A DNA stretch of 64,000 nucleotides from Bacteroides ovatus (lineage in GTDB: Bacteria; Bacteroidota; Bacteroidia; Bacteroidales; Bacteroidaceae): positions 1,116,001 to 1,180,000 of the forward strand of contig NZ_CP012938.1 of assembly GCF_001314995.1 (NCBI RefSeq), in the 5' to 3' direction. The notes beneath the pieces are model-generated. The model ran no database searches, was not told the origin of the DNA, and worked only from the letters and a program-made list of their open reading frames with translations. Both the position numbers and the translations under genes were made by a program. Below, one piece after another: positions 1 through 64,000 of this stretch (position 1 is the stretch's first letter; every line of letters starts with the position of its first letter).

Positions 1-770
1 TTAATAAAGGGATACCTTATTTTCCGACACCGGCAAACTTCTTTGACGAAGAAGTGATGGAACTATTAGAAGCTAAGTTTGGAGTATTAGCTTCTTACAT
101 TGTCATGCGATTGCTTTGTAAAATATATAAAGAGGGATATTATATCTCTTGGGGAAAGGAACAAAACCTGATTTTCGTCCGTAAAGTGGGCGGCGGGATC
201 AAAGAGGACATGATGGAAAAGATTGTCGACCTATTATTGGAAAAAGGATTTTTCCATAAGGAAACCTACGAAAAATACGGCATACTCACTTCGGAACAGA
301 TTCAAAGGGTGTGGTTTGAAGCTACTACACGAAGGAAAATAGATTTCTCCCAACTACCTTATTTATTAGAGACCAAGAAGAAAAAAGGGATGCAAAAAGA
401 AGAGTTGAACGCGGAAAATGCAGACATTTTTGAAACTCAAGAGGAGGTGAGTCAAGAAAATGCAGACATTTCCCGACAAACTAAACTAAAGGAAACTAAA
501 CTAAATTCTGAAGAAGAAGAAATTAACGATGCTTCGATTGAAATTCCGGGGTATGCCTACAATCTGGCTACACACAACATAGCAGGATTGATGGAGAGTC
601 TGGACAACCATAAAGTGACTGACCCAAAAGAGAAACAGACGATTCTCCGGCTATCGGACTATGGCAGGAAAGGCACCCAGGTGTGGAAACTGCTCTCCAA
701 TACGGCCTGGAGTAAAATCGGAGCACCGGGGAAATATATCATTGCAGCGTTAGCTAGCGGACGGAAATAA
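1..770 (+). CDS. Lin1244/Lin1753 (DUF4373) domain protein, 5' end outside the window
   Basis: The reading frame is open from base 3, so the true start lies upstream. The first visible residues (NKGIPYFPTPANFFDEEVM) join directly to the rest. The pattern KG-PYFP-FF...LLEAKFG...RLLCKIY-EGYY--W is the N-terminal Lin1244/Lin1753 domain first noted in Listeria prophage proteins and common in Bacteroidales chromosomes and mobile elements. The middle is a charged linker with a repeated ENADI motif and TKLKETKLN; a second small domain (IPGYAYN...TILRLSDYG...VWKLL) follows. Function is unknown; a DNA replication or mobile-element role is only suggested by family context. Confident on family, not on role. 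Confidence 0.8.
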   Translation, partial: NKGIPYFPTPANFFDEEVMELLEAKFGVLASYIVMRLLCKIYKEGYYISWGKEQNLIFVRKVGGGIKEDMMEKIVDLLLEKGFFHKETYEKYGILTSEQIQRVWFEATTRRKIDFSQLPYLLETKKKKGMQKEELNAENADIFETQEEVSQENADISRQTKLKETKLNSEEEEINDASIEIPGYAYNLATHNIAGLMESLDNHKVTDPKEKQTILRLSDYGRKGTQVWKLLSNTAWSKIGAPGKYIIAALASGRK

Positions 771-794
771 ACCGACTGATTAAAAGCTGATAAA

Positions 795-840
795 AAAGGT
801 ACGAAAAATCTGTGCTTTTCACAAATTCTTCGTACCTTTA
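795..840 (+). promoter_or_regulatory. Palindrome overlapping the pyrB promoter
   Basis: AAAGGTACGAA (795-805) and TTCGTACCTTT (829-839) form a perfect 11-bp inverted repeat, with an inner TGTG (811-814)/CACA (820-823) pair. The right arm contains TACCTTTA (833-840), a near match to the Bacteroides -7 box. There is no T-tract after it, so it is less likely a terminator for the gene upstream and more likely an operator or early-transcript hairpin controlling pyrBI. Confidence 0.5.
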
Positions 841-882
841 CGCTCCGGTAAAACAAGTTCTATCCACATAAAAGATAACAAA

Positions 883-1824
883 ATGGAAAACAGAAGTTTA
901 GTAACCATTGCCGAACATTCTAAAGAAAAAATCCTCTACATGCTCGAAATGGCGAAGCAGTTTGAAATGAACCCCAATCGCCGGTTATTACAAGGAAAGG
1001 TTGTAGCAACCCTGTTCTTTGAACCTTCCACCCGTACCCGCTTGAGTTTTGAAACAGCTGCCAACCGTCTCGGTGCACGAGTAATCGGATTCTCTGACCC
1101 CAAAGCTACCAGCTCTTCCAAAGGGGAAACACTTAAAGACACGATCATGATGGTGAGCAACTATGCAGATATTATCGTCATGCGACACTATCTCGAAGGA
1201 GCTGCACGGTATGCCAGCGAAGTAGCCCCGGTGCCCATTGTCAACGCAGGTGACGGAGCCAACCAGCACCCGTCGCAGACGATGCTCGATCTCTACTCTA
1301 TCTACAAGACACAAGGAACGCTGGAAAATCTGAACATTTTCCTGGTGGGTGACTTGAAATACGGCCGCACCGTACATTCTTTGCTGATGGCGATGCGACA
1401 CTTTAATCCGACTTTCCACTTCATCGCTCCCGAAGAGCTGAAAATGCCGGAAGAATACAAACTTTACTGTAAAACGCACCAAATAAAATACGTTGAACAT
1501 ACGGATTTTACCGAAGAGATTATCGCTGACGCCGATATTCTGTACATGACCCGTGTGCAACGCGAACGTTTCACCGACCTGATGGAATATGAACGGGTGA
1601 AGAATGTATATATTCTCCGTAACAAAATGCTGGAAAACACACGTCCGAACCTGCGTATCCTGCACCCGCTTCCCCGTGTCAACGAAATTGCTTACGATGT
1701 GGATAACAATCCGAAAGCATATTATTTCCAACAGGCACAAAACGGTCTGTATGCCCGCGAAGCAATCCTTTGCGATGTATTAGGTATCACATTAGATGAC
1801 GTTAAAAACGATATTTTATTATGA
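883..1824 (+). CDS. pyrB: Aspartate carbamoyltransferase catalytic subunit
   Basis: Catalyses carbamoyl phosphate + L-aspartate to N-carbamoyl-L-aspartate, the committed step of pyrimidine synthesis, in the cytoplasm. The 313 residues match the usual catalytic-chain length. The carbamoyl-phosphate loop is seen as [13 protein letters not shown] (about residues 45-57) and the C-terminal HPLPRVNEI motif (about 265-273) supplies the aspartate/carbamoyl contacts. The start [12 protein letters not shown] is right for the family. Its stop codon overlaps the pyrI start by 4 bp (ATGA), so the two subunits are translationally coupled as expected for a class B (c6r6) holoenzyme. Confidence 0.97.
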
Positions 1825-2282
1825 GCGAAAATAAACAAGCATTGCAAGTAGCTGCCCTGAAAAACGGGACAGTGATTGACCATATCCCATCCGAAAAGCT
1901 CTTTACCGTAGTGCAACTGCTCGGTGTGGAACAGATGACTAGCAATATCACTATCGGATTCAACCTCGACAGCAAGAAGCTGGGTAAAAAAGGGATCATC
2001 AAGATTGCAGATAAATTCTTCTGCGACGAAGAGATTAACCGTATTTCAGTAGTTGCCCCGCACGTCAAGCTGAATATCATCCGCGATTACGAAGTAGTGG
2101 AAAAGAAAGAGGTGAAAATGCCGGATGAACTTCGGGGCATCGTGAAATGTGCCAATCCGAAATGTATCACCAACAACGAACCGATGGCCACTATCTTTCA
2201 TGTGATAGACAAGGATAATTGTATCGTAAAGTGCCATTATTGCGAGAAAGAGCAGAAACGTGAAGAGATTACAATCCTCTGA
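1821..2282 (+). CDS. pyrI: Aspartate carbamoyltransferase regulatory subunit
   Basis: Binds nucleotide effectors and the zinc ion that holds catalytic and regulatory chains together. 153 residues, standard length. The N-terminal nucleotide-binding fold runs to about residue 100. The C-terminal zinc site is visible as C-N-PKC then CHYC near residues 110-141, the four-cysteine pattern of PyrI. It overlaps pyrB by 4 bp, and a 16-bp gap to the next gene suggests one transcript. Confidence 0.96.
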
Positions 2283-2298
2283 ATAAACGTATAGCCCT

Positions 2299-2868
2299 AT
2301 GAAACAGGACTGGAAACCAGGAACGATGATCTATCCGCTGCCGGCTGTACTAGTCAGCTGCGGAAAGGAAGAAAGCGAATATAATATGTTCACAGTAGCA
2401 TGGACGGGTACGAGTTGTACAAACCCGCCCATGTGTTATATATCCGTACGTCCGGAACGCCATTCTTATGACATTATCAAAAAAAACATGGAGTTTGTCA
2501 TCAACCTGACAACGAAAGATATGGCTTTTGCCACTGACTGGTGCGGAGTTCGTTCGGGACGTGATTATCATAAATTTGATGAGATGAAGCTGACACCCGG
2601 ACAGTGTACGGTGGTTAGTGCTCCGTTGATTGAAGAATCTCCTCTCTGCATTGAATGCCGTGTGAAAGAAATCATCTCTCTCGGCTCACACGATATGTTT
2701 ATCGCTGACGTAGTAAATGTGCGTGCGGACGACCGGAACCTGAATCCTGAAACCGGAAAGCTGGAACTGGCCGAAGCCAATCCGCTGGTATATGTGCACG
2801 GAGGATATTATAATCTGGGAGAGAAAATCGGTAAGTTCGGTTGGAGTGTAGAAAAGAAGAAATCATAA
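2299..2868 (+). CDS. Flavin reductase family protein (flavoredoxin-like)
   Basis: A 189-residue FMN-binding split-barrel protein of the flavin reductase/flavoredoxin family, likely transferring electrons through bound FMN in the cytoplasm; the substrate is not evident. The family pattern is visible: an early MFTVAWTGTSCTNPPM segment, YISVRPERHSYD, FVINLTT, and CGVRSGRD followed by DKF-like and SPLCIEC. It lies 16 bp after pyrI and 16 bp before a PorT-like gene, so it is probably co-transcribed with pyrBI although it has no known pyrimidine role. Confidence 0.85.
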   Translation: MKQDWKPGTMIYPLPAVLVSCGKEESEYNMFTVAWTGTSCTNPPMCYISVRPERHSYDIIKKNMEFVINLTTKDMAFATDWCGVRSGRDYHKFDEMKLTPGQCTVVSAPLIEESPLCIECRVKEIISLGSHDMFIADVVNVRADDRNLNPETGKLELAEANPLVYVHGGYYNLGEKIGKFGWSVEKKKS

Positions 2869-2884
2869 AAAGTGCGATATTGCC

Positions 2885-3622
2885 ATGAATATGCTGCGTA
2901 AATTCATCCTTCCCGGTTTGTTAGCTATAGCCTGCACGGCTGTCGGCCAGAACTATAACGCAGAAAAAGTAGACCGCCCCAATACAAAAAAAATAAATAT
3001 CGGTATCAAGGCGGGATTCAACTCTTCCATGTTCATGGTGTCTGAACTGAAAATTAAGGATGTAACTATCGATGAGGTGCAGAATAACTACAAGATAGGT
3101 TATTTCGGCGCCCTCTTTATGCGCATCAACATGAAGAAGCATTTCATTCAGCCGGAAGTGTCCTATAATGTAAGCAAATGTGAGATCACTTTCGATAAGC
3201 TCGGTTCGCAGCATCCTGCCATCGAGCCTGATTATGCTTCCGTGCAATCGGTGTTGCACAGTGTGGATTTCCCTATTTTATACGGCTATAATGTGGTGAA
3301 AAAAGGGCCTTACGGAATGTCTATCTTCGCAGGCCCCAAACTTCGCTACTTATGGGGAAAACACAATGAAATCACTTTTAAGAATTTTGACCAAAAAGGG
3401 ATTCACGAAAGGCTGTATCCGTTCAATGTCAGTGCAGTGATCGGTGTAGGCGTCAACATCTCCCGTATCTTTTTCGATTTCCGCTACGAGCAAGGCATCG
3501 GAAATATCTCCAAGTCCATCATTTACGACAATATCAATTCCGACGGCAGCACAGGAGTGAGCAACATTATTTTCCGTCGCCGTGACAGCGCGTTAAGTTT
3601 TTCGCTGGGATTCATCCTTTAA
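2885..3622 (+). CDS. PorT-like outer membrane beta-barrel protein
   Basis: 245 residues with an N-terminal signal peptide (MLRKFILPGLLAIACTAVGQ) and then alternating beta-strands typical of the PorT/outer-membrane beta-barrel family: IGIKAGFNSSMF, FIQPEVSYN, VDFPILYGYNV, GMSIFAGPKLRYLWG, and a C-terminal strand ending in ...SFSLGFIL. The start could be residue 1 or the second Met (MNML); the first is kept. PorT family members are outer membrane proteins, some linked to type IX secretion. No specific partner is encoded nearby, so the role is unassigned. Confidence 0.8.
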   Translation: MNMLRKFILPGLLAIACTAVGQNYNAEKVDRPNTKKINIGIKAGFNSSMFMVSELKIKDVTIDEVQNNYKIGYFGALFMRINMKKHFIQPEVSYNVSKCEITFDKLGSQHPAIEPDYASVQSVLHSVDFPILYGYNVVKKGPYGMSIFAGPKLRYLWGKHNEITFKNFDQKGIHERLYPFNVSAVIGVGVNISRIFFDFRYEQGIGNISKSIIYDNINSDGSTGVSNIIFRRRDSALSFSLGFIL

Positions 3623-3696
3623 GAATAAAATATCATTAAATCCGGCTTTTTACTAACATTTTTCTTGTACTTCCTTCATTCTTTATTTATTTTCAT

Positions 3697-3704
3697 TAAC
3701 TTTG
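3697..3704 (+). promoter_or_regulatory. glyA -7 promoter box
   Basis: TAACTTTG matches the Bacteroides -7 consensus TAnnTTTG and lies 53 bp before the glyA start. No clear TTTG -33 element is seen, so this rests on the -7 box and position. Confidence 0.6.
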
Positions 3705-3756
3705 TGCGCTTAAAATAGGTATCTCGAATTAGAAATTTAATCTTACTTATAAAAGA

Positions 3757-5037
3757 ATGAAAAGAGACGACATCATTTTCGACATCATCGAAAAAGAGCA
3801 TCAACGTCAGTTGAAAGGAATCGAGCTTATTGCATCAGAAAATTTTGTGAGTGACCAGGTTATGCAGGCAATGGGTTCTTGCCTGACTAACAAGTACGCA
3901 GAAGGTTATCCCGGCAAACGTTATTACGGAGGTTGCGAAGTAGTAGACCAAAGCGAACAAATCGCTATCGACCGCCTGAAAGAAATTTTTGGCGCGGAAT
4001 GGGCAAACGTACAACCACACTCGGGAGCACAAGCTAATGCTGCTGTTTTCCTCGCAGTTCTGAATCCGGGCGACAAATTCATGGGATTAAATCTTGCACA
4101 CGGCGGACACCTTTCTCATGGCTCACTGGTAAACACTTCCGGTATCATCTATACTCCTTGCGAATATAACCTGAATCAGGAAACTGGACGCGTTGACTAC
4201 GACCAGATGGAAGAAGTCGCTCTACGTGAGAAACCGAAAATGATTATCGGTGGTGGTTCTGCATACTCTCGTGAATGGGATTACAAACGTATGCGTGAAA
4301 TCGCCGACAAAGTAGGCGCTATCCTGATGATTGACATGGCTCACCCTGCCGGCCTGATCGCTGCCGGAGTGCTCGAAAATCCGGTTAAATATGCACATAT
4401 CGTCACTTCTACTACACATAAAACACTTCGCGGACCTCGTGGTGGTGTCATCATGATGGGTAAGGATTTCCCCAATCCGTGGGGAAAGACCACTCCGAAA
4501 GGTGAGATCAAGATGATGTCTCAATTACTGGATTCTGCCGTATTCCCAGGGGTTCAAGGCGGACCGTTGGAACATGTAATTGCTGCTAAAGCAGTTGCTT
4601 TCGGTGAAATCCTGCAACCTGAATTTAAGGAATATGCTAAACAAGTACAAAAGAACGCTGCTGTACTTGCACAGGCTTTGATTGACCGTGGCTTTACTAT
4701 CGTTTCCGGTGGTACAGACAACCACTCTATGTTGGTCGACCTGCGTAGCAAATATCCTGAACTGACAGGTAAAGTGGCAGAAAAAGCATTGGTTTCTGCC
4801 GATATTACTGTTAACAAGAACATGGTTCCGTTCGACAGCCGTTCAGCTTTCCAGACTTCCGGTATCCGTTTGGGTACTCCTGCTATCACAACTCGTGGTG
4901 CAAAAGAAGATTTGATGCTCGAAATTGCTGAAATGATCGAGACTGTATTGTCTAACGTAGAAAATGAGGAAGTTATTGCACAAGTACGTGCACGTGTCAA
5001 TGAGACAATGAAGAAATATCCTCTTTTTGCTTATTAA
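3757..5037 (+). CDS. glyA: Serine hydroxymethyltransferase
   Basis: PLP enzyme interconverting serine + tetrahydrofolate and glycine + 5,10-methylene-THF; the main one-carbon entry point. 426 residues, full length. Diagnostic blocks: [10 protein letters not shown] near the N terminus, [27 protein letters not shown], and the PLP-lysine motif [13 protein letters not shown] (about residues 220-232). The gene is monocistronic, with its own -7 box upstream and a hairpin-plus-T terminator downstream. It converges on fhs, another THF enzyme. Confidence 0.98.
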
Positions 5038-5093
5038 AAAACGATTTCAAAGCTAATAGCTTCACTGTTATCAGCTTTATTTCTTATTTATAA

Positions 5094-5128
5094 GGTCTGC
5101 TCTTTGTGAAAGGAGCAGGCTTTTTTTA
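5094..5128 (+). terminator. Rho-independent terminator of glyA
   Basis: GTCTGCTC pairs with GAGCAGGC (one G-T pair) around a short loop and is followed by a run of seven Ts. It begins 57 bp after the glyA stop. Confidence 0.85.
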
Positions 5129-5285
5129 TTTATTAACGGTCCCGCCCGAACCATCTGTCCATATTTTCGTTTTTCTTACTATAAAAGAAATATATGATGT
5201 CATATATCACTCATAGCAAGGACGAATTCAACCGTACAGTGTGCAAGAAGAGAAAACAGAAGCGCACTGGACTCTATATACAGTC

Positions 5286-5329
5286 ATCCCCGTCTTTCCA
5301 CATTTTATTTCATAGGGAAAGACGGGGAT
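5286..5329. terminator. Long hairpin between convergent glyA and fhs
   Basis: ATCCCCGTCTTTCC (5286-5299) pairs perfectly with GGAAAGACGGGGAT (5316-5329) around an AT-rich loop. It sits just beyond the fhs stop codon on the other strand. No strong T-tract is present on either side, so it may be a bidirectional terminator or mRNA 3' stabiliser. A 61-codon open frame crossing it (5194-5379) looks spurious. The rest of the 5038-5375 gap holds nothing recognisable. Confidence 0.6.
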
Positions 5330-5375
5330 TTATTTTACCGGCATCATACCGGAATATTTTTTTGAGGTATATATT

Positions 5376-7043
5376 TTAGCTCAATCCTTCTATTTCTCCA
5401 TCCACAATATCGATGTGCAATGCCTGCGGCTCCTTGGGTAATCCCGGCATACGAAGAATTTCTCCGGCAATGGCTACAATCATTTCAGCTCCGTTATTGA
5501 TAACAATATCTTTAATATGGAACTCGAAGTTGTTTACCGCACCATAAATCTTTGGATCGGCAGAAAATGAATATTGTGTTTTCGCAATACAAACCGGATA
5601 ATGAGTAATTCCCATTTTCTCGATCAGTTTGATACGGTTGCGGGCAATACTGCTATAAGTAATAACGCTGGCTCCGTAAATATTAGTGGCTACCTTTTCA
5701 ATCTTCTGCTGTATGCTATCTTCTTCTTTATAAGTGTAGCGTAAAGATTCGGACGGATTGTTCTCTATGGTATCTACTACCAGACGGGCCATATCTACTG
5801 CTCCCTCTCCTCCTTCACTGAACGCATTGTTAATGGCGAAACCCACTCCCAACTGTTCGCAATGTTCGCGCAGTAATTCCATTTCTTCATCCGTATCGGA
5901 TGCAAACTTATTGAAAGCTACGATGATGGTCTGACCGAATGAGCGAAGGTTACGAACGTGTTTGTCGAGATTACGCAATCCTTCTTTCAAGCCTTCCATA
6001 TTCGGCTCTTTGATACGGTCGAGACTGACACCTCCGTGCATCTTTAATCCTTGTGCCGTAGCGACAATCACCGTGAGACGTGGTTGGAGTCCGCTCTTGC
6101 GGCATTTGATATTATAGAATTTTTCTGCACCGAGATCGGCACCGAATCCGGCTTCTGTTATTACATAATCACCGAAAGACATTGCCAATTTAGTGGCCAG
6201 AATAGAGTTACAACCATGTGCGATATTAGCAAACGGACCACCATGTACAAAAGCAGCGGTTCCTTCGGTAGTCTGCACTAAATTAGGATGGATAGCATCT
6301 TTCAACAACACAGTGATGGCTCCTGCCACTCCCAAATCTTTCACAGTAAAAGGTTGGTCGTCATACGTGAAGCCCAACAGGATATTTTCAATACGGCGAC
6401 GCAGATCACTCACATCTTTGGAAAGGCAAAGAATTGCCATAATCTCCGAAGCAGGAGTAATATCGAAACCGGACTCTTGGGTAATCCCGTTCGATTTAGG
6501 TCCGAGGCCGACAACGATGCTGCGCAACGAACGGTCGTTCACGTCAAGCACTCTCCGCCAAAGAATTTCTTTCAATCCGAAACCTTTTGCCTGGTTCTGA
6601 TAGAGATAATTATCGAGCAGGGCGGAAATCATGTTATGGGCAGAAGTGATGGCATGAAAATCTCCGGTAAAATGGAGGTTAATTTTGTCCATCGGAAGCA
6701 CTTGTGCATATCCCCCACCGGCTGCTCCTCCCTTCATTCCGAAACATGGACCGAGAGACGGCTCGCGAAGAGCGACAATCGCATTCTTTCCAATTTTATT
6801 CAATCCCAAAGCGAGACCGATAGATACTGTAGTTTTGCCAATGCCCGCTTTGGTTGCTGTGATAGCAGTTACCAGAATGAGATTGCTTTTCTTCACTTTC
6901 TCTTCATCAATCAGTTGTTCGGGGATCTTTGCTATGTAGCGGCCATAATTCTCCACTTCCTCACGAGGGATTCCGATACCTTCGGCAACTTGCTTAATCT
7001 TCTTCAGCTCAATACTGCGAGCTATTTCTATGTCTGATTTCAT
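5376..7043 (-). CDS. fhs: Formate-tetrahydrofolate ligase
   Basis: ATP-dependent ligation of formate to THF giving 10-formyl-THF. 555 residues, the normal length. The P-loop-like ATP site is [19 protein letters not shown] (about residues 59-77), followed by [36 protein letters not shown] and the [15 protein letters not shown] [15 protein letters not shown] block. With glyA next door, the cell can feed formyl-THF and methylene-THF pools for purines and methionine. It has its own promoter and is separate from aspT, which diverges from it. Confidence 0.97.
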
Positions 7044-7075
7044 ACAGAATATGATTAGTTTTATTTTTGAAGGAA

Positions 7076-7083
7076 CAAAAGTA
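7076..7083 (-). promoter_or_regulatory. fhs -7 promoter box
   Basis: On the minus strand this reads TACTTTTG, a match to TAnnTTTG, 33 bp upstream of the fhs start. Confidence 0.55.
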
Positions 7084-7210
7084 TAACAAAAAAGCGAAAT
7101 AGAGAAATTTAAAGTTCGACGGATATTATATCTCTATTTTTCATAACACAACAAACTCTTTTTACGCTATAACTGTTGTAAATGACATAACCTAAAACAA
7201 CAACTTAATT

Positions 7211-8905
7211 ATGGAATGGATTATTAATCAACTAAGGGTACATCCTGAACTTGCTATTTTCCTGACGCTCTTTGCCGGGTTCTGGCTTGGCAGACTCAAA
7301 ATAGGGAAATTCTCCTTGGGGACAGTCACCAGCGTTCTTCTGGTCGGAGTATTGGTCGGACAACTGAATATCACTGTAGATGGTCCGATGAAAGCTGTGT
7401 TCTTTCTGCTTTTCTTATTTGCCGTTGGCTATAAGGTAGGTCCGCAGTTTTTCCGCGGATTGAAGAAAGACGGCCTGCCACAAGTGGGATTTGCCGTACT
7501 GATGTGTATTGTCAGTCTGGTAGCCCCGTGGATACTGGCCAAAATCATGGGATATCATGTAGGAGAAGCTGCCGGACTGTTGGCAGGCTCACAAACAATA
7601 TCCGCCGTTATCGGCGTGGCAAGCGATACGATCAACCAGCTGGGAATCAGCGATGCACAGAAAGCCACGTTCATCAATGCAATTCCGGTAGCGTATGCCG
7701 TAACTTATATTTTCGGAACGGCCGGTTCGGCGTGGATTCTGGCTTCTCTCGGCCCTAAAATGCTGGGTGGACTGGATAAGGTGAAGGCCGACTGCAAGGA
7801 ATTGGAGGCTCAAATGGGAACATCGGAAGCTGACGAACCCGGATTTTCCCCGGCTCTTCGTCCGGTTGTGTTCCGTGCTTATAAAATCACCAATGAATGG
7901 TTTGACAAAGGAAAGAAAGTCAGTGAACTCGAAGCTTATCTATGTAAAAATGATAAACGGCTGTTTGTAGAACGGATTCGTCAAAAAAGAGTGGTGAAGG
8001 AAGTAGATCCGAACCTGATTCTTCATAAGAATGACGAAGTGGTACTTAGCGGACGCCGTGAATTTGTGATTGGAGAAGAAGACTGGATCGGTCCGGAAGT
8101 GATTGATGCACAATTACTCGACTTCCCTGCAGAAACTCTTCCTGTAATGGTGACCCACCGGACTTTTGCCGGAGAAACGGTTTCCAAAATCAGGGCGCAG
8201 AAGTTTATGCACGGGGTTAGTATCCGGAATATCAAACGTGCCGGAATCAATGTTCCGGTATTGCCTAAAACGATTGTAGATTCGGGAGATATTCTCGAAC
8301 TTACCGGTCTTAAACATGAAGTGGAAAGTGCTGCCAAACAAATGGGCTATATTGACCGGCCTACCAACCAGACGGATATGATCTTCGTTGGATTGGGTAT
8401 TTTGCTCGGTGGTCTTTTCGGTGCACTGGCTATTCATCTGGGAGGTGTTCCTATCAGTCTTTCTACCAGTGGCGGCGCATTGATAGCCGGACTTCTGTTC
8501 GGTTGGCTACGCAGCAAGCATCCTACTTTCGGAGGTATCCCCGAACCTTCTTTATGGGTATTGAATAATGTAGGACTGAATATGTTTATCGCAGTGGTCG
8601 GTATCGCCGCAGGTCCCAGTTTCATTGCCGGATTCAAGGAAGTAGGCGTCAGTCTGTTTATCGTCGGCGCATTGGCAACGGCCATTCCTCTCCTCGCCGG
8701 ATTGCTGATGGCGAGATACTTGTTCAAATTCCACCCTGCCCTGTCATTGGGATGTACGGCAGGAGCACGTACTACAACAGCTGCATTGGGAGCTATTCAG
8801 GATGCAGTGGAAAGCGACACACCGGCATTAGGATATACGGTGACGTATGCAGTCGGCAATACGCTCCTGATTATCTGGGGAGTTGTCATCGTACTACTTA
8901 TGTAA
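7211..8905 (+). CDS. aspT: Aspartate:alanine antiporter (YidE/AspT family)
   Basis: A 564-residue membrane transporter with the AspT architecture: an N-terminal membrane half (about 1-180), two cytosolic RCK_C (TrkA-C) domains (about 215-290 and 305-385, seen as ...[20 protein letters not shown] and ...[14 protein letters not shown]), and a second membrane half (about 395-564) with [16 protein letters not shown]. In lactic acid bacteria AspT exchanges Asp- for Ala0, exporting charge and building proton motive force when paired with aspartate decarboxylation. The next gene, 22 bp downstream, is exactly that decarboxylase, which supports the assignment. Confidence 0.9.
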
Positions 8906-8927
8906 AACTATATAAATAAATATCATT

Positions 8928-10571
8928 ATGGAAAAGAAAACAAATAACCCTGCCATTACCAAAAGTTATGCCAAGAAAATGGAAACGATCAGCCCGTTCG
9001 AGCTGAAAAACAAACTGATCAATATGGCAGATGAAAGTATCAAGAAGATAGCACATACCATGTTGAATGCCGGAAGAGGTAACCCGAACTGGATTGCTAC
9101 CGAACCACGCGAAGCCTTTTTTCTGCTGGGACAATTCGGCCTTTGCGAATGTCGTCATGCGTTTTCACTGGAAGAAGGAATAGCAGGTATTCCGCAAAAG
9201 GCGGGAATTGCTGCCCGTTTCGAGGCTTTCCTGAAAGAAAACGAGAAAGCTCCCGGTGCTAACCTGTTGAAAGAGGGCTATAATTATATGCTGATGGAAC
9301 ATGCTGCCGATCCGGATACGCTTATTCACGAATGGGCGGAATCGGTGATTGGCGACCAGTATCCTGTGCCCGACCGTATTTTACATTTTACGGAGTTAAT
9401 CGTACAGGATTACCTGGCGCAAGAGATGTGTGACCGCCGTCCGCCGAAAGGAACTTTTGACCTTTTCGCGACTGAAGGAGGTACAGCAGCCATGTGTTAT
9501 CTGTTCGATTCTTTGCAAGAGAATTTCCTGTTGAACCAGGGGGATGCTATTGCTTTGATGGTTCCTGTGTTCACTCCTTATATAGAAATCCCGGAACTGC
9601 GACGCTATCAGTTCGACGTTACCGAAATTTCTGCCGACCAGATGACTCCTGACGGTTTACATACCTGGCAGTATAAGGATGAAGATATAGACAAGCTGAA
9701 AGATCCGCGGATCAAAGCGTTGTTTATCACCAATCCGAGCAACCCGCCCAGCTATGCACTTAGCAAAGAGACTACCGAACGTATCATCAACATTGTGAAG
9801 AATGATAATCCGAACCTGATGATTATCACGGATGATGTGTACGGAACGTTTATTCCTCATTTCCGTTCATTGATGGCAGAGTTGCCGCACAATACGCTTT
9901 GCGTTTATTCGTTCTCCAAATATTTCGGAGCTACAGGATGGAGAACCGCTGTGATCGCTCTACACGAAGACAACATCTACGACAAAATGATTGCCCGCCT
10001 GTCGGAGGAGCAGAAATCAATATTAAACAAACGTTATTCCAGCCTTAGCCTGCAACCGGAAAAGATGAAATTTATTGACCGCATGGTGGCTGACAGCCGA
10101 CAAATTGCGCTGAATCATACTGCAGGGCTTTCCCTGCCCCAACAGATACAGATGAGTTTGTTTGCCCTCTTCTCGCTTTTGGATAAAGAGGACAGTTATA
10201 AAGCCAAGATGCAGGAAATTATTCATCGCCGCCTGCATGCATTGTGGGATAATACAGGTTTCACACTGGTAGAAGATCCGCTGCGTGCCGGATATTATTC
10301 GGAGATTGATATGCTGGTATGGGCGAAGAAATTCTATGGGGATGACTTCGTTACTTATCTGCAAAAGACCTACAATCCATTGGATGTGGTTTTCCGCCTG
10401 GCAAACGAAACTTCACTCGTTCTGTTGAATGGTGGTGGCTTTGCCGGACCGAAATGGAGTGTGCGTGTGTCACTAGCCAATTTGAATGAGGCCGATTATG
10501 TGAAAATCGGACAAAGCATCAAGTGTGTGTTGGAAGAATATGCCCAAACATGGAAAGCATCAAAAGAATGA
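8928..10571 (+). CDS. aspD: Bifunctional aspartate transaminase/aspartate 4-decarboxylase
   Basis: PLP enzyme converting L-aspartate to L-alanine + CO2, consuming a cytosolic proton. 547 residues, typical of AspD and longer than ordinary aminotransferases. The N-terminal extra segment (SPFELKNKLI...NAGRGNPNW) is diagnostic. The aminotransferase fold follows, with ITNPSNPP (substrate/PLP Asn), TDDVYGTF and the PLP lysine in SFSKYFGATGWRTA (about residue 335). Together with aspT this forms an electrogenic decarboxylation cycle. Confidence 0.95.
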   Translation: MEKKTNNPAITKSYAKKMETISPFELKNKLINMADESIKKIAHTMLNAGRGNPNWIATEPREAFFLLGQFGLCECRHAFSLEEGIAGIPQKAGIAARFEAFLKENEKAPGANLLKEGYNYMLMEHAADPDTLIHEWAESVIGDQYPVPDRILHFTELIVQDYLAQEMCDRRPPKGTFDLFATEGGTAAMCYLFDSLQENFLLNQGDAIALMVPVFTPYIEIPELRRYQFDVTEISADQMTPDGLHTWQYKDEDIDKLKDPRIKALFITNPSNPPSYALSKETTERIINIVKNDNPNLMIITDDVYGTFIPHFRSLMAELPHNTLCVYSFSKYFGATGWRTAVIALHEDNIYDKMIARLSEEQKSILNKRYSSLSLQPEKMKFIDRMVADSRQIALNHTAGLSLPQQIQMSLFALFSLLDKEDSYKAKMQEIIHRRLHALWDNTGFTLVEDPLRAGYYSEIDMLVWAKKFYGDDFVTYLQKTYNPLDVVFRLANETSLVLLNGGGFAGPKWSVRVSLANLNEADYVKIGQSIKCVLEEYAQTWKASKE

Positions 10572-10604
10572 ACTAAGTAGTTCATTTTATAAATGAGAAT
10601 TTAA

Positions 10605-10709
10605 TTCAGACAGAAGAACATAAGAACAAAAAATAAAATAGCAGTTAAATAAACAACAGAAATAATTTTCAAAGCGCAGCATTTATGTTCTTTTGTTCTT
10701 ATGTCTGAA
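10605..10709. terminator. Inverted repeat between convergent aspD and the TonB-receptor-like gene
   Basis: The left arm (10605-10631, containing GAACATAAGAACAAAA) pairs with the right arm (10691-10709, TTTTGTTCTTATGTCTGAA), with a 7-base bulge in the left arm. It occupies the 175-bp gap between two converging genes and probably ends transcription from both sides. Confidence 0.55.
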
Positions 10710-10746
10710 ATTTTTCTCGCTCTTATGTCTAAAAATTAATTAGCGT

Positions 10747-12855
10747 TTATTTAAAACGGGAGGTATCTACTTCTTCCCTTTTCTTCTCTTTGTATCCCCC
10801 AAACTTATAGTTAAACGAAACGCCGAATGTACGGGTGGTCCGCATATAATGGTTCTTTACATTCTGCAATCCGTAGCGAACTTGTGTCGAAACGGTAGAA
10901 GTGTTGAATATATCATCACACTTCAAGGTTAGTTGTGCTTTTCCTTTTGCAAAGGTGTAACGAAGTGCCGCATCCAGGTTTCCCGAACGGGGAAGATCGA
11001 AAATACCCTGGATGGCTCTATTTTGATAGAATCCGGTCAAAGTGAATTTTAAGTCGGGTTTTGTGGAAAGGGTAAAGGTGTTGTTCATCGTCAACACAAA
11101 TGTATATAGTTTACGGTCAAACGGGATATCCCAAAAATCACTGTCTTTTTGGCGATAGCGAAAGCCGATGGCTGTAATACGGGAGTCCAGCCATTTTTTT
11201 ACCTTGAAGGGAACTGTCATCATTAATCCGGCCTGCGATGAAAAATCAAAGTTGAAGAGCTTGTAAATCTCCACCAAACGTTCAGGTGACTGGTAAAGGG
11301 TTTGCATTTCGTTGTTTTTTGTATAGCTATAAAAGGCAGAAAAGACGTACTTGCTTTTCAATATATAAGTGAAACTCGTTTCATAGTTCGTTGCAGGTTT
11401 AAGATAGGGATTACCTTGAATTTCAGAATAGGCTCCCATGTAAGAAATAGAGTTCTGCACGCTCCAGTATTCAGGATATTCCTTATCACTACTCAATGAG
11501 AGTTGCAGGACATGTCCGGCGGCAGGCATATAAGTCAGATTAGCTACCGGATAGAGGCTCCATCCATTCCAGATATCTGTATGATATTGCTCTGCTGCCA
11601 GGGAAACATCGGCCGAGAGTTTATCGCCAAAGCTCTTATTCAGTCCTGCATAAACATTCAGGGTTTGTTCGCGACGGCGGGAGGCCATATTATTATCCGG
11701 CAGTAAGTGGTCTGTTTCAGGATCGTAATATTTCTGGTAACTATGGTCTAAGGCGGTCGTGTAAGCCATACCATAATTCAATCCCCACCCTTTGCCTAAG
11801 GTATGTTCTTGCCCGGCATAAAAACGCCATTGATTGATTTGTTGTTTATCGCGGCTTAAGAAATTCATTGTCTCTGTTCCCATCGTGCTATATAATAATT
11901 GGCTGCCGGGAGAATGATAGGATGTAAATGCCACTCCAGCTTTCAGCCCGAAAGGGGTTTGATAATCTAACTTTGCGTTATGGAGCTGGCTGTCTCCCTG
12001 TGAATCGGTAACAGAGTTTTGCGCACCGGTAGCTATGGAATAATGTTTGGAATCGGTAAAAGCTGTTGTGTAGACCAGGCTTAACAGATGATCTTCTGCT
12101 AGAGAGTAATCCATTCCGAGACGTATCTGATGACTGTTGGTACGGGAAGTCATTATTTCATCCATATCCATCTGATGCGCTGAACCATCGGCTAATGTGT
12201 GAAGTGCTTCTTTCTCCGTAATCCTTCGGTCACGATCATAAGAGTAAGAGTAAAGAAGATCTGCAGAGAATTTACGTCCGGAGTACAGAAGACTTCCACG
12301 TTCTGCCAAAGATTCGTAGTGATGTTGGTTAAAAGCTGTATAGAGTTCTCCTTGAAGGGAAGATGCTTGTCCTGTGCCGGGTGCTAATATCAGGTTAATC
12401 ATCGGTCCGCGTACCTGATAGCGTGCCGGAGCGGAATACATCACTTCCGCCTTTTCAATCCGGCTGACAGGAATCGATTTTAATAAAGCATCCAATTGTT
12501 CGGCAGACAGAGTGGTCACTTTTCCGTTGATGACAACAGTTACCTCCTGTCCTCCCAACATCAGACTATTATTCATATTTACTATACCCGGAAGATTTTT
12601 CACAACATCATAGGCATTATCCACAGGCAGGTTGCCCACCAGTCTCGGCACGTCATACACGAGTTTGCCTTGTTCGGCTTTCACGATAGGGCGTTCACCT
12701 ATAATCATCACTTCGGGCAGTTCCTGAAACAAACTATCCATATAACCTATATTCTTGATACTGTCGACAGGTTCCTGTGACTGTTGTCCGACTTGTGCTG
12801 TAGCGGATATCCACACACATAGAAGAGACATAAATAGTAAATTAATCCGTTTCAT
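10747..12855 (-). CDS. TonB-dependent-receptor-like outer membrane beta-barrel protein
   Basis: About 702 residues from the ATG at 12855, chosen over 12882 because it gives a clean signal peptide (MKRINLLFMSLLCVWISATAQ). Residues about 40-150 form a plug-like domain (VYDVPRLVGNLPVDNAYDVVKNLPGI...VTVVINGK...IPVSRIEKAEVMYSAPARY); the remainder is beta-barrel. It matches the outer-membrane-beta-barrel family 3 type rather than SusC: no N-terminal carboxypeptidase-like domain is seen and no SusD is nearby. It diverges from a two-component system at 12988, which may control it. Ligand unknown. Confidence 0.82.
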   Translation of the reverse strand: MKRINLLFMSLLCVWISATAQVGQQSQEPVDSIKNIGYMDSLFQELPEVMIIGERPIVKAEQGKLVYDVPRLVGNLPVDNAYDVVKNLPGIVNMNNSLMLGGQEVTVVINGKVTTLSAEQLDALLKSIPVSRIEKAEVMYSAPARYQVRGPMINLILAPGTGQASSLQGELYTAFNQHHYESLAERGSLLYSGRKFSADLLYSYSYDRDRRITEKEALHTLADGSAHQMDMDEIMTSRTNSHQIRLGMDYSLAEDHLLSLVYTTAFTDSKHYSIATGAQNSVTDSQGDSQLHNAKLDYQTPFGLKAGVAFTSYHSPGSQLLYSTMGTETMNFLSRDKQQINQWRFYAGQEHTLGKGWGLNYGMAYTTALDHSYQKYYDPETDHLLPDNNMASRRREQTLNVYAGLNKSFGDKLSADVSLAAEQYHTDIWNGWSLYPVANLTYMPAAGHVLQLSLSSDKEYPEYWSVQNSISYMGAYSEIQGNPYLKPATNYETSFTYILKSKYVFSAFYSYTKNNEMQTLYQSPERLVEIYKLFNFDFSSQAGLMMTVPFKVKKWLDSRITAIGFRYRQKDSDFWDIPFDRKLYTFVLTMNNTFTLSTKPDLKFTLTGFYQNRAIQGIFDLPRSGNLDAALRYTFAKGKAQLTLKCDDIFNTSTVSTQVRYGLQNVKNHYMRTTRTFGVSFNYKFGGYKEKKREEVDTSRFK

Positions 12856-12974
12856 TTCGTCTTTATTTTTGGAATACGACAAAATACGGTAGAAAAAATG
12901 GAAATTTGCGTTATCACTGGCTTATCTAGTGTTATTTAGTCTTATCAAAGAGAAGAATAAGAATAGTTTCCTAT

Positions 12975-12982
12975 TATCTTTG
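12975..12982 (+). promoter_or_regulatory. Promoter box abutting the kinase start codon
   Basis: TATCTTTG lies only 5 bp before the ATG at 12988. If transcription starts about 7 bp after the centre of this box, as usual in Bacteroides, the mRNA would start at or within a base or two of the ATG (leaderless). Confidence 0.6.
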
Positions 12983-12987
12983 TCAGT

Positions 12988-14505
12988 ATGAAATTACCAC
13001 TAAAACATATTGTCATACTGGTTATCTGCTCATTAATCGGAATCTTTGTTTATCAAGCTTATTGGTTGACAGGGCTTTACCGGTCTATGAAGATGGAAAT
13101 GGAGAGCAATATCAGAGATGCGATGCGGACGAGTGACTTTAACGAGGTCGTGCTCCGGGTAAATGATTTGCAAAAAGATAATGTGGAACACGGTTCGCTG
13201 ACGGTATCAGCCGGATATGATGCGGACGGCAATTCATTAGTGACTAAACAAACGATTTCTTATACGGATAGTAGCCGTCAGGATACGATACACTCCCGGA
13301 CAGAAACTACTACGGATACGGTAAAGGCCGTTGGTAACGCTCCGGAAGATTCTACACCTGTTGCAAGTAGCGAGAACGGGCTGGATGTGTTATTGAAAAA
13401 GCAAGATTCGCTAAAGGAGCTGTTAATGAGTATTCAGCAGGGTATTCATTCGGGTGTGGACACTTATATAGATGTCAACCTGCAGCGATATGACAGTTTG
13501 CTCACCCATGTGATGAAAGAGCATAATCTCTCTATTCCTCATCACACTCTTTTGATTTATACCGGAATCAGTGCCGATTCTTCCATTGTATATACCGATA
13601 CATTAGGTATTGCGGGAGATAGCAGTTATATTCCCAGTCCCAAGGCAATCCGCTATGACTATGAATTTAATATGCATCACAGCCAACGCTACCAACTGGT
13701 GTTCGAGCCGATCAATTCATTGGTGTTAAAGCAGATGACAGGTATTCTGGTCACTTCATTTGTAATTCTTCTGATTCTCGGATTCTCTTTCTGGTTCCTT
13801 ATCCGGACGCTTCTGAAACAGAAAACGCTGGATGAAATGAAAAGTGATTTTACCAATAATATCACGCACGAATTAAAGACTCCCATTGCCGTAGCCTATG
13901 CGGCTAATGACGCATTACTGAACTTTAACCAGGCGGAAGAGAAAAGCAAGCGCGACCAGTATCTACGCATCAGTCAGGAGCAGTTGCAAAGGCTTAGCGG
14001 GCTGGTGGAACAGATTTTATCCATGGGAATGGAGCGTCGCAAAACGTTTCGTTTGCATCCGGAGGAAATCAACCTGAAGGAGTTGATTACTCCGCTCATG
14101 GAGCAGCACCAGCTAAAAGCGGACAAGCCTGTACATATCGAATTGGATATTCAACCGGAAACGCTTGTCATTGTAGCCGACCGTACGCATTTCAGCAACA
14201 TCATCAGTAACCTGATAGATAATGCAGTGAAATACTCGAAAGAGGAAGCCGAATTGTCTATTTCCTGCCGACAGACTGGGGGGACAGTAACCGTCAGCGT
14301 TACCGACCGGGGAATCGGGATTCCACTTGATAAACAAAAGCACATATTTGATAAATTCTACCGGGTCCCGACGGGTAATCTTCATAATATAAAAGGTTAC
14401 GGACTAGGACTGTTCTATGTCAAGAGTATGGTCGAAAAACATGGAGGAACTATCACCGTAAAAAGTGAACCGGACAAAGGAAGCACTTTTACCATTACTT
14501 TATAA
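12988..14505 (+). CDS. Sensor histidine kinase
   Basis: 505 residues: TM1 (about 8-28), a periplasmic sensor region (about 29-247) with a low-complexity Thr/Asp-rich portion, TM2 (about 250-272), then HisKA with the phospho-acceptor in NNITHELKTPIAVA (about residue 294), and HATPase_c with N box NIISNLIDNAVKYS, G1 DRGIGIP and G2 GYGLGLFYVK. Paired 12 bp upstream of its response regulator. Membrane topology is the classic RprX/EnvZ-like arrangement; the signal is not evident. Next to outer membrane genes, so envelope sensing is a reasonable inference. Confidence 0.93.
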   Translation: MKLPLKHIVILVICSLIGIFVYQAYWLTGLYRSMKMEMESNIRDAMRTSDFNEVVLRVNDLQKDNVEHGSLTVSAGYDADGNSLVTKQTISYTDSSRQDTIHSRTETTTDTVKAVGNAPEDSTPVASSENGLDVLLKKQDSLKELLMSIQQGIHSGVDTYIDVNLQRYDSLLTHVMKEHNLSIPHHTLLIYTGISADSSIVYTDTLGIAGDSSYIPSPKAIRYDYEFNMHHSQRYQLVFEPINSLVLKQMTGILVTSFVILLILGFSFWFLIRTLLKQKTLDEMKSDFTNNITHELKTPIAVAYAANDALLNFNQAEEKSKRDQYLRISQEQLQRLSGLVEQILSMGMERRKTFRLHPEEINLKELITPLMEQHQLKADKPVHIELDIQPETLVIVADRTHFSNIISNLIDNAVKYSKEEAELSISCRQTGGTVTVSVTDRGIGIPLDKQKHIFDKFYRVPTGNLHNIKGYGLGLFYVKSMVEKHGGTITVKSEPDKGSTFTITL

Positions 14506-14517
14506 ACCCATAAAATC

Positions 14518-15213
14518 ATGAGTAAAAACAAAATTACCGTATTACTGGTAGAAGACGAACAGACGCTCGCCATGATTATCAAGGATACACTTGAAGAAAA
14601 TGATTTTATCATTCATACGGCGAATGACGGTGAGGAAGGACTAAGCCTTTTCTTCGAACTTCATCCGGATGTACTTGTAGCCGATGTGATGATGCCGAAA
14701 ATGGATGGCTTTGAAATGGTACGTCGCATCCGCCAGACGGATAAACAGACTCCTGTCTTATTCCTGACTGCCCGTTCGGCCATCAATGATGTGGTGGAGG
14801 GGTTTGAACTCGGAGCGAATGATTACCTGAAAAAACCTTTCGGTATACAAGAGCTGATTATCCGAATCAAAGCACTGATGGGAAAGGCTTTTCTCTTCAC
14901 AGAGAATAAGGTTGCCAATCATTTTGAGATAGGAAGTTATCTGTTTGATCCTGTTGCACAAACTTTATTACACGCAGGAACGAGACAGGAACTCTCTCAT
15001 CGTGAATCGGAAATCTTGAAACGGCTTTGCGAAAACCGGAATCAGGTGGTCAACACGCAGGATGTCTTGCTCGAACTTTGGGGAGACGACAGTTTTTTCA
15101 ATTCCCGAAGCTTGCATGTGTTCATTACCAAATTGCGGCATAAACTCTCGCAAGATGAACAGATACGTATTGTCAATGTACGGGGAATCGGTTATAAACT
15201 GATTGTCAACTAA
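14518..15213 (+). CDS. OmpR-family response regulator
   Basis: 231 residues: a receiver domain (acidic EDE near residue 13, phospho-acceptor Asp in VLVADVMMPKMDGF at about 54, Lys in YLKKPFG at about 104) and a C-terminal winged helix (about 130-231; LSHRESEILKRL, NSRSLHVFITKLRHKL, VRGIGYKL). Cognate to the kinase just upstream. Likely targets are the flanking outer membrane and exported genes, but no operator could be identified with confidence. Confidence 0.94.
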   Translation: MSKNKITVLLVEDEQTLAMIIKDTLEENDFIIHTANDGEEGLSLFFELHPDVLVADVMMPKMDGFEMVRRIRQTDKQTPVLFLTARSAINDVVEGFELGANDYLKKPFGIQELIIRIKALMGKAFLFTENKVANHFEIGSYLFDPVAQTLLHAGTRQELSHRESEILKRLCENRNQVVNTQDVLLELWGDDSFFNSRSLHVFITKLRHKLSQDEQIRIVNVRGIGYKLIVN

Positions 15214-15236
15214 ACTCTTTAACACCGCAAAGTGCC

Positions 15237-16010
15237 ATGAATAAAAGACAGTTCACAGGATTTATGTTTTTACTTTGTACCTGTACCGCATTTGCGCAAC
15301 AGGTGGAAGTAAAAAAGGATAGCATCGGCCGTGCGGTTCTTCTGCCACCGGAGCAAAAGCAGCCATTAAATATGGATAAGGAGGGCTTCATCTTACCCGA
15401 TATGAATATAACGCCGAACGACAGGAAGCCAACCATTCAAACGGATAGCATGACGCTTCATATATCTCCTCCCGAATTTATGGATACTCCCTGGCCTACT
15501 CCCAGACTGGGTACTTCTTTCGATCCCTTCAGCCGTGACTATAATCGGTCGGATATTTTCGGGATCAATGCTAACAGCTATTTAAGTACGTATAGTTTGC
15601 ATAATACGTATCCTACCATGGGGACGCATATTCAGGTAGGTGCCATTTATACGTATGCCCCTAATGAACGATGGGAGCTTTCAGGTGGGCTGTTCAGTGC
15701 CAAGTACACAATGCCTTCTTTCCAACATGGTGCCAGAAATGATTTTGGTTTTAGCGGTTCGGCCGCTTACCGGATTAATAAATTTCTGCGTATACGGGCT
15801 TTCGGCGAATATTCTGTGAATGGCGAACGAAATGCTTCGCAGGGATATCTCACTCCTATCTATCCGCAAAGCGGTTATGGCATGATGCTTGAAATCAAGT
15901 TCAACGATTATATCGAACTCCATGGAGGTATGGAACGCTCATACAACCCGATGAAAAGGAAATGGGAGACGGCTCCTGTCGTTTATCCGGTGATTAAATT
16001 GAAAAGATAA
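15237..16010 (+). CDS. Exported beta-rich protein of unknown function
   Basis: 257 residues with a signal peptide (MNKRQFTGFMFLLCTCTAFA-QQ). The mature N terminus is Pro-rich and probably extended; the C-terminal half has porin-like alternating strands (VGAIYTYAPNERWELSGGLF, FLRIRAFGEYSV, YGMMLEIKFNDYIELHGGM). It begins 23 bp after the response regulator, so it is probably in the same operon. No family recognised; a small outer membrane barrel or barrel-associated protein is the best guess. Confidence 0.7.
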   Translation: MNKRQFTGFMFLLCTCTAFAQQVEVKKDSIGRAVLLPPEQKQPLNMDKEGFILPDMNITPNDRKPTIQTDSMTLHISPPEFMDTPWPTPRLGTSFDPFSRDYNRSDIFGINANSYLSTYSLHNTYPTMGTHIQVGAIYTYAPNERWELSGGLFSAKYTMPSFQHGARNDFGFSGSAAYRINKFLRIRAFGEYSVNGERNASQGYLTPIYPQSGYGMMLEIKFNDYIELHGGMERSYNPMKRKWETAPVVYPVIKLKR

Positions 16011-16091
16011 GTTTTTTTCTAAGAAAACATAACGGAAGCGGATAGTCAGGTGGAAATTATCTATCTTTGTGGTAAATCAACCTTTACGAAG

Positions 16092-16640
16092 ATGAAAAAA
16101 CTGATTCTATTTCTTTCGCTGATATTATCGGTCGGTTTTGCATCCGCACAGTCGGAAATTCCTTCCGATAGTATTCGTCGTGCTCCATCTACCAATATCA
16201 AAGAGTTTGGTGGTTTTCTGCTGGATATGGGGTTAATGAACGTAGCAACTCCCGAACTTCCCAAGTTTAATTTAGATATGCCTAATATGACGAAAGATTA
16301 TAATCAGCTCTTTCGTTTAAACACGGATATTACCTATTCTCAAGGATTCACCGACTCTTTTTCTTCGTCTTCTTACTCCGGGTTTGCCGGTTTTGGATAC
16401 GGATATGGTTGGGGATTGTCTTCTTCTCCACAGTTTATGCAGATGGGATCTTTCAAACTGAAAAACGGAATGAGAATCAATACTTACGGAGATTACAACA
16501 AGGATGGCTGGCGGGTGCCTAACCGTAGCGCTATGCCTTGGGAAAGGAATAATTTCCGGGGAGCGTTCGAACTGAAATCTGCCAATGGTAATTTCGGAAT
16601 ACGAATTGAGGTGCAGCAAGGAAGAAATGTTCCTTATTAA
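16092..16640 (+). CDS. Small exported protein of unknown function
   Basis: 182 residues from the ATG at 16092, preferred over 16050 because it starts the signal peptide MKKLILFLSLILSVGFASAQ. A TATCTTTG -7 box about 30 bp upstream (around 16062) supports a separate promoter and the later start. The mature protein has a Ser/Gly/Tyr-rich centre (SSSSYSGFAGFGYGYGWG) and C-terminal strands (MRINTYGDYNKDGW, FGIRIEVQQG). It shares its shape with the preceding exported protein; function unknown. Confidence 0.65.
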   Translation: MKKLILFLSLILSVGFASAQSEIPSDSIRRAPSTNIKEFGGFLLDMGLMNVATPELPKFNLDMPNMTKDYNQLFRLNTDITYSQGFTDSFSSSSYSGFAGFGYGYGWGLSSSPQFMQMGSFKLKNGMRINTYGDYNKDGWRVPNRSAMPWERNNFRGAFELKSANGNFGIRIEVQQGRNVPY

Positions 16641-16647
16641 ATAATAA

Positions 16648-16733
16648 TTAGGCACGGATTACACGTATGTCACGGTCTTTAGGGTTATCATTGCTGAAAA
16701 ATAACCGCGTTAATCCGTGTAATCCGTGCCTAA
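16648..16733. repeat. Intergenic inverted repeat (AATCCGTG type)
   Basis: TTAGGCACGGATTACACG (16648-16665) pairs perfectly with its reverse complement at 16716-16733, 50 bp apart. TAATCCGTG also occurs twice in tandem in the right arm. This kind of palindrome, between two converging genes, is a recurring intergenic form in Bacteroides and probably acts as a terminator or 3' stabiliser. Confidence 0.6.
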
Positions 16734-16779
16734 AAAATAGCAATTAATTAGTGGCAGGTACTTATTAAAATCAGGAAAA

Positions 16780-17787
16780 TCAGAAGGCTTTGTCTGCCGC
16801 ACTGATTGCATTGGCTATACGGTCACACCACGAATCAAATTCCGGATCGGGTGTTTGAGTTTCCGGATGAGAAAGCATATAATGTACAGCTTGCCGCAAT
16901 CCGTCCGCCATAGAGATATGGCATATAAAATCTGGGACGAGCCGCTTTATCTTCGAATTATCGAAAACAACCGTAGCCGCTTTATCTCCTAAGAGTTCCC
17001 CCCTGAAATCATAATGATCGCTATGTTTGGCAAGGAAATCGGATGCTACGTGCAATGCGTTCAGAGGTTTGCCTAACGCATCGGCGATTGTCTGGTAAAT
17101 CTGATTCCAAGTCATACTTTCATCGGTAGTGATATGAAAAGCGTTCCCAATGGCATGTGGATTCGCCATCAGTCCGACATAGCCTTTGGCAAAATCTTTG
17201 GAGTGAGTCAGTGTCCACAAAGAGGAGCCATCACCGGGAATAATGACAGGTTTTCCGTCAAGAATCCGTTTGAGAATCTGCCAGTTTCCCTTATCTCCAT
17301 GTACGGCTACGGGAGGTTTGGTTCCGTTATAGGTATGGCTGGGACGAACGATGGTCACCGGAAAGCCACTTGTCCGGTAGGCTGACATCAATACTTCTTC
17401 CGCTTCTATCTTGTTTCTGGAATACTGCCAGTAGGGATTGACCAGAGGGGTGCTTTCGGTAATGCGATAATCGGTTAATGGCTTTTGATAGGCAGAGGCA
17501 CTGCTGATAAAGATGTATTGCCGCGTTTTATTCTGAAACAGGCGGATATCACGCTTTACGTCTTCTGCCGTATAACCGATGAATTGCGCAACCACATCGT
17601 AATGTTCAAGTGCGATGGCTTTTGCCACAGCTTCTTCATCATTAATATCCGCAATGATACTGTGAATTCCTTCCGGCATTTTTTTTGAGCCGCGGTTAAG
17701 GAGAGTAATCTCCCACCCTCTCTGTTGCGCCAATGCAACTACATCTGTACTGATAGTACCCGTTCCTCCAATGAATAATGCTTTCAT
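16780..17787 (-). CDS. NAD-dependent epimerase/dehydratase family protein (extended SDR)
   Basis: 335 residues with an N-terminal Rossmann GGTGTISTDV (GxxGxxx, residues 7-16), a catalytic-type YSRNK (about 122-126), and the substrate-side motif VRPSHTYNG. It resembles the sugar-nucleotide epimerase/isoflavone-reductase-like branch; substrate not determinable. It is transcribed away from an AraC-type regulator gene, with 204 bp between them carrying candidate operator repeats, so it may be that regulator's target. Confidence 0.82.
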   Translation of the reverse strand: MKALFIGGTGTISTDVVALAQQRGWEITLLNRGSKKMPEGIHSIIADINDEEAVAKAIALEHYDVVAQFIGYTAEDVKRDIRLFQNKTRQYIFISSASAYQKPLTDYRITESTPLVNPYWQYSRNKIEAEEVLMSAYRTSGFPVTIVRPSHTYNGTKPPVAVHGDKGNWQILKRILDGKPVIIPGDGSSLWTLTHSKDFAKGYVGLMANPHAIGNAFHITTDESMTWNQIYQTIADALGKPLNALHVASDFLAKHSDHYDFRGELLGDKAATVVFDNSKIKRLVPDFICHISMADGLRQAVHYMLSHPETQTPDPEFDSWCDRIANAISAADKAF

Positions 17788-17815
17788 AAAACCTGTTTTT
17801 TTATATTCTCCGGAG

Positions 17816-17823
17816 CAAATATA
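17816..17823 (-). promoter_or_regulatory. Epimerase -7 promoter box
   Basis: Reads TATATTTG on the minus strand, 29 bp upstream of the epimerase start. Confidence 0.55.
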
Positions 17824-17894
17824 TCAATTCCATGACTTACTTCCAGCAATCATTGCCATTTATTTTTCCGCCCGCAAGTTTATGTAGTATACAG

Positions 17895-17952
17895 ATTACT
17901 GATTCTTGTACCCTTATTACTGATTTGAGGTATGAAATAAAAAAGATACCTC
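17895..17952. promoter_or_regulatory. Candidate AraC-type operator
   Basis: ATTACTGATT occurs as a direct repeat at 17895-17904 and 17916-17925, exactly 21 bp apart, the phase used by AraC-family half-sites. An inverted pair GAGGTAT (17927-17933)/ATACCTC (17946-17952) follows, immediately upstream of the -7 box of the first AraC gene. Both sit between the divergent epimerase and regulator. Confidence 0.45.
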
Positions 17953-17961
17953 CAAATGTTT

Positions 17962-17969
17962 TATCTTTG
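17962..17969 (+). promoter_or_regulatory. -7 box of the first AraC-type gene
   Basis: TATCTTTG, 22 bp upstream of the ATG at 17992. Its position also excludes the longer frame that would start at 17956. Confidence 0.65.
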
Positions 17970-17991
17970 TATCAGATTAATAACAAAGCAT

Positions 17992-18894
17992 ATGGATGAA
18001 ATAACAAAAATTGAAACCGTCGATCAGTATGACCAGTTGTTTGGACTGGAGACATTGCACCCTTTAGTTAATGTAATCGACTTCTCAAAAGCTACCAAGT
18101 CGGTTGAGTATATCCGTATGAACATCGGATTCTATTGTCTGTTCCTGAAAGATGCCAAATGCGGGGATCTCACATACGGACGTAAGAATTACGATTATCA
18201 GGAAGGAACGGTTGTCTGTATGGCACCGGGACAAGTGAGCGGAATAGACAACCGTAACCGAACGGCTCCCCGTACCAAGTCGATTGGGGTTTTATTCCAC
18301 CCCGATTTAATCCGTGGAACTTCATTAGGACAGAATATCAAAAACTATACTTTTTTCTCTTACGAGGTAAATGAGGCATTGCATCTTTCAGATCAGGAAA
18401 GAGAAATCGTAACCGATTGCATACATAAAATCCGGCTCGAACTGGAGCATACTATCGACAAGCATAGCAAGCAACTTATCGTACGGAATATCGAACTGCT
18501 ATTGGATTACTGTATGCGTTTCTACGAACGGCAGTTCATTACACGCAATCAGGCGAATAAAGATATAGTCGTTAAATTCGAGCAATTACTGGACGAATAT
18601 TTCCAAAATCAGGTGGCAATGACCGAAGGACTGCCATCCGTGAAATACTTTGCAGACAAGGCATGCCTCTCTCCTAATTATTTCGGGGACCTGATAAAGA
18701 AGGAAACCGGAAAAACTGCACAGGAATATATCCAGTGCCGGATTATCGAACTGGCCAAAGAAAGAATACTGGAAGGTGTTCAAACTGTCAGCCAGGTAGC
18801 TTATGAACTGGGATTTCAATATCCACAGCACTTCAGTCGGTTATTTAAAAAGCATGTCGGCTGCACCCCGAACGAATATAAACAAAAAAACTAG
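17992..18894 (+). CDS. AraC-family transcriptional regulator (copy 1)
   Basis: 300 residues from ATG 17992. N-terminal cupin-like sensor region (about 20-150; LHPLVNVIDFSKA, FHPDLIRGTSLGQNIKNYTFFSY), a helical linker, and a C-terminal double HTH (about 205-300; FADKACLSPNYFGDLIKKETGKTAQEYI and VSQVAYELGFQYPQHFSRLFKKHVG). It is a close paralogue of the gene 30 bp downstream. Probably binds the direct repeats upstream and may control itself and the divergent epimerase; the ligand is unknown. Confidence 0.9.
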   Translation: MDEITKIETVDQYDQLFGLETLHPLVNVIDFSKATKSVEYIRMNIGFYCLFLKDAKCGDLTYGRKNYDYQEGTVVCMAPGQVSGIDNRNRTAPRTKSIGVLFHPDLIRGTSLGQNIKNYTFFSYEVNEALHLSDQEREIVTDCIHKIRLELEHTIDKHSKQLIVRNIELLLDYCMRFYERQFITRNQANKDIVVKFEQLLDEYFQNQVAMTEGLPSVKYFADKACLSPNYFGDLIKKETGKTAQEYIQCRIIELAKERILEGVQTVSQVAYELGFQYPQHFSRLFKKHVGCTPNEYKQKN

Positions 18895-18924
18895 ACGTAT
18901 TTTAGATACAGGAGTCTCAACATC

Positions 18925-19824
18925 ATGGGAGATAAAGTACTCAAAATAGGAACCGTGCATCAATGCAATTGTTGCCTGGGGAGTAAGACACTACACCCGC
19001 TGGTAAGTGTCATCGATCTCTCAAAGGCTGACTTGTCAGCTCATACGGGCATCAAGTTCGACTTTTATACGATTCTATTGAGTGAGTGTAAATGTGAAGC
19101 GTATATGTATGGTCACCAGTATTATGATTTTTCGGATGGTACTTTGCTCTTCCTTAGTCCCGGAGAGTCTATCAATATGAAGGAAAACAGTAAGAATTTT
19201 CCTTCCAAAGGATGGATATTGGCTTTTCATCCCGATCTGATTTGTGGCACTCCGCTCGGACTTAATATACATAACTATACTTTCTTCTCTTATCTGCCTG
19301 AAGAAGCATTACATATATCTTTGCGCGAGAAGCAAATCATTCTGGAGTTTATGGATAAAATAAACCAGGAACTCGAACGTTGCATTGACCGACATAGCAA
19401 GAAGATAGTTTCCAAGTATATAGAACTATTGCTGGATTACTGTATCCGTTTCTACGAACGCCAATTCATTACACGTAATGAAGCGAATAAAACGATTATC
19501 AAACAATTCGATAAAATCATAAATAACCATTTTGAAACGAAACAGGTACCGACTGTCGATATACTTTCACATAAGTATTGTGCGAACCTGCTTCATTTGT
19601 CTCCTGAATATTTCAACGACTTACTGAAGTATGAAACGGGGAAATCATTTAAAGAGTATATCGAGTTCAAACGCTTCGAGATTGCCAAAGATTGGTTGGT
19701 GAATACTGATAAAACAATCAATCAGATAACGCAAGAGCTGGGTTTTCAGAATCCACAGTATTTCAGCCGGTTATTTAAGAAAATCACAGGTTGTTCTCCG
19801 AATGATTTCAGGATACCTAATTGA
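18925..19824 (+). CDS. AraC-family transcriptional regulator (copy 2, tandem paralogue)
   Basis: 299 residues with the same layout as copy 1: sensor region (LHPLVSVIDLSKA, FHPDLICGTPLGLNIHNYTFFSY), the shared linker RFYERQFITRNEANK, and a double HTH (LLHLSPEYFNDLLKYETGKSFKEYI; INQITQELGFQNPQYFSRLFKKITG). The two genes are tandem duplicates that have diverged most in the first 60 residues and in the segment just before the HTH. Only 30 bp separates them, so they are likely co-transcribed. The first residues (GTVHQCNCCLG) are Cys-rich, unlike copy 1. Confidence 0.9.
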   Translation: MGDKVLKIGTVHQCNCCLGSKTLHPLVSVIDLSKADLSAHTGIKFDFYTILLSECKCEAYMYGHQYYDFSDGTLLFLSPGESINMKENSKNFPSKGWILAFHPDLICGTPLGLNIHNYTFFSYLPEEALHISLREKQIILEFMDKINQELERCIDRHSKKIVSKYIELLLDYCIRFYERQFITRNEANKTIIKQFDKIINNHFETKQVPTVDILSHKYCANLLHLSPEYFNDLLKYETGKSFKEYIEFKRFEIAKDWLVNTDKTINQITQELGFQNPQYFSRLFKKITGCSPNDFRIPN

Positions 19825-19869
19825 AAGTATATGTCAAAGGGATTAGAGGAAGATAAAGCAATCAAAAAG

Positions 19870-20051
19870 TCTTAATAAAATTTGAATTGGAATATCAAAT
19901 TCTTAATCTATGTTATGAAACATACTTTTTTTCTTGGAATATTTGCTAATTTCGCAATAGTCCGTATCTTTGCAATGTGTTTTTCATAGTATTAGATTTA
20001 AGGTTAACAAAGGTTGGAGCAAGGCGTTGCTCCTTTTTTTATGTCTATACG
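19870..20051 (+). repeat. 182-bp direct repeat, copy A
   Basis: Matches 21555-21736 over the same length without gaps, with about a dozen mismatches by eye, nearly all in the first third. The last 120 bp are almost identical. It contains a full promoter and a terminator (see the ncRNA entry). The two copies bracket the clostripain-like gene. Confidence 0.9.
19978..20040 (+). ncRNA. Predicted small RNA, copy A
   Basis: Promoter: TTTG 19942-19945, 19-bp spacer, TATCTTTG 19965-19972. Transcription should begin near 19978. Terminator: GGAGCAA (20016-20022), loop GGCG, TTGCTCC (20027-20033), then seven Ts. The transcript would be about 60-65 nt, with an unstructured 5' part (TTTTTCATAGTATTAGATTT) and no open frame. 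The layout fits the paralogous small-RNA families reported from B. thetaiotaomicron; membership cannot be verified here. Confidence 0.7.
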
Positions 20052-20106
20052 TAAGCTCTCTCCTTTTTCTTATTCATGATAATATAGGAATTACGCTATT
20101 TTTCAA

Positions 20107-20171
20107 TAACTTTGCAAAAAGAGAGATGTCAATTATGTCTCGATAAGACAGATCAAAAGGTTCTCTTTTTA
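20107..20171 (+). promoter_or_regulatory. Promoter and leader hairpin of the clostripain-like gene
   Basis: TAACTTTG (20107-20114) is a -7 box. Just after the expected start, AAAAAGAGA (20116-20124) can pair with TCTCTTTTT (20162-20170), enclosing a smaller GTCT/AGAC stem. This leaves a 5' leader of about 100 nt or more. No known riboswitch recognised. Confidence 0.45.
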
Positions 20172-20239
20172 CGTTACATATAAAAAGATTATTTAATCCT
20201 TGTAGAATAATGGAAACAATGCAACCATATTATCGTCTG

Positions 20240-21493
20240 ATGAAATCAATCCTCTTTGTATTATTTCTTTCTTTTGGCATGATTTCATGTGAGAAAGAGG
20301 ATCCTGTTTCTACCTCTCCAACTACAAGGCAAACGGATGACTCAACTACTGATCCGACAGATCCCGATCCGACTGATCCTGTTGTTCGTTCGAATAATGA
20401 ACAGACGGTGTTCATGTATCTACCCTGGTCGAACAATCTCACTTCTTTTTTCTATCAGAACATTGCCGATTTGAAAAGTATCATCGGAAACAATATATTG
20501 AAGAATGAACGGGTGATCGTATTTATATGTACATCGGCCACCAAAGCCACTCTCTCCGAACTTGTCTATGAGAATGGCAAAGGTGTACAGAAGACTTTAA
20601 AAAACTACGATTATCCGGATCCTACCTATACAACTGCAGAGGGCATCACTTCTATTTTGAACGATGTACAAACCTATGCTCCCGCCAAACGATATGCAAT
20701 GATTATCGGATGCCACGGAATGGGATGGATACCTGTATCGAGAGCAGTTTCACGCAGCAGCTTGCAGATTAGTAAAAAGCACTGGGAGTATGAACATGCA
20801 CCGATGACACGTTTTTTTGGAGGAACACAAACGAAATATCAAACTGATATTACTACGCTTGCCGGAGGTATTTCGAACGCGGGCCTAAAGATGGAATATA
20901 TACTTTTCGATGACTGCTATATGTCTACGGTAGAGGTTGCCTATGACCTTAAAAACGTAACAAGCCACTTGATAGCTTCTACAAGTGAAATAATGGCCTA
21001 TGGGATGCCATACGACAAGATAGGCCAGTACTTAATCGGAAATATAGATTACGAAAAGGTCTGTGACGGTTTCTATTCTTTTTATTCAAATTATGTGACT
21101 CCCTGCGGAACAATCGGTGTTACTGATTGCTCGGAATTGGACAACCTGGCGGCTATTATGAAAGAAATAAATCAGCGTTATACGTTTAACGAAGAATTAA
21201 CGGGCGAATTACAAAGATTAGACGGATATACGCCTACCATATTCTTTGATTACGGTGATTACGTTTCCAAACTATGTTCCGATCCGGATCTATTAGAACA
21301 ATTCAACGAGCAGCTGAAACGCACTGTACCCTTTAAAAGGAATACCAAACAGTATTTTACAGCAATCTCTTCCTCCTACTATGGAGAAAGAATTGATATC
21401 AATACTTTCTCCGGAATCACGATTTCCGACCCAAGCACTAATCCGGGTGCTTCAAAAAAGAACGAAACAGCGTGGTATATTGCCACTCATTAA
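20240..21493 (+). CDS. Clostripain-related cysteine peptidase (C11), predicted lipoprotein
   Basis: 417 residues from the ATG at 20240 (20210 is possible but puts ten residues before the signal peptide). Signal peptide with lipobox GMIS-C about residue 17, then an Asp/Thr/Pro linker containing DPTDPDPTDP, then the C11 fold. The catalytic His is in MIIGCHGMGW and the catalytic Cys in ILFDDCYMSTVE, both present, so it should be active. Likely anchored in the outer membrane or on the surface, cleaving after basic residues as C11 peptidases do. It is bracketed by two copies of a small-RNA cassette. Confidence 0.88.
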   Translation: MKSILFVLFLSFGMISCEKEDPVSTSPTTRQTDDSTTDPTDPDPTDPVVRSNNEQTVFMYLPWSNNLTSFFYQNIADLKSIIGNNILKNERVIVFICTSATKATLSELVYENGKGVQKTLKNYDYPDPTYTTAEGITSILNDVQTYAPAKRYAMIIGCHGMGWIPVSRAVSRSSLQISKKHWEYEHAPMTRFFGGTQTKYQTDITTLAGGISNAGLKMEYILFDDCYMSTVEVAYDLKNVTSHLIASTSEIMAYGMPYDKIGQYLIGNIDYEKVCDGFYSFYSNYVTPCGTIGVTDCSELDNLAAIMKEINQRYTFNEELTGELQRLDGYTPTIFFDYGDYVSKLCSDPDLLEQFNEQLKRTVPFKRNTKQYFTAISSSYYGERIDINTFSGITISDPSTNPGASKKNETAWYIATH

Positions 21494-21554
21494 ATCTACT
21501 CTAAGAAGCATACGGTGGTAGAGAGTTGATTCTTCACATGTGGTCTGTCAAATC

Positions 21555-21736
21555 TCTTAATAAAAATTGAATTGAGAAAACCAATTCTTAATCAATGTTA
21601 TAAAACATACTTTTTTTCTTGGATTATTTGCTAATTTCGCAATAGTCTGTATCTTTGCATTGTGTTTTTCATAGTATTAGATTTAAGGTTAACAAAGGTT
21701 GGAGCAAGGCGTTGCTCCTTTTTTTATGTCCATACG
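21555..21736 (+). repeat. 182-bp direct repeat, copy B
   Basis: Second copy of the repeat at 19870-20051, same orientation and length. It starts 62 bp after the stop codon of the clostripain-like gene and ends 30 bp before the stop of the oppositely oriented rtcB, so its terminator also closes this interval. Confidence 0.9.
21663..21725 (+). ncRNA. Predicted small RNA, copy B
   Basis: TTTG 21627-21630, 19-bp spacer, TATCTTTG 21650-21657; terminator GGAGCAA 21701-21707, loop, TTGCTCC 21712-21718 and seven Ts. Apart from one base near the 5' end, the predicted transcript is identical to copy A. Conserved promoter, spacer and terminator in both copies argue that both are expressed. Confidence 0.7.
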
Positions 21737-21765
21737 CTAGATACTCCTTTAAACATGGCATGACA

Positions 21766-22935
21766 TTATCCCTTAATCACCGCCATTGGAGCCAGCTCCA
21801 CCAACGGCTTCACCAAGTCCCGCTCATTCGCTATCACTTGCGCAATATCTTTATAAGCTCCCGGTGCTTCATCCAGTTCGTTCTGCGAACGAAGTCCGTG
21901 AATGATACCTTGCTGATCCATTCTCTCCTTCTCTTCATCCAGTGACAAACGGCGACAGGCATCCTTTCTTCCCATTAATCGACCTGCACCATGCGAACAG
22001 CTTTTGAAACTCTCCGGATTACCCAGTCCCTCAACAATATAAGACTTGGTACCCATAGATCCGGGGATAATACCGATCTCGCCCTCATAGGCACGCGTAG
22101 CACCTTTTCGGTGTACAATCACATCCTGATCGAAGTGATTCTCCCAAGCTGCATAGTTGTGGGCAATATTAATCATAGGATCAAAGTCCGTTTCAGGTTT
22201 CACTGCCTGGATGGCTTCACAAATACGAGTCATCATCAACTGACGGTTGGCAAAGGCAAAGGCCACACAGTAATTCATTTCACGGAAATAATCCTTTGCC
22301 ATCTGTGTCTCCATTGGCAGGTAAGCTAGTCCCGATACCATTTTAGAATACCATTTCTCATTCCAATATTGCGCAATCTTATTATAGTGATTGGCAACCT
22401 TCAAACCAATGTTACGGCTTCCGGAGTGAATCATCACCCAAACATCAGACGTTGCGGTATCTTTTTGAATCTCAATAAAGTGATTTCCACCTCCCAGAGT
22501 TCCTATCTGCTTCAAACAAGCCTCGTACTGATTCTTCAAAACAGGCATCTCTTCAAAGTCGAATCCTTGCGGAAGCAATTCCTGATCCTGCTTTTTATTC
22601 TGATGATCGAATCCCAAAGGAACAACTGCACGAATCTTCGACATAATGGAAGTCAAATCCGTATAACTAAAATCTTCCGCTTTTAGATTCGTCTTAATCG
22701 CACACATACCACAACCGATATCCACTCCCACAGCATTGGGAACAATCACGCCATTGGTAGCCAACACACCGCCAATAGGCATTCCTTTTCCCGCATGCGC
22801 ATCAGGCATGATGGCAATATGTTTAAATGCAAAAGGCAGTGAAGTCAAATCCATAATCTGCGACATACAAGAGTCCTCTACTTCATCCAACCAAAGTTTA
22901 GCGGGTAAACGTGTTCCCATAATTACTTTTTCCAT
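21766..22935 (-). CDS. rtcB: RtcB-family RNA ligase
   Basis: Joins 2',3'-cyclic phosphate (or 3'-phosphate) and 5'-OH RNA ends using GTP and Mn2+. 389 residues, a compact RtcB. Metal and guanylylation motifs are present: VGVDIGCGMCA, GTLGGGNHFIEI, HNYAAWENH, GSMGTKSYIVEG, and the nucleophile His in CSHGAGRLMGR (about residue 315). No archease or release-factor-like partner is adjacent. In Bacteroides its physiological RNA target is not known. Confidence 0.93.
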   Translation of the reverse strand: MEKVIMGTRLPAKLWLDEVEDSCMSQIMDLTSLPFAFKHIAIMPDAHAGKGMPIGGVLATNGVIVPNAVGVDIGCGMCAIKTNLKAEDFSYTDLTSIMSKIRAVVPLGFDHQNKKQDQELLPQGFDFEEMPVLKNQYEACLKQIGTLGGGNHFIEIQKDTATSDVWVMIHSGSRNIGLKVANHYNKIAQYWNEKWYSKMVSGLAYLPMETQMAKDYFREMNYCVAFAFANRQLMMTRICEAIQAVKPETDFDPMINIAHNYAAWENHFDQDVIVHRKGATRAYEGEIGIIPGSMGTKSYIVEGLGNPESFKSCSHGAGRLMGRKDACRRLSLDEEKERMDQQGIIHGLRSQNELDEAPGAYKDIAQVIANERDLVKPLVELAPMAVIKG

Positions 22936-23007
22936 ACATCTTTTCTTTTATCAATTCATATAAATCTCGTTATCGGGAGCAAAGTAAGAAGGGAAGTACG
23001 AAATCTA

Positions 23008-23038
23008 TTTGCGTAGTTGATATTATTTTTTATTTTTG
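23008..23038 (+). promoter_or_regulatory. Promoter of the RmlD-like gene
   Basis: TTTG (23008-23011), a 19-bp spacer and TATTTTTG (23031-23038): a full Bacteroides-type promoter 36 bp before the start codon. Confidence 0.7.
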
Positions 23039-23073
23039 TAGAAATAATCTATAACATCTATATATAGAACCTT

Positions 23074-23985
23074 ATGAAGAAGATATTAATTATCGGCGCC
23101 AACGGATTCACCGGACGCCAGATTGTAAATGATTTATCTGCTTGTAAACAATACAAGCTGACGGGCTGCTCCCTGCATCCGGATATTCTTCCCAATAACG
23201 CGGAGGATTATCGTTTCATCGAAACAGATATACGGAATGAAGCGGACGTTAGGCATCTCTTCAAAGAGGTTCAACCCGATGTAGTCATTAATTGCTCCGC
23301 TCTGTCCGTGCCGGACTATTGCGAAACGCATCATGAAGAAGCCTATCTTACCAATGTTACCGCAGTAGGCCAACTGGCCGATTTATGCGAAGAATACAAA
23401 AGCCGGTTCATTCATTTATCTACGGACTTTGTTTTTGATGGAAAGATAAACGAAGCTGCCGGGCTGTTATATACAGAAAAAGACCTCCCTGCCCCGATCA
23501 ACTACTACGGATATACCAAATGGAAAGGAGAAGAGAGAGTGACAGAAACTTGCAGCAGTTATGCCATTGTCCGTGTAGAAATCGTTTATGGCAAGGCACT
23601 ACCGGGACAACATGGTAATATTGTACAGCTAGTAATGAACCGTCTGAAAGCCGGACAAGAAATACGTGTCGTATCCGATCAATGGCGGACACCAACCTAT
23701 GTTGGAGACGTTTCGGATGGAGTGCTACGTTTAATAGAACATACGGCGAATGGCATCTTCCACATCTGTGGCGATGAATGCATGACCATTGCAGAGATTG
23801 CCTACCAGGTAGCAGATTATATGAAACTCGACCGTTCTCTTATCCATCCTGCCACCACAGAAAAAATGAATGAAAGCACTCCCCGTCCCCGCTTCAGTGG
23901 GATGAGTATTGATAAAGCCCGGACAATGCTCGGATACAGGCCCCAAAAGTTAAAAGAGATTCTTGTGAACTGGGATAAATTATAA
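23074..23985 (+). CDS. SDR oxidoreductase, dTDP-4-dehydrorhamnose reductase-like
   Basis: 303 residues. Rossmann motif GANGFTGRQI (residues 8-17) and catalytic YGYTKWKGE (about 148-156) are as in RmlD. Other RmlD-type blocks: PDVVINCSA, STDFVFDG, RTPTYVGDV. No other dTDP-rhamnose genes are nearby, so the exact substrate is uncertain; it could be a generic RmlD_sub_bind reductase. Monocistronic with its own promoter. Confidence 0.82.
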   Translation: MKKILIIGANGFTGRQIVNDLSACKQYKLTGCSLHPDILPNNAEDYRFIETDIRNEADVRHLFKEVQPDVVINCSALSVPDYCETHHEEAYLTNVTAVGQLADLCEEYKSRFIHLSTDFVFDGKINEAAGLLYTEKDLPAPINYYGYTKWKGEERVTETCSSYAIVRVEIVYGKALPGQHGNIVQLVMNRLKAGQEIRVVSDQWRTPTYVGDVSDGVLRLIEHTANGIFHICGDECMTIAEIAYQVADYMKLDRSLIHPATTEKMNESTPRPRFSGMSIDKARTMLGYRPQKLKEILVNWDKL

Positions 23986-24066
23986 GGGAAAGAGCACATA
24001 ACCAACTTTTTACAACCATCTATCTCGTTCCGGATATTCCTTTCTCTTTATTTATTGCATATTTAT

Positions 24067-24097
24067 TTTGAAAATATGCAATAAATAACTATCTTTG
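24067..24097 (+). promoter_or_regulatory. Promoter of the LysO-type operon
   Basis: TTTG (24067-24070), 19-bp spacer, TATCTTTG (24090-24097). It lies about 290 bp upstream of the first transporter gene, giving an unusually long leader. Confidence 0.7.
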
Positions 24098-24118
24098 CAC
24101 CAAATTCAAAAAAGACCA

Positions 24119-24229
24119 ATGATGAATCAAACATTACAATTACATAACGCTACTCTTTTTCTTGCAGGAATACCTATTTTCTGTAAGTCTTGTTGCGTGC
24201 ATGTGCATTGGTTCAGTGGATTCATCTAA
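24119..24229 (+). CDS. Putative leader peptide, 36 codons, Cys/His-rich
   Basis: ATG at 24119 about 15 nt after the predicted transcription start; TAA at 24227. The predicted peptide begins MMNQTLQLHN and ends IFCKSCCVHVHWFSGFI, with three Cys, two His, one Lys and one Trp clustered in the last third. Position, size and a residue cluster before the stop fit an attenuator leader peptide. No homology recognised; it could be a chance frame, as no ribosome binding site is obvious. Confidence 0.4.
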   Translation: MMNQTLQLHNATLFLAGIPIFCKSCCVHVHWFSGFI

Positions 24230-24251
24230 ATTTCCCAACTATTTCTTTACA

Positions 24252-24334
24252 GGAACTACCTGCTGACTTGTTTTGTTAGCCATAGCAGTATTCCTTTCTG
24301 ATTTTCAAGTAGATGTAATATCTTCTTTGAAAAT
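24252..24334 (+). promoter_or_regulatory. Alternative hairpins in the LysO leader
   Basis: GCTGAC (24262-24267) can pair with GTTAGC (24275-24280), or CTGCT (24260-24264) with AGCAG (24284-24288), mutually exclusive. AGGAATAC inside the small frame (24166-24173) is complementary to GTATTCCT (24288-24295). ATTTTCAA (24301-24308) pairs with TTGAAAAT (24327-24334), followed by a T-rich stretch. This is compatible with an attenuator; no known riboswitch class recognised. Confidence 0.4.
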
Positions 24335-24387
24335 TCTTTTGTGTGTTGTCAATCATCAGTTTAACCTAACCCAAAATATATACAATT

Positions 24388-24666
24388 ATGTTCTCTATTA
24401 TATCTACCATGTTTTTAGGAATCGGCATCGGCTATGTATTGCGTAACTGGAGTATTCTACAGAAGACAGAAAAGACAATTTCTCTTACAATATTCCTGTT
24501 GCTCTTTATTCTCGGTGTATCTATCGGTTCTAATAGCCTGATTGTGAACAATCTTGGTAAGTTCGGATGGCAAGCCATTGTTCTTGCTGTGTCCGGTGTA
24601 TTGGGAAGCCTGATTGCTGCCCGTTTGGTACTACAATTATTTTTCAGGAAAGGAGGCGAACAATGA
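24388..24666 (+). CDS. LysO-family transporter, N-terminal domain protein
   Basis: 92 residues, three predicted membrane helices (FSIISTMFLGIGIGYVL; ISLTIFLLLFILGVSIG; AIVLAVSGVLGSLIAARLVL). Corresponds to the first part of LysO (DUF340), the lysine exporter known as YbjE in E. coli, which is a single chain there. Here it is split and overlaps the next gene by 4 bp (ATGA). Substrate could be lysine or another amino acid; the Cys-rich leader makes the assignment less certain. Confidence 0.8.
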   Translation: MFSIISTMFLGIGIGYVLRNWSILQKTEKTISLTIFLLLFILGVSIGSNSLIVNNLGKFGWQAIVLAVSGVLGSLIAARLVLQLFFRKGGEQ

Positions 24667-25283
24667 AAGGAAGTCTGATCGTTATAGTATTCTTTTGTGT
24701 AGGCTGTATCATGGGAGCTTTCAATAAGTTCGAGTTCGATACGCACACAGTTTCCATGTACATACTTTATGCATTAATGTTACAAGTAGGAATCAGCATC
24801 GGTTCCAATAAGAACCTGAAAGCCATTGTTTCACATTTGCACCCTAAAATGTTGCTGATTCCATTGGGAACAATTATCGGTACGCTGTTATTCTCCGCCC
24901 TGGCAAGTTTGCTATTGCGTCAATGGAGCGTGTTCGACTGTATGGCAGTGGGAAGTGGATTTGCCTACTATTCACTCTCTTCCATCCTTATCACCCAGTT
25001 CAAAGAACCCTCCATCGGACTGCAACTGGCTACGGAACTGGGAACCATTGCCCTACTGACTAATATTTTCCGTGAGATGATGGCACTTCTTGGTACTCCA
25101 ATCATCAAGAAGTACTTCGGGAAACTCGCTCCTATTTCAGCAGCAGGAGTCAACTCGATGGATGTACTGCTGCCTTCCATCACCAGATATTCAGGAAAAG
25201 AAATGATTCCCATCGCCATCCTGCACGGCATTCTGATTGACATCAGCGTTCCCGTTTTCGTTTCTTTCTTCTGTAATCTTTAA
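24663..25283 (+). CDS. LysO-family transporter, C-terminal domain protein
   Basis: 206 residues from ATG 24663, chosen because it overlaps the previous stop by 4 bp and starts a membrane helix (MKGSLIVIVFFCVGCIMGAF). Contains the LysO core: QVGISIGSNKNLK, CMAVGSGFAYYSLSSILIT, ELGTIALLTNIFREM and AGVNSMDVLLPSI. Forms the larger half of the split exporter. Inner membrane. Confidence 0.85.
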   Translation: MKGSLIVIVFFCVGCIMGAFNKFEFDTHTVSMYILYALMLQVGISIGSNKNLKAIVSHLHPKMLLIPLGTIIGTLLFSALASLLLRQWSVFDCMAVGSGFAYYSLSSILITQFKEPSIGLQLATELGTIALLTNIFREMMALLGTPIIKKYFGKLAPISAAGVNSMDVLLPSITRYSGKEMIPIAILHGILIDISVPVFVSFFCNL

Positions 25284-25285
25284 CC

Positions 25286-25328
25286 CTGTCCGGGAATAAT
25301 AACCTTATTTATTAATGCCCGGAAACAG
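25286..25328. terminator. Imperfect hairpin between convergent LysO and helicase genes
   Basis: CTGTCCGGG (25286-25294) pairs imperfectly with CCCGGAAACAG (25318-25328); the helicase stop lies inside. A weak bidirectional terminator candidate. Confidence 0.4.
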
Positions 25329-27909
25329 CCAATACAAACTTGATATCAGCATAGGAGACAGCGTCTCCTAATGCTACCTTTATAGCGAATATTCCCATGT
25401 ATTCATGTTCATCCAAATACTTGCGAATCTTCGCTATATTTTCAGCTTTCACCACCTGCTCCACTTTGATCTTTCCCGAACGGACATAATGCTCCAGATG
25501 TCCGGCAATGGTTCCGGATACCAAATCACGAGCCTTGGCTATTTCATCTATATTCATTCCCTGACGGAACATTTCATAGCTAACCAACTTCGTATCTTTC
25601 TTCGCCTCCTTCTTTTTCTCCTTCTCCGCCTCTTTCTCCTGTTTCTCTGCCTCTTTCTGCAGCTTCGTCTTTCGTTGCCTTACTGTATCATCGCTATTAC
25701 CGGAGGAGATTAACATATCCGTTATCTCCGGCCTCTCCAATTGATTCTCCGCCATATACTTGCGGATAATACCCAGAATCTCAAGCCCGTATCTCTCTAC
25801 TCCTTTCGCTCCAAAATAAGGTATCGCCTCCAAAGCTCTTGGACTATCCGGTAGCAGATTCACAATTCCCATCAATGCTTTCTGTTGCATAATCACATAA
25901 GCAGGAACATTCATCTCCCTTGTTTTGGCTGTTCTCCATTCAGACAGGGCACGATAAAGCTCCGGATGCAGAATATCCGTAGGAACTTCCACCTTTACCT
26001 TTTCAGCACTGCGTGTACGATCTTTCCGTTCCTTACGTTCTTTCTTCTCCTTCAAAGCCTTCGAAGAACCGGAGGACGTAGAATCATCTTCAAGGCTCAA
26101 CATTACTTTAGCCTTCAACTTCAAATAATCCGTGATAGCAAACTTCCCTCTTGTAGACACAGCTTCCAACAAAGACTCTTTAATCCACAACGCATCATCC
26201 AGCGCCTGCATACGCTCTGCCAACAGCTTTCTCAACTCTTTATTATCAAGAGGCATATTAGTCTTATCATACAAAGCCCGAACCGGTTCCAACTCCTTAT
26301 GAAAATATCCGGCACCGGAACGAATCCGTTCCTGCAACTCCTCATTCGCCGCATAATCCTCACTCTCATGTATCAACCGGGTATACTGATTGCGGAAACG
26401 TTGAGACACCTCCACAATCTTCTCTTTAACATGGGGAGCCAACGCCTTATATTCAGCCAACTGCTTCGGAAAGAGCTTATACAAATCCTCATCCATAAGA
26501 CGAAGCAACCGTTTATAAGCCTGATCGATCGAATAGAAATTAAACAAATCACTCAACAAATCAAAGAAATACGCCTTTTGCATATCATTCAACTGCTGGC
26601 TGCCCGGCTTATTCTGCTCCACCGCTTTGGTGAAATTATCCACCGTAGCATCACTTATTATGGCTTCCCTGCGCAAAGGAGACTCCAACACCATACCCTC
26701 CAGCGTCTTGCAACGACTCAAAGCCACGTAAGTTTGTCCATGTGCAAAGGAATTCCGTGCATCAATAATAGCACGTTCAAACGTCAAACCCTGACTCTTA
26801 TGTATCGTAATAGCCCACGCCAAACGAATAGGATACTGGCGGAACGTCCCCTCTATCACTTCAGTGATCTCCTTCGTCTCCTCATTCAACACATACTTAT
26901 AATTCCCCCACTCTTCCGGCAACAACTGAAATTCGGATCTATCCCCTTTACCACGCACCACAATACCCGTTTCATTAACCGCTACCACCTCACCAATCAT
27001 ACCGTTATAATACCGTTTCTCGGACGATGGATCATTCTTCAGGAACATTATCTGTGCTCCCTCCTTAATTGTCAGAAGTTTATCCGCAGGATACGAATAT
27101 TCAGGAAAATCCCCCTCTATCTCGGCACTAAAATGATACGCCTTGCCGGGCAACGATGCCAGTTCGCAATCATTAACCCTCTGTGCCTGATTATTATGTG
27201 TCGTCAGACGAATATATCCCTCTTCTTTCTGCGGCTGAAAGCCGGGCTGATAACGACGGTTCAGTTCATTCAACACTTCATCATCCGCCTTATTCTCCCG
27301 AATTTTATTTAATAAAGAAAGGAAGAACGTATCACTCTGACGATATACTTTCTTGAGTTCAATCGTCATATATGCCGTTTCTTTCAATGCATGACTTGCA
27401 AAGAAATAAGGAGTCTCATAATGCTTTCTCAACAACTCCCACTCATTGTCTTTCACGACAGGCGCCAGCTGTTGCAAATCTCCAATCATCAACAGTTGCA
27501 CCCCACCAAAAGGTTTCTCCCTATCGCGATACCTCCGCAGAGTTGCATCCACCGCATCCAACAAATCAGCACGCACCATACTGATCTCATCAATAACCAG
27601 CAAATCCATACTACGGATGATATTCCGCTTTTCTTTACTATAACGATAATGTGTCTGGGAAGAATTAAAGGTTGTTTCGGGCACAAAAGGAGCAAAAGAC
27701 AACTGAAAGAAAGAATGAATCGTTACGCCTCCCGCATTGATAGCTGCAATCCCTGTCGGAGCCAATATGACCATGCGTTTGGGCGTATGTTCTTTCAATC
27801 GTCTAAGAAATGTCGTTTTCCCGGTTCCAGCTTTTCCGGTAAGAAATAAATGGGTGCCTGTATTTTCAATGAACTGCCAAGCAAGCTGCAGTTCCGGATT
27901 ATTTTCCAT
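25312..27909 (-). CDS. PIF1-like DNA helicase with HRDC and HTH domains
   Basis: 865 residues from ATG 27909, preferred over 27981 because MENNPELQLAWQFIE begins the family pattern. Walker A is FLTGKAGTGKTTFLRRL; Walker B LLVIDEISMVRADLLDAVD; then GDLQQLAPV, and a late UvrD_C_2-type motif AWAITIHKSQGLTFERAIID...YVALSRC. An HRDC domain (about 665-750), a Lys/Glu-rich linker (about 775-800) and a C-terminal HTH_40 domain (about 800-850; YEMFRQGMNIDEIAKARDL) follow. Likely acts in replication or repair at difficult DNA. The upstream region lies within a long inverted-repeat element. Confidence 0.88.
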   Translation of the reverse strand: MENNPELQLAWQFIENTGTHLFLTGKAGTGKTTFLRRLKEHTPKRMVILAPTGIAAINAGGVTIHSFFQLSFAPFVPETTFNSSQTHYRYSKEKRNIIRSMDLLVIDEISMVRADLLDAVDATLRRYRDREKPFGGVQLLMIGDLQQLAPVVKDNEWELLRKHYETPYFFASHALKETAYMTIELKKVYRQSDTFFLSLLNKIRENKADDEVLNELNRRYQPGFQPQKEEGYIRLTTHNNQAQRVNDCELASLPGKAYHFSAEIEGDFPEYSYPADKLLTIKEGAQIMFLKNDPSSEKRYYNGMIGEVVAVNETGIVVRGKGDRSEFQLLPEEWGNYKYVLNEETKEITEVIEGTFRQYPIRLAWAITIHKSQGLTFERAIIDARNSFAHGQTYVALSRCKTLEGMVLESPLRREAIISDATVDNFTKAVEQNKPGSQQLNDMQKAYFFDLLSDLFNFYSIDQAYKRLLRLMDEDLYKLFPKQLAEYKALAPHVKEKIVEVSQRFRNQYTRLIHESEDYAANEELQERIRSGAGYFHKELEPVRALYDKTNMPLDNKELRKLLAERMQALDDALWIKESLLEAVSTRGKFAITDYLKLKAKVMLSLEDDSTSSGSSKALKEKKERKERKDRTRSAEKVKVEVPTDILHPELYRALSEWRTAKTREMNVPAYVIMQQKALMGIVNLLPDSPRALEAIPYFGAKGVERYGLEILGIIRKYMAENQLERPEITDMLISSGNSDDTVRQRKTKLQKEAEKQEKEAEKEKKKEAKKDTKLVSYEMFRQGMNIDEIAKARDLVSGTIAGHLEHYVRSGKIKVEQVVKAENIAKIRKYLDEHEYMGIFAIKVALGDAVSYADIKFVLAVSGH

Positions 27910-27941
27910 GCTTTTCCAATTTTCGGTAAAGTTACTGAATA

Positions 27942-28663
27942 TTCTTTTTCTTTCGTCTTGATACGAAAGAAAAAGAACCAAAAAGAAAGAATCAAGGCTG
28001 CGTTTTTCCGGCTACTCCGGTGCTTCCTCCGGCTAAAGGGCAGAAACTCGCTACGCTCAAACAGTCTGCCCTTTTTAACGCCGGAGAAACCACCTGCGCT
28101 TGACGCCGGAAAAACGAGGCCGGAAGACCTGCGGGTGGAAGCCTTACAATGTGGGAAGCTTTATTATTAAAAAACTCACCATATAAAAAGAGGACATAGA
28201 ATAAAAGGCTAATAGAATGATAACCGATGTAGCCTATGTAGTATAAAGAGACTTATGAAAGGTTTATACCCCTTATAAAAAAGCTTTGCTATATAAAAGT
28301 CGCAGACGTTATACGACTCAATATAGCAAAGCAGAACAATATATAATAAAACTATTAACGATATAACAGCAACTCACCAAAGCAATATCAGACATATCGC
28401 ACGGCTCCCCCCACAACCCTATCCAGAACAGCTTCCCCACAAACCTACTCTACAACATTCAAGCAGCAACACCCACCCCGCCAGGTTCCCCGGCCTACTT
28501 TTTTCTCCGTCAGGCGAGCGCCCATAACGGAGCGTTAAGAAGGGCAGACTGTTTGAGCGTAGCGAGTTTCTGCCCTTTAGCGAAGTGAAGGAAGCGAGTA
28601 GGAGAAAAAAGTCAGCCTTGAATTTTTCTTTGCTTCTTTCTTTTGTTTCAAGACAAAAGAAAG
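27942..28663. repeat. 0.7-kb intergenic element with long inverted ends
   Basis: Outer hairpins lie at 27942-27977 (15-bp perfect stem, loop CTTGAT) and 28636-28663 (11-bp perfect stem). Inside them is an inverted repeat: 28032-28080 and 28533-28581 are reverse complements with one mismatch, and weaker complementarity continues on both sides to roughly 27975-28140 and 28470-28640. Each core arm is itself flanked by GGGCAGA/TCTGCCC. The AT-rich centre carries a further hairpin (GCTTTGCTATAT 28283-28294 with ATATAGCAAAGC 28321-28332). No gene in the 28000-28670 interval; no transposase. Confidence 0.8.
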
Positions 28664-28671
28664 ATGATTAA

Positions 28672-29568
28672 TTACTTCATGGATCCCCCTACAATATCCA
28701 GCAATTCGTTTGTAATCGCCTGCTGACGACTCTTATTGTACTGCTTCGTCAAATCCTGGATCAGCTCGTTTGCGTTGTCCGTAGCCACTTGCATAGCCAA
28801 CGTACGTGCAGCATGTTCCGAAGCATTGGAGTCAACAGCGGCAGTAAAAATCTTCTGGCTCAATACAGTGGGGATTAAGCTCGCGATTAATTCCTCTGCG
28901 TTCGGTTCGATGATATAATCATTGGCAATCTCGTTCTCCTGTACCTCCTCTTCATTCTCTCTGTCCTCTTCACTTACGACGTTCGTCAGATTAATGGGGA
29001 GATACGTCTCACGAAGAAGAATCTGTACCCCCATTGATTTGAAGTGATGATAGATTATTTCCACCCGGTCCACTTCGCCTGCTACATACAGATCCATCAG
29101 TCGGTGAGCCAGTTCGGCAGCCTCCTGATACGTTGGTTTGTCGGAGAGCGTTGAAGAAACCTCCTGCGGTTTGAAACCCATCCGTTTGGCCGCTTCATCC
29201 ACCTTCTTGCCTACCGGGAATATCAAGATATTATCCTGTCCTAAAGTACGGAATTCCCCGATAGTCTGCATCATCATTTTGATGACATTGGCGTTGAAAG
29301 CACCACAAAGAGAAGTGTTCGAAGAAAAAACAACGATTGCTACACGCTTCACTTCACGCTCCTGCACATAAGGAGATTCGATAGGCAGGTCCGCACTTAG
29401 GAAGTTAGTCAGAATCTTGTTCAACTTCTTCTGATAAGGCAGCATATTCTCAATGGCTCCTTGTGCCTTGTGTAATTTGGCAGAAGCCACCATTTTCATT
29501 GCTGAAGTGATTTTTCGGGTACTCTTGACCGAATTTATTCTGGTTTTTACTTCTTTCAGTGAAGCCAT
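28672..29568 (-). CDS. atpG: ATP synthase F1 subunit gamma
   Basis: 298 residues, the rotor shaft of F1. Starts MASLKEVKTRINSVKSTRKI with MKMVASAKLHKAQ, the standard N-terminal coiled coil, and ends ...QQAITNELLDIVGG, the C-terminal partner helix. A Glu-rich insert (about 205-220, EEDRENEEEVQENE) fits a Bacteroidetes-type extension. Last gene of the operon, 81 bp after atpA with an AT-rich repeat (AATTAAAAATTAA twice) in between. Confidence 0.97.
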   Translation of the reverse strand: MASLKEVKTRINSVKSTRKITSAMKMVASAKLHKAQGAIENMLPYQKKLNKILTNFLSADLPIESPYVQEREVKRVAIVVFSSNTSLCGAFNANVIKMMMQTIGEFRTLGQDNILIFPVGKKVDEAAKRMGFKPQEVSSTLSDKPTYQEAAELAHRLMDLYVAGEVDRVEIIYHHFKSMGVQILLRETYLPINLTNVVSEEDRENEEEVQENEIANDYIIEPNAEELIASLIPTVLSQKIFTAAVDSNASEHAARTLAMQVATDNANELIQDLTKQYNKSRQQAITNELLDIVGGSMK

Positions 29569-29649
29569 AGTGATAATTAAAAATTAATAATTAAAAATTA
29601 AAGGGCGATCTGATTTATAAAAAAGCCAATCAGATAAATCAATGACCGA

Positions 29650-31233
29650 TTAGATAAATTGTTTAGTGACCATGGCGGCAGTCTCTTCGATAGCCTTAAT
29701 CACATTATCATCAATCACACCCGTTTTCAATACATCCAATACATCCTCCTGATGATTCAGTTGCAGCGATTCGATGAAGCTACGTTCAAAGTCCTGCACC
29801 TTATCCAGAGGAACATCGTGGAGCAGTCCGTGTGTACCACAGTAGAGAATAGCAATCTGCTGTTCTACGGGCATCGGGCTGTATTGAGGCTGAATCAACA
29901 GCTGGCCGTTCTTACGTCCCTTGTCAATCGTCAATGCGGTAATCGGGTCCATGTCGCTACTGAACTTGGAGAACGCTTCCAGTTCACGATACTGTGCCTG
30001 GTCGATCTTCAATGTTCCCGCCACTTTCTTCATAGCCTTAATCTGCGCGTTACCACCTACACGGGATACAGAGATACCGACGTTGATAGCCGGACGCGTA
30101 CCCTGGTTGAACAAGTCAGTTTCAAGGAATATCTGTCCGTCGGTGATAGAAATCACGTTCGTCGGGATATAAGCCGATACGTCACCAGCCTGCGTTTCGA
30201 TGATAGGCAATGCCGTGAGCGAACCACCGCCTTTGACAATTCCCTTCAGACTTTCCGGAAGATCGTTCATTTCGCGAGCCACTTCCTCCTGACTGATAAT
30301 CTTGGCAGCACGTTCCAACAGACGGGAGTGCAGATAGAAGATATCACCCGGATAAGCCTCACGACCTGATGGACGGCGAAGAATCAGAGAAACCTCACGA
30401 TAAGCTACCGCCTGCTTGGAAAGGTCATCATAAACCACCAACGCATGACGACCGGTATCACGGAAATACTCGCCAATGGCAGCACCCGCAAAAGGAGCGT
30501 AATACTGCAATGCAGCCGGATCACCAGCCGTAGCAGCCACCACAATCGTGTAGTCCAGTGCTCCGTACTCACGAAGCGTATTAACGATAGAAGCAACGGT
30601 AGAACCCTTCTGACCGATAGCCACATAAATACAATATACAGGATCACCTGCCAGGAAGTTACTGCGCTGGTTGATAATCGTATCAATAGCGATGGCAGTC
30701 TTTCCCGTCTGGCGGTCGCCGATAATCAACTCACGCTGTCCGCGACCGATAGGAATCATGGCGTCTACCGCCTTCAATCCCGTCTGCAACGGTTGGTTCA
30801 CAGGCTGACGGTAGATTACCCCCGGAGCTTTCCGTTCCAATGGCATATCATACAGTTCGCCACCAACCAGCCCCTTGCCGTCGAGCGGTTCGCCCAGCGG
30901 GTCGATCACACGTCCCAGCATGCCCTCTCCTACACGGATGGAGGCGATACGTTTGGTACGCTTCACGACGAATCCCTCTTTGATCTTGTCCGTCGGACCC
31001 AACAGCACAGCACCCACGTTGTCCTCTTCGAGGTTCATCACGATTGCTTTGATACCATTGTCAAACTCCAGCAATTCATTGGCTTCGGCATTTCGCAATC
31101 CATAGATACGCACTACGCCGTCGCTCACCTGGAGCACCGTACCGATTTCGTCAAGTTGCACATTGGCGTTGATTCCTTCGAGCTGCTTGCGCAATATATC
31201 AGATACTTCGCTTACTTTTATATTTTCAGACAT
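29650..31233 (-). CDS. atpA: ATP synthase F1 subunit alpha
   Basis: 527 residues. Walker [16 protein letters not shown] (about 170-184), visible Arg-finger region ([11 protein letters not shown]), and the N-terminal beta-barrel ([22 protein letters not shown]). Its start ATG overlaps the atpH stop by one base. Forms the noncatalytic nucleotide-binding half of the hexamer. Confidence 0.98.
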
Positions 31234-31793
31234 TATACAATTCTCCTATTCTTATCAATAAATTGTTGTTTCACTCGCTTCAACTGCGTGGCAACGCTTG
31301 CATCCAGTCGGTAGTCGTTGACATCGAAGATAAATCCGCCTTCGATCGAAGGATCTATCACCGTTTCGAGTTCCATCTGGGCGTGCAAGATATGCTCTGC
31401 TGCGGAACGAATCCGGTTTTCCGTTTCCTTATTGACGGGAACGGCTGTAATGAGCTTACCCACTCCGATATGCTTCAGCTTCCGGTAGAGATCCAGATAC
31501 ATCAGGCTGATAAATTGCAGATAGCCTTCACGCCTGTTTCGCAGTACCAAAGTGATAAAACGGACAAACTCTCTGGTCGATTTTCCGTCACCGTCGGCAG
31601 CCGTGCAGACTAACGCCAACTTTTCCTTCGTTGTGATGACCGGATTATCAAGTGCTTCGCGCAAACCGGGCTGTTCACAAAAACTGTGCGACAGCGTCAG
31701 GAACTCCTGATATAACCTGTCCTCCAGACCTTTTTCCTGTGCATATTCAATGATGGCTTTTGCATAACGCATTGAGAGTATTCCGACTTCCAT
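31233..31793 (-). CDS. atpH: ATP synthase F1 subunit delta
   Basis: 186 residues of the OSCP/delta family, linking F1 to the peripheral stalk: helical N-terminal domain ([14 protein letters not shown]) and the C-terminal signature [22 protein letters not shown]. Overlaps atpA by one base and lies 5 bp after atpF. Confidence 0.95.
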
Positions 31794-31798
31794 CTTCC

Positions 31799-32302
31799 TT
31801 AGTTCTTATTCGGGGTTAGTACTTCATCCAGCATACGGTCGATCATGCCCATCTGTGCTTCCTTGTCCTCAAGACTCTTGCGGAGCACTTTCTCGGCGAT
31901 GTCCACAGAAAGCACGGCTACCTGGCGACGGATGTCGCGGATGGCTTCGTCTTTCTCTATCTGGATTTGTTGTTTCACCGCATCCAGTTCTTTTTGTGCG
32001 GCAATTTCGGCTTGTTTACGGGCCTCGTGAACAATCTTGTCACGTTCTTCCATTGCTTCCCTCAAGATGCGTCCTTGTTCTTTGTTGGCGGCAGCCACCA
32101 ATGCGTCGCCTTCCTCTTTCAGTTTAGACAACTGGGCATTAGCCTCTCTCGCCACCTCCAAAGACTGGTCGATATAGGTCTTACGACCCTCCACCATCTT
32201 GATGATGACGGGAAAGCCGTATTTCGCCAATATCACGAACACAATCCCGAATGAGAGAAACATCCAGAACAGCAGGCCACTATCAGGTAATAGTAATGAC
32301 AT
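31799..32302 (-). CDS. atpF: ATP synthase Fo subunit b
   Basis: 167 residues: one N-terminal membrane helix ([19 protein letters not shown]) followed by a long charged coiled coil, the peripheral stalk. Has the hydrophobic-charged pattern of the b/b' family ([24 protein letters not shown]). Confidence 0.95.
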
Positions 32303-32404
32303 AATCTTTATTTACGATTTTACGATTTACAATTTACGATTTCGCGGCTGATCATGATTTGAAACATGGTTCACGCCTGCGAAATTCGCTTGTTATATAC
32401 CTGA

Positions 32405-32683
<279 letters not shown>

Positions 32684-32770
32684 TTATATTTTCTCTTGTT
32701 TATTATTTAATCATTCATTCCGCGCGTTTATTCCGTATTCTTTTTATCAACGTTTTCACCGCGTTTCATT

Positions 32771-33913
32771 TCAATTTTCTTCAGCTTTCACTTTGGCACC
32801 TTCCTGTGCCAGACCGATAAACACTGCCGACAACATCGTAAATACGTAAGCCTGGATGAAAGCAACCAACAACTCAAGCGCATTCATAAAGATGTTGAAC
32901 AATACAGAAGCCACCGTCAGCGTGCCGTTCAGTGCAGGCCCCATGCTTGCCGAGATAAAGATCAGGCAGGTAAGCACCAGCATCGCCATGTGTCCCGCCA
33001 GCATATTGGCAAAAAGACGAATCATCAAAGCAAACGGTTTCGTAAAGATTCCGAAGAACTCGATGAATGGCATCATCGGTACAGGCACTTTCAGCCACCA
33101 AGGTACATCAGGCCAGAAAATATCCTTCCAGTAATGTTTCGAACCGAAGATATTCACTGCCAGGAACGTGCAGACTGCAAGCACCATAGTGATAGCGATA
33201 TTTCCCGTCACGTTCGCACCTCCGGGGAAGAACGGAATCAATCCCATCATGTTATTGATAAAGATGAAAAAGAACGCTGTCAGCAGATACGGTGCAAACT
33301 TCCGGTAGTTGGGTCCTACACAACTCTTGATAATATCGTCGTTCACCATCATGATGAACATCTCCATGAATCCGATAAATCCTCCCGGCGCTTTCGCTCC
33401 TTGCGGACGTTTTCTGTACCAGTGTGACACGCTCAATACGATGATGAGCAACAACACGCTGTTGAACAGCAAAGCAAATGTCACTTTCGTGATGGAAATA
33501 TCCCACGGGCGGACCTGTTCGCCTGCCGCATTATACTCTACCAGTTTGCCCTCGTACTTACTTCCTTCGGGAGCGATGGAAAGTCCTTCATAAGTCCCTC
33601 CATTCTCTTCGAGACGGGAAGAAAGGAACGTGTGCCAACCTGTAGTGCTACTATAAACAATAATAGGTAATGGTATAGTAATGTGCGTGTTACCCCACGT
33701 CGTAATATGCCATTCGTAGGAGTCGCCGATATGACCGAACACAATTTCTTTCACATCCACCGTGTTCTCCTGTTCCTCTTTCGGAGTAATCTCGTCCTGC
33801 GTCTGTTGTGACACCGCTTCCCCCTCCTGTTCCTGTGCAAGAACCGGCAAGCTGACTGCCGCCATGAGGCAGAACAGAATCAACGGAGCTACTATGTTAT
33901 GCAACTGTTTCAT
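32771..33913 (-). CDS. atpB: ATP synthase Fo subunit a
   Basis: 380 residues, longer than the roughly 270 of E. coli because of a cleavable signal peptide (MKQLHNIVAPLILFCLMAAV...VLA) and a periplasmic extension (about 30-120, Glu/Gln-rich), a Bacteroidetes feature. The core has the conserved Arg in ALMIRLFANMLAGHM and the C-terminal helix VAFIQAYVFTML. Overlaps the upstream small membrane gene by 17 bp. Confidence 0.96.
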   Translation of the reverse strand: MKQLHNIVAPLILFCLMAAVSLPVLAQEQEGEAVSQQTQDEITPKEEQENTVDVKEIVFGHIGDSYEWHITTWGNTHITIPLPIIVYSSTTGWHTFLSSRLEENGGTYEGLSIAPEGSKYEGKLVEYNAAGEQVRPWDISITKVTFALLFNSVLLLIIVLSVSHWYRKRPQGAKAPGGFIGFMEMFIMMVNDDIIKSCVGPNYRKFAPYLLTAFFFIFINNMMGLIPFFPGGANVTGNIAITMVLAVCTFLAVNIFGSKHYWKDIFWPDVPWWLKVPVPMMPFIEFFGIFTKPFALMIRLFANMLAGHMAMLVLTCLIFISASMGPALNGTLTVASVLFNIFMNALELLVAFIQAYVFTMLSAVFIGLAQEGAKVKAEEN

Positions 33914-34331
33914 TTTTCTTCTTATTTTTCTTTTTCCGTTTCTGATTCAACTCAAAAGAGAAGAAGAACCAGGTTTCGAATACCAGATATATCAAATAGA
34001 ACAAGATAAACGTCAGCAGAAAGGCTCTGGCTTCTTCGCGAACGGCAAGACAATAAATCAATACCAGAATCAGCGAAAGAATCATTTTTATCATCTTCGT
34101 TGCCAGATACAACAGTAACATTCTCTGTGGAGCATGCCGACGGCAAGCGTCGAAAGCATAAATGCTAAACAGCCCGAAGAAGTAAAAATAGATCGGAATA
34201 AACGGATACCCTCCGAAATAATGCCCCGGCAAAGCGAAGTGTAGAATGACAGCTCCGAGTGCCCCGCTAATTACCGCAAATAAGGTATGCCACCAAATAA
34301 AATTCCGTTTAGTTTTACTAATATTCACCAT
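33897..34331 (-). CDS. Small membrane protein in the atp operon, atpI-like position
   Basis: 144 residues with four predicted helices (LFAVISGALGAVILHFAL; IYFYFFGLFSIYAF; MIKMILSLILVLIYCLAV; FILFYLIYLVFETWFFF) and a Lys-rich tail (KRKKKNKKK). Lies between atpC and atpB, where AtpI is found in other operons, and overlaps atpB. AtpI family membership cannot be confirmed by eye; a role in Fo assembly is inferred from position. Confidence 0.75.
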   Translation of the reverse strand: MVNISKTKRNFIWWHTLFAVISGALGAVILHFALPGHYFGGYPFIPIYFYFFGLFSIYAFDACRRHAPQRMLLLYLATKMIKMILSLILVLIYCLAVREEARAFLLTFILFYLIYLVFETWFFFSFELNQKRKKKNKKKNETVA

Positions 34332-34414
34332 GTTACTGTGTTTTTCTGTAAGATTATAACCTCGTTTTTTTCATTTTTTTAATGCTTAGTCTTTGTGCCG
34401 GTGAGGAGTTTCCG

Positions 34415-34663
34415 TCAGGAAACACAGGCAGAAACCGTACCGTCACTCATTTCGACAAAACCGCCCTGAATATCCATCGTGTGCTCTTCTCCGTCCATCG
34501 TCGTGTAACTCAACGTTCCCGCTTTCAACGACGAAACAATGGGCGCATGCCCGGGGAGAATAGAAAACGAACCGATCATTCCCGGCAATGTGACAATCTT
34601 CACATTTCCGTCGAATATGCTCTTTTCGGGCGATACTATACTCAAATGCAGTTCTTTCATCAT
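34415..34663 (-). CDS. atpC: ATP synthase F1 subunit epsilon
   Basis: 82 residues, only the N-terminal beta-sandwich (MKELHLSIVSPEKSIFDGNV...IGSFSILPGHAPIVSSL). It lacks the C-terminal helical hairpin that inhibits ATPase in E. coli, as in other Bacteroidetes; regulation by the C-terminal helices is thus absent. 9 bp after atpD. Confidence 0.94.
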   Translation of the reverse strand: MMKELHLSIVSPEKSIFDGNVKIVTLPGMIGSFSILPGHAPIVSSLKAGTLSYTTMDGEEHTMDIQGGFVEMSDGTVSACVS

Positions 34664-34672
34664 GCTATCTTT

Positions 34673-36866
<2,194 letters not shown>

Positions 36867-38036
36867 ATGATGAAGAAAATACTGTTACTCGGTTCTGGCG
36901 AACTAGGAAAAGAATTTGTAATTTCAGCTCAACGTAAAGGCCAGCACATCATTGCTTGCGACTCCTATGCAGGAGCACCGGCTATGCAAGTGGCCGATGA
37001 ATTTGAAGTATTCGACATGCTGAACGGTGAAGAGCTGGAACGCGTGGTGAAGAAACACCACCCGGACATTATCGTTCCGGAGATTGAAGCAATCCGTACA
37101 GAACGTTTATACGACTTCGAAAAAGAAGGCATTCAGGTAGTTCCCAGCGCTCGTGCTGTGAACTTCACCATGAACCGTAAAGCCATTCGCGACCTTGCCG
37201 CCCAAGAACTCGGACTGAAAACAGCCAAATACTTCTATGCCAAAACCCTGGAAGAACTGAAAGAAGCTGCCGACAAAATAGGTTTCCCTTGTGTCGTTAA
37301 ACCGTTGATGTCTTCTTCCGGCAAAGGACAATCGCTCGTGAAGAGTGCCGACGAACTCGAACACGCCTGGGAATACGGATGCAGTGGCAGCCGTGGCGAT
37401 ATTCGCGAACTTATCATTGAAGAATTCATCAAGTTCGACAGCGAAATCACCCTGCTCACCGTTACCCAAAAAAACGGCCCTACCCTCTTCTGCCCTCCCA
37501 TCGGACACGTGCAGAAAGGTGGCGACTACCGCGAAAGTTTCCAGCCTGCACACATTGATCCCGCCCATTTGAAAGAAGCGGAAGAGATGGCGGAGAAAGT
37601 AACCCGTGCCCTCACAGGTGCAGGACTTTGGGGAGTTGAGTTCTTCCTAAGCCATGATAATGGAGTCTATTTCTCCGAACTCTCTCCTCGTCCGCATGAC
37701 ACAGGTATGGTGACACTGGCGGGCACACAAAACCTGAATGAATTTGAATTGCATCTGCGTGCCGTACTCGGTCTGCCCATTCCCGGCATCAAACAAGAAC
37801 GGATAGGCGCAAGCGCTGTGATCCTTTCCCCGATTGCCAGCCAGGAACGTCCTCAATATCGCGGACTAGAAGAAGTGACCAAAGAAGAAGATACTTATCT
37901 CCGCATTTTCGGCAAACCGTTTACACGTGTCAACCGCCGTATGGGTGTGGTACTTTGTTATGCTCCGCTTGATTCTGATTTGGATGCGTTGCGCGACAAG
38001 GCTAAGAGAATTGCAGAGAAAGTAGAAGTTCATTAA
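36867..38036 (+). CDS. purT: Phosphoribosylglycinamide formyltransferase 2 (formate-dependent)
   Basis: 389 residues, ATP-grasp enzyme formylating GAR with formate and ATP. N-terminal preATP-grasp ([19 protein letters not shown]), [17 protein letters not shown] glycine-rich loop, then ATP-grasp metal ligands in [25 protein letters not shown]. Uses formate directly, complementing the fhs route earlier in the window. Followed 21 bp later by a GNAT gene. Confidence 0.97.
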
Positions 38037-38057
38037 TACAAGAAATTCAGAGATAAG

Positions 38058-38528
38058 ATGAATAAAATCCGCCAAGTAAACCTGTCTGATATTCCAGCAC
38101 TGCAAGAGCTATATCAGCATACAGTTCTGACTGTGAACCGAAAAGATTATACAGCCGAAGAAGTAGCAGATTGGGCTTCGTGCGGAGACGATACGTCACA
38201 CTGGAATGAGCTTTTCGAAGAACAACATTATGTGGTTGCAGAAAATGAAGAAGGCGTGATTGTAGGCTTTGGCTCTGTAAACGATGACGGATATATGCAC
38301 ACGCTGTTCGTTCACAAGGACTTTCAGCATCAAGGTGTCGCAACATCTTTGTATAAGCATCTCGAAGCATATGCACGAGAAAGAGGTGCGAAAAGATTAA
38401 CATCGGAAGTTAGCATCACGGCAAAACCATTTTTTGAAAAACAAGGTTTTCAGGTCGATGAAGAGCAAAAGCGGAAAGCTAATCAAATGTGTCTCACCAA
38501 TTATAAGATGAGCAAGCAGCTCTGTTAA
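38058..38528 (+). CDS. GNAT-family N-acetyltransferase
   Basis: 156 residues, acetyl-CoA binding motif A seen as LFVHKDFQHQGVATSLYKHLE (the Q-x-x-G-x-A type loop). Acceptor unknown. Probably co-transcribed with purT; closed by a strong terminator downstream. Confidence 0.85.
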   Translation: MNKIRQVNLSDIPALQELYQHTVLTVNRKDYTAEEVADWASCGDDTSHWNELFEEQHYVVAENEEGVIVGFGSVNDDGYMHTLFVHKDFQHQGVATSLYKHLEAYARERGAKRLTSEVSITAKPFFEKQGFQVDEEQKRKANQMCLTNYKMSKQLC

Positions 38529-38609
38529 TCACATCTAATCATTTCTAAGATGAAAACATAGAAGAAAGCTCATTTGCAGATAAAGAAAGTCTTATTTTAT
38601 ATAAGAAGA

Positions 38610-38655
38610 ACTCCAGCTATGGTGACGGATAAAGTTACATTAGCTGGAGTTTTTC
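38610..38655 (+). terminator. Terminator of purT-GNAT
   Basis: ACTCCAGCTA (38610-38619) pairs with TAGCTGGAGT (38641-38650) around a 21-nt loop, followed by TTTTCTTTTT. Confidence 0.85.
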
Positions 38656-38680
38656 TTTTTAACTTCATGAAATGAAAACG

Positions 38681-39832
38681 TCATTTCTTACTCAAGAAAC
38701 GTTTAGCCAAATATTTACGTATTGGTTCATCATACAGCTTCAAACACAGATAAGCAAGAATAATACTCAAAATAAAGACACACAAAGCTACGTGCCAGGT
38801 TTCACCTAACGTGTAGAGTTGATTCTCAATCAGCCATGCATAGAACAGATACATCAACGGATAATGTATCACATAAACCGGATAAGATATATCTCCCAAA
38901 AACTTACATATCTTTGTCGATTGCTTGTCCGTGGTGGTGCCCGACGCTCCTATCCACAGAATGATAGGGAAAGCCACAATCACGCAAAACGCTTCATAAA
39001 CACCATTCATGCAAAGCGGCTCCAACCCTTCCAGATAAGGAACAGAGAACAGGGCAATCAGCGCAATAGTACATATCCAAAATGCACCTTTCACCTTCAT
39101 AGGCTTGAAATTGCGCGACATAAGCATACCCAACGAAAAAGGGAAAAGCATACGCAAGGAACCGCCCAAAAAGTTAACCCCATCCAGCGTCCAGCCCACT
39201 CCTATGTTTCCATAAGTGGAGACATTAAAAACAGCAAACGCCGCCAACGCTACGCCCAGCAACACCACAAACACCGTCAGTGCCTTGTTGGACAAGCGGC
39301 GAATGAACAACGCATACAGGATATTGCCGATATACTCAAAAAACAATGACCAGCAAGGACCATTCAACGGAAACATCTCACCGTTGCCACGAACTTCGTA
39401 CCCAACACCCGGCATGGCAGGAATGAAGAAGATCGTACAAAGCAGAGACAACATTATCATGGAGATAGCTATGTGCGTCCCGTCCCATTGCACACTCCCC
39501 TGAATACAGAACGTGATAGCACCGAGAACGGCACCCATAATGACCATCGGATGAAGACGTATCAATCGGCGTTTAAAGAAATCTTTCATGGTGAGACTTT
39601 TACCCCAACGGTCGTCGTAAGCATAACCGATCACAAAACCCGAAAGGATAAAAAAGAAATCCACGGCTAAATATCCGTGATTCAGAGTTTCAATAGCGCT
39701 ATTACTGGCAAAAGCGAAGCCCTCGAATACGTGATACCATATCACCATAAGAGCCGCCACACCGCGAAGTCCGTCAAGAAGATCATAATGCGCCTTGGTG
39801 TCTGAAAAAGCTGAAGCAGAAATGTTCGACAT
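38681..39832 (-). CDS. Acyltransferase family 3 membrane protein
   Basis: 383 residues from ATG 39832. A longer frame begins with TTG at 39871, but that codon lies in a -7 promoter box, so it cannot be used. Ten or so membrane helices; N-terminal DLLDGLRGVAALMVIWYHVFEG and AVDFFFILSGFVIGYAY are the acyltransferase-3 (OafA/NodX) marks. Likely O-acylates a surface glycan or lipid; acceptor unknown. Confidence 0.9.
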   Translation of the reverse strand: MSNISASAFSDTKAHYDLLDGLRGVAALMVIWYHVFEGFAFASNSAIETLNHGYLAVDFFFILSGFVIGYAYDDRWGKSLTMKDFFKRRLIRLHPMVIMGAVLGAITFCIQGSVQWDGTHIAISMIMLSLLCTIFFIPAMPGVGYEVRGNGEMFPLNGPCWSLFFEYIGNILYALFIRRLSNKALTVFVVLLGVALAAFAVFNVSTYGNIGVGWTLDGVNFLGGSLRMLFPFSLGMLMSRNFKPMKVKGAFWICTIALIALFSVPYLEGLEPLCMNGVYEAFCVIVAFPIILWIGASGTTTDKQSTKICKFLGDISYPVYVIHYPLMYLFYAWLIENQLYTLGETWHVALCVFILSIILAYLCLKLYDEPIRKYLAKRFLSKK

Positions 39833-39868
39833 TTGTTTTTCTATTAGTAAGTTAGTATTTTCAGAAGG

Positions 39869-39876
39869 CAAAGATA
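39869..39876 (-). promoter_or_regulatory. -7 box of the acyltransferase gene
   Basis: Minus-strand TATCTTTG, 37 bp upstream of the ATG at 39832; it separates the gene from the operon upstream. Confidence 0.65.
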
Positions 39877-39929
39877 CGGTTTGCGCTACGAAGTTTCTTT
39901 GCTCTAAAGCAAAAAAGCCCTGCTAATCG

Positions 39930-40493
39930 CTATTTTTTAGCACGTACCCGACTAAGGGTATAGATGGAAATGCCCAGAAAAGCAGCCACATATTTCAGCT
40001 TCACTCGGTTTATTAATCCGGGATAGCGACGGTTGAACTGTTCGTAGCGTTCTTTGGGCGAAAGTTGGAGGCGCTCCACAAACATGTGGCTAAGCTCCTT
40101 ATTCACATTCTGATGCAGGATTCTTCCCCAGTTGGCTATGTCGATATATGTTTCGTAGAGGGCATTCAGCTTGTCGATGTGGATGACGTAGATTTTGCAA
40201 TCGGAAAGCGTTTCAACGCTTTCTACCGATGGTTGCTGATAGTAGAGCGAATCCATGCCGAACGTGACGTCGCCCTCCTGACTGAACCACGTAGTGGTGT
40301 CCTCTCCGTTGTGGTGGAATACGGAACGGGCGATGCCCTCTTCAATGAAATATACCAGGCGGTCTGTGACGCCTGCCTGAACGATACGGGTATCTTTGGG
40401 ATAATACCTTAATTCCATATTCGCCTGAAGCGCTTGAAGTGCTTCGTCGGAAACCGGATAGATTTGCCTGATTTTACGAATGATATTTTCCAT
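39930..40493 (-). CDS. Crp/Fnr-family transcriptional regulator, short C terminus
   Basis: 187 residues. Cyclic-nucleotide-binding type beta-roll (YYPKDTRIVQAGVTDRLVYFIEEGIARSVF) then a dimer helix and a short HTH (INRVKLKYVAAFLGISIYTLSRVRAKK). Such short-tailed members are common in Bacteroidetes; no FNR-like N-terminal cysteine cluster, so not an obvious iron-sulfur sensor. Lies 24 bp after the PagL-like gene, in the same operon. Confidence 0.88.
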   Translation of the reverse strand: MENIIRKIRQIYPVSDEALQALQANMELRYYPKDTRIVQAGVTDRLVYFIEEGIARSVFHHNGEDTTTWFSQEGDVTFGMDSLYYQQPSVESVETLSDCKIYVIHIDKLNALYETYIDIANWGRILHQNVNKELSHMFVERLQLSPKERYEQFNRRYPGLINRVKLKYVAAFLGISIYTLSRVRAKK

Positions 40494-40517
40494 TTGGGGG
40501 TAATGGCGTATTGGGGG

Positions 40518-41912
40518 TTAATGACGTACTTTAGGATATTTATTATTAAAACGGAAACCAAGACCGAGCATCAGATAATTAGGGGTCTGGAAATCCTGAA
40601 GATTGTAGCCGATGTGAAGGAATGAACTCCGGGTGACGTTGATCTTCAACGCAAAGACCTGATACAGTCCGCGCAAATCGCCACGCCCCAGTACATTCGT
40701 TCCCAAGCCGACACCGATGGTAAAAAACGGCATCACGTATTCTGCCCGTCCGGAAAGTCCGAGCGCAAGCTGATTCTGAATGCCCGGCACGAGAAATTTA
40801 CGACGAGAGGAACCACTGCCTGCATCGTACTCCACCAGCGCATCTTCGGTGTACACATTGGCACTACCGTCATAGACACCATCCAGCGAAACTCCAAAGC
40901 GCAGCTTATAGTTGAGATTGTACATCGGAGCAAAGTTGAACCCCGCTACGGGATAGCTGCCCGGTGATGCAATCTGTTTCTCGCCCACATAGACGCCTTT
41001 GCGACGCCACGAGCCGAACAACACAAGGTCATAACTGACGTGTCGCGGAAAACGGGGAACGTAGGGATGAACCAATGATTTAGTGAGGTCGGCTTCTTCC
41101 CGGTTGAAGTTGTACACCAGTCCGATTTTCGCTCCGGTGGTGTTGACACCTGCATTGGGAAACTTGGTGTTGCCGTTGGAGAAATGCGTGAAGTCTCCGC
41201 CGATGATAAAGTCGAAATAACGGGAAAGCGACCAGTTAAGGTAGATACCCGCATTGAGGTAGGCATTCACCCGTGAGCCTACGGCTCCGTTGTAGGAGTT
41301 GTAATCGTTGTCATAAGGTTTCCATCCGGCAGAAATACCGAAATTCCACTCGTAATTGAGCGAAAGGCGGGGATTGAAACGGGCAATGCGTGCACCTTGA
41401 AAGACATAGAACGTCATCGGATCACCCAGTTGCTTTTTGTCGCCAAAGGTGGTGAAAGCCAAGCCGAAACCTTGATAAGCTCCGCCATAGATGCGGTCGG
41501 CACAGGTGTTGGGACGAAACTTGAAAGAGTATTTCAGATGAGCGGCAAATGAACTCTGGATGGGTTTCCACCGTTCGTTCTCGCCTTGCAGGAAAGGATT
41601 GGTGGGGAACACGTATTGCGGCCGCGCCTCTATCCCCAACCGGTGAATGAAATGGTGGGGAACGTAGGGAGCTACAGTGTCGGCTCCGCATTGCGGGAAG
41701 CTGTTGTGCCGGAAGCCATGAATTTCTTCCTGCAATCTCCGCACTTCTTCACGAAGTTGGCGGACGTCCTGCTGGAGCTGTTCTACGTCTTGCCGCATTT
41801 CCTTCACCTCTTTCTCTTCCTGCCCTACCTCCTGCGCACTAAGCGAAGTGCCGGGGAAAAGCAAAGCGGAACAGATTACGGCGATTTCCCATCTGGGTAT
41901 CTTTACTCTCAT
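40518..41912 (-). CDS. PagL-like acyloxyacyl hydrolase with N-terminal coiled coil
   Basis: 464 residues: signal peptide ending ...SLSA, a heptad coiled coil (about 30-72; VKEMRQDVEQLQQDVRQLREEV), then a beta-barrel. The segment YFDFIIGGDFTHFSNGNTKF...AGVNTTGAKIGLVYNF carries the H-x-S-N type catalytic pattern (HFSNG) of the lipid A 3-O-deacylase/acyloxyacyl hydrolase family. Longer than PagL, with extra strands after the motif. Inferred outer membrane lipid A deacylase; not proven. Between a CAT-like gene and a Crp gene. Confidence 0.75.
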   Translation of the reverse strand: MRVKIPRWEIAVICSALLFPGTSLSAQEVGQEEKEVKEMRQDVEQLQQDVRQLREEVRRLQEEIHGFRHNSFPQCGADTVAPYVPHHFIHRLGIEARPQYVFPTNPFLQGENERWKPIQSSFAAHLKYSFKFRPNTCADRIYGGAYQGFGLAFTTFGDKKQLGDPMTFYVFQGARIARFNPRLSLNYEWNFGISAGWKPYDNDYNSYNGAVGSRVNAYLNAGIYLNWSLSRYFDFIIGGDFTHFSNGNTKFPNAGVNTTGAKIGLVYNFNREEADLTKSLVHPYVPRFPRHVSYDLVLFGSWRRKGVYVGEKQIASPGSYPVAGFNFAPMYNLNYKLRFGVSLDGVYDGSANVYTEDALVEYDAGSGSSRRKFLVPGIQNQLALGLSGRAEYVMPFFTIGVGLGTNVLGRGDLRGLYQVFALKINVTRSSFLHIGYNLQDFQTPNYLMLGLGFRFNNKYPKVRH

Positions 41913-41945
41913 ATAATAGTCTGGTTTGTCTTTTCAGAACGGAAG

Positions 41946-42569
41946 TTACAAATGGAGCTTCTCAATAAACTGTGCCACATGATAGCCGTCCATCAACCCA
42001 TGATGGCAGGTTACGGAAACGGGCATCATCAGTCTTTCTCCATCACGGAAGTACTTTCCGGTGGAGATTTTGGGAACACTGTCGCCCGAACGCATATTGG
42101 TGGGGTGCTTCATGTCGGTGAATGAGAGCCACGGCACTGCCGAATAATGAATGGCATTGGGATGGAAAGTGCCTCCTTTGTTGAGTCCCGTAGTGACTTG
42201 CAAACGTTCCATTTCTGCCTTTGCCCGACGGATAAAAACGAGTTCGTCCGGATCGTATTCAAAGGCGGCAAAAGAAAAGGTATGGTCGTCACGGCCTACG
42301 GTGGCTTCGGGCAGAAGGCTGTCATAGCACACCACCTTATCGCCTTCGATGCGATAACGGAATTCTTCTACCGCAGCAGCGGCAGTCGTTATCCGGTGGA
42401 GGACTAACAGGGAAAAGGATATGCCTTTGGTTTTGGCTTCCTGATATGCGCGCGTACAGTCTACCTGAACGGTCACTCCGAAAAACGGATCGTCAAAAGC
42501 ACTGAAATGTTCGTAATGTTCTCTTCTGTTCCAAGTAGCAATATCGATGATCTTCTCTATCTGATTCAT
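41946..42569 (-). CDS. Chloramphenicol acetyltransferase family protein
   Basis: 207 residues from ATG 42569 (a GTG three codons upstream is less likely). The catalytic pattern HHGLMDGYH (the H-H-x-x-x-D-G motif; about residues 186-194) is intact, and DPFFGVTV, WNRREHYEHF are family marks. Such chromosomal homologues often do not confer chloramphenicol resistance; real acceptor unknown. First gene of the CAT-PagL-like-Crp operon. Confidence 0.85.
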   Translation of the reverse strand: MNQIEKIIDIATWNRREHYEHFSAFDDPFFGVTVQVDCTRAYQEAKTKGISFSLLVLHRITTAAAAVEEFRYRIEGDKVVCYDSLLPEATVGRDDHTFSFAAFEYDPDELVFIRRAKAEMERLQVTTGLNKGGTFHPNAIHYSAVPWLSFTDMKHPTNMRSGDSVPKISTGKYFRDGERLMMPVSVTCHHGLMDGYHVAQFIEKLHL

Positions 42570-42591
42570 TCTAAACACTCTTTTTTATTTG

Positions 42592-42657
42592 AGAAACGCA
42601 GATTAACGCAAATTATCGCAGATTTAGCCTATTTCCTTTGCGGTAATCTGCGTTTCT
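42592..42657. terminator. Inverted repeat after the DUF4301 gene
   Basis: AGAAACGCAGATTA (42592-42605) pairs with TAATCTGCGTTTCT (42644-42657), with an inner GCAAA/TTTGC. It separates the DUF4301 gene from the CAT-like operon and may serve as terminator or attenuator. Similar in type to the palindrome at 16648-16733. Confidence 0.6.
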
Positions 42658-42670
42658 AAATTCAGACTCT

Positions 42671-44188
42671 TTACTGATGTTGCTCACGCAACAAGTCGTT
42701 CACTGTTTTTACCGGGTTGAAAGTGGAAAGTGGCACTTCTACAAAGACGGTATTCCAGTCGCTCATCGCTCCGTTCCACAAGCCGGGAAGTTCGAGAGCT
42801 TTCAGGTCTTTGCCGTTCTTCGATTTGTAGGAGATGAAGCCTGTTGCTTTATCTACATACTTCACCAGGTCGAACTTATGTCCTTTATAATCGCGCACGG
42901 CGCATACGAGGTCTACCGGATTGAAGTGTGTGCCTTTCTCGAACATTTCTTTCTTTTCCGGATCGTCCATGTCGATCTGTGAGCTTTCGAGGATTTGCAG
43001 GGAGATGGTTCCGTCGCTGTTGTAAGCAAGGAACGGGCCGCCACCGGGTTCGCCTACGTTCTTCACCATTCCGCAGACGCGCATCGGGCGGTTGAACTTG
43101 TTTTTCAGGTAGATGGCGAGTACGGAATCTTCGAGGTCTTTCGTCTCCGGATTCTTGCAGAAGAGTTTCTTTTGCAGGAATTGAAGCATTTCCATCATCT
43201 GGTCGTGGGTGTATTTACCGCTGTCGAGCAGGGTAAGGTATTCGAATACTTGTTCTTGCAAAGTCACGAGCACTCCGGCAATCAGTTTCTTATAAGTAAC
43301 GGTGTCGGCTTTCAGTCTGTCGGGCACTACGTTGTCGATGTTCTTGATGAAGATAATGTCTGCATCGAGGTCGTTCAGGTTCTCGATCAGTGCGCCGTGG
43401 CCACCGGGACGGAACAGCAGTTTGCCGTTGTCACGGAAAGGTTGGTTGTCCATGTCGGCGGCAATCGTGTCGGTACTCGGCTTTTGTTCGGAGAAGGTGA
43501 TGTAATAGTCTACTCCATAGCGTTTGGAAAATTCGTCTACCTTTTCGGCTACCAGCTTCTTGAAGAGTTCACGGTGTTCGGTAGATACCGTGAAGTGCAC
43601 GTTTACTTTACCGCTCTTTCCGGCAGCATACAAGGCTCCTTCGGCGAGATGTTCTTCCATCGGCGTGCGTGAACCTTCGGGATACTTATGGAATTTGAGC
43701 AGACCTTTCGGTAGTGCGCCGTAATTCAGTCCGGCTGTTTCGAGCAGGGCGGATACCACTGCTTTATAGTTGCCGTCTTCGATCAGTCCGGGAATATCTT
43801 TTCCGTCGATACGCTGGCAGGCTACATTCAGGTCATCATAGAAAGCAAAATTCTTGATTCCGTCGAAGAATGTCTGTTCGAACTTGGTAGTCGGTCGGTC
43901 ATAGTCGGCAGACAGGAACTCGAACAGGTTCTTGAACATACGACTCGCTGCACCGGAGGCGGGCACGAACTTCACAACAGTCTTATCTGTGTTGGTATAT
44001 GCATCCCAGGCGGCCAAATAAGCCTTCTGTTCTTCTGCATCGGGAGCTAATATTCCCTTTTCGATGGAGGCTGCCGCATCCAGCTTCAAAAAGGGGAAAC
44101 CCGTCTGGAAGCATGCTAATTGTTCTACAATTTGCTCTTCCGTGATGCCTTTCTTGGCAAGCAACTCTTTGTCCTGTGTCGTTATCAT
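42671..44188 (-). CDS. DUF4301 family protein
   Basis: 505 residues. Starts MITTQDKELLAKKGITEEQIVEQ and has long conserved stretches including FVPASGAASRMFKNLFEFL (about 75-93), LLFRPGGHGALIENLNDLDAD (about 255-275) and MRVCGMVKNVGEPGGGPFL (about 370-388). The glycine-rich segments suggest nucleotide or phosphate binding, but the function is not established. Monocistronic with its own promoter. Confidence 0.88.
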   Translation of the reverse strand: MITTQDKELLAKKGITEEQIVEQLACFQTGFPFLKLDAAASIEKGILAPDAEEQKAYLAAWDAYTNTDKTVVKFVPASGAASRMFKNLFEFLSADYDRPTTKFEQTFFDGIKNFAFYDDLNVACQRIDGKDIPGLIEDGNYKAVVSALLETAGLNYGALPKGLLKFHKYPEGSRTPMEEHLAEGALYAAGKSGKVNVHFTVSTEHRELFKKLVAEKVDEFSKRYGVDYYITFSEQKPSTDTIAADMDNQPFRDNGKLLFRPGGHGALIENLNDLDADIIFIKNIDNVVPDRLKADTVTYKKLIAGVLVTLQEQVFEYLTLLDSGKYTHDQMMEMLQFLQKKLFCKNPETKDLEDSVLAIYLKNKFNRPMRVCGMVKNVGEPGGGPFLAYNSDGTISLQILESSQIDMDDPEKKEMFEKGTHFNPVDLVCAVRDYKGHKFDLVKYVDKATGFISYKSKNGKDLKALELPGLWNGAMSDWNTVFVEVPLSTFNPVKTVNDLLREQHQ

Positions 44189-44214
44189 AATATCTAATTT
44201 TATTAATTGATGCC

Positions 44215-44222
44215 CAAAAATA
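44215..44222 (-). promoter_or_regulatory. -7 box of the DUF4301 gene
   Basis: Minus-strand TATTTTTG, 27 bp upstream of the start codon. Confidence 0.55.
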
Positions 44223-44294
44223 CAAAATGTTATTTACTTCTTGCCGAATAACCGGGAAAAAAACTAATTTTACATCGAATTAACAAGATTGAAT

Positions 44295-46514
44295 ATGGAC
44301 GACTTTTTTACATCAGAGGAAAAAAAGGAGCTTTTTTCACTCTACCGGCATTTGTTGCAATCTGCAGGAGATAGCATTTCCTGGAAGGATTGCCTAAAGT
44401 TAAAGAGACATCTTATCAAAGCGGCCCAGTGTAACGGTCTGCAACGCAATAACTTCGGGATGAATCCCGTCATCAGAGATTTACAAACGGCAGTGATCGT
44501 TGCCGAGGAAATCGGTATGAAAGGTTCGTGCCTGATCGGTATCATGTTGCACGAAATCGTGAAGGGGCATGTATTGTCTATCGACGAGGTGAACGCCGAA
44601 TATGGGGATGACGTAGCAAGTATCATCAAGGGATTGGTGAAAACGAACGAGCTGTATGCGAAGAGTCCGGCTATCGAGTCGGAAAACTTCCGTAATCTGC
44701 TGCTTTCTTTTGCGGAGGATATGCGTGTAATCCTGATTATGATTGCGGATCGTGTGAATGTGATGCGCCAAATCAAGGACACGGGCAACGAGGAGGACCG
44801 GCTCAAAGTGGCGAACGAGGCTGCTTACCTGTATGCTCCGCTGGCACATAAGCTGGGATTGTACAAGCTGAAATCGGAACTGGAAGATTTGTCTCTCAAA
44901 TATACGCAGAAGGAAACGTATTATTTTATCAAGGATAAGCTGAACGAGACGAAGGCGTCCCGCGACAAGTATATCGCTGCTTTTATCGAACCGATCCAGA
45001 GGAAGGTGTCGGAAGCGGGATTGAAGTTCGACATCAAGGGACGCACGAAGTCGATTCATTCGATATGGAACAAGATTCAGAAGCAAAAGACTCCTTTTGA
45101 GGGGATTTATGACTTGTTCGCCATCCGTATCATCCTCGATTCGGAACCGGACCCGGCTAAGGAGAAGCAGGAATGTTGGCAGGTTTATTCGATTGTTACG
45201 GATATGTACCAGCCGAACCCGAAACGTCTGCGCGACTGGCTCTCTATCCCTAAAAGTAATGGTTACGAGTCGTTGCACATCACTGTGATGGGCCCGGAAG
45301 GGAAATGGGTGGAAGTGCAGATACGTACCCGCCGCATGGACGAGATCGCGGAACGCGGATTGGCCGCTCATTGGAGATATAAAGGTATCAAGGGTGAAAC
45401 GGGTCTGGACGAGTGGTTGACTTCTGTGCGGGAGGCGTTGGAGAATGCAGACAACGATTCACTGAAAGTGATGGATCAGTTTAAGATGGATCTCTACGAG
45501 GATGAAGTGTTTGTCTTCACGCCCAAGGGGGATTTGTTCAAGCTCGCCAAAGGGGCTACGGTATTGGATTTTGCTTTCCATATCCATAGTAAGTTGGGAT
45601 GCAAGTGTATCGGCGCGAAAGTGAACGGCAAGAATGTGCAGCTCAAACAGAAACTGAACAGCGGCGACCAAGTGGAGATCATGACTTCAAACACCCAGAC
45701 GCCGAAGCAGGACTGGCTGAACATCGTGACGACTTCCAAAGCGCGCACCAAGATAAGGCAGGCTCTCAAAGAGATGGTGGCACGCCAGCACGCTTTTGCC
45801 AAGGAGACGCTGGAACGGAAATTCAAGAATCGTAAGTTGGAATATGATGAAGCGACCATGATGCGCCTCATCAAGCGTTTGGGCTTCAAGAATGTGACGG
45901 AGTTTTATCAGCAGATTGCCGACGGTGGACTGGACGTTAACGAGATTCTGGATAAGTATGTGGAGCAACAGAAGCGGGACAGTGATACGCACGATGAAAT
46001 TGTGTATCGCAGTGCCGAAGGGTATAACTTGCAGGCTGCGCAACAAGAGGAAACGACGTCTAAGGAAGATGTTCTGGTAATCGATCAGAATCTGAAAGGG
46101 TTGGAATTCAAGTTGGCTAAATGTTGTAATCCGATTTACGGGGATGATGTGTTTGGTTTCGTTACGGTAAGCGGTGGTATCAAGATACACCGGGCGGACT
46201 GTCCGAATGCCAATCAGATGCGCGAACGTTTCGGTTATCGTATTGTGAAGGCTCGTTGGGCGGGGAAATCGGTAGGTACACAATATCCTATCACGCTGCG
46301 GGTTGTAGGGCATGATGATATTGGTATCGTGACTAACATCACTTCTATTATATCCAAAGAGAATGGTATCACGCTGCGCTCAATCGGTATTGACTCGAAC
46401 GACGGTTTGTTCTCCGGAACACTGACGGTCATGGTGGGTGATACGGGACGTTTGGAGGCTCTTATCAAGAAATTACGTACTATAAAGGGAGTAAAACAAG
46501 TTAGCCGGAATTAA
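44295..46514 (+). CDS. relA: RelA-like (p)ppGpp synthetase with degenerate hydrolase domain
   Basis: 739 residues from ATG 44295 (an upstream TTG is rejected). Domains: pseudo-HD hydrolase (about 35-190), synthetase (about 230-345; RTKSIHSIWNKIQKQ, YDLFAIRIIL), TGS (about 395-455), helical, zinc-finger (KCCNPIYGDDV...HRADCPN), ACT (about 665-735). The hydrolase motif HDxxED is replaced by HEIVKG (about 86-91), and the upstream conserved His-Pro is Asn-Pro, so it should not hydrolyse (p)ppGpp. This fits the synthesis-only member of the Bacteroides RelA/SpoT pair. Confidence 0.93.
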   Translation: MDDFFTSEEKKELFSLYRHLLQSAGDSISWKDCLKLKRHLIKAAQCNGLQRNNFGMNPVIRDLQTAVIVAEEIGMKGSCLIGIMLHEIVKGHVLSIDEVNAEYGDDVASIIKGLVKTNELYAKSPAIESENFRNLLLSFAEDMRVILIMIADRVNVMRQIKDTGNEEDRLKVANEAAYLYAPLAHKLGLYKLKSELEDLSLKYTQKETYYFIKDKLNETKASRDKYIAAFIEPIQRKVSEAGLKFDIKGRTKSIHSIWNKIQKQKTPFEGIYDLFAIRIILDSEPDPAKEKQECWQVYSIVTDMYQPNPKRLRDWLSIPKSNGYESLHITVMGPEGKWVEVQIRTRRMDEIAERGLAAHWRYKGIKGETGLDEWLTSVREALENADNDSLKVMDQFKMDLYEDEVFVFTPKGDLFKLAKGATVLDFAFHIHSKLGCKCIGAKVNGKNVQLKQKLNSGDQVEIMTSNTQTPKQDWLNIVTTSKARTKIRQALKEMVARQHAFAKETLERKFKNRKLEYDEATMMRLIKRLGFKNVTEFYQQIADGGLDVNEILDKYVEQQKRDSDTHDEIVYRSAEGYNLQAAQQEETTSKEDVLVIDQNLKGLEFKLAKCCNPIYGDDVFGFVTVSGGIKIHRADCPNANQMRERFGYRIVKARWAGKSVGTQYPITLRVVGHDDIGIVTNITSIISKENGITLRSIGIDSNDGLFSGTLTVMVGDTGRLEALIKKLRTIKGVKQVSRN

Positions 46515-46522
46515 TTCCGGCT
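46503..46522. other. 20-bp perfect palindrome spanning the relA stop
   Basis: AGCCGGAATT followed by its exact reverse complement, centred on the TAA stop, between convergent relA and an MFS gene. No loop or T-tract, so a weak terminator candidate at best. Confidence 0.45.
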
Positions 46523-46528
46523 ACTCTC

Positions 46529-47686
46529 CTATCTTACTTTCTTCTTTATATAATAAGGATAGGTAATCAATGCAAAGAAGAGTAAAGCAATGGATGCTAC
46601 TATCTGTCCGGTATGTAGCATCTTATCTGTATCCAATTCCATGTAGCAGGCGGTAGCGATTCCCAGGGAAATGCCGATTTCGGTTGCCAGCAGATGGGTG
46701 GTGTTGGCTGTTCCGCGTTGGCAATGGTGGGATAGCTTTACGAACATCACCAGAAATTCCGGCAGGATAAAGCCTAAGCCCAGTCCTAAGAGTACGGAGG
46801 AAATGCCTATGGAGATGTCTGTATTCAGTAGGGAGATGGCTACGATTTCCAATCCGAGTCCTATAATGACCAGCCGCAGTGTTTTCTCTTTCAGGAAAAA
46901 CAGACGTGCAAAGAACAGAGAAACGATGTATCCGAGGGCTGTTCCTACAAAGAACGGTACGGGGATTCCTGTGTTTCCGAGTACGAAATCGTTTAGGAAA
47001 GGGTGTACCATGGGAACCAGCAGTCCCGGAATGAAGGTTATCAGGATCAGATTGATGGCAGGAACCCATCCACGAAGCAATAGGAAGCGGTCGAAGGAAT
47101 AGAGTTTGGTGACAATCGGCGCACGGAAAGGTACGTAGACTCCTGATAACATGAGGATTCCGACAGCTCCGGTTATGACAGATACAGTGAGCAGGGTTTG
47201 GAAGGATTGGCTTTGATAAAGCCATACTCCGAGGATAATGCCTGCGATCATTCCCATACGTGCCATCCAGGAGAAACTGACGTTTCCCGCACTGCGCAGT
47301 GTGGAGTTGGTGATGTCGATGGCCAATGTGATGCCGGCTGTTGTGCCTATGCCAAAGGCAAGCCCTTGCACGGTGCCCAACAGAATCAGTTCTGTGAGGT
47401 TGGTGACAAAGGCGTATCCGATGGTCGCCACTACCATCAGGACAGCAGCAAACATACAGACGTACTTACGCTTGTATGCATCTACCAGATAGGCATGGAA
47501 AGGACCGATGAGGAACATCCCCAAGGTGAAAAAGAGAAAGATTACTCCTGTCTGTGCAGCCGGCACTCCGAGACGGTCGGCCATCTCTACGGAAAGCACC
47601 GGAAATAACACATACAAGGATATAAACAACAGCAAATTAGCTACACATATCCGCATAAAATGAACTGTCCACAATTTAACTGCCAT
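46529..47686 (-). CDS. Major facilitator superfamily transporter
   Basis: 385 residues, about 12 membrane helices. Motif-A-like loop LIGPFHAYLVDAYKRKYV between TM2 and TM3, and a second-half loop FARLFFLKEKTLR. Substrate unknown; it resembles small-molecule efflux MFS proteins. 9 bp after panB, so co-transcribed with it and possibly linked to pantothenate metabolism or just drug efflux. Confidence 0.87.
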   Translation of the reverse strand: MAVKLWTVHFMRICVANLLLFISLYVLFPVLSVEMADRLGVPAAQTGVIFLFFTLGMFLIGPFHAYLVDAYKRKYVCMFAAVLMVVATIGYAFVTNLTELILLGTVQGLAFGIGTTAGITLAIDITNSTLRSAGNVSFSWMARMGMIAGIILGVWLYQSQSFQTLLTVSVITGAVGILMLSGVYVPFRAPIVTKLYSFDRFLLLRGWVPAINLILITFIPGLLVPMVHPFLNDFVLGNTGIPVPFFVGTALGYIVSLFFARLFFLKEKTLRLVIIGLGLEIVAISLLNTDISIGISSVLLGLGLGFILPEFLVMFVKLSHHCQRGTANTTHLLATEIGISLGIATACYMELDTDKMLHTGQIVASIALLFFALITYPYYIKKKVR

Positions 47687-47695
47687 ATACTATAT

Positions 47696-48517
47696 TTAAT
47701 ATTGTTCCTTCTCGTTGGGGAAGTAGCAATTCTTCACGTCAGAAACGTAACGGCTGATGGCATCGGTCATCACCGTGTACAAGTCAGCATAACGACGCAA
47801 GAAACGCGGACGGAATCCGTTGTTCATGCCAAGCATGTCCTGAATCACCAATACTTGACCGTCTACGTGGCCACCGGCACCGATACCGATAATAGGTATG
47901 GTCAGTTCGGATGCTACGCGTTCGGCAAGGGTTGCGGGAATCTTTTCGAGTACAATGGCAAAACAGCCTGCTTCTTCTAATAGATGGGCGTCGCGAATCA
48001 GTTTTTCGGCTTCGGCGTCGTCTTTGGCACGCACGGTATAGGTGCCGTATTTATTGATGGATTGAGGCATGAGTCCCAGATGTCCCATTACCGGAATGCC
48101 AGCACATACGATGCGTCTCACCGTGTCTATGATTTCTTCACCACCTTCGAGCTTCAAAGCGTCAGCGTGGCTTTCTTTCATGATACGGATGGCAGAAGCA
48201 AGTCCTTCCATCTCGTTGCCCTGATAGGATCCGAAAGGCATATCAACCACTACCATCGCACGTTTCACGCCGCGTACCACGGATTTGGCATGATAGATCA
48301 TTTGGTCGAGTGTGATAGGAAGTGTTGTCACATTACCTGCCATTACATTGGAAGCGGAGTCGCCTACCAGGATTACGTCCATTCCCGCACCGTCTACAAT
48401 CTGTGCCATTGTGTAATCATAAGCAGTCAGCATAGATATTTTTTCACCTCTCTGTTTCATTTCAACCAGGCGATGAGTAGTCACCTTTCTTGAGTCATCT
48501 GATATATAACCAGCCAT
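47696..48517 (-). CDS. panB: 3-methyl-2-oxobutanoate hydroxymethyltransferase
   Basis: Transfers a hydroxymethyl group from 5,10-methylene-THF to ketoisovalerate, giving ketopantoate. 273 residues, full length. Motifs: [47 protein letters not shown] and [14 protein letters not shown]. Uses the one-carbon pool made by glyA upstream in the window. The only panB-linked gene here; panC/panD are elsewhere. Confidence 0.97.
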
Positions 48518-48583
48518 GTCTTTTTAAATTAAAAATTAATGATTAAAAATTAAAACGACGTCAAGCGCCTTCAAAAATCGCGG

Positions 48584-48591
48584 CAAAGTTA
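48584..48591 (-). promoter_or_regulatory. panB -7 box
   Basis: Minus-strand TAACTTTG, 67 bp upstream of the panB start. An AT-rich repeat (TTAAAAATTAATGATTAAAA) lies between. Confidence 0.5.
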
Positions 48592-48762
48592 TAACATTTA
48601 ATTCATAACAGAGAAGGAAATGCAAAAAATCCTTTCAAACACCTCGCTTGGATAGCTGGGGAGGCGGTTGGAAGGATTCTGTGAGGTATAATAAAAGCTC
48701 CTTAACAATATAAGGAAGCGATTTATCAAGTGCAATAATGCGTTTCGGATTTATTCTTTCTC

Positions 48763-49410
48763 TTAACGATGCAGGATCAGGAGCTTGTCGTAGGTCATGC
48801 CGGTGAAGTCGTCTATTATATAATGTGCTTTGCCAGTGATGGCTTCACGTGTATTGGTGGTGGCAAGTCCGATCACTGTTGCCCCGGAAGTCATTCCGGC
48901 TTGCAGGCCGTGGAAAGAATCTTCAAAGACGTAGGTGTTTTCGGGGGTGGCTTCAAAGATTTCCATCCCGAGCAGGAAGCAGTCGGGAGCCGGTTTGGAA
49001 CGGGCAAACATCTCTCCGGTCAGGATGCGGTCTACCATTCCTTTAAATTCGGGGTGGGCATTGTAGACGTTAGCCATCTTCTCTTCGTTGGAGCTGGTGA
49101 CTACGGCTATCTTTGCACCGTTACGGCGAAGATCGGCTATAAAGGCTTCTACTCCGGGGATGTATTCGTAGGACATCTTTTGCTCGTAAACGTAGAGTTC
49201 GGCGCTTATTTCAAGCTGGGCTTCGGGTTGGTCCGAGAAATACTTTTCATAGATTTGCAATAATGTCTGTCCCTTAATACGGCGGCCGAAATCTTCTTCA
49301 TTCAGATATTTCCGTCCCTGCTCGTCCCAGAAGACTGTGTACTGCGTTTCTGTATCCATAATGACACCATCAAAATCGAAGAGTGCCGCAATCGTTTTCG
49401 TTGTATTCAT
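48763..49410 (-). CDS. HAD hydrolase, beta-phosphoglucomutase-like
   Basis: 215 residues. HAD motif I FDFDGVIMDTE (residues 12-22), motif II VTSSNEEK, motif III Lys in KPAPDCFLLGM, motif IV VFEDSFHGLQAG. The aspartate pair DFDG and small cap region fit the phosphoglucomutase/phosphatase branch. Monocistronic; substrate unknown. Confidence 0.88.
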   Translation of the reverse strand: MNTTKTIAALFDFDGVIMDTETQYTVFWDEQGRKYLNEEDFGRRIKGQTLLQIYEKYFSDQPEAQLEISAELYVYEQKMSYEYIPGVEAFIADLRRNGAKIAVVTSSNEEKMANVYNAHPEFKGMVDRILTGEMFARSKPAPDCFLLGMEIFEATPENTYVFEDSFHGLQAGMTSGATVIGLATTNTREAITGKAHYIIDDFTGMTYDKLLILHR

Positions 49411-49499
49411 ATATAAACTTTCTTTTTACCTAAACGTTAAACCTTGTGTATCCGTCGTTGCAAAGTTCCGAATAATCATCGAATCAGGCAAATAATTCG

Positions 49500-49507
49500 T
49501 ACCTTTG
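49500..49507 (+). promoter_or_regulatory. -7 box of the MATE gene
   Basis: TACCTTTG, 54 bp before the start codon. Confidence 0.6.
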
Positions 49508-49560
49508 CAAAGCTAAAAAAAACGTAACATACGTTTTTATCCAACAAAATCTACTAGCGC

Positions 49561-50925
49561 ATGAGCAAGAACGACCCACATATCTTAGGCAAAGAAAGTA
49601 TCGGCAAATTGCTGTTACAATATTCCATTCCTGCAATTATCGGAATGACGATTACTTCTATCTATAATATTATTGATAGTATCTTCATCGGACATGGTGT
49701 AGGCCCAATGGCGATTGCCGGACTAGCCATCAGCTTTCCGCTGATGAATCTGGTGGTGGCTTTCTGTACATTGGTATCGGCGGGCGGTTCTACGCTGGCG
49801 TCTATCCGTCTGGGGCAAAAGGACATGAAGGGGGCTACGGAAATCTTGTCACACACGTTGATGCTCTGTATCACTAATTCGTTCTTCTTTGGTATTTTGT
49901 CTTTCATCTTCCTGGATGATATATTGGTTTTCTTCGGGGCCAGTAGCGAGACGCTTCCTTATGCGCGGAGCTTTATGCAGGTGATCTTATTGGGTACTCC
50001 TATCACTTATACGATGATTGGGTTGAACAACGTGATGCGTGCTACCGGATACCCGAAAAAGGCGATGTTGACTTCGATGGTGACGGTGGTAGCGAACATT
50101 ATCCTCGCTCCTATCTTTATTTTCCACTTTGAATGGGGAATGAGGGGAGCTGCTACGGCAACGGTGATTTCACAGTTGATCGGTATGGTGTGGGTGGTGA
50201 GCCATTTTGTCAAGAAAGACAGTACGGTGCATTTTGAGGGGAATATCTGGAAGATGAAACGGAGGATTGTGGAGAGTATCTTCGCCATCGGTATGTCTCC
50301 TTTCCTGATGAATGTGTGTGCGTGTGCCATTGTGATTATCATCAATAACAGTCTGCAAAATTACGGGGGCGATATGGCGATTGGTGCTTATGGGATTATT
50401 AACCGTTTGCTGACGCTTTATGTGATGATTGTGTTAGGTCTGACGATGGGTATGCAGCCTATTGTGGGGTATAACTTCGGAGCACAGAAGATAGACCGTG
50501 TGAAACAGACATTGCGACTGGGGATTATCTCCGGGGTCGTGATTACCAGTAGCGGGTTTATTATCTGCGAGTTCTTCCCTCATGCCGTATCGGCTCTTTT
50601 CACGGATAGCGATGAATTGATTGATTTGGCCGTAGACGGTATCCGGCTGGCTGTATTGATGTTCCCGTTTGTAGGGGCGCAGATTGTGATTGGTAACTTC
50701 TTCCAAAGTATCGGGAAGGCTAAAATAAGTATTTTCCTTTCGCTGACGCGACAGTTGCTTTATCTTTTGCCTTGCTTGCTGCTCTTTCCCAACTGGTGGG
50801 GATTGGAAGGTATCTGGATTAGTATGCCGGTATCGGATGCATTGGCGTTTATTACGGCGGTTGTCAGTCTGATGATTTACATTAAGAAAGTGTCTAAACA
50901 ACATCCGGAAACGGTAGCGGAATAA
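49561..50925 (+). CDS. MATE-family multidrug efflux transporter
   Basis: 454 residues, 12 membrane helices in two MatE repeats (about 15-175 and 235-395). Pattern IGKLLLQYSIPAIIGMTITSIYNIIDSIFIGHG marks TM1, and GLTMGMQPIVGYNFGAQ marks the second repeat. Cation-coupled export; substrate unknown. Confidence 0.93.
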   Translation: MSKNDPHILGKESIGKLLLQYSIPAIIGMTITSIYNIIDSIFIGHGVGPMAIAGLAISFPLMNLVVAFCTLVSAGGSTLASIRLGQKDMKGATEILSHTLMLCITNSFFFGILSFIFLDDILVFFGASSETLPYARSFMQVILLGTPITYTMIGLNNVMRATGYPKKAMLTSMVTVVANIILAPIFIFHFEWGMRGAATATVISQLIGMVWVVSHFVKKDSTVHFEGNIWKMKRRIVESIFAIGMSPFLMNVCACAIVIIINNSLQNYGGDMAIGAYGIINRLLTLYVMIVLGLTMGMQPIVGYNFGAQKIDRVKQTLRLGIISGVVITSSGFIICEFFPHAVSALFTDSDELIDLAVDGIRLAVLMFPFVGAQIVIGNFFQSIGKAKISIFLSLTRQLLYLLPCLLLFPNWWGLEGIWISMPVSDALAFITAVVSLMIYIKKVSKQHPETVAE

Positions 50926-50953
50926 AGCATTAACTGCTTTACTCCGCCTGTTG
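50917..50953. terminator. Terminator between convergent MATE and ABC genes
   Basis: GCGGAATAAAGC (50917-50928) pairs with GCTTTACTCCGC (50936-50947) with one mismatch, around a 7-nt loop; the MATE stop is in the left arm. T-rich sequence follows at 50951-50960. Confidence 0.65.
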
Positions 50954-50964
50954 GTTTTTATTCT

Positions 50965-53283
50965 TTATTCTGCTTTGATGCTCTTTACGGGGTTTTCATT
51001 GGCAACGTGCCAGGCTTTCACTACCACGCAAGCCACGATAACCAATAGTACCAGCAGGGCTATTCCTATAAAAAGTAACAGATCCATATCAATTCGTTCG
51101 CTAAACTGTTCCAACCATATTTGGCCTGTAAAATAGGAAGCGGCAGTACCTATCAGCACAGAGATTACGGAGATATTCAGAATGTCGTATATCAATAGTT
51201 TCAGGATGCCGGAGGCCTCTGCCCCATTCACTTTGCGTATGGCTATTTCCTTGCTGCGGCGTTGAGTTTCTCCATTCACATAGCCAATCAATCCCGTGAT
51301 GACAATAAGCAGGATGAAGCAGGACGAAATCCAGACTGCGTTACGGAAACGGTATACGCTCTTATAGCCTTCGCGAATCATGCTGTCTACTGAATTGAAG
51401 TTCAGGGCTACATTCGGGAATGTTTTTGCCACACATTCGTTCAAGCGTTTCAGGTTCTCGTCATAGGGTTCTTTTAGACGAACATTGATGGTGTGATTGG
51501 CCGATTCTTTATCGGCAATCAATACGATAGGAGACTGACTGGAATAGAAACTTCTATTACGAATATCATCAAACACTCCCACGATGGTACCTTCTACCCC
51601 ACTCACTGATTTTCCTACGGCACCATCGGTCCATTTCATCAAACGAACGAGTTCTTTATTTACCAATAGATCGCCTTTTTTCTTGATGGTAGTGCCTTCT
51701 GTTATTCTGATTCCCATCACATTCGGATAATCATAGTCGCACATATTGAAATTAAGGGTGGCAATGCGTTTGCCGTCGTTACCAATCAATCCACGTGTCC
51801 AATATTCTCCCAGTACGCTGTGTGTGGATGCCGATACCCCGTCCACCATCGGTTGGCGGAGCAACTCGTCTTTTACATGTTCTACTGTTTCGCCGGACAT
51901 CCAGGTTTCGGCTTCTACCAGTCCCGGAATCTTGATTCCCATATCTCCATTCATCAGGTGAGAATATTGTAACAGGGTAACCAGCAATAATCCGAGTACA
52001 AAGGAGGTACCCGTGAACTGGACAAATAGTAATGAACGTTTCCATCCTCTTTTTCCATCCGTATAGTGCCGGAATACCTGCGTGACGGGAATACGTGAGA
52101 ACAGTTTTCCCGGTATGCCTCCTGCCAGGAGGAAAAGGACTACTACAGTGAGCAAGGGTATCCAAATGATGTCCCAGGCAAACAGTGAGGCAAGGCTGGT
52201 TCCCAACAGGTCTTCGATCAATTCGCCCATGTTGATTATCAACAGGAAGCTAAACAGGACGGATAGTAGAACCAATACTCCGGTTTCTGCCAGAAACATG
52301 CCAAAGATGTTTCCGGAACTGGCTCCACTGCATTTATGCACTCCTACGCTTTTTGCACGACGACTGATAGTGGCTATTGAAATCAACATATAATTCATGA
52401 TGGCTACAAAAAACACTGAAAAGCCGAGGAAGCCGAATATCATCAAACGTTTCTGGGTATCGGCAGAATCCAGATGGCGTTTCGAAAGAGGAACAACGCT
52501 GTATTCCAACTTCCAGTCATCCCATTGCAAGGGGCTGTATTTTGCCATTACTTGTTGAATTTTGCTGTTCACCTTGTCTATATCCGACGCATGACGCAAG
52601 CGTGCAAAGGCATAAAAGATATCATTCCCATTCCAACCGTTACCACTCGCATAGCGACCATCGCGGTGGATGGTAATCACAAAGTCACGGGAGAGCATCG
52701 AATTTTCGGGTATGTCTTTATAGACGCCGCGAATTGTGAGCTCCAACTGCTTGTCGGCCGAAAGGGTTTTCCCAATAGGGTCTGCGCTACCGAATGTTTC
52801 ACGGGCAAAATGTTCTGATACAAATATGCTATTCGAGATGATGAGATCTTTCGCGTTCCCTTTTAGTACGGGTATACCCATCGTTTCAAAGAAACAGGTG
52901 TCGACCATCATGTAATTTGCTTTTGACAGCAGTTTGTCTTCCTTATAAATATGATAAAACTGGGAAGGAAGTACACAGGTGGCTGATTCTATTTCTTCAG
53001 GCATATCCTGCGCCAAGGTAAAAGCTACCGGATCACAGACGGTATAGTCATAATTCATTCCGTCATCACCCTGCACTTCGCCGGTCGTCATATTCTGTGC
53101 CGCTATTCTCGCCATTATCAGATTCTCCGCTTCCGGGTAACATTTCTCATAGCTCATCTCAAAAGCTATTTGCGAGAAAAGCAAGATGCCAACTGTTAGT
53201 CCTAAAGAAAGGGAGAGCACTCTTACGATATTCAAAGTACGCTCATGCAGTAATGTACGTATGCTATAATAGATTTGTCTCAT
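50965..53283 (-). CDS. ABC transporter permease, FtsX/MacB type (second permease)
   Basis: 772 residues. One N-terminal membrane helix (VLSLSLGLTVGILLFSQ), a large extracytoplasmic MacB-PCD domain, three helices with the FtsX motif RRAKSVGVHKCSGASSGNIF (about 310-330), then a second PCD domain and three further helices with RRSKEIAIRKVNGAEASGIL. So it is a tandem FtsX duplicate. Paralogue of the first permease. Last gene of an operon with an ATPase; the two permeases would form a heterodimer. Confidence 0.92.
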   Translation of the reverse strand: MRQIYYSIRTLLHERTLNIVRVLSLSLGLTVGILLFSQIAFEMSYEKCYPEAENLIMARIAAQNMTTGEVQGDDGMNYDYTVCDPVAFTLAQDMPEEIESATCVLPSQFYHIYKEDKLLSKANYMMVDTCFFETMGIPVLKGNAKDLIISNSIFVSEHFARETFGSADPIGKTLSADKQLELTIRGVYKDIPENSMLSRDFVITIHRDGRYASGNGWNGNDIFYAFARLRHASDIDKVNSKIQQVMAKYSPLQWDDWKLEYSVVPLSKRHLDSADTQKRLMIFGFLGFSVFFVAIMNYMLISIATISRRAKSVGVHKCSGASSGNIFGMFLAETGVLVLLSVLFSFLLIINMGELIEDLLGTSLASLFAWDIIWIPLLTVVVLFLLAGGIPGKLFSRIPVTQVFRHYTDGKRGWKRSLLFVQFTGTSFVLGLLLVTLLQYSHLMNGDMGIKIPGLVEAETWMSGETVEHVKDELLRQPMVDGVSASTHSVLGEYWTRGLIGNDGKRIATLNFNMCDYDYPNVMGIRITEGTTIKKKGDLLVNKELVRLMKWTDGAVGKSVSGVEGTIVGVFDDIRNRSFYSSQSPIVLIADKESANHTINVRLKEPYDENLKRLNECVAKTFPNVALNFNSVDSMIREGYKSVYRFRNAVWISSCFILLIVITGLIGYVNGETQRRSKEIAIRKVNGAEASGILKLLIYDILNISVISVLIGTAASYFTGQIWLEQFSERIDMDLLLFIGIALLVLLVIVACVVVKAWHVANENPVKSIKAE

Positions 53284-53301
53284 ACTTGCTTCTGATCTGG
53301 T

Positions 53302-53976
53302 TTATGCTATCACACTGGCTACCAGGCTGCCGTCGAACAAATGAACTGTACGATGGGCAAAGGATGCGTCGTGTTGTGAGTGTGTCACCATGATGATGGT
53401 TGTTCCTTCTTTATTCAGTTCGGTCAACAGGTTCATCACTTCTGCCCCATTCTTTGAGTCGAGGTTACCGGTCGGCTCATCGGCGAGAATCAGTTTCGGG
53501 TTGGTCACTACGGCACGGGCAATGGCGACACGTTGTTGCTGACCACCGGAAAGTTGTTGCGGAAAGTGTTTGGCACGATGGCTGATGTTCATCCGTTTCA
53601 GAATGTCTTCTACCATGCGGCGGCGTTCGGATGCTTTAAAGCCCAGGTATGTCAGAGGAAGTTCTACATTCTCGTAAACATTCAGCTCGTCGATCAGGTT
53701 AAAGCTCTGGAATACGAATCCGAGTTTGCCCTTACGCACATGGGTACGTTCTTTCTCTTTCAATCCGCCCACTTCTTCACCCATCAAGCGGTAGGAACCT
53801 TCGGTGGGGTTATCGAGCAAACCCAGAATATTCAACAAAGTGGATTTACCACAACCGGAGGGGCCCATAATGGCTACAAACTCTCCCTCTTTTACTTCAA
53901 GGTTTACGTGATTCAAGGCAACTGTCTCTACTTCGGAAGTACGGAATACTTTACTGATGTTGTTTATTTCAATCAT
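53302..53976 (-). CDS. ABC transporter ATP-binding protein, LolD/MacB type
   Basis: 224 residues. Walker [14 protein letters not shown] (about 35-47), Q-loop FQSFNLID, signature [15 protein letters not shown] (about 137-151), Walker [12 protein letters not shown], and switch VTHSQHD. Lies between the two permeases: 18 bp upstream of the second, 23 bp after the first. Powers a MacB-type exporter; no adaptor or outer membrane partner is encoded here. Confidence 0.97.
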
Positions 53977-53999
53977 ACTCTTTTTATTTATGTTTTTAA

Positions 54000-56309
54000 T
54001 TATTCACTTTTAAGGCTATTCACCGGATTTTCATTGGCAATCCGCCACGATTTCCAAAGTACGCAGGCTACGATAACGAGAAGATTTACAATCGCTATCA
54101 GTACATACGCCGCCCAACTGACAGGCACGTGCTCGGCAAACATATCCATCCACATATCATTGACGTACCATGATGCCGCTACACCGATCACAACGGCTGC
54201 AACGGCTACATAGAGCACATCTTTCACCAACATTTCCAGAATGCCGGAGGCTTCGGCACCATTGACTTTACGTATGGCAATCTCTTTGGAACGGCGGCGG
54301 ACTTCATCGGTTGTGTAGCCTATCAATCCCATCATCATCACAAAGAACATGGTAACCGCCGCCAGTATGGTAGCATTGCTGAAGACGCGGATGGAGTTAT
54401 AACTCTCTTTTATCATCTGCTCCATCGAACGGAAATCGACCGTTTTATCGGGGAAAGCGTCTGCCGATACTTTATTCAGTTTCTGAAGATTCTCTGCAAA
54501 AGGTTCTTTCAGCCGGACATGAACACAGTTTCCGAAATTCTTGGTACTCATCAGGATGAAGGGTGCTTGCGGGTTGGTGAAATTACCGATCCGGAAGTCT
54601 TTAATCACTCCCACTACTTTACATACGTAGCCTGAATTATAGACAGTACGGTTCAATAGCTCTGTTCCCCAATGCATCCATTCGCCGTATGTTTCATTGA
54701 TGGCTACTTCGTTTTCATTCCGTGGCATACGCCCCTCCTTCATCACCATACCCATCATCTTTGGATAGTCTTCCATCATTTCGCAAAAACGGGAGGAGAA
54801 AAGTGATTGTCCACTTTCATCCTGAATCATCGTTCCACTATAACTATAGACGGGATGGGAATCGGCACTGGACACGGACTCTACATAAGGCAGGCCACGG
54901 AAGAAAGTCAGGGCATAGTCCTGGTTTTCTTTATTGCCGAAATCAGTATTGGCTACGACAACGCGCTTCGGATTGTATCCCAGGTCTTTGTTCAAGACAT
55001 AGTAGTATTGCAGCATCACCACATACATCAATCCGCAGATGAAAGCTACGCCGGCAAACTGCACGAATAATAGCGGGCGTTTCCATCCTTTTTTTCCTTC
55101 TGTGTAGCGGCGGAAGACTTGTGAAACGGGGATTCTGGCAAAGATGCGTCCGGGCAGTGCTCCTCCTATGAGGAACAGGATAGCTACCGTCAGCAGGGGT
55201 ACCCAAAGACGGTCTAAAGAGAACAGGGCTCCGAGTTCAACGGCGGTTGTGTCTTCTATAAAGTCGCGGAAGTTCAGTAAGATTAATCCCATCAATAGCA
55301 AGGCGAAGAGAATAATGATAGCTGTTTCCAATAGGAACATTCCCAGGATTTTGCCGCTGCCTGCACCGCTACACTTATGTACGCCGATGGCTTTGGCACG
55401 GTATGAGAGTGAAGAGATGGAGATCAGTACGTAGTTCAAGGTAGCGATAAAAAGGATGATTATTCCCAAGATAGACATGATGTTCCGCATCCGCTTCACG
55501 TCCGGTTCTTCCCTGTATACATCACGGATCGGCTTTACAAAAGCGGTATAACCTACCACTTTCTGGTCTTCCGCAGGACGATATTTCTTTATCAGGTCAT
55601 TCAACCGTGCATTCACCACGGATTTGTCTGCTCCGGGACGAAAACGGATAAATGCGATCCAGCTATCGCCTCCCCTCCAGGAGTAGTTTCCCCATCCACG
55701 GCTCCATACGGTAGGCAGAGAAATCACTGCATCCGGTCTGACGGTAGCATTTTCGGGTATGTCGGCGTACGTGCCTTTCACTGTCAGTTCTATTTCTTTA
55801 TTATAGGAGATTACTTTGCCTATCGGGTTTTCTTGGTCGAACATCTTACGCGCCAACCGGTCACTAAGAAAGACAACATCTTTCTGCATCAGTTCTTTTT
55901 CCGGAACACCGCTCAAAACATCGATACCCATAGTTTGAAAGAATAGTGAATCGGCTGTCACTTTGTTAGCTTCAAAACGGACACTTCCATAATAAAGAGG
56001 GGCACTCATCCAGACACAATAGCTGGTGGCTGCTTCCACTTCTTTAGGAAAGTTCTCCTGTATGGCACCCGCCACCGGTCCGCAGTTCATTTCCTGCGGC
56101 TCAAAGGTTTGGCCATTGGCGGAAAAGACGGAGAAGATCTGATACAGGTTATCATAATCTTTGAAGCATTTGTCAAAGCTCTGTTCGAAAGCCACGCGGG
56201 CAAACAACAGGATGCTCATCGTCAGCCCCAACGCCAAAGAGAGGATTTTGATAACGTTGGAACCATGCCCCCGCAATAAAGTACGGATCACATAATAGAT
56301 TTGTTTCAT
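54000..56309 (-). CDS. ABC transporter permease, FtsX/MacB type (first permease)
   Basis: 769 residues from ATG 56309; the earlier frame to 56375 crosses the promoter and is rejected. Same architecture as the second permease: TM1 (ILSLALGLTMSILLFAR), MacB-PCD, FtsX block SYRAKAIGVHKCSGAGSGKIL, second PCD, and RRSKEIAIRKVNGAEASGIL. Driven by a sigma-54 promoter. Exports an unknown substrate, perhaps a peptide or lipid-like toxin in view of MacB kin. Confidence 0.92.
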   Translation of the reverse strand: MKQIYYVIRTLLRGHGSNVIKILSLALGLTMSILLFARVAFEQSFDKCFKDYDNLYQIFSVFSANGQTFEPQEMNCGPVAGAIQENFPKEVEAATSYCVWMSAPLYYGSVRFEANKVTADSLFFQTMGIDVLSGVPEKELMQKDVVFLSDRLARKMFDQENPIGKVISYNKEIELTVKGTYADIPENATVRPDAVISLPTVWSRGWGNYSWRGGDSWIAFIRFRPGADKSVVNARLNDLIKKYRPAEDQKVVGYTAFVKPIRDVYREEPDVKRMRNIMSILGIIILFIATLNYVLISISSLSYRAKAIGVHKCSGAGSGKILGMFLLETAIIILFALLLMGLILLNFRDFIEDTTAVELGALFSLDRLWVPLLTVAILFLIGGALPGRIFARIPVSQVFRRYTEGKKGWKRPLLFVQFAGVAFICGLMYVVMLQYYYVLNKDLGYNPKRVVVANTDFGNKENQDYALTFFRGLPYVESVSSADSHPVYSYSGTMIQDESGQSLFSSRFCEMMEDYPKMMGMVMKEGRMPRNENEVAINETYGEWMHWGTELLNRTVYNSGYVCKVVGVIKDFRIGNFTNPQAPFILMSTKNFGNCVHVRLKEPFAENLQKLNKVSADAFPDKTVDFRSMEQMIKESYNSIRVFSNATILAAVTMFFVMMMGLIGYTTDEVRRRSKEIAIRKVNGAEASGILEMLVKDVLYVAVAAVVIGVAASWYVNDMWMDMFAEHVPVSWAAYVLIAIVNLLVIVACVLWKSWRIANENPVNSLKSE

Positions 56310-56345
56310 ATTATATTTTATTTCTGTTTTTTCTATTTTCAAGAA

Positions 56346-56362
56346 TGCAGAAAGCATGCCAA
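56346..56362 (-). promoter_or_regulatory. Sigma-54 (-24/-12) promoter of the ABC operon
   Basis: On the minus strand it reads TTGGCATGCTTTCTGCA: GG then exactly ten bases then GC, with the flanking T and A of the consensus (TGGCACG-N4-TTGC). Transcription would start near 56335, leaving a leader of about 26 nt to the ATG at 56309. Confidence 0.82.
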
Positions 56363-56414
56363 AAAAGAATAACAATTCATTATCAAGTGTTTATCATTTC
56401 AACCTTTCTGAATA

Positions 56415-56454
56415 TTGTCTAAAAATTAGACAGTACCGTCTAATTTTTAGACAA
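56415..56454. promoter_or_regulatory. Tandem palindromes, putative enhancer for the sigma-54 activator
   Basis: Site 1: TGTCTAA-AAA-TTAGACA (56416-56432), a perfect palindrome around its centre. Site 2: CGTCTAATTTTTAGACA (56437-56453), the same motif with one change. Centres 21 bp apart, and the pair together forms one inverted repeat of about 40 bp. They lie roughly 80-120 bp upstream of the predicted sigma-54 start, the usual place for an NtrC-type activator. Confidence 0.75.
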
Positions 56455-56539
56455 CCGGGAGACTATTCCATTTCTCCTTTAAATTGTTCCAACAGTCTCT
56501 ATTATCCATGGGGAGATTGTCCATCCCGATAGAAAACTT

Positions 56540-56547
56540 TATCTTTG
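56540..56547 (+). promoter_or_regulatory. -7 box of the metallophosphoesterase gene
   Basis: TATCTTTG, 28 bp before the ATG at 56575; a housekeeping-type promoter facing away from the sigma-54 one. Confidence 0.65.
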
Positions 56548-56574
56548 CATCTAGTTTTCTAAACTATTAAAGTA

Positions 56575-57381
56575 ATGATGAAGAGGAAGAATTTATATGC
56601 ACTGTTTTCGTGCCTGTTCCTTTCGGGATGCGGTATGATAGACTATCATCCGTATGACGTCCGCATCAGCGGAGAAACAGAGGTCAACGCCCACAATATG
56701 GAAAGAATAGAAGCAAATTGCCAGGGTAAAACTACGATACGGTTCGTGACAATGGGCGACTCACAACGATGGTATGACGAAACGGAAGATTTTGTAAAAG
56801 CAATCAATCAACGAAATGATATTGACTTCGTTATCCACGGAGGGGATATGAGTGACTTCGGACTGACTAAGGAATTTCTTTGGCAAAGGGATATCATGAA
56901 CGGACTTCATGTGCCTTATGTGGCTCTGATCGGAAATCATGACTGTCTGGGAACGGGAGCGGAAACCTACAAGGCTGTATTCGGCCCCACAAACTTCTCT
57001 TTCATCGCAGGAGATGTGAAGTTTGTCTGCCTGAATACCAACGCTTTGGAGTATGATTACTCCGAACCTGTACCGGACTTTACCTTTATGGAAAATGAGA
57101 TAACGAACAGGCGGGATGAGTTTGAAAAAACGGTCATTTGTATGCACGCGCGTCCCTATACGGATGTGTTCAATGATAATGTGGCAAAAGTATTCCAACA
57201 CTATGTCAAACAGTATGCAGGAGTACAGTTCTGCACGGCCGCCCATACCCATCACCATCAGGACGATGTGATTTTTGATGATGGGATACATTATGTTACC
57301 AGTGATTGTATGGATTACCGTACTTATCTGGTATTTACAATAACTCCGGAAAAATACGAATATGAGCTGGTTAAATACTAA
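56575..57381 (+). CDS. Metallophosphoesterase lipoprotein
   Basis: 268 residues. Signal peptide with lipobox LFLSG-C (Cys at about residue 20). Calcineurin-like motifs: VTMGDSQ (atypical first block, GDSQ), HGGDMSD, GNHDCLG and CMHARPYTD, ending AHTHHHQD. Dinuclear metal site complete enough to be active. Overlaps the next gene by 20 bp; divergent from the ABC operon. Substrate unknown. Confidence 0.88.
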   Translation: MMKRKNLYALFSCLFLSGCGMIDYHPYDVRISGETEVNAHNMERIEANCQGKTTIRFVTMGDSQRWYDETEDFVKAINQRNDIDFVIHGGDMSDFGLTKEFLWQRDIMNGLHVPYVALIGNHDCLGTGAETYKAVFGPTNFSFIAGDVKFVCLNTNALEYDYSEPVPDFTFMENEITNRRDEFEKTVICMHARPYTDVFNDNVAKVFQHYVKQYAGVQFCTAAHTHHHQDDVIFDDGIHYVTSDCMDYRTYLVFTITPEKYEYELVKY

Positions 57382-58165
57382 TTATATCTTACGCGCGGGA
57401 GTACTGTCCGTGCTTCTCCTGCTTCCCGGTCTGATGTCTGCTACCTGCAAGAGGGATACAATCATCAACAACTACAAGGATGATTCGCTCCGTTTTATCA
57501 TCAAGGATGATTCAATTATCACCTTTCGTAACGGGGAGTCTTCATTCACCATTATCAAAGCGGACTCCGTGTTGCCTGCCACACCGAAGCACACCAAACA
57601 TACCCGCTACGATAATCGGGTTCACCGTTTCCGCAGAAACTGGGAACGGATTATCCCGACTCATTCCAAAATACAATATGCCGGAAATATGGGATTGCTC
57701 TCTTTCGGTACAGGATGGGATTATGGAAAACGTAATCAGTGGGAAACGGATGTATTGCTCGGATTCATTCCGAAATATTCTTCGAAGAAAGCAAAAGTGA
57801 CCATGACGCTCAAGCAGAACTATATGCCCTGGAGCATTAATATTGGAAAAGGATTCTCGACAGAGCCTCTTGCCTGTGGTCTTTATGTGAATACCGTATT
57901 TGGAAATCAGTTCTGGGTGAACGAACCGGAACGTTATCCGAAAGGGTATTATGGTTTCTCAAGCAAAGTGCGTTTCCATGTCTTTATGGGACAACGCCTG
58001 ACCTATGACATTGACCCGCAACGTAGATTTATGGCCAAGTCTGTAACCTTTTTCTATGAAATAAGTACGTGTGACCTTTATGTGATTAGTGCGGTAAACA
58101 ATAGTTATCTCCGTCCACGTGACTACCTTAGTTTATCATTCGGATTGAAGTTCCAGTGGTTATGA
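57362..58165 (+). CDS. Exported beta-barrel-like protein of unknown function
   Basis: 267 residues. Hydrophobic N-terminal stretch (ILRAGVLSVLLLLPGLMSA) with a following Cys (TCKRD), then charged, then beta-strand-rich sequence ending in FGLKFQWL, an outer-membrane-like terminal strand. It starts inside the previous gene (20-bp overlap), so it is translationally coupled to the metallophosphoesterase. No domain recognised. Confidence 0.68.
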   Translation: MSWLNTNYILRAGVLSVLLLLPGLMSATCKRDTIINNYKDDSLRFIIKDDSIITFRNGESSFTIIKADSVLPATPKHTKHTRYDNRVHRFRRNWERIIPTHSKIQYAGNMGLLSFGTGWDYGKRNQWETDVLLGFIPKYSSKKAKVTMTLKQNYMPWSINIGKGFSTEPLACGLYVNTVFGNQFWVNEPERYPKGYYGFSSKVRFHVFMGQRLTYDIDPQRRFMAKSVTFFYEISTCDLYVISAVNNSYLRPRDYLSLSFGLKFQWL

Positions 58166-58232
58166 TTGGAGATACAAGGGGGATAAAATCAATTTTGAAT
58201 TACGATTCTTGAATTATCACATCCTTTTTTCG

Positions 58233-58254
58233 TAAGTTTGCGCTTTACAAACTT
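58233..58254 (+). promoter_or_regulatory. -7 box and palindrome upstream of the NtrC-type gene
   Basis: TAAGTTTG (58233-58240) is a -7 box; AAGTTTG (58234-58240) and CAAACTT (58248-58254) form a 7-bp inverted repeat overlapping it, centred on the likely start. Possible autoregulatory site. Upstream the 8-mer TTGAATTA occurs twice. Confidence 0.45.
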
Positions 58255-58262
58255 GAACGAAA

Positions 58263-59603
58263 ATGAGTAAATCTGGAACAATCATCATTGTAGACGACAA
58301 TAAAGGGGTGCTGACTGCCATACAAATCCTTTTAAAAAGTTATTTTTCAAAGGTCGTTGCACTCTCCTCGCCTGTCACCCTGACGAGCGTCCTGCGGGAG
58401 GAAATGCCGGAAGTGGTATTGCTGGACATGAATTTCACATCGGGCATCAATACCGGCAATGAGGGATTATTCTGGTTACATGAAATAAAAAAAGTACGTC
58501 CGGATCTTCCGGTCGTACTTTTTACGGCTTATGCCGATATTGAACTGGCTATCCGGGGTATTAAAGAAGGAGCAACGGACTTTATCGTCAAACCCTGGGA
58601 CAACCAGAAACTGGTGGAAACGCTGCAAACTGCAGCAACCTCTACGCACAACGATAGGAAAACGGCAAGTAAAGAAAAGCCTGTTCACTCGCCTATGTAC
58701 TGGGGAGAAAGCAAGGTTATGCAACAACTACGGGCTTTGATTAAAAAGGTTGCCGTCACCGATGCCAACCTCTTGATAACGGGTGAAAACGGAACGGGAA
58801 AAGAGATGCTGGCACGGGAAATCCATGCGCTTTCCAACCGCAAATATAAAGAAATGATTGCTGTGGATATGGGAACCATCACCGAATCTTTATTCGAGAG
58901 TGAGCTTTTCGGACATATAAAAGGGTCGTTCACTGATGCACACACCGACCGGACAGGTAAGTTCGAGGCTGCCGAAAAGAGTACGCTGTTTCTCGACGAA
59001 ATAGGAAACTTGCCCTACCATCTGCAAGCAAAGCTACTAACCGCCATCCAACGGCGAAGCATTGTGAAAGTGGGAAGTAACACGCCAATTCCTATTGATA
59101 TCCGACTGATATGTGCCACGAACCGGAACCTGCAGGAGATGGTAGCGAAAGGCGAATTCCGGGAAGACTTGCTCTACCGCATCAATACCATTCATGTGGA
59201 AATTCCTCCCCTGCGCGAACGGAAAGAGGATATTATCCCATTGGCCGAACGATTTATGGTTCACTTCTGCAAGCAATATGACAAGTCGTTGATGAAGTTC
59301 ACTCCCGAAGCAAAGGATAAATTGACTGCGCATCCCTGGTATGGTAATATCCGCGAATTGGAGCACGTCATCGAAAAGGCGGTTATCATCAATGACAGTC
59401 CGCTGATTCCCGCTGAATTATTCCAATTATCCGTACCACGGATAGCCATTCAGGAACAGAGTATCTCCACCCTGGAAGAAATGGAAGTGCAGATGATACG
59501 GAAAGCGTTCGATGCCTGTGCGGGAAATCTATCAGCAGTGGCCGCTCAACTGGGAATAACCCGGCAGACACTCTATAACAAGATGAAAAAATTCGGATTA
59601 TGA
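58263..59603 (+). CDS. Sigma-54-dependent response regulator (NtrC family)
   Basis: 446 residues: receiver (phospho-Asp55 in VVLLDMNF; Lys in FIVKPWD), AAA+ domain (about 147-370) with Walker A GENGTGKE (174-181), GSFTDA at 221-226 in place of canonical GAFTGA, Walker B LFLDEIGNL (242-250), and a Fis-type HTH (about 400-446; AGNLSAVAAQLGITRQTLYNKM). Its likely target is the sigma-54 promoter of the ABC operon. Stop overlaps the kinase start by 4 bp. Confidence 0.94.
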   Translation: MSKSGTIIIVDDNKGVLTAIQILLKSYFSKVVALSSPVTLTSVLREEMPEVVLLDMNFTSGINTGNEGLFWLHEIKKVRPDLPVVLFTAYADIELAIRGIKEGATDFIVKPWDNQKLVETLQTAATSTHNDRKTASKEKPVHSPMYWGESKVMQQLRALIKKVAVTDANLLITGENGTGKEMLAREIHALSNRKYKEMIAVDMGTITESLFESELFGHIKGSFTDAHTDRTGKFEAAEKSTLFLDEIGNLPYHLQAKLLTAIQRRSIVKVGSNTPIPIDIRLICATNRNLQEMVAKGEFREDLLYRINTIHVEIPPLRERKEDIIPLAERFMVHFCKQYDKSLMKFTPEAKDKLTAHPWYGNIRELEHVIEKAVIINDSPLIPAELFQLSVPRIAIQEQSISTLEEMEVQMIRKAFDACAGNLSAVAAQLGITRQTLYNKMKKFGL

Positions 59604-60913
59604 GCTCACAGATCCAACAACTGGTGATTCGGTACTGGTTCAGAGTTTTACTGACTGTACTTTTCTGTATATCGACTGTCTGGTTCGGTATTCATCAGTC
59701 ATACGGTTGGTTGGGGGTTAGTCTTTGTCTGCTGGTACTTAGCATCATCTGGCAAATCCGCCTGTACCAGCTTCACACCAAGCAGGTGCTTTTCATGATT
59801 AACGCGCTTGAAAATAATGATAACACTTTTCATTTTCCCGAAGAAAACGGTACTCCCGAAAGCCTTAAGATCAACCGGGCACTCAACCGGGTGGGACACA
59901 TCTTATATAATGTAAAAGCGGAAACCGCCCAGCAAGAGAAATATTACGAGCTGATTCTGGATTTTGTCAGTACAGGATTGCTGGTACTCAATGACAATGG
60001 GGCTGTTTATCAGAAGAACAAGGAAGCACTCCGTCTTTTGGGGCTGAATATATTCACGCATATCCATCAGTTGAGTAAAGTAGACACTACGCTCATGGAA
60101 AAAATAGAGAACTGCCGTCCCGGAGACAAGCTGCAAGTGATATTTCACAACGAACGGGGAACCGTTAATCTATCCATACGTGTATCGGAAATCAATGTAC
60201 GCAAAGAACATCTGCGTATCCTGGCTCTGAATGATATCAATACCGAACTTGATGAAAAGGAAATAGATTCATGGATTCGCCTGACACGGGTTCTGACGCA
60301 CGAAATCATGAATTCGGTCACGCCTATCACTTCTCTTTGTGACACTCTTCTTTCCATGTCCGAGGGTAAAGATGAAGAGATCAGTCACGGGTTGCAGACC
60401 ATCAGCACCACAGGAAAAGGCTTGCTCTCTTTTGTAGAATCTTACCGGCAGTTTACACGCATACCTGCACCGGAACCGTCATTGTTCTATGTGAAAGCAT
60501 TCATAGAAAGGATGATTGAACTTGCCCGCCATCAGAATCCGTGTGACACCATTTGTTTCCACACGGAGATTTCTCCTGCGGACTTAATTCTGTATGCGGA
60601 TGAAAACCTCATCGCCCAAGTGGTTATCAATCTTCTAAAGAATGCCATTCAGGCAATCGGAAGCCAACCGGATGGTAGAATCGAACTTCGGGCTTATTGC
60701 AATGATATGGAAGAAATATGGATCGAGATCAAAAACAACGGTCCCGAAATCCCGTCGGAAATAGCAGAGCATATCTTTATTCCTTTCTTCACCACCAAAG
60801 AAAATGGTAGCGGAATCGGGCTTAGTATTTCACGACAGATCATGCGCCTTTCGGGCGGGAGTCTCACTTTGCTGCGGGAGAAAGAAACAACGTTTATTTT
60901 AAAATTCAAATAA
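59600..60913 (+). CDS. Sensor histidine kinase (NtrY/NtrB-like)
   Basis: 437 residues: two N-terminal membrane helices (about 12-57) with almost no periplasmic loop, PAS-like cytosolic domain (about 110-215), HisKA with RVLTHEIMNSVTPITSLCD (about 230-250), HATPase with N box QVVINLLKNAIQAIG and G box GSGIGLSISRQIMRLSGG. The tiny periplasmic loop suggests it senses the membrane or cytosol. Cognate to the regulator overlapping it. Confidence 0.93.
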   Translation: MSSQIQQLVIRYWFRVLLTVLFCISTVWFGIHQSYGWLGVSLCLLVLSIIWQIRLYQLHTKQVLFMINALENNDNTFHFPEENGTPESLKINRALNRVGHILYNVKAETAQQEKYYELILDFVSTGLLVLNDNGAVYQKNKEALRLLGLNIFTHIHQLSKVDTTLMEKIENCRPGDKLQVIFHNERGTVNLSIRVSEINVRKEHLRILALNDINTELDEKEIDSWIRLTRVLTHEIMNSVTPITSLCDTLLSMSEGKDEEISHGLQTISTTGKGLLSFVESYRQFTRIPAPEPSLFYVKAFIERMIELARHQNPCDTICFHTEISPADLILYADENLIAQVVINLLKNAIQAIGSQPDGRIELRAYCNDMEEIWIEIKNNGPEIPSEIAEHIFIPFFTTKENGSGIGLSISRQIMRLSGGSLTLLREKETTFILKFK

Positions 60914-60923
60914 CTATTGATAT

Positions 60924-61592
60924 ATGATACCTGCACTCGTCAACAACCCCTTATTCCGAGGGATCACTCCGGAAAGACTTTTTGCCGATCTGGAAGAGAT
61001 CAGTTTCCATACACGTTCTTATAAGAAAGGGGAAATCCTGGCTCAACAGGGAGCTGTGTGCAATCGCCTCGTCATCCTGACCAAAGGAAGCGTACGTGGA
61101 GAGATGATTGATTATTCGGGGCGTCTTATCAAAGTGGAAGACATCGCTGCTCCAAGAGCGATTGCCCCTCTATTTCTGTTCGGTGAGGAGAACCGCTATC
61201 CGGTGGAAGTGACTGCCAACGAACCGACAGAGGTTATCGAACTTCCTAAATCAAGTGTATTGAGGTTATTCCGTAAAAACGAGCAGTTTTTGGAAAACTA
61301 TATGAATCTTTCTGCCAATTATGCACGGACTTTATCGGATAAGCTTTTCTTTATGTCGTTTAAAACGATTCGTCAGAAACTTGCTTCGTACTTGCTCCGA
61401 TTATACAAACAGCAACAACAGACGCATATCACCCTCGACCGTTCACAACAGGAATTGAGTGATTATTTCGGAGTATCCCGTCCTTCCCTCGCCCGCGAAC
61501 TGGCACACATGCAGGAAGATGGATTATTAATAGCCGATCGCAAGCATATCACTATTTTACAGAAAGAACAACTGGTACGGCTTATTCAATAA
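60924..61592 (+). CDS. Crp/Fnr-family regulator, candidate HcpR
   Basis: 222 residues: beta-roll sensor (YKKGEILAQQGAVCNRLVILTKGSVRGEM; about 30-60), long dimer helix, HTH (SQQELSDYFGVSRPSLARELAHMQEDGLL; about 172-200). Has no FNR-type Cys4 cluster. 10 bp after the kinase, 153 bp before hcp. Position and palindrome upstream of hcp point to an HcpR-like regulator of nitrosative stress; haem or NO binding is not visible by eye. Confidence 0.85.
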   Translation: MIPALVNNPLFRGITPERLFADLEEISFHTRSYKKGEILAQQGAVCNRLVILTKGSVRGEMIDYSGRLIKVEDIAAPRAIAPLFLFGEENRYPVEVTANEPTEVIELPKSSVLRLFRKNEQFLENYMNLSANYARTLSDKLFFMSFKTIRQKLASYLLRLYKQQQQTHITLDRSQQELSDYFGVSRPSLARELAHMQEDGLLIADRKHITILQKEQLVRLIQ

Positions 61593-61655
61593 TAAGAGCA
61601 GTTTAAAGATTTATGAATCGAATAATGAGTGTTTTAGATAAAAAATATTCATTGT

Positions 61656-61701
61656 TGTAACATTGGTTACAGAATCACCTGAAACTTTTCCTCTACTTTT
61701 G
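61656..61701 (+). promoter_or_regulatory. hcp operator and promoter
   Basis: TGTAAC-ATTG-GTTACA (61656-61671) is a perfect inverted repeat of Crp/Fnr size. The -7 box TACTTTTG (61694-61701) puts the transcription start near 61707, so the palindrome centre is about 43 bp upstream, the position of a class II activator site. Confidence 0.65.
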
Positions 61702-61745
61702 CGTTCAATAAATAAAATATTGGACTAATTAAAAACGTAAAAGTT

Positions 61746-63377
61746 ATGAGTATGTTCTGTTATCAATGTCAAGAAACCGCAATGGGTACCGGTTGTACCT
61801 TGAAAGGTGTGTGCGGTAAAACGTCTGAAGTGGCTAACCTGCAAGACTTACTACTCTTCGTAGTACGTGGAATTGCTGTCTACAACGAACATCTGCGTAA
61901 AGATGGACATCCTTCCGAACAAGCAGACAAATTTATCTATGATGCTTTGTTCATTACCATCACCAACGCCAATTTTGATAAAGTGGCTATCACTGAAAAA
62001 ATCAAAGAAGGACTGAAACTGAAAAAAGAACTTGGCAACAAGATAAAGATCGAAAATGCTCCTGACGAATGTCTTTGGGATGGAAACGAAGATGAGTTTG
62101 AAGAGAAATCAAAAACGGTCGGTGTGCTTCGCACTCCCAACGAGGATATCCGCTCACTGAAAGAACTTGTACACTATGGCCTGAAAGGAATGGCTGCCTA
62201 CGTAGAGCATGCGCATAACCTGGGCTACGAGTCACCGGAAATATTTGCTTTCATGCAACATGCCTTGTCTGAACTGACCCGCAATGATATTACAGTGGAA
62301 GAACTGGTTCAGCTGACTTTGGAAACAGGAAAGTATGGAGTATCGGCAATGGCACAGCTGGATAAAGCGAATACCAGCAGCTACGGAAATCCGGAAATCT
62401 CACAAGTGAGTCTCGGTGTACGCAATAATCCGGGTATATTAATCAGCGGACATGACTTGAAAGACCTGGAAGAGTTATTGGAACAAACAGAGGGTACAGG
62501 AGTAGATGTATATACTCACAGCGAAATGTTGCCTGCACATTATTATCCTCAACTAAAGAAGTACAAGCATCTGGCAGGAAACTACGGAAACGCCTGGTGG
62601 AAGCAGAAAGAGGAATTTGAAAGTTTCAACGGTCCTATCTTGTTCACAAGTAACTGTATCGTTCCGCCACGTGCAAATGCCAGCTACAAGGATCGTATTT
62701 ACATCACAGGAGCCTGCGGCTTGGACGGGGCACATTACATCCCCGAACGTAAAGACGGAAAACCGAAAGATTTTTCTGCACTGATTGCTCATGCTAAACA
62801 ATGTCAGCCACCGGTAGCCATTGAAAACGGAACGATTATCGGAGGATTCGCTCATGCACAGGTGACAGCCCTGGCAGATAAAGTGGTGGACGCCGTGAAA
62901 AGCGGAGCTATCCGTAAATTCTTTGTAATGGCAGGATGCGACGGACGTATGAAGAGCCGTGAATACTATACGGAATTTGCTCAAAAATTACCTGGTGACA
63001 CCGTGATTCTTACTGCCGGTTGTGCCAAGTACAGATATAATAAACTGGCTTTAGGTGATATCAACGGCATTCCGAGAGTGTTGGATGCAGGACAATGTAA
63101 CGACAGTTACTCATTGGCCGTCATCGCTTTAAAACTGAAAGAAATCTTCGGATTGGATGATGTGAATCAGTTGCCTATCGTATACAACATCGCTTGGTAC
63201 GAACAAAAGGCGGTCATTGTTTTATTGGCATTACTGGCTTTGGGAGTGAAACACATTCATTTGGGTCCTACACTTCCCGCTTTCCTTTCACCGAATGTCA
63301 GGAACGTATTGATCGAACAATTCGGGATCGGAGGTATCAGTACAGTGGATGAAGATATTGTGAAGTTTCTATCATAA
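61746..63377 (+). CDS. hcp: Hydroxylamine reductase (hybrid-cluster protein)
   Basis: 543 residues. N-terminal cluster ligands C5, C8, C17 and C23 in the short-spacing pattern of strict anaerobes ([4Fe-4S] type; facultative species have wider spacing). Hybrid-cluster ligands are in [57 protein letters not shown] and [10 protein letters not shown]. Handles NO or hydroxylamine. Monocistronic, controlled by the adjacent Crp/Fnr protein by inference. Confidence 0.96.
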
Positions 63378-63426
63378 ATGATAAGGAAACAGAAGGGTAT
63401 TTTACAAGCAGATTCTCTTCTACAAA

Positions 63427-63505
63427 ATAGTGACGGTATTTGATAAGGATAGTGACGGTATACAACAACCATACCGTCACTATTTCCATCATATACCGTC
63501 ACTAT
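63427..63505 (+). repeat. Four 13-bp repeats at exact 22-bp spacing
   Basis: ATAGTGACGGTAT at 63427 and 63449, and its reverse complement at 63471 and 63493. All four starts are 22 bp apart, and all are identical. The RNA could form a nested hairpin (1-4, 2-3) followed by CTTTTTTTCT, so it probably terminates hcp transcription, though the regular spacing also fits a protein-binding array. Confidence 0.8.
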
Positions 63506-63523
63506 CTTTTTTTCTATATTAGA

Positions 63524-63549
63524 AGGACTCCTGCTTAATCAGGAGTCCT
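63524..63549. terminator. Hairpin between convergent hcp and the permease
   Basis: AGGACTCCTG, loop CTTAAT, CAGGAGTCCT: perfect 10-bp stem just beyond the permease stop. No strong T-tract; likely part of a bidirectional termination zone. Confidence 0.6.
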
Positions 63550-63590
63550 GCATTTACTCCCGCATAGTGGATGTTTTTTTGAATAGAATT

Positions 63591-64000
63591 TCAATCCTCT
63601 CTGGGTAATATTAAATTGAGAACTACTCCCACCAAAGCTGCCAGTCCAATGCCGGACAATGAAAAATCGCCCCAATTAAAAGCAGCGCCACCAATGCCGA
63701 CAGTCAGTGTCAAAGATACAATGATTATATTTCTGGTACGGCTCAAATCAATGCAATTATTCACAAGATTACCAATACCCGCACAAGCAATCGTTCCGAA
63801 AAGCAATAACATGATGCCGCCCAGTACCGCACTTGGAATGGATCTTAATAATGCACTGATTTTACCGATAACGGAGAATAAGATAGCGGAAATGGCAGCT
63901 ATTCGGATCACTTGCGGATTAGTAATCTTTGTCAGTGACATGGCTCCTGTCACTTCCGAATAGGTAGTCACAGGAGGCCCACCCAGCAATCCGGCACAGA
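63591..64000 (-). CDS. uraA: Uracil/xanthine permease (NCS2), C-terminal part
   Basis: The frame stays open to the window edge (CAGLLGGPPVTTYSEVTGAM...), so this is the 3' part of a larger gene, about 135 codons seen. The segment G-G-PP-VTTYSEVTGA followed by KISALLRSIPSAVLGGIMLLLFGTIACAGI is the NCS2 family signature region. Inner membrane uptake of a pyrimidine or purine base; UraA is favoured over xanthine types but not certain. Confidence 0.85.
   Translation of the reverse strand, partial: CAGLLGGPPVTTYSEVTGAMSLTKITNPQVIRIAAISAILFSVIGKISALLRSIPSAVLGGIMLLLFGTIACAGIGNLVNNCIDLSRTRNIIIVSLTLTVGIGGAAFNWGDFSLSGIGLAALVGVVLNLILPRED

Follow-up and report, generated by a model that had tools for sequence, protein, structure and literature searches.

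A probable sigma-54 switch with near-constant site-promoter spacing at an FtsX/MacB-type ABC operon of Bacteroides ovatus

The described systems closest to the locus analyzed here include the NtrC/NtrB type; its IHF-assisted enhancers are known from the glnA, nifH and glnH promoters, and NtrC sites have the form 7-N3-7. Sigma-54 enhancers are usually thought to tolerate changes in distance. On the transporter side, MacB is a 4-TM permease fused to its own ATPase. In Firmicutes, Bce modules pair an ABC transporter with a two-TM kinase, and flux sensing has been proposed, according to the sections cited here (PMC10314905). For Bacteroidia, sigma-54 control of FtsX-like permeases (COG0577) has been predicted, in what the cited sections of a 2025 survey call first evidence (PMC12316311). 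This kind of control was thus already known; those sections report promoter-prediction enrichment by gene family, to which sites, regulator, geometry and a putative bend element are added here. The new detail lies in the site-level architecture, the regulator assignment and the fixed geometry. In the literature found, sigma-54 control in gut Bacteroides consists mostly of predictions.

We analyzed a window of 64 kb, the whole stretch of DNA presented above, in which all coordinates are given (Table 1). Like NtrC/NtrB systems, the locus combines an AAA+ regulator, paired 7-N3-7 palindromes, a -24/-12 promoter and an IHF-like site between them. Unlike those systems, its target is an ABC operon, its sites are 21-22 bp apart at near-constant distance, and the loop of its kinase is too short for a periplasmic sensor domain. 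With Bce modules (BceAB-RS), as the cited sections portray them (PMC10314905), it shares a large extracytoplasmic permease part, an ABC ATPase, a loop-less two-TM kinase and a regulator that would induce the transporter. It differs from them in its NtrC regulator and sigma-54 and in the 8 predicted TM segments of each permease; the kinase resembles BceS in layout.

Table 1. Features of the locus, in window coordinates
Feature	Position	Strand	Basis or remark
Second permease, 772 aa	50965..53283	-	same duplicated MacB_PCD/FtsX layout; 8 predicted TM segments
ABC ATPase, MacB/LolD/DarD-like	53302..53976	-	profile matches
First permease, 769 aa	54000..56309	-	MacB_PCD x2 and FtsX x2; 8 predicted TM segments
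-24/-12 (sigma-54) promoter TGGCATGCTTTCTGCA	56346..56361	-	GG-N10-GC core; start predicted at ~56335
IHF-consensus-like element TAAACACTTGATA, between regulator sites and promoter	56381..56393	-	match to IHF consensus
Proximal palindrome TGTCTAAAAATTAGACA, probable regulator site	56416..56432	-	centre 63 bp from T of TGGCA; conserved
Distal palindrome CGTCTAATTTTTAGACA	56437..56453	-	centre 21 bp beyond proximal, 84 bp upstream of promoter; conserved
Inverted repeat GAAAACT-N14-AGTTTTC	56532..56559		surrounds -7-like box TATCTTTG (56540) of phosphoesterase gene
Metallophosphoesterase, probable lipoprotein	56575..57381	+	Metallophos; LSGC seen directly
Uncharacterised protein	57362..58165	+	N-terminal hydrophobic segment; model resembles 8-stranded outer-membrane barrel
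NtrC-type response regulator	58263..59603	+	Response_reg PF00072, Sigma54_activat PF00158, HTH_8 PF02954
Sensor histidine kinase	59600..60913	+	two TM segments, almost no periplasmic loop

The exporter operon, the regulator and the kinase

Permease, ATPase and permease genes appear to form one operon, and a role in export is suggested by family. Both permeases, whose TM segments were predicted by simple hydropathy, are also predicted to have large periplasmic domains; a MacB core, FtsX permeases and a MacB-like ATPase were all found. The MacB core and FtsX domains recall MacAB-TolC, but we rejected membership of that group because of the 8 predicted TM segments, the separate ATPase and an operon that lacks adaptor and TolC. 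A scan of the nine proteins encoded in 50965-63377 showed no adaptor or TolC partner; two paralogous exporter loci (L009 and L010) do carry adaptor and TolC genes. Assignment to the darobactin exporter DarBCDE (NF038007, NF038008) was likewise rejected: the core and FtsX domains are alike and the ATPase lies near the DarD/MacB/LolD models, yet scores fell below curated cut-offs, at 284.5 of 375 bits for the ATPase and 75.7 and 60.8 of 700 bits for the permeases. Among the matches listed (for the ATPase, the best 25 of 190), no curated NCBIfam cut-off was reached by the three exporter proteins.

The regulator and kinase genes lie about 2 kb from the promoter on the opposite strand, where the sequence-only reading had placed them. 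All three expected parts of the regulator were found (receiver, sigma-54 AAA+ and Fis-type HTH domains). Its contact loop reads GSFTDA, where the NtrC family has GAFTGA; GAFTDA forms occur in other activators. The recognition helix, RQTLYNKMKK, is identical in 40/40 distinct orthologues. One TAnnTTTG match precedes the regulator gene, at 58233, a candidate box of a housekeeping promoter of their own from which regulator and kinase are probably expressed.

Hydropathy places hydrophobic segments of the kinase at residues 8-27 and 35-56, about 7 residues apart. At the first hydropathy cut-off, 3 of 7 kinases gave one segment, and the comparison of 20 distinct sequences (the kinase and its relatives) took the two best 17-residue windows, which were separated by 0-12 residues. 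The earlier description of a kinase with almost no periplasmic loop is thereby upheld, and the kinases of both paralogous loci are likewise loop-less. Since there is no such loop, membrane or cytosolic signals are plausible drivers of the kinase.

Promoter, paired sites and their spacing

A GG-N10-GC promoter had been claimed 37 bp before the first permease. It is present, 36 bp from the ATG at 56309, which is our chosen start; the longest ORF opens upstream, at TTG 56375. The core of TGGCATGCTTTCTGCA is close to the sigma-54 consensus, roughly TGGCAC-N5-TTGC, and the genome has a single copy of rpoN. Within the window TGGCAYGNNNNYTGCW occurs once against 0.09 expected, and at least once in 7 of 100 shuffles, while a looser GG-N10-GC score yields 67 candidates. 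The promoter motif by itself is therefore weak evidence; conservation is what convinces. The palindromes had been described beforehand as a pair with centres 21 bp apart; measured from the predicted start, these centres lie ~89 and ~110 bp upstream. At no more than one mismatch the two palindromes are the only 2 in the window, with none in 100 shuffles, and the genome has one other such site, a lone palindrome.

We then turned to relatives, entering 71 sequences into a geometry comparison from which the window's own locus (L026) was excluded. Many were one place fetched twice, leaving 44 distinct upstream regions. Five sequences yielded no region: three (L053, L055 and L089) had no palindrome pair within the stretch analyzed, the pair of L036 falls outside that stretch (L063 covers the same genome), and L091 has the pair and no promoter up to the score used. 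Across the 44 regions the promoter is kept as TTTGGCAYGCTTTCTGC, with GT or GA at -12 in several relatives; because promoters were picked with the consensus, at a distance that could take any value from about 40 to 105 bp, this base-level conservation is partly selected. The palindromes, whose loss in relatives had been named as fatal to the sequence-only reading, are conserved, and the pair recurs at the ABC operon with near-constant geometry.

Spacing between the palindromes was 21 bp in 34 regions and 22 bp in 10. From the proximal palindrome to TGGCA it was 64 bp in 33 regions, 63 in 6, 62 in 3 and 65 in 2. A further scan, by pattern, covered the same 149 genomes, some of them incomplete, and allowed 52-81 bp; 44 genomes matched, each once and all at 62-65 bp, and the reversed pattern had no match in the same genomes. 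Control distances varied widely, from 22 to 360 bp between promoter and first long ORF (n = 44) and from 41 to 180 bp between distal site and neighboring inverted repeat (n = 29). Outside the IHF-like element, identity in the site-promoter spacer was 0.32, against 0.285 from composition. As the spacing is nearly constant although most of the spacer is near background and the flanking distances vary, the conserved elements and their near-constant geometry appear to go far beyond chance. This geometry departs from the usual, distance-tolerant view of sigma-54 enhancers. Two other families of the order show the same geometry, upstream of an FtsX permease and of a TolC gene. The paralogous loci show a roughly similar, less clean arrangement, and their fit is partly our choice, since L009 has three overlapping palindromes (63.5, 74 and 85.5 bp) and the L010 palindrome at 62 bp is degenerate.

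The IHF-like element, which the sequence-only reading had missed, was assigned by its match to the IHF consensus. It was exact in 8/37 representatives (shuffle mean 0.18) and within one mismatch in 20/37 (shuffle mean 3.0), 19 of these 20 in the same register. On the opposite strand there were 1 exact match and 7 at up to one mismatch; at up to two mismatches the element was found in 30/37, versus a shuffle mean of 18. L009 had no match at up to one mismatch. The genome holds 26 matches to the HU/IHF family, including five compact proteins of 92-104 aa.

Site and regulator also occur together. At a threshold of E <= 1e-170, a regulator orthologue was found in 41/44 genomes with the matched site versus 50/105 without, counts that ignore phylogeny. 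Conversely, 50 of 91 regulator-bearing genomes failed the strict site pattern; by our reading, at least 11 of these have a looser version, a count covering part of the 50. The co-occurrence persists in several genomes where the regulator gene is distant from the site. Exporter and regulator were both present in 84 of the 149 genomes, the exporter alone in 18, the regulator alone in 7 and neither in 40.

The proposed switch and competing readings

We consider it likely, at roughly 0.88, that these elements form a dedicated sigma-54 switch for the FtsX/MacB-type ABC operon. The loop-less kinase would phosphorylate the NtrC-type regulator, dimers of which would occupy both palindromes and assemble into an AAA+ hexamer. 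Between the sites and the promoter the DNA would bend, with an HU/IHF-family protein on the TTGATAAT element as the probable cause, and the hexamer would remodel sigma-54 polymerase at the -24/-12 promoter. Transcription starting near 56335 would then cover permease, ATPase and permease. As for the inducing signal, envelope or bile-type stress is our guess. Of the switch first proposed, the promoter, the paired sites and the adjacent NtrC-type pair draw support from the comparison with relatives; the inclusion of the phosphoesterase and barrel genes is not. The circuit is complete and conserved; since its sites are named and each matching genome has a single matched site, it is directly testable.

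The 67 looser candidates could suggest that the promoter is a chance, non-functional resemblance. We rejected this reading, whose probability is negligible, on conservation and fixed geometry across relatives. It is also very improbable that the palindromes serve another regulator and adjoin the two-component pair by coincidence. At the paralogous L010 locus the regulator's helix is ISRQTLYNKLKR, with CGTCCAATAATTGGACA as an example of its sites, and three site-bearing genomes (G004, G068 and G111) lack a regulator orthologue at our threshold. Against this, site and regulator co-occur even when far apart, the helix never varies among orthologues, and the three pair-less loci come from genomes without a regulator match. 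As the L010 helix and palindrome are very similar to those here, cross-regulation is possible.

A tentative reading, which we hold possible though doubtful, could add to the sigma-54 switch rather than replace it: as in Bce modules, an FtsX-type permease would report substrate load to the kinase through the membrane, so that the exporter induces its own operon by flux sensing, here via sigma-54, and this would be why the kinase lacks a sensor domain. A loop-less two-TM kinase does lie beside an FtsX-type ABC transporter, the short loop extends to relatives and paralogues, and the predicted periplasmic domains and the joint presence of exporter and regulator fit such sensing. Yet the regulator is of NtrC type, and the permeases have 8 predicted TM segments, not the 10 given for BceB in the cited sections (PMC10314905). 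In several genomes a long distance separates the regulator gene from the exporter, and the permeases that follow the promoter differ among relatives; both points speak against a single obligate pairing of permease and kinase. If the kinase does read the exporter, transporter-as-sensor signaling would extend to Gram-negative bacteria and to sigma-54. More speculatively, and we would not bet on it, the Bacteroidales may hold a family of sigma-54-driven Bce counterparts. In these, loop-less kinases would sense how FtsX-type ABC transporters of the inner membrane are working, and NtrC regulators would relay this through a rigid, fixed-length enhancer-bend-promoter unit (sites 21-23 bp apart, ~63 bp from the promoter). 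Paralogues would share the geometry of this unit even though their site sequences differ, and the exporters behind it would be exchanged.

The divergent phosphoesterase and barrel genes

The phosphoesterase and barrel genes, which had been suggested to share in the exporter response, look like a separate unit with a housekeeping-type promoter box of its own, inside the conserved inverted repeat. Among 35 loci, some of them duplicated places, TGG-N10-GC was absent within 170 bp upstream of the phosphoesterase gene, and a TAnnTTTG box lay within 90 bp of it in 25. A similar inverted repeat was found in 33/35 loci (25 distinct sequences); the exact GAAAACT-N14-AGTTTTC pattern occurs at a single place in the genome. 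It is accordingly unlikely that the two palindromes govern the whole divergent region as a single regulon, even though the phosphoesterase gene adjoins the site in 34/41 loci; three loci (L079, L088 and L090) have the site with neither gene nearby. Both genes may be part of a broader envelope or bile response; for their B. thetaiotaomicron counterparts, identified through gene order, induction by bile is reported in the cited figure legend (PMC10994844). A locus-tag search of the B. thetaiotaomicron literature returned BT_0690 and BT_0691-BT_0692 in print and no mention of BT_0693, possibly the permease gene.

The barrel protein matched no Pfam family, and its identity as PagL or PagP was rejected on weak fold matches (best E 2.4e-3, none <= 0.001). 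The phosphoesterase model, built with six sequences, had a mean pLDDT of 64 and matched calcineurin-like enzymes of many kinds.

Promoter, palindromes and genes of the locus

The window represents bases 1116001-1180000 of a single-contig 6.47-Mb genome. Inspection of its sequence placed the –24/–12 promoter and both palindromes where the sequence-only reading had put them. The promoter alone is unconvincing, since a loose score gives 67 sigma-54 promoter candidates in the window. The palindrome pair, unlike the promoter by itself, convinces: two palindromes at ≤1 mismatch were found in the window, versus none in 100 shuffles.

Both permeases match the MacB core twice and FtsX twice, and eight TM segments are predicted in each, as if a MacB-type permease had been duplicated internally. 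The solved structures closest in sequence are a chain of 3is6 ('putative permease protein, ABC transporter') and MacB. No adaptor or TolC gene was seen among the proteins scanned at this locus. Plus-strand genes follow the order metallophosphoesterase, uncharacterised protein, NtrC-type regulator, histidine kinase and CRP-like gene. The kinase is adjoined by the CRP-like gene and a hydroxylamine reductase gene (hcp), much as reported for HcpR and hcp of B. thetaiotaomicron (BT_0688 and BT_0687, respectively, in an excerpt of PMC10434189).

Features of the exporter locus (window coordinates)
Feature	Coordinates	Strand	Remark
Second permease	50965-53283	-	End of operon-like set
ABC ATPase	53302-53976	-	Between the two permeases, operon-like set
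First permease	54000-56309	-	Operon-like set with ATPase and second permease
–24/–12 promoter	56346-56361	-	TGGCA within
Proximal palindrome	56416-56432
Distal palindrome	56437-56453		Ends GACG
Inverted repeat	56532-56559		GAAAACT-N14-AGTTTTC
Phosphoesterase	56575-57381	+
Uncharacterised protein	57362-58165	+
NtrC-type regulator	58263-59603	+
Histidine kinase	59600-60913	+
CRP-like gene and hcp	60924-63377

Conservation and geometry of the site pair

Of the 149 genomes of the genus, 102 encode a protein related to the first permease (E ≤ 1e-60). The paired motif, sought in these relatives, proved to be conserved: it was present in 40 of 41 loci that have extended flanking sequence (five contigs and 36 stretches, some covering the same place twice), always with a spacing of 21 or 22 bp (18–24 allowed). 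The sole exception was L089, from genome G063. Two shorter stretches, L053 (G035) and L055 (G019), also had no pair, and a regulator match was absent from all three source genomes.

The 71 input sequences reduced to 44 distinct upstream regions, with palindromes 21 bp (34 regions) or 22 bp (10) apart and the proximal palindrome 64 (33), 63 (6), 62 (3) or 65 bp (2) from TGGCA; the window values are 21 and 63. In another scan, with a pattern that allowed 52–81 bp, 44 of the 149 genomes matched, each with one site and all at 62–65 bp. The reversed control pattern gave no match across these genomes. A stricter pattern that includes part of the distal palindrome matched once in each of 17 of the 149, and misses the window itself, where that palindrome has a GACG end. 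Outside the central element, mean spacer identity was 0.32 versus 0.285 expected from composition alone (26 representatives of modal distance), and neighbouring distances vary, from 22 to 360 bp between promoter and first long ORF and from 41 to 180 bp between distal palindrome and next conserved repeat. Hence, the length of the spacer is kept and most of its sequence is not.

The one conserved spacer element, TTGATAAT, lies about –25 to –18 from TGGCA and fits the IHF consensus. Of 37 representatives, eight have an exact match, the register being common to all eight ± one base (shuffle mean 0.18, largest 2); at ≤1 mismatch there were 20 (19 in register) versus a shuffle mean of 3.0 (largest 9), and at ≤2 mismatches 30 versus 18. 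The opposite strands of these 37 gave one exact match and seven at ≤1 mismatch. Among 26 family matches in the B. ovatus genome are five compact HU/IHF-type proteins of 92–104 aa.

Genes downstream of the conserved promoter vary by species (L058-L063, L076-L078, L080-L086), some starting with the ATPase, some with another permease, and some made up of repeated ATPase–permease units, as if exporters had been exchanged behind one switch. In L064 (4227-5567; genome G055), the regulator gene has an internal stop, possibly an assembly error, and the palindromes and promoter are retained.

Probable regulator of the sites and related loci

An orthologue of the regulator (E ≤ 1e-170) was present in 91 of the 149 genomes, one copy each: 41 of the 44 site-matched genomes versus 50 of the 105 others (Fisher p = 4e-8, kinship ignored). 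At least 11 of those 50 have a looser version of the site. Regulator and permease occurred together in 84 genomes, permease alone in 18, regulator alone in 7 and neither in 40 (p = 2.5e-15, kinship ignored). Six genomes (G117, G056, G072, G039, G144, G095) retain the site yet have the regulator ∼190–360 kb away or on a different contig. All 40 distinct orthologues compared (≥58% identity) have the same recognition helix, RQTLYNKMKK. These comparisons are good indirect evidence that the window regulator reads the palindromes. Two points tell against this: three site-bearing genomes have no regulator match, and the regulator of L010, a paralogous exporter locus in the B. ovatus genome, resembles the window regulator enough for cross-talk to be possible.

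An order-wide scan of 393 genomes, six of them from the B. ovatus family, matched three: the B. ovatus genome and two from other families. In both of the latter the distance is again 64, with a second palindrome 21 bp beyond. One site is upstream of an FtsX-type permease (judged from the permease sequence), the other upstream of a TolC-like gene, with an NtrC-type regulator (helix ISRQTLYNKMKK) encoded divergently. L010 and a second paralogous locus, L009, have adjacent regulator and kinase genes and similar geometry with other palindromes, at 63.5, 74 and 85.5 bp in L009 (overlapping; –12 = GA) and at 62 (degenerate), 85 and 177 bp in L010 (TGTCCAA type). An exact IHF-like match occurs in L010, on the opposite strand, and none at ≤1 mismatch in L009. 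TolC and adaptor genes are present in L009 (3014-16513) and L010 (3670-12321), which have similar palindrome–promoter distances.

MacB/FtsX genes lie within 10 kb of four of the eight strong sigma-54 activators in the B. ovatus genome. The sigma-54 contact loop is G[AS]FTDA in the four exporter-linked activators (window, L009, L010, L011; L009 read by eye) and G[AS]FTGA in the other four (L013, L014, L016, L017). For Bacteroidia, FtsX-like permeases were predicted in 2025 to be under sigma-54 control (excerpt of PMC12316311), so the general idea is already published; among the matches listed in a search of openly licensed papers, neither the regulator–site–exporter unit nor the fixed geometry was described.

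Kinase input and the divergent phosphoesterase unit

In 20 distinct kinase sequences, including that of the window, the two most hydrophobic N-terminal 17-residue windows are 0–12 residues apart, which bears out the claim of an almost loop-less kinase and leaves no room for a periplasmic sensor domain. The L009 and L010 kinases similarly have almost no loop. Such an arrangement would fit a signal perceived in the membrane or the cytosol, or one relayed by the transporter. The last has been proposed for Bce modules of Firmicutes (PMC10314905, in part); by analogy, it is conceivable here, though rather unlikely.

The phosphoesterase and barrel-like genes had been suggested to belong to the same response, a view the data do not favour. 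TGG-N10-GC occurred within 170 bp of the phosphoesterase gene in 0 of 35 loci, and a TAnnTTTG box ≤90 bp from it in 25 of the 35 (some loci being the same place twice). This –7-like box sits inside the inverted repeat, similar forms of which, constant in length, occur in 33 of the 35 loci (25 distinct sequences); the window form is found once in the B. ovatus genome. We therefore regard these genes as a unit of their own, with a separate operator. The repeat is probably the operator for a regulator of a bile-induced unit. BT_0691-BT_0692, reported to be bile-induced in B. thetaiotaomicron (excerpt of PMC10994844), very probably correspond to the uncharacterised gene and phosphoesterase, matched by gene order alone. 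That order also takes in hcp, HcpR and BT_0690, a response regulator (PMC8931616, in part).

The uncharacterised protein has 1301 relatives and no Pfam family. Its model is of medium confidence (mean pLDDT 68), and the folds it matches best are 8-stranded outer-membrane barrels (NspA, OprF, PagP, PagL and OmpA; best E 2.4e-3), making 'barrel-like' a fair, not proven, label. The family is large, and its C-terminal barrel-like domain is very conserved.
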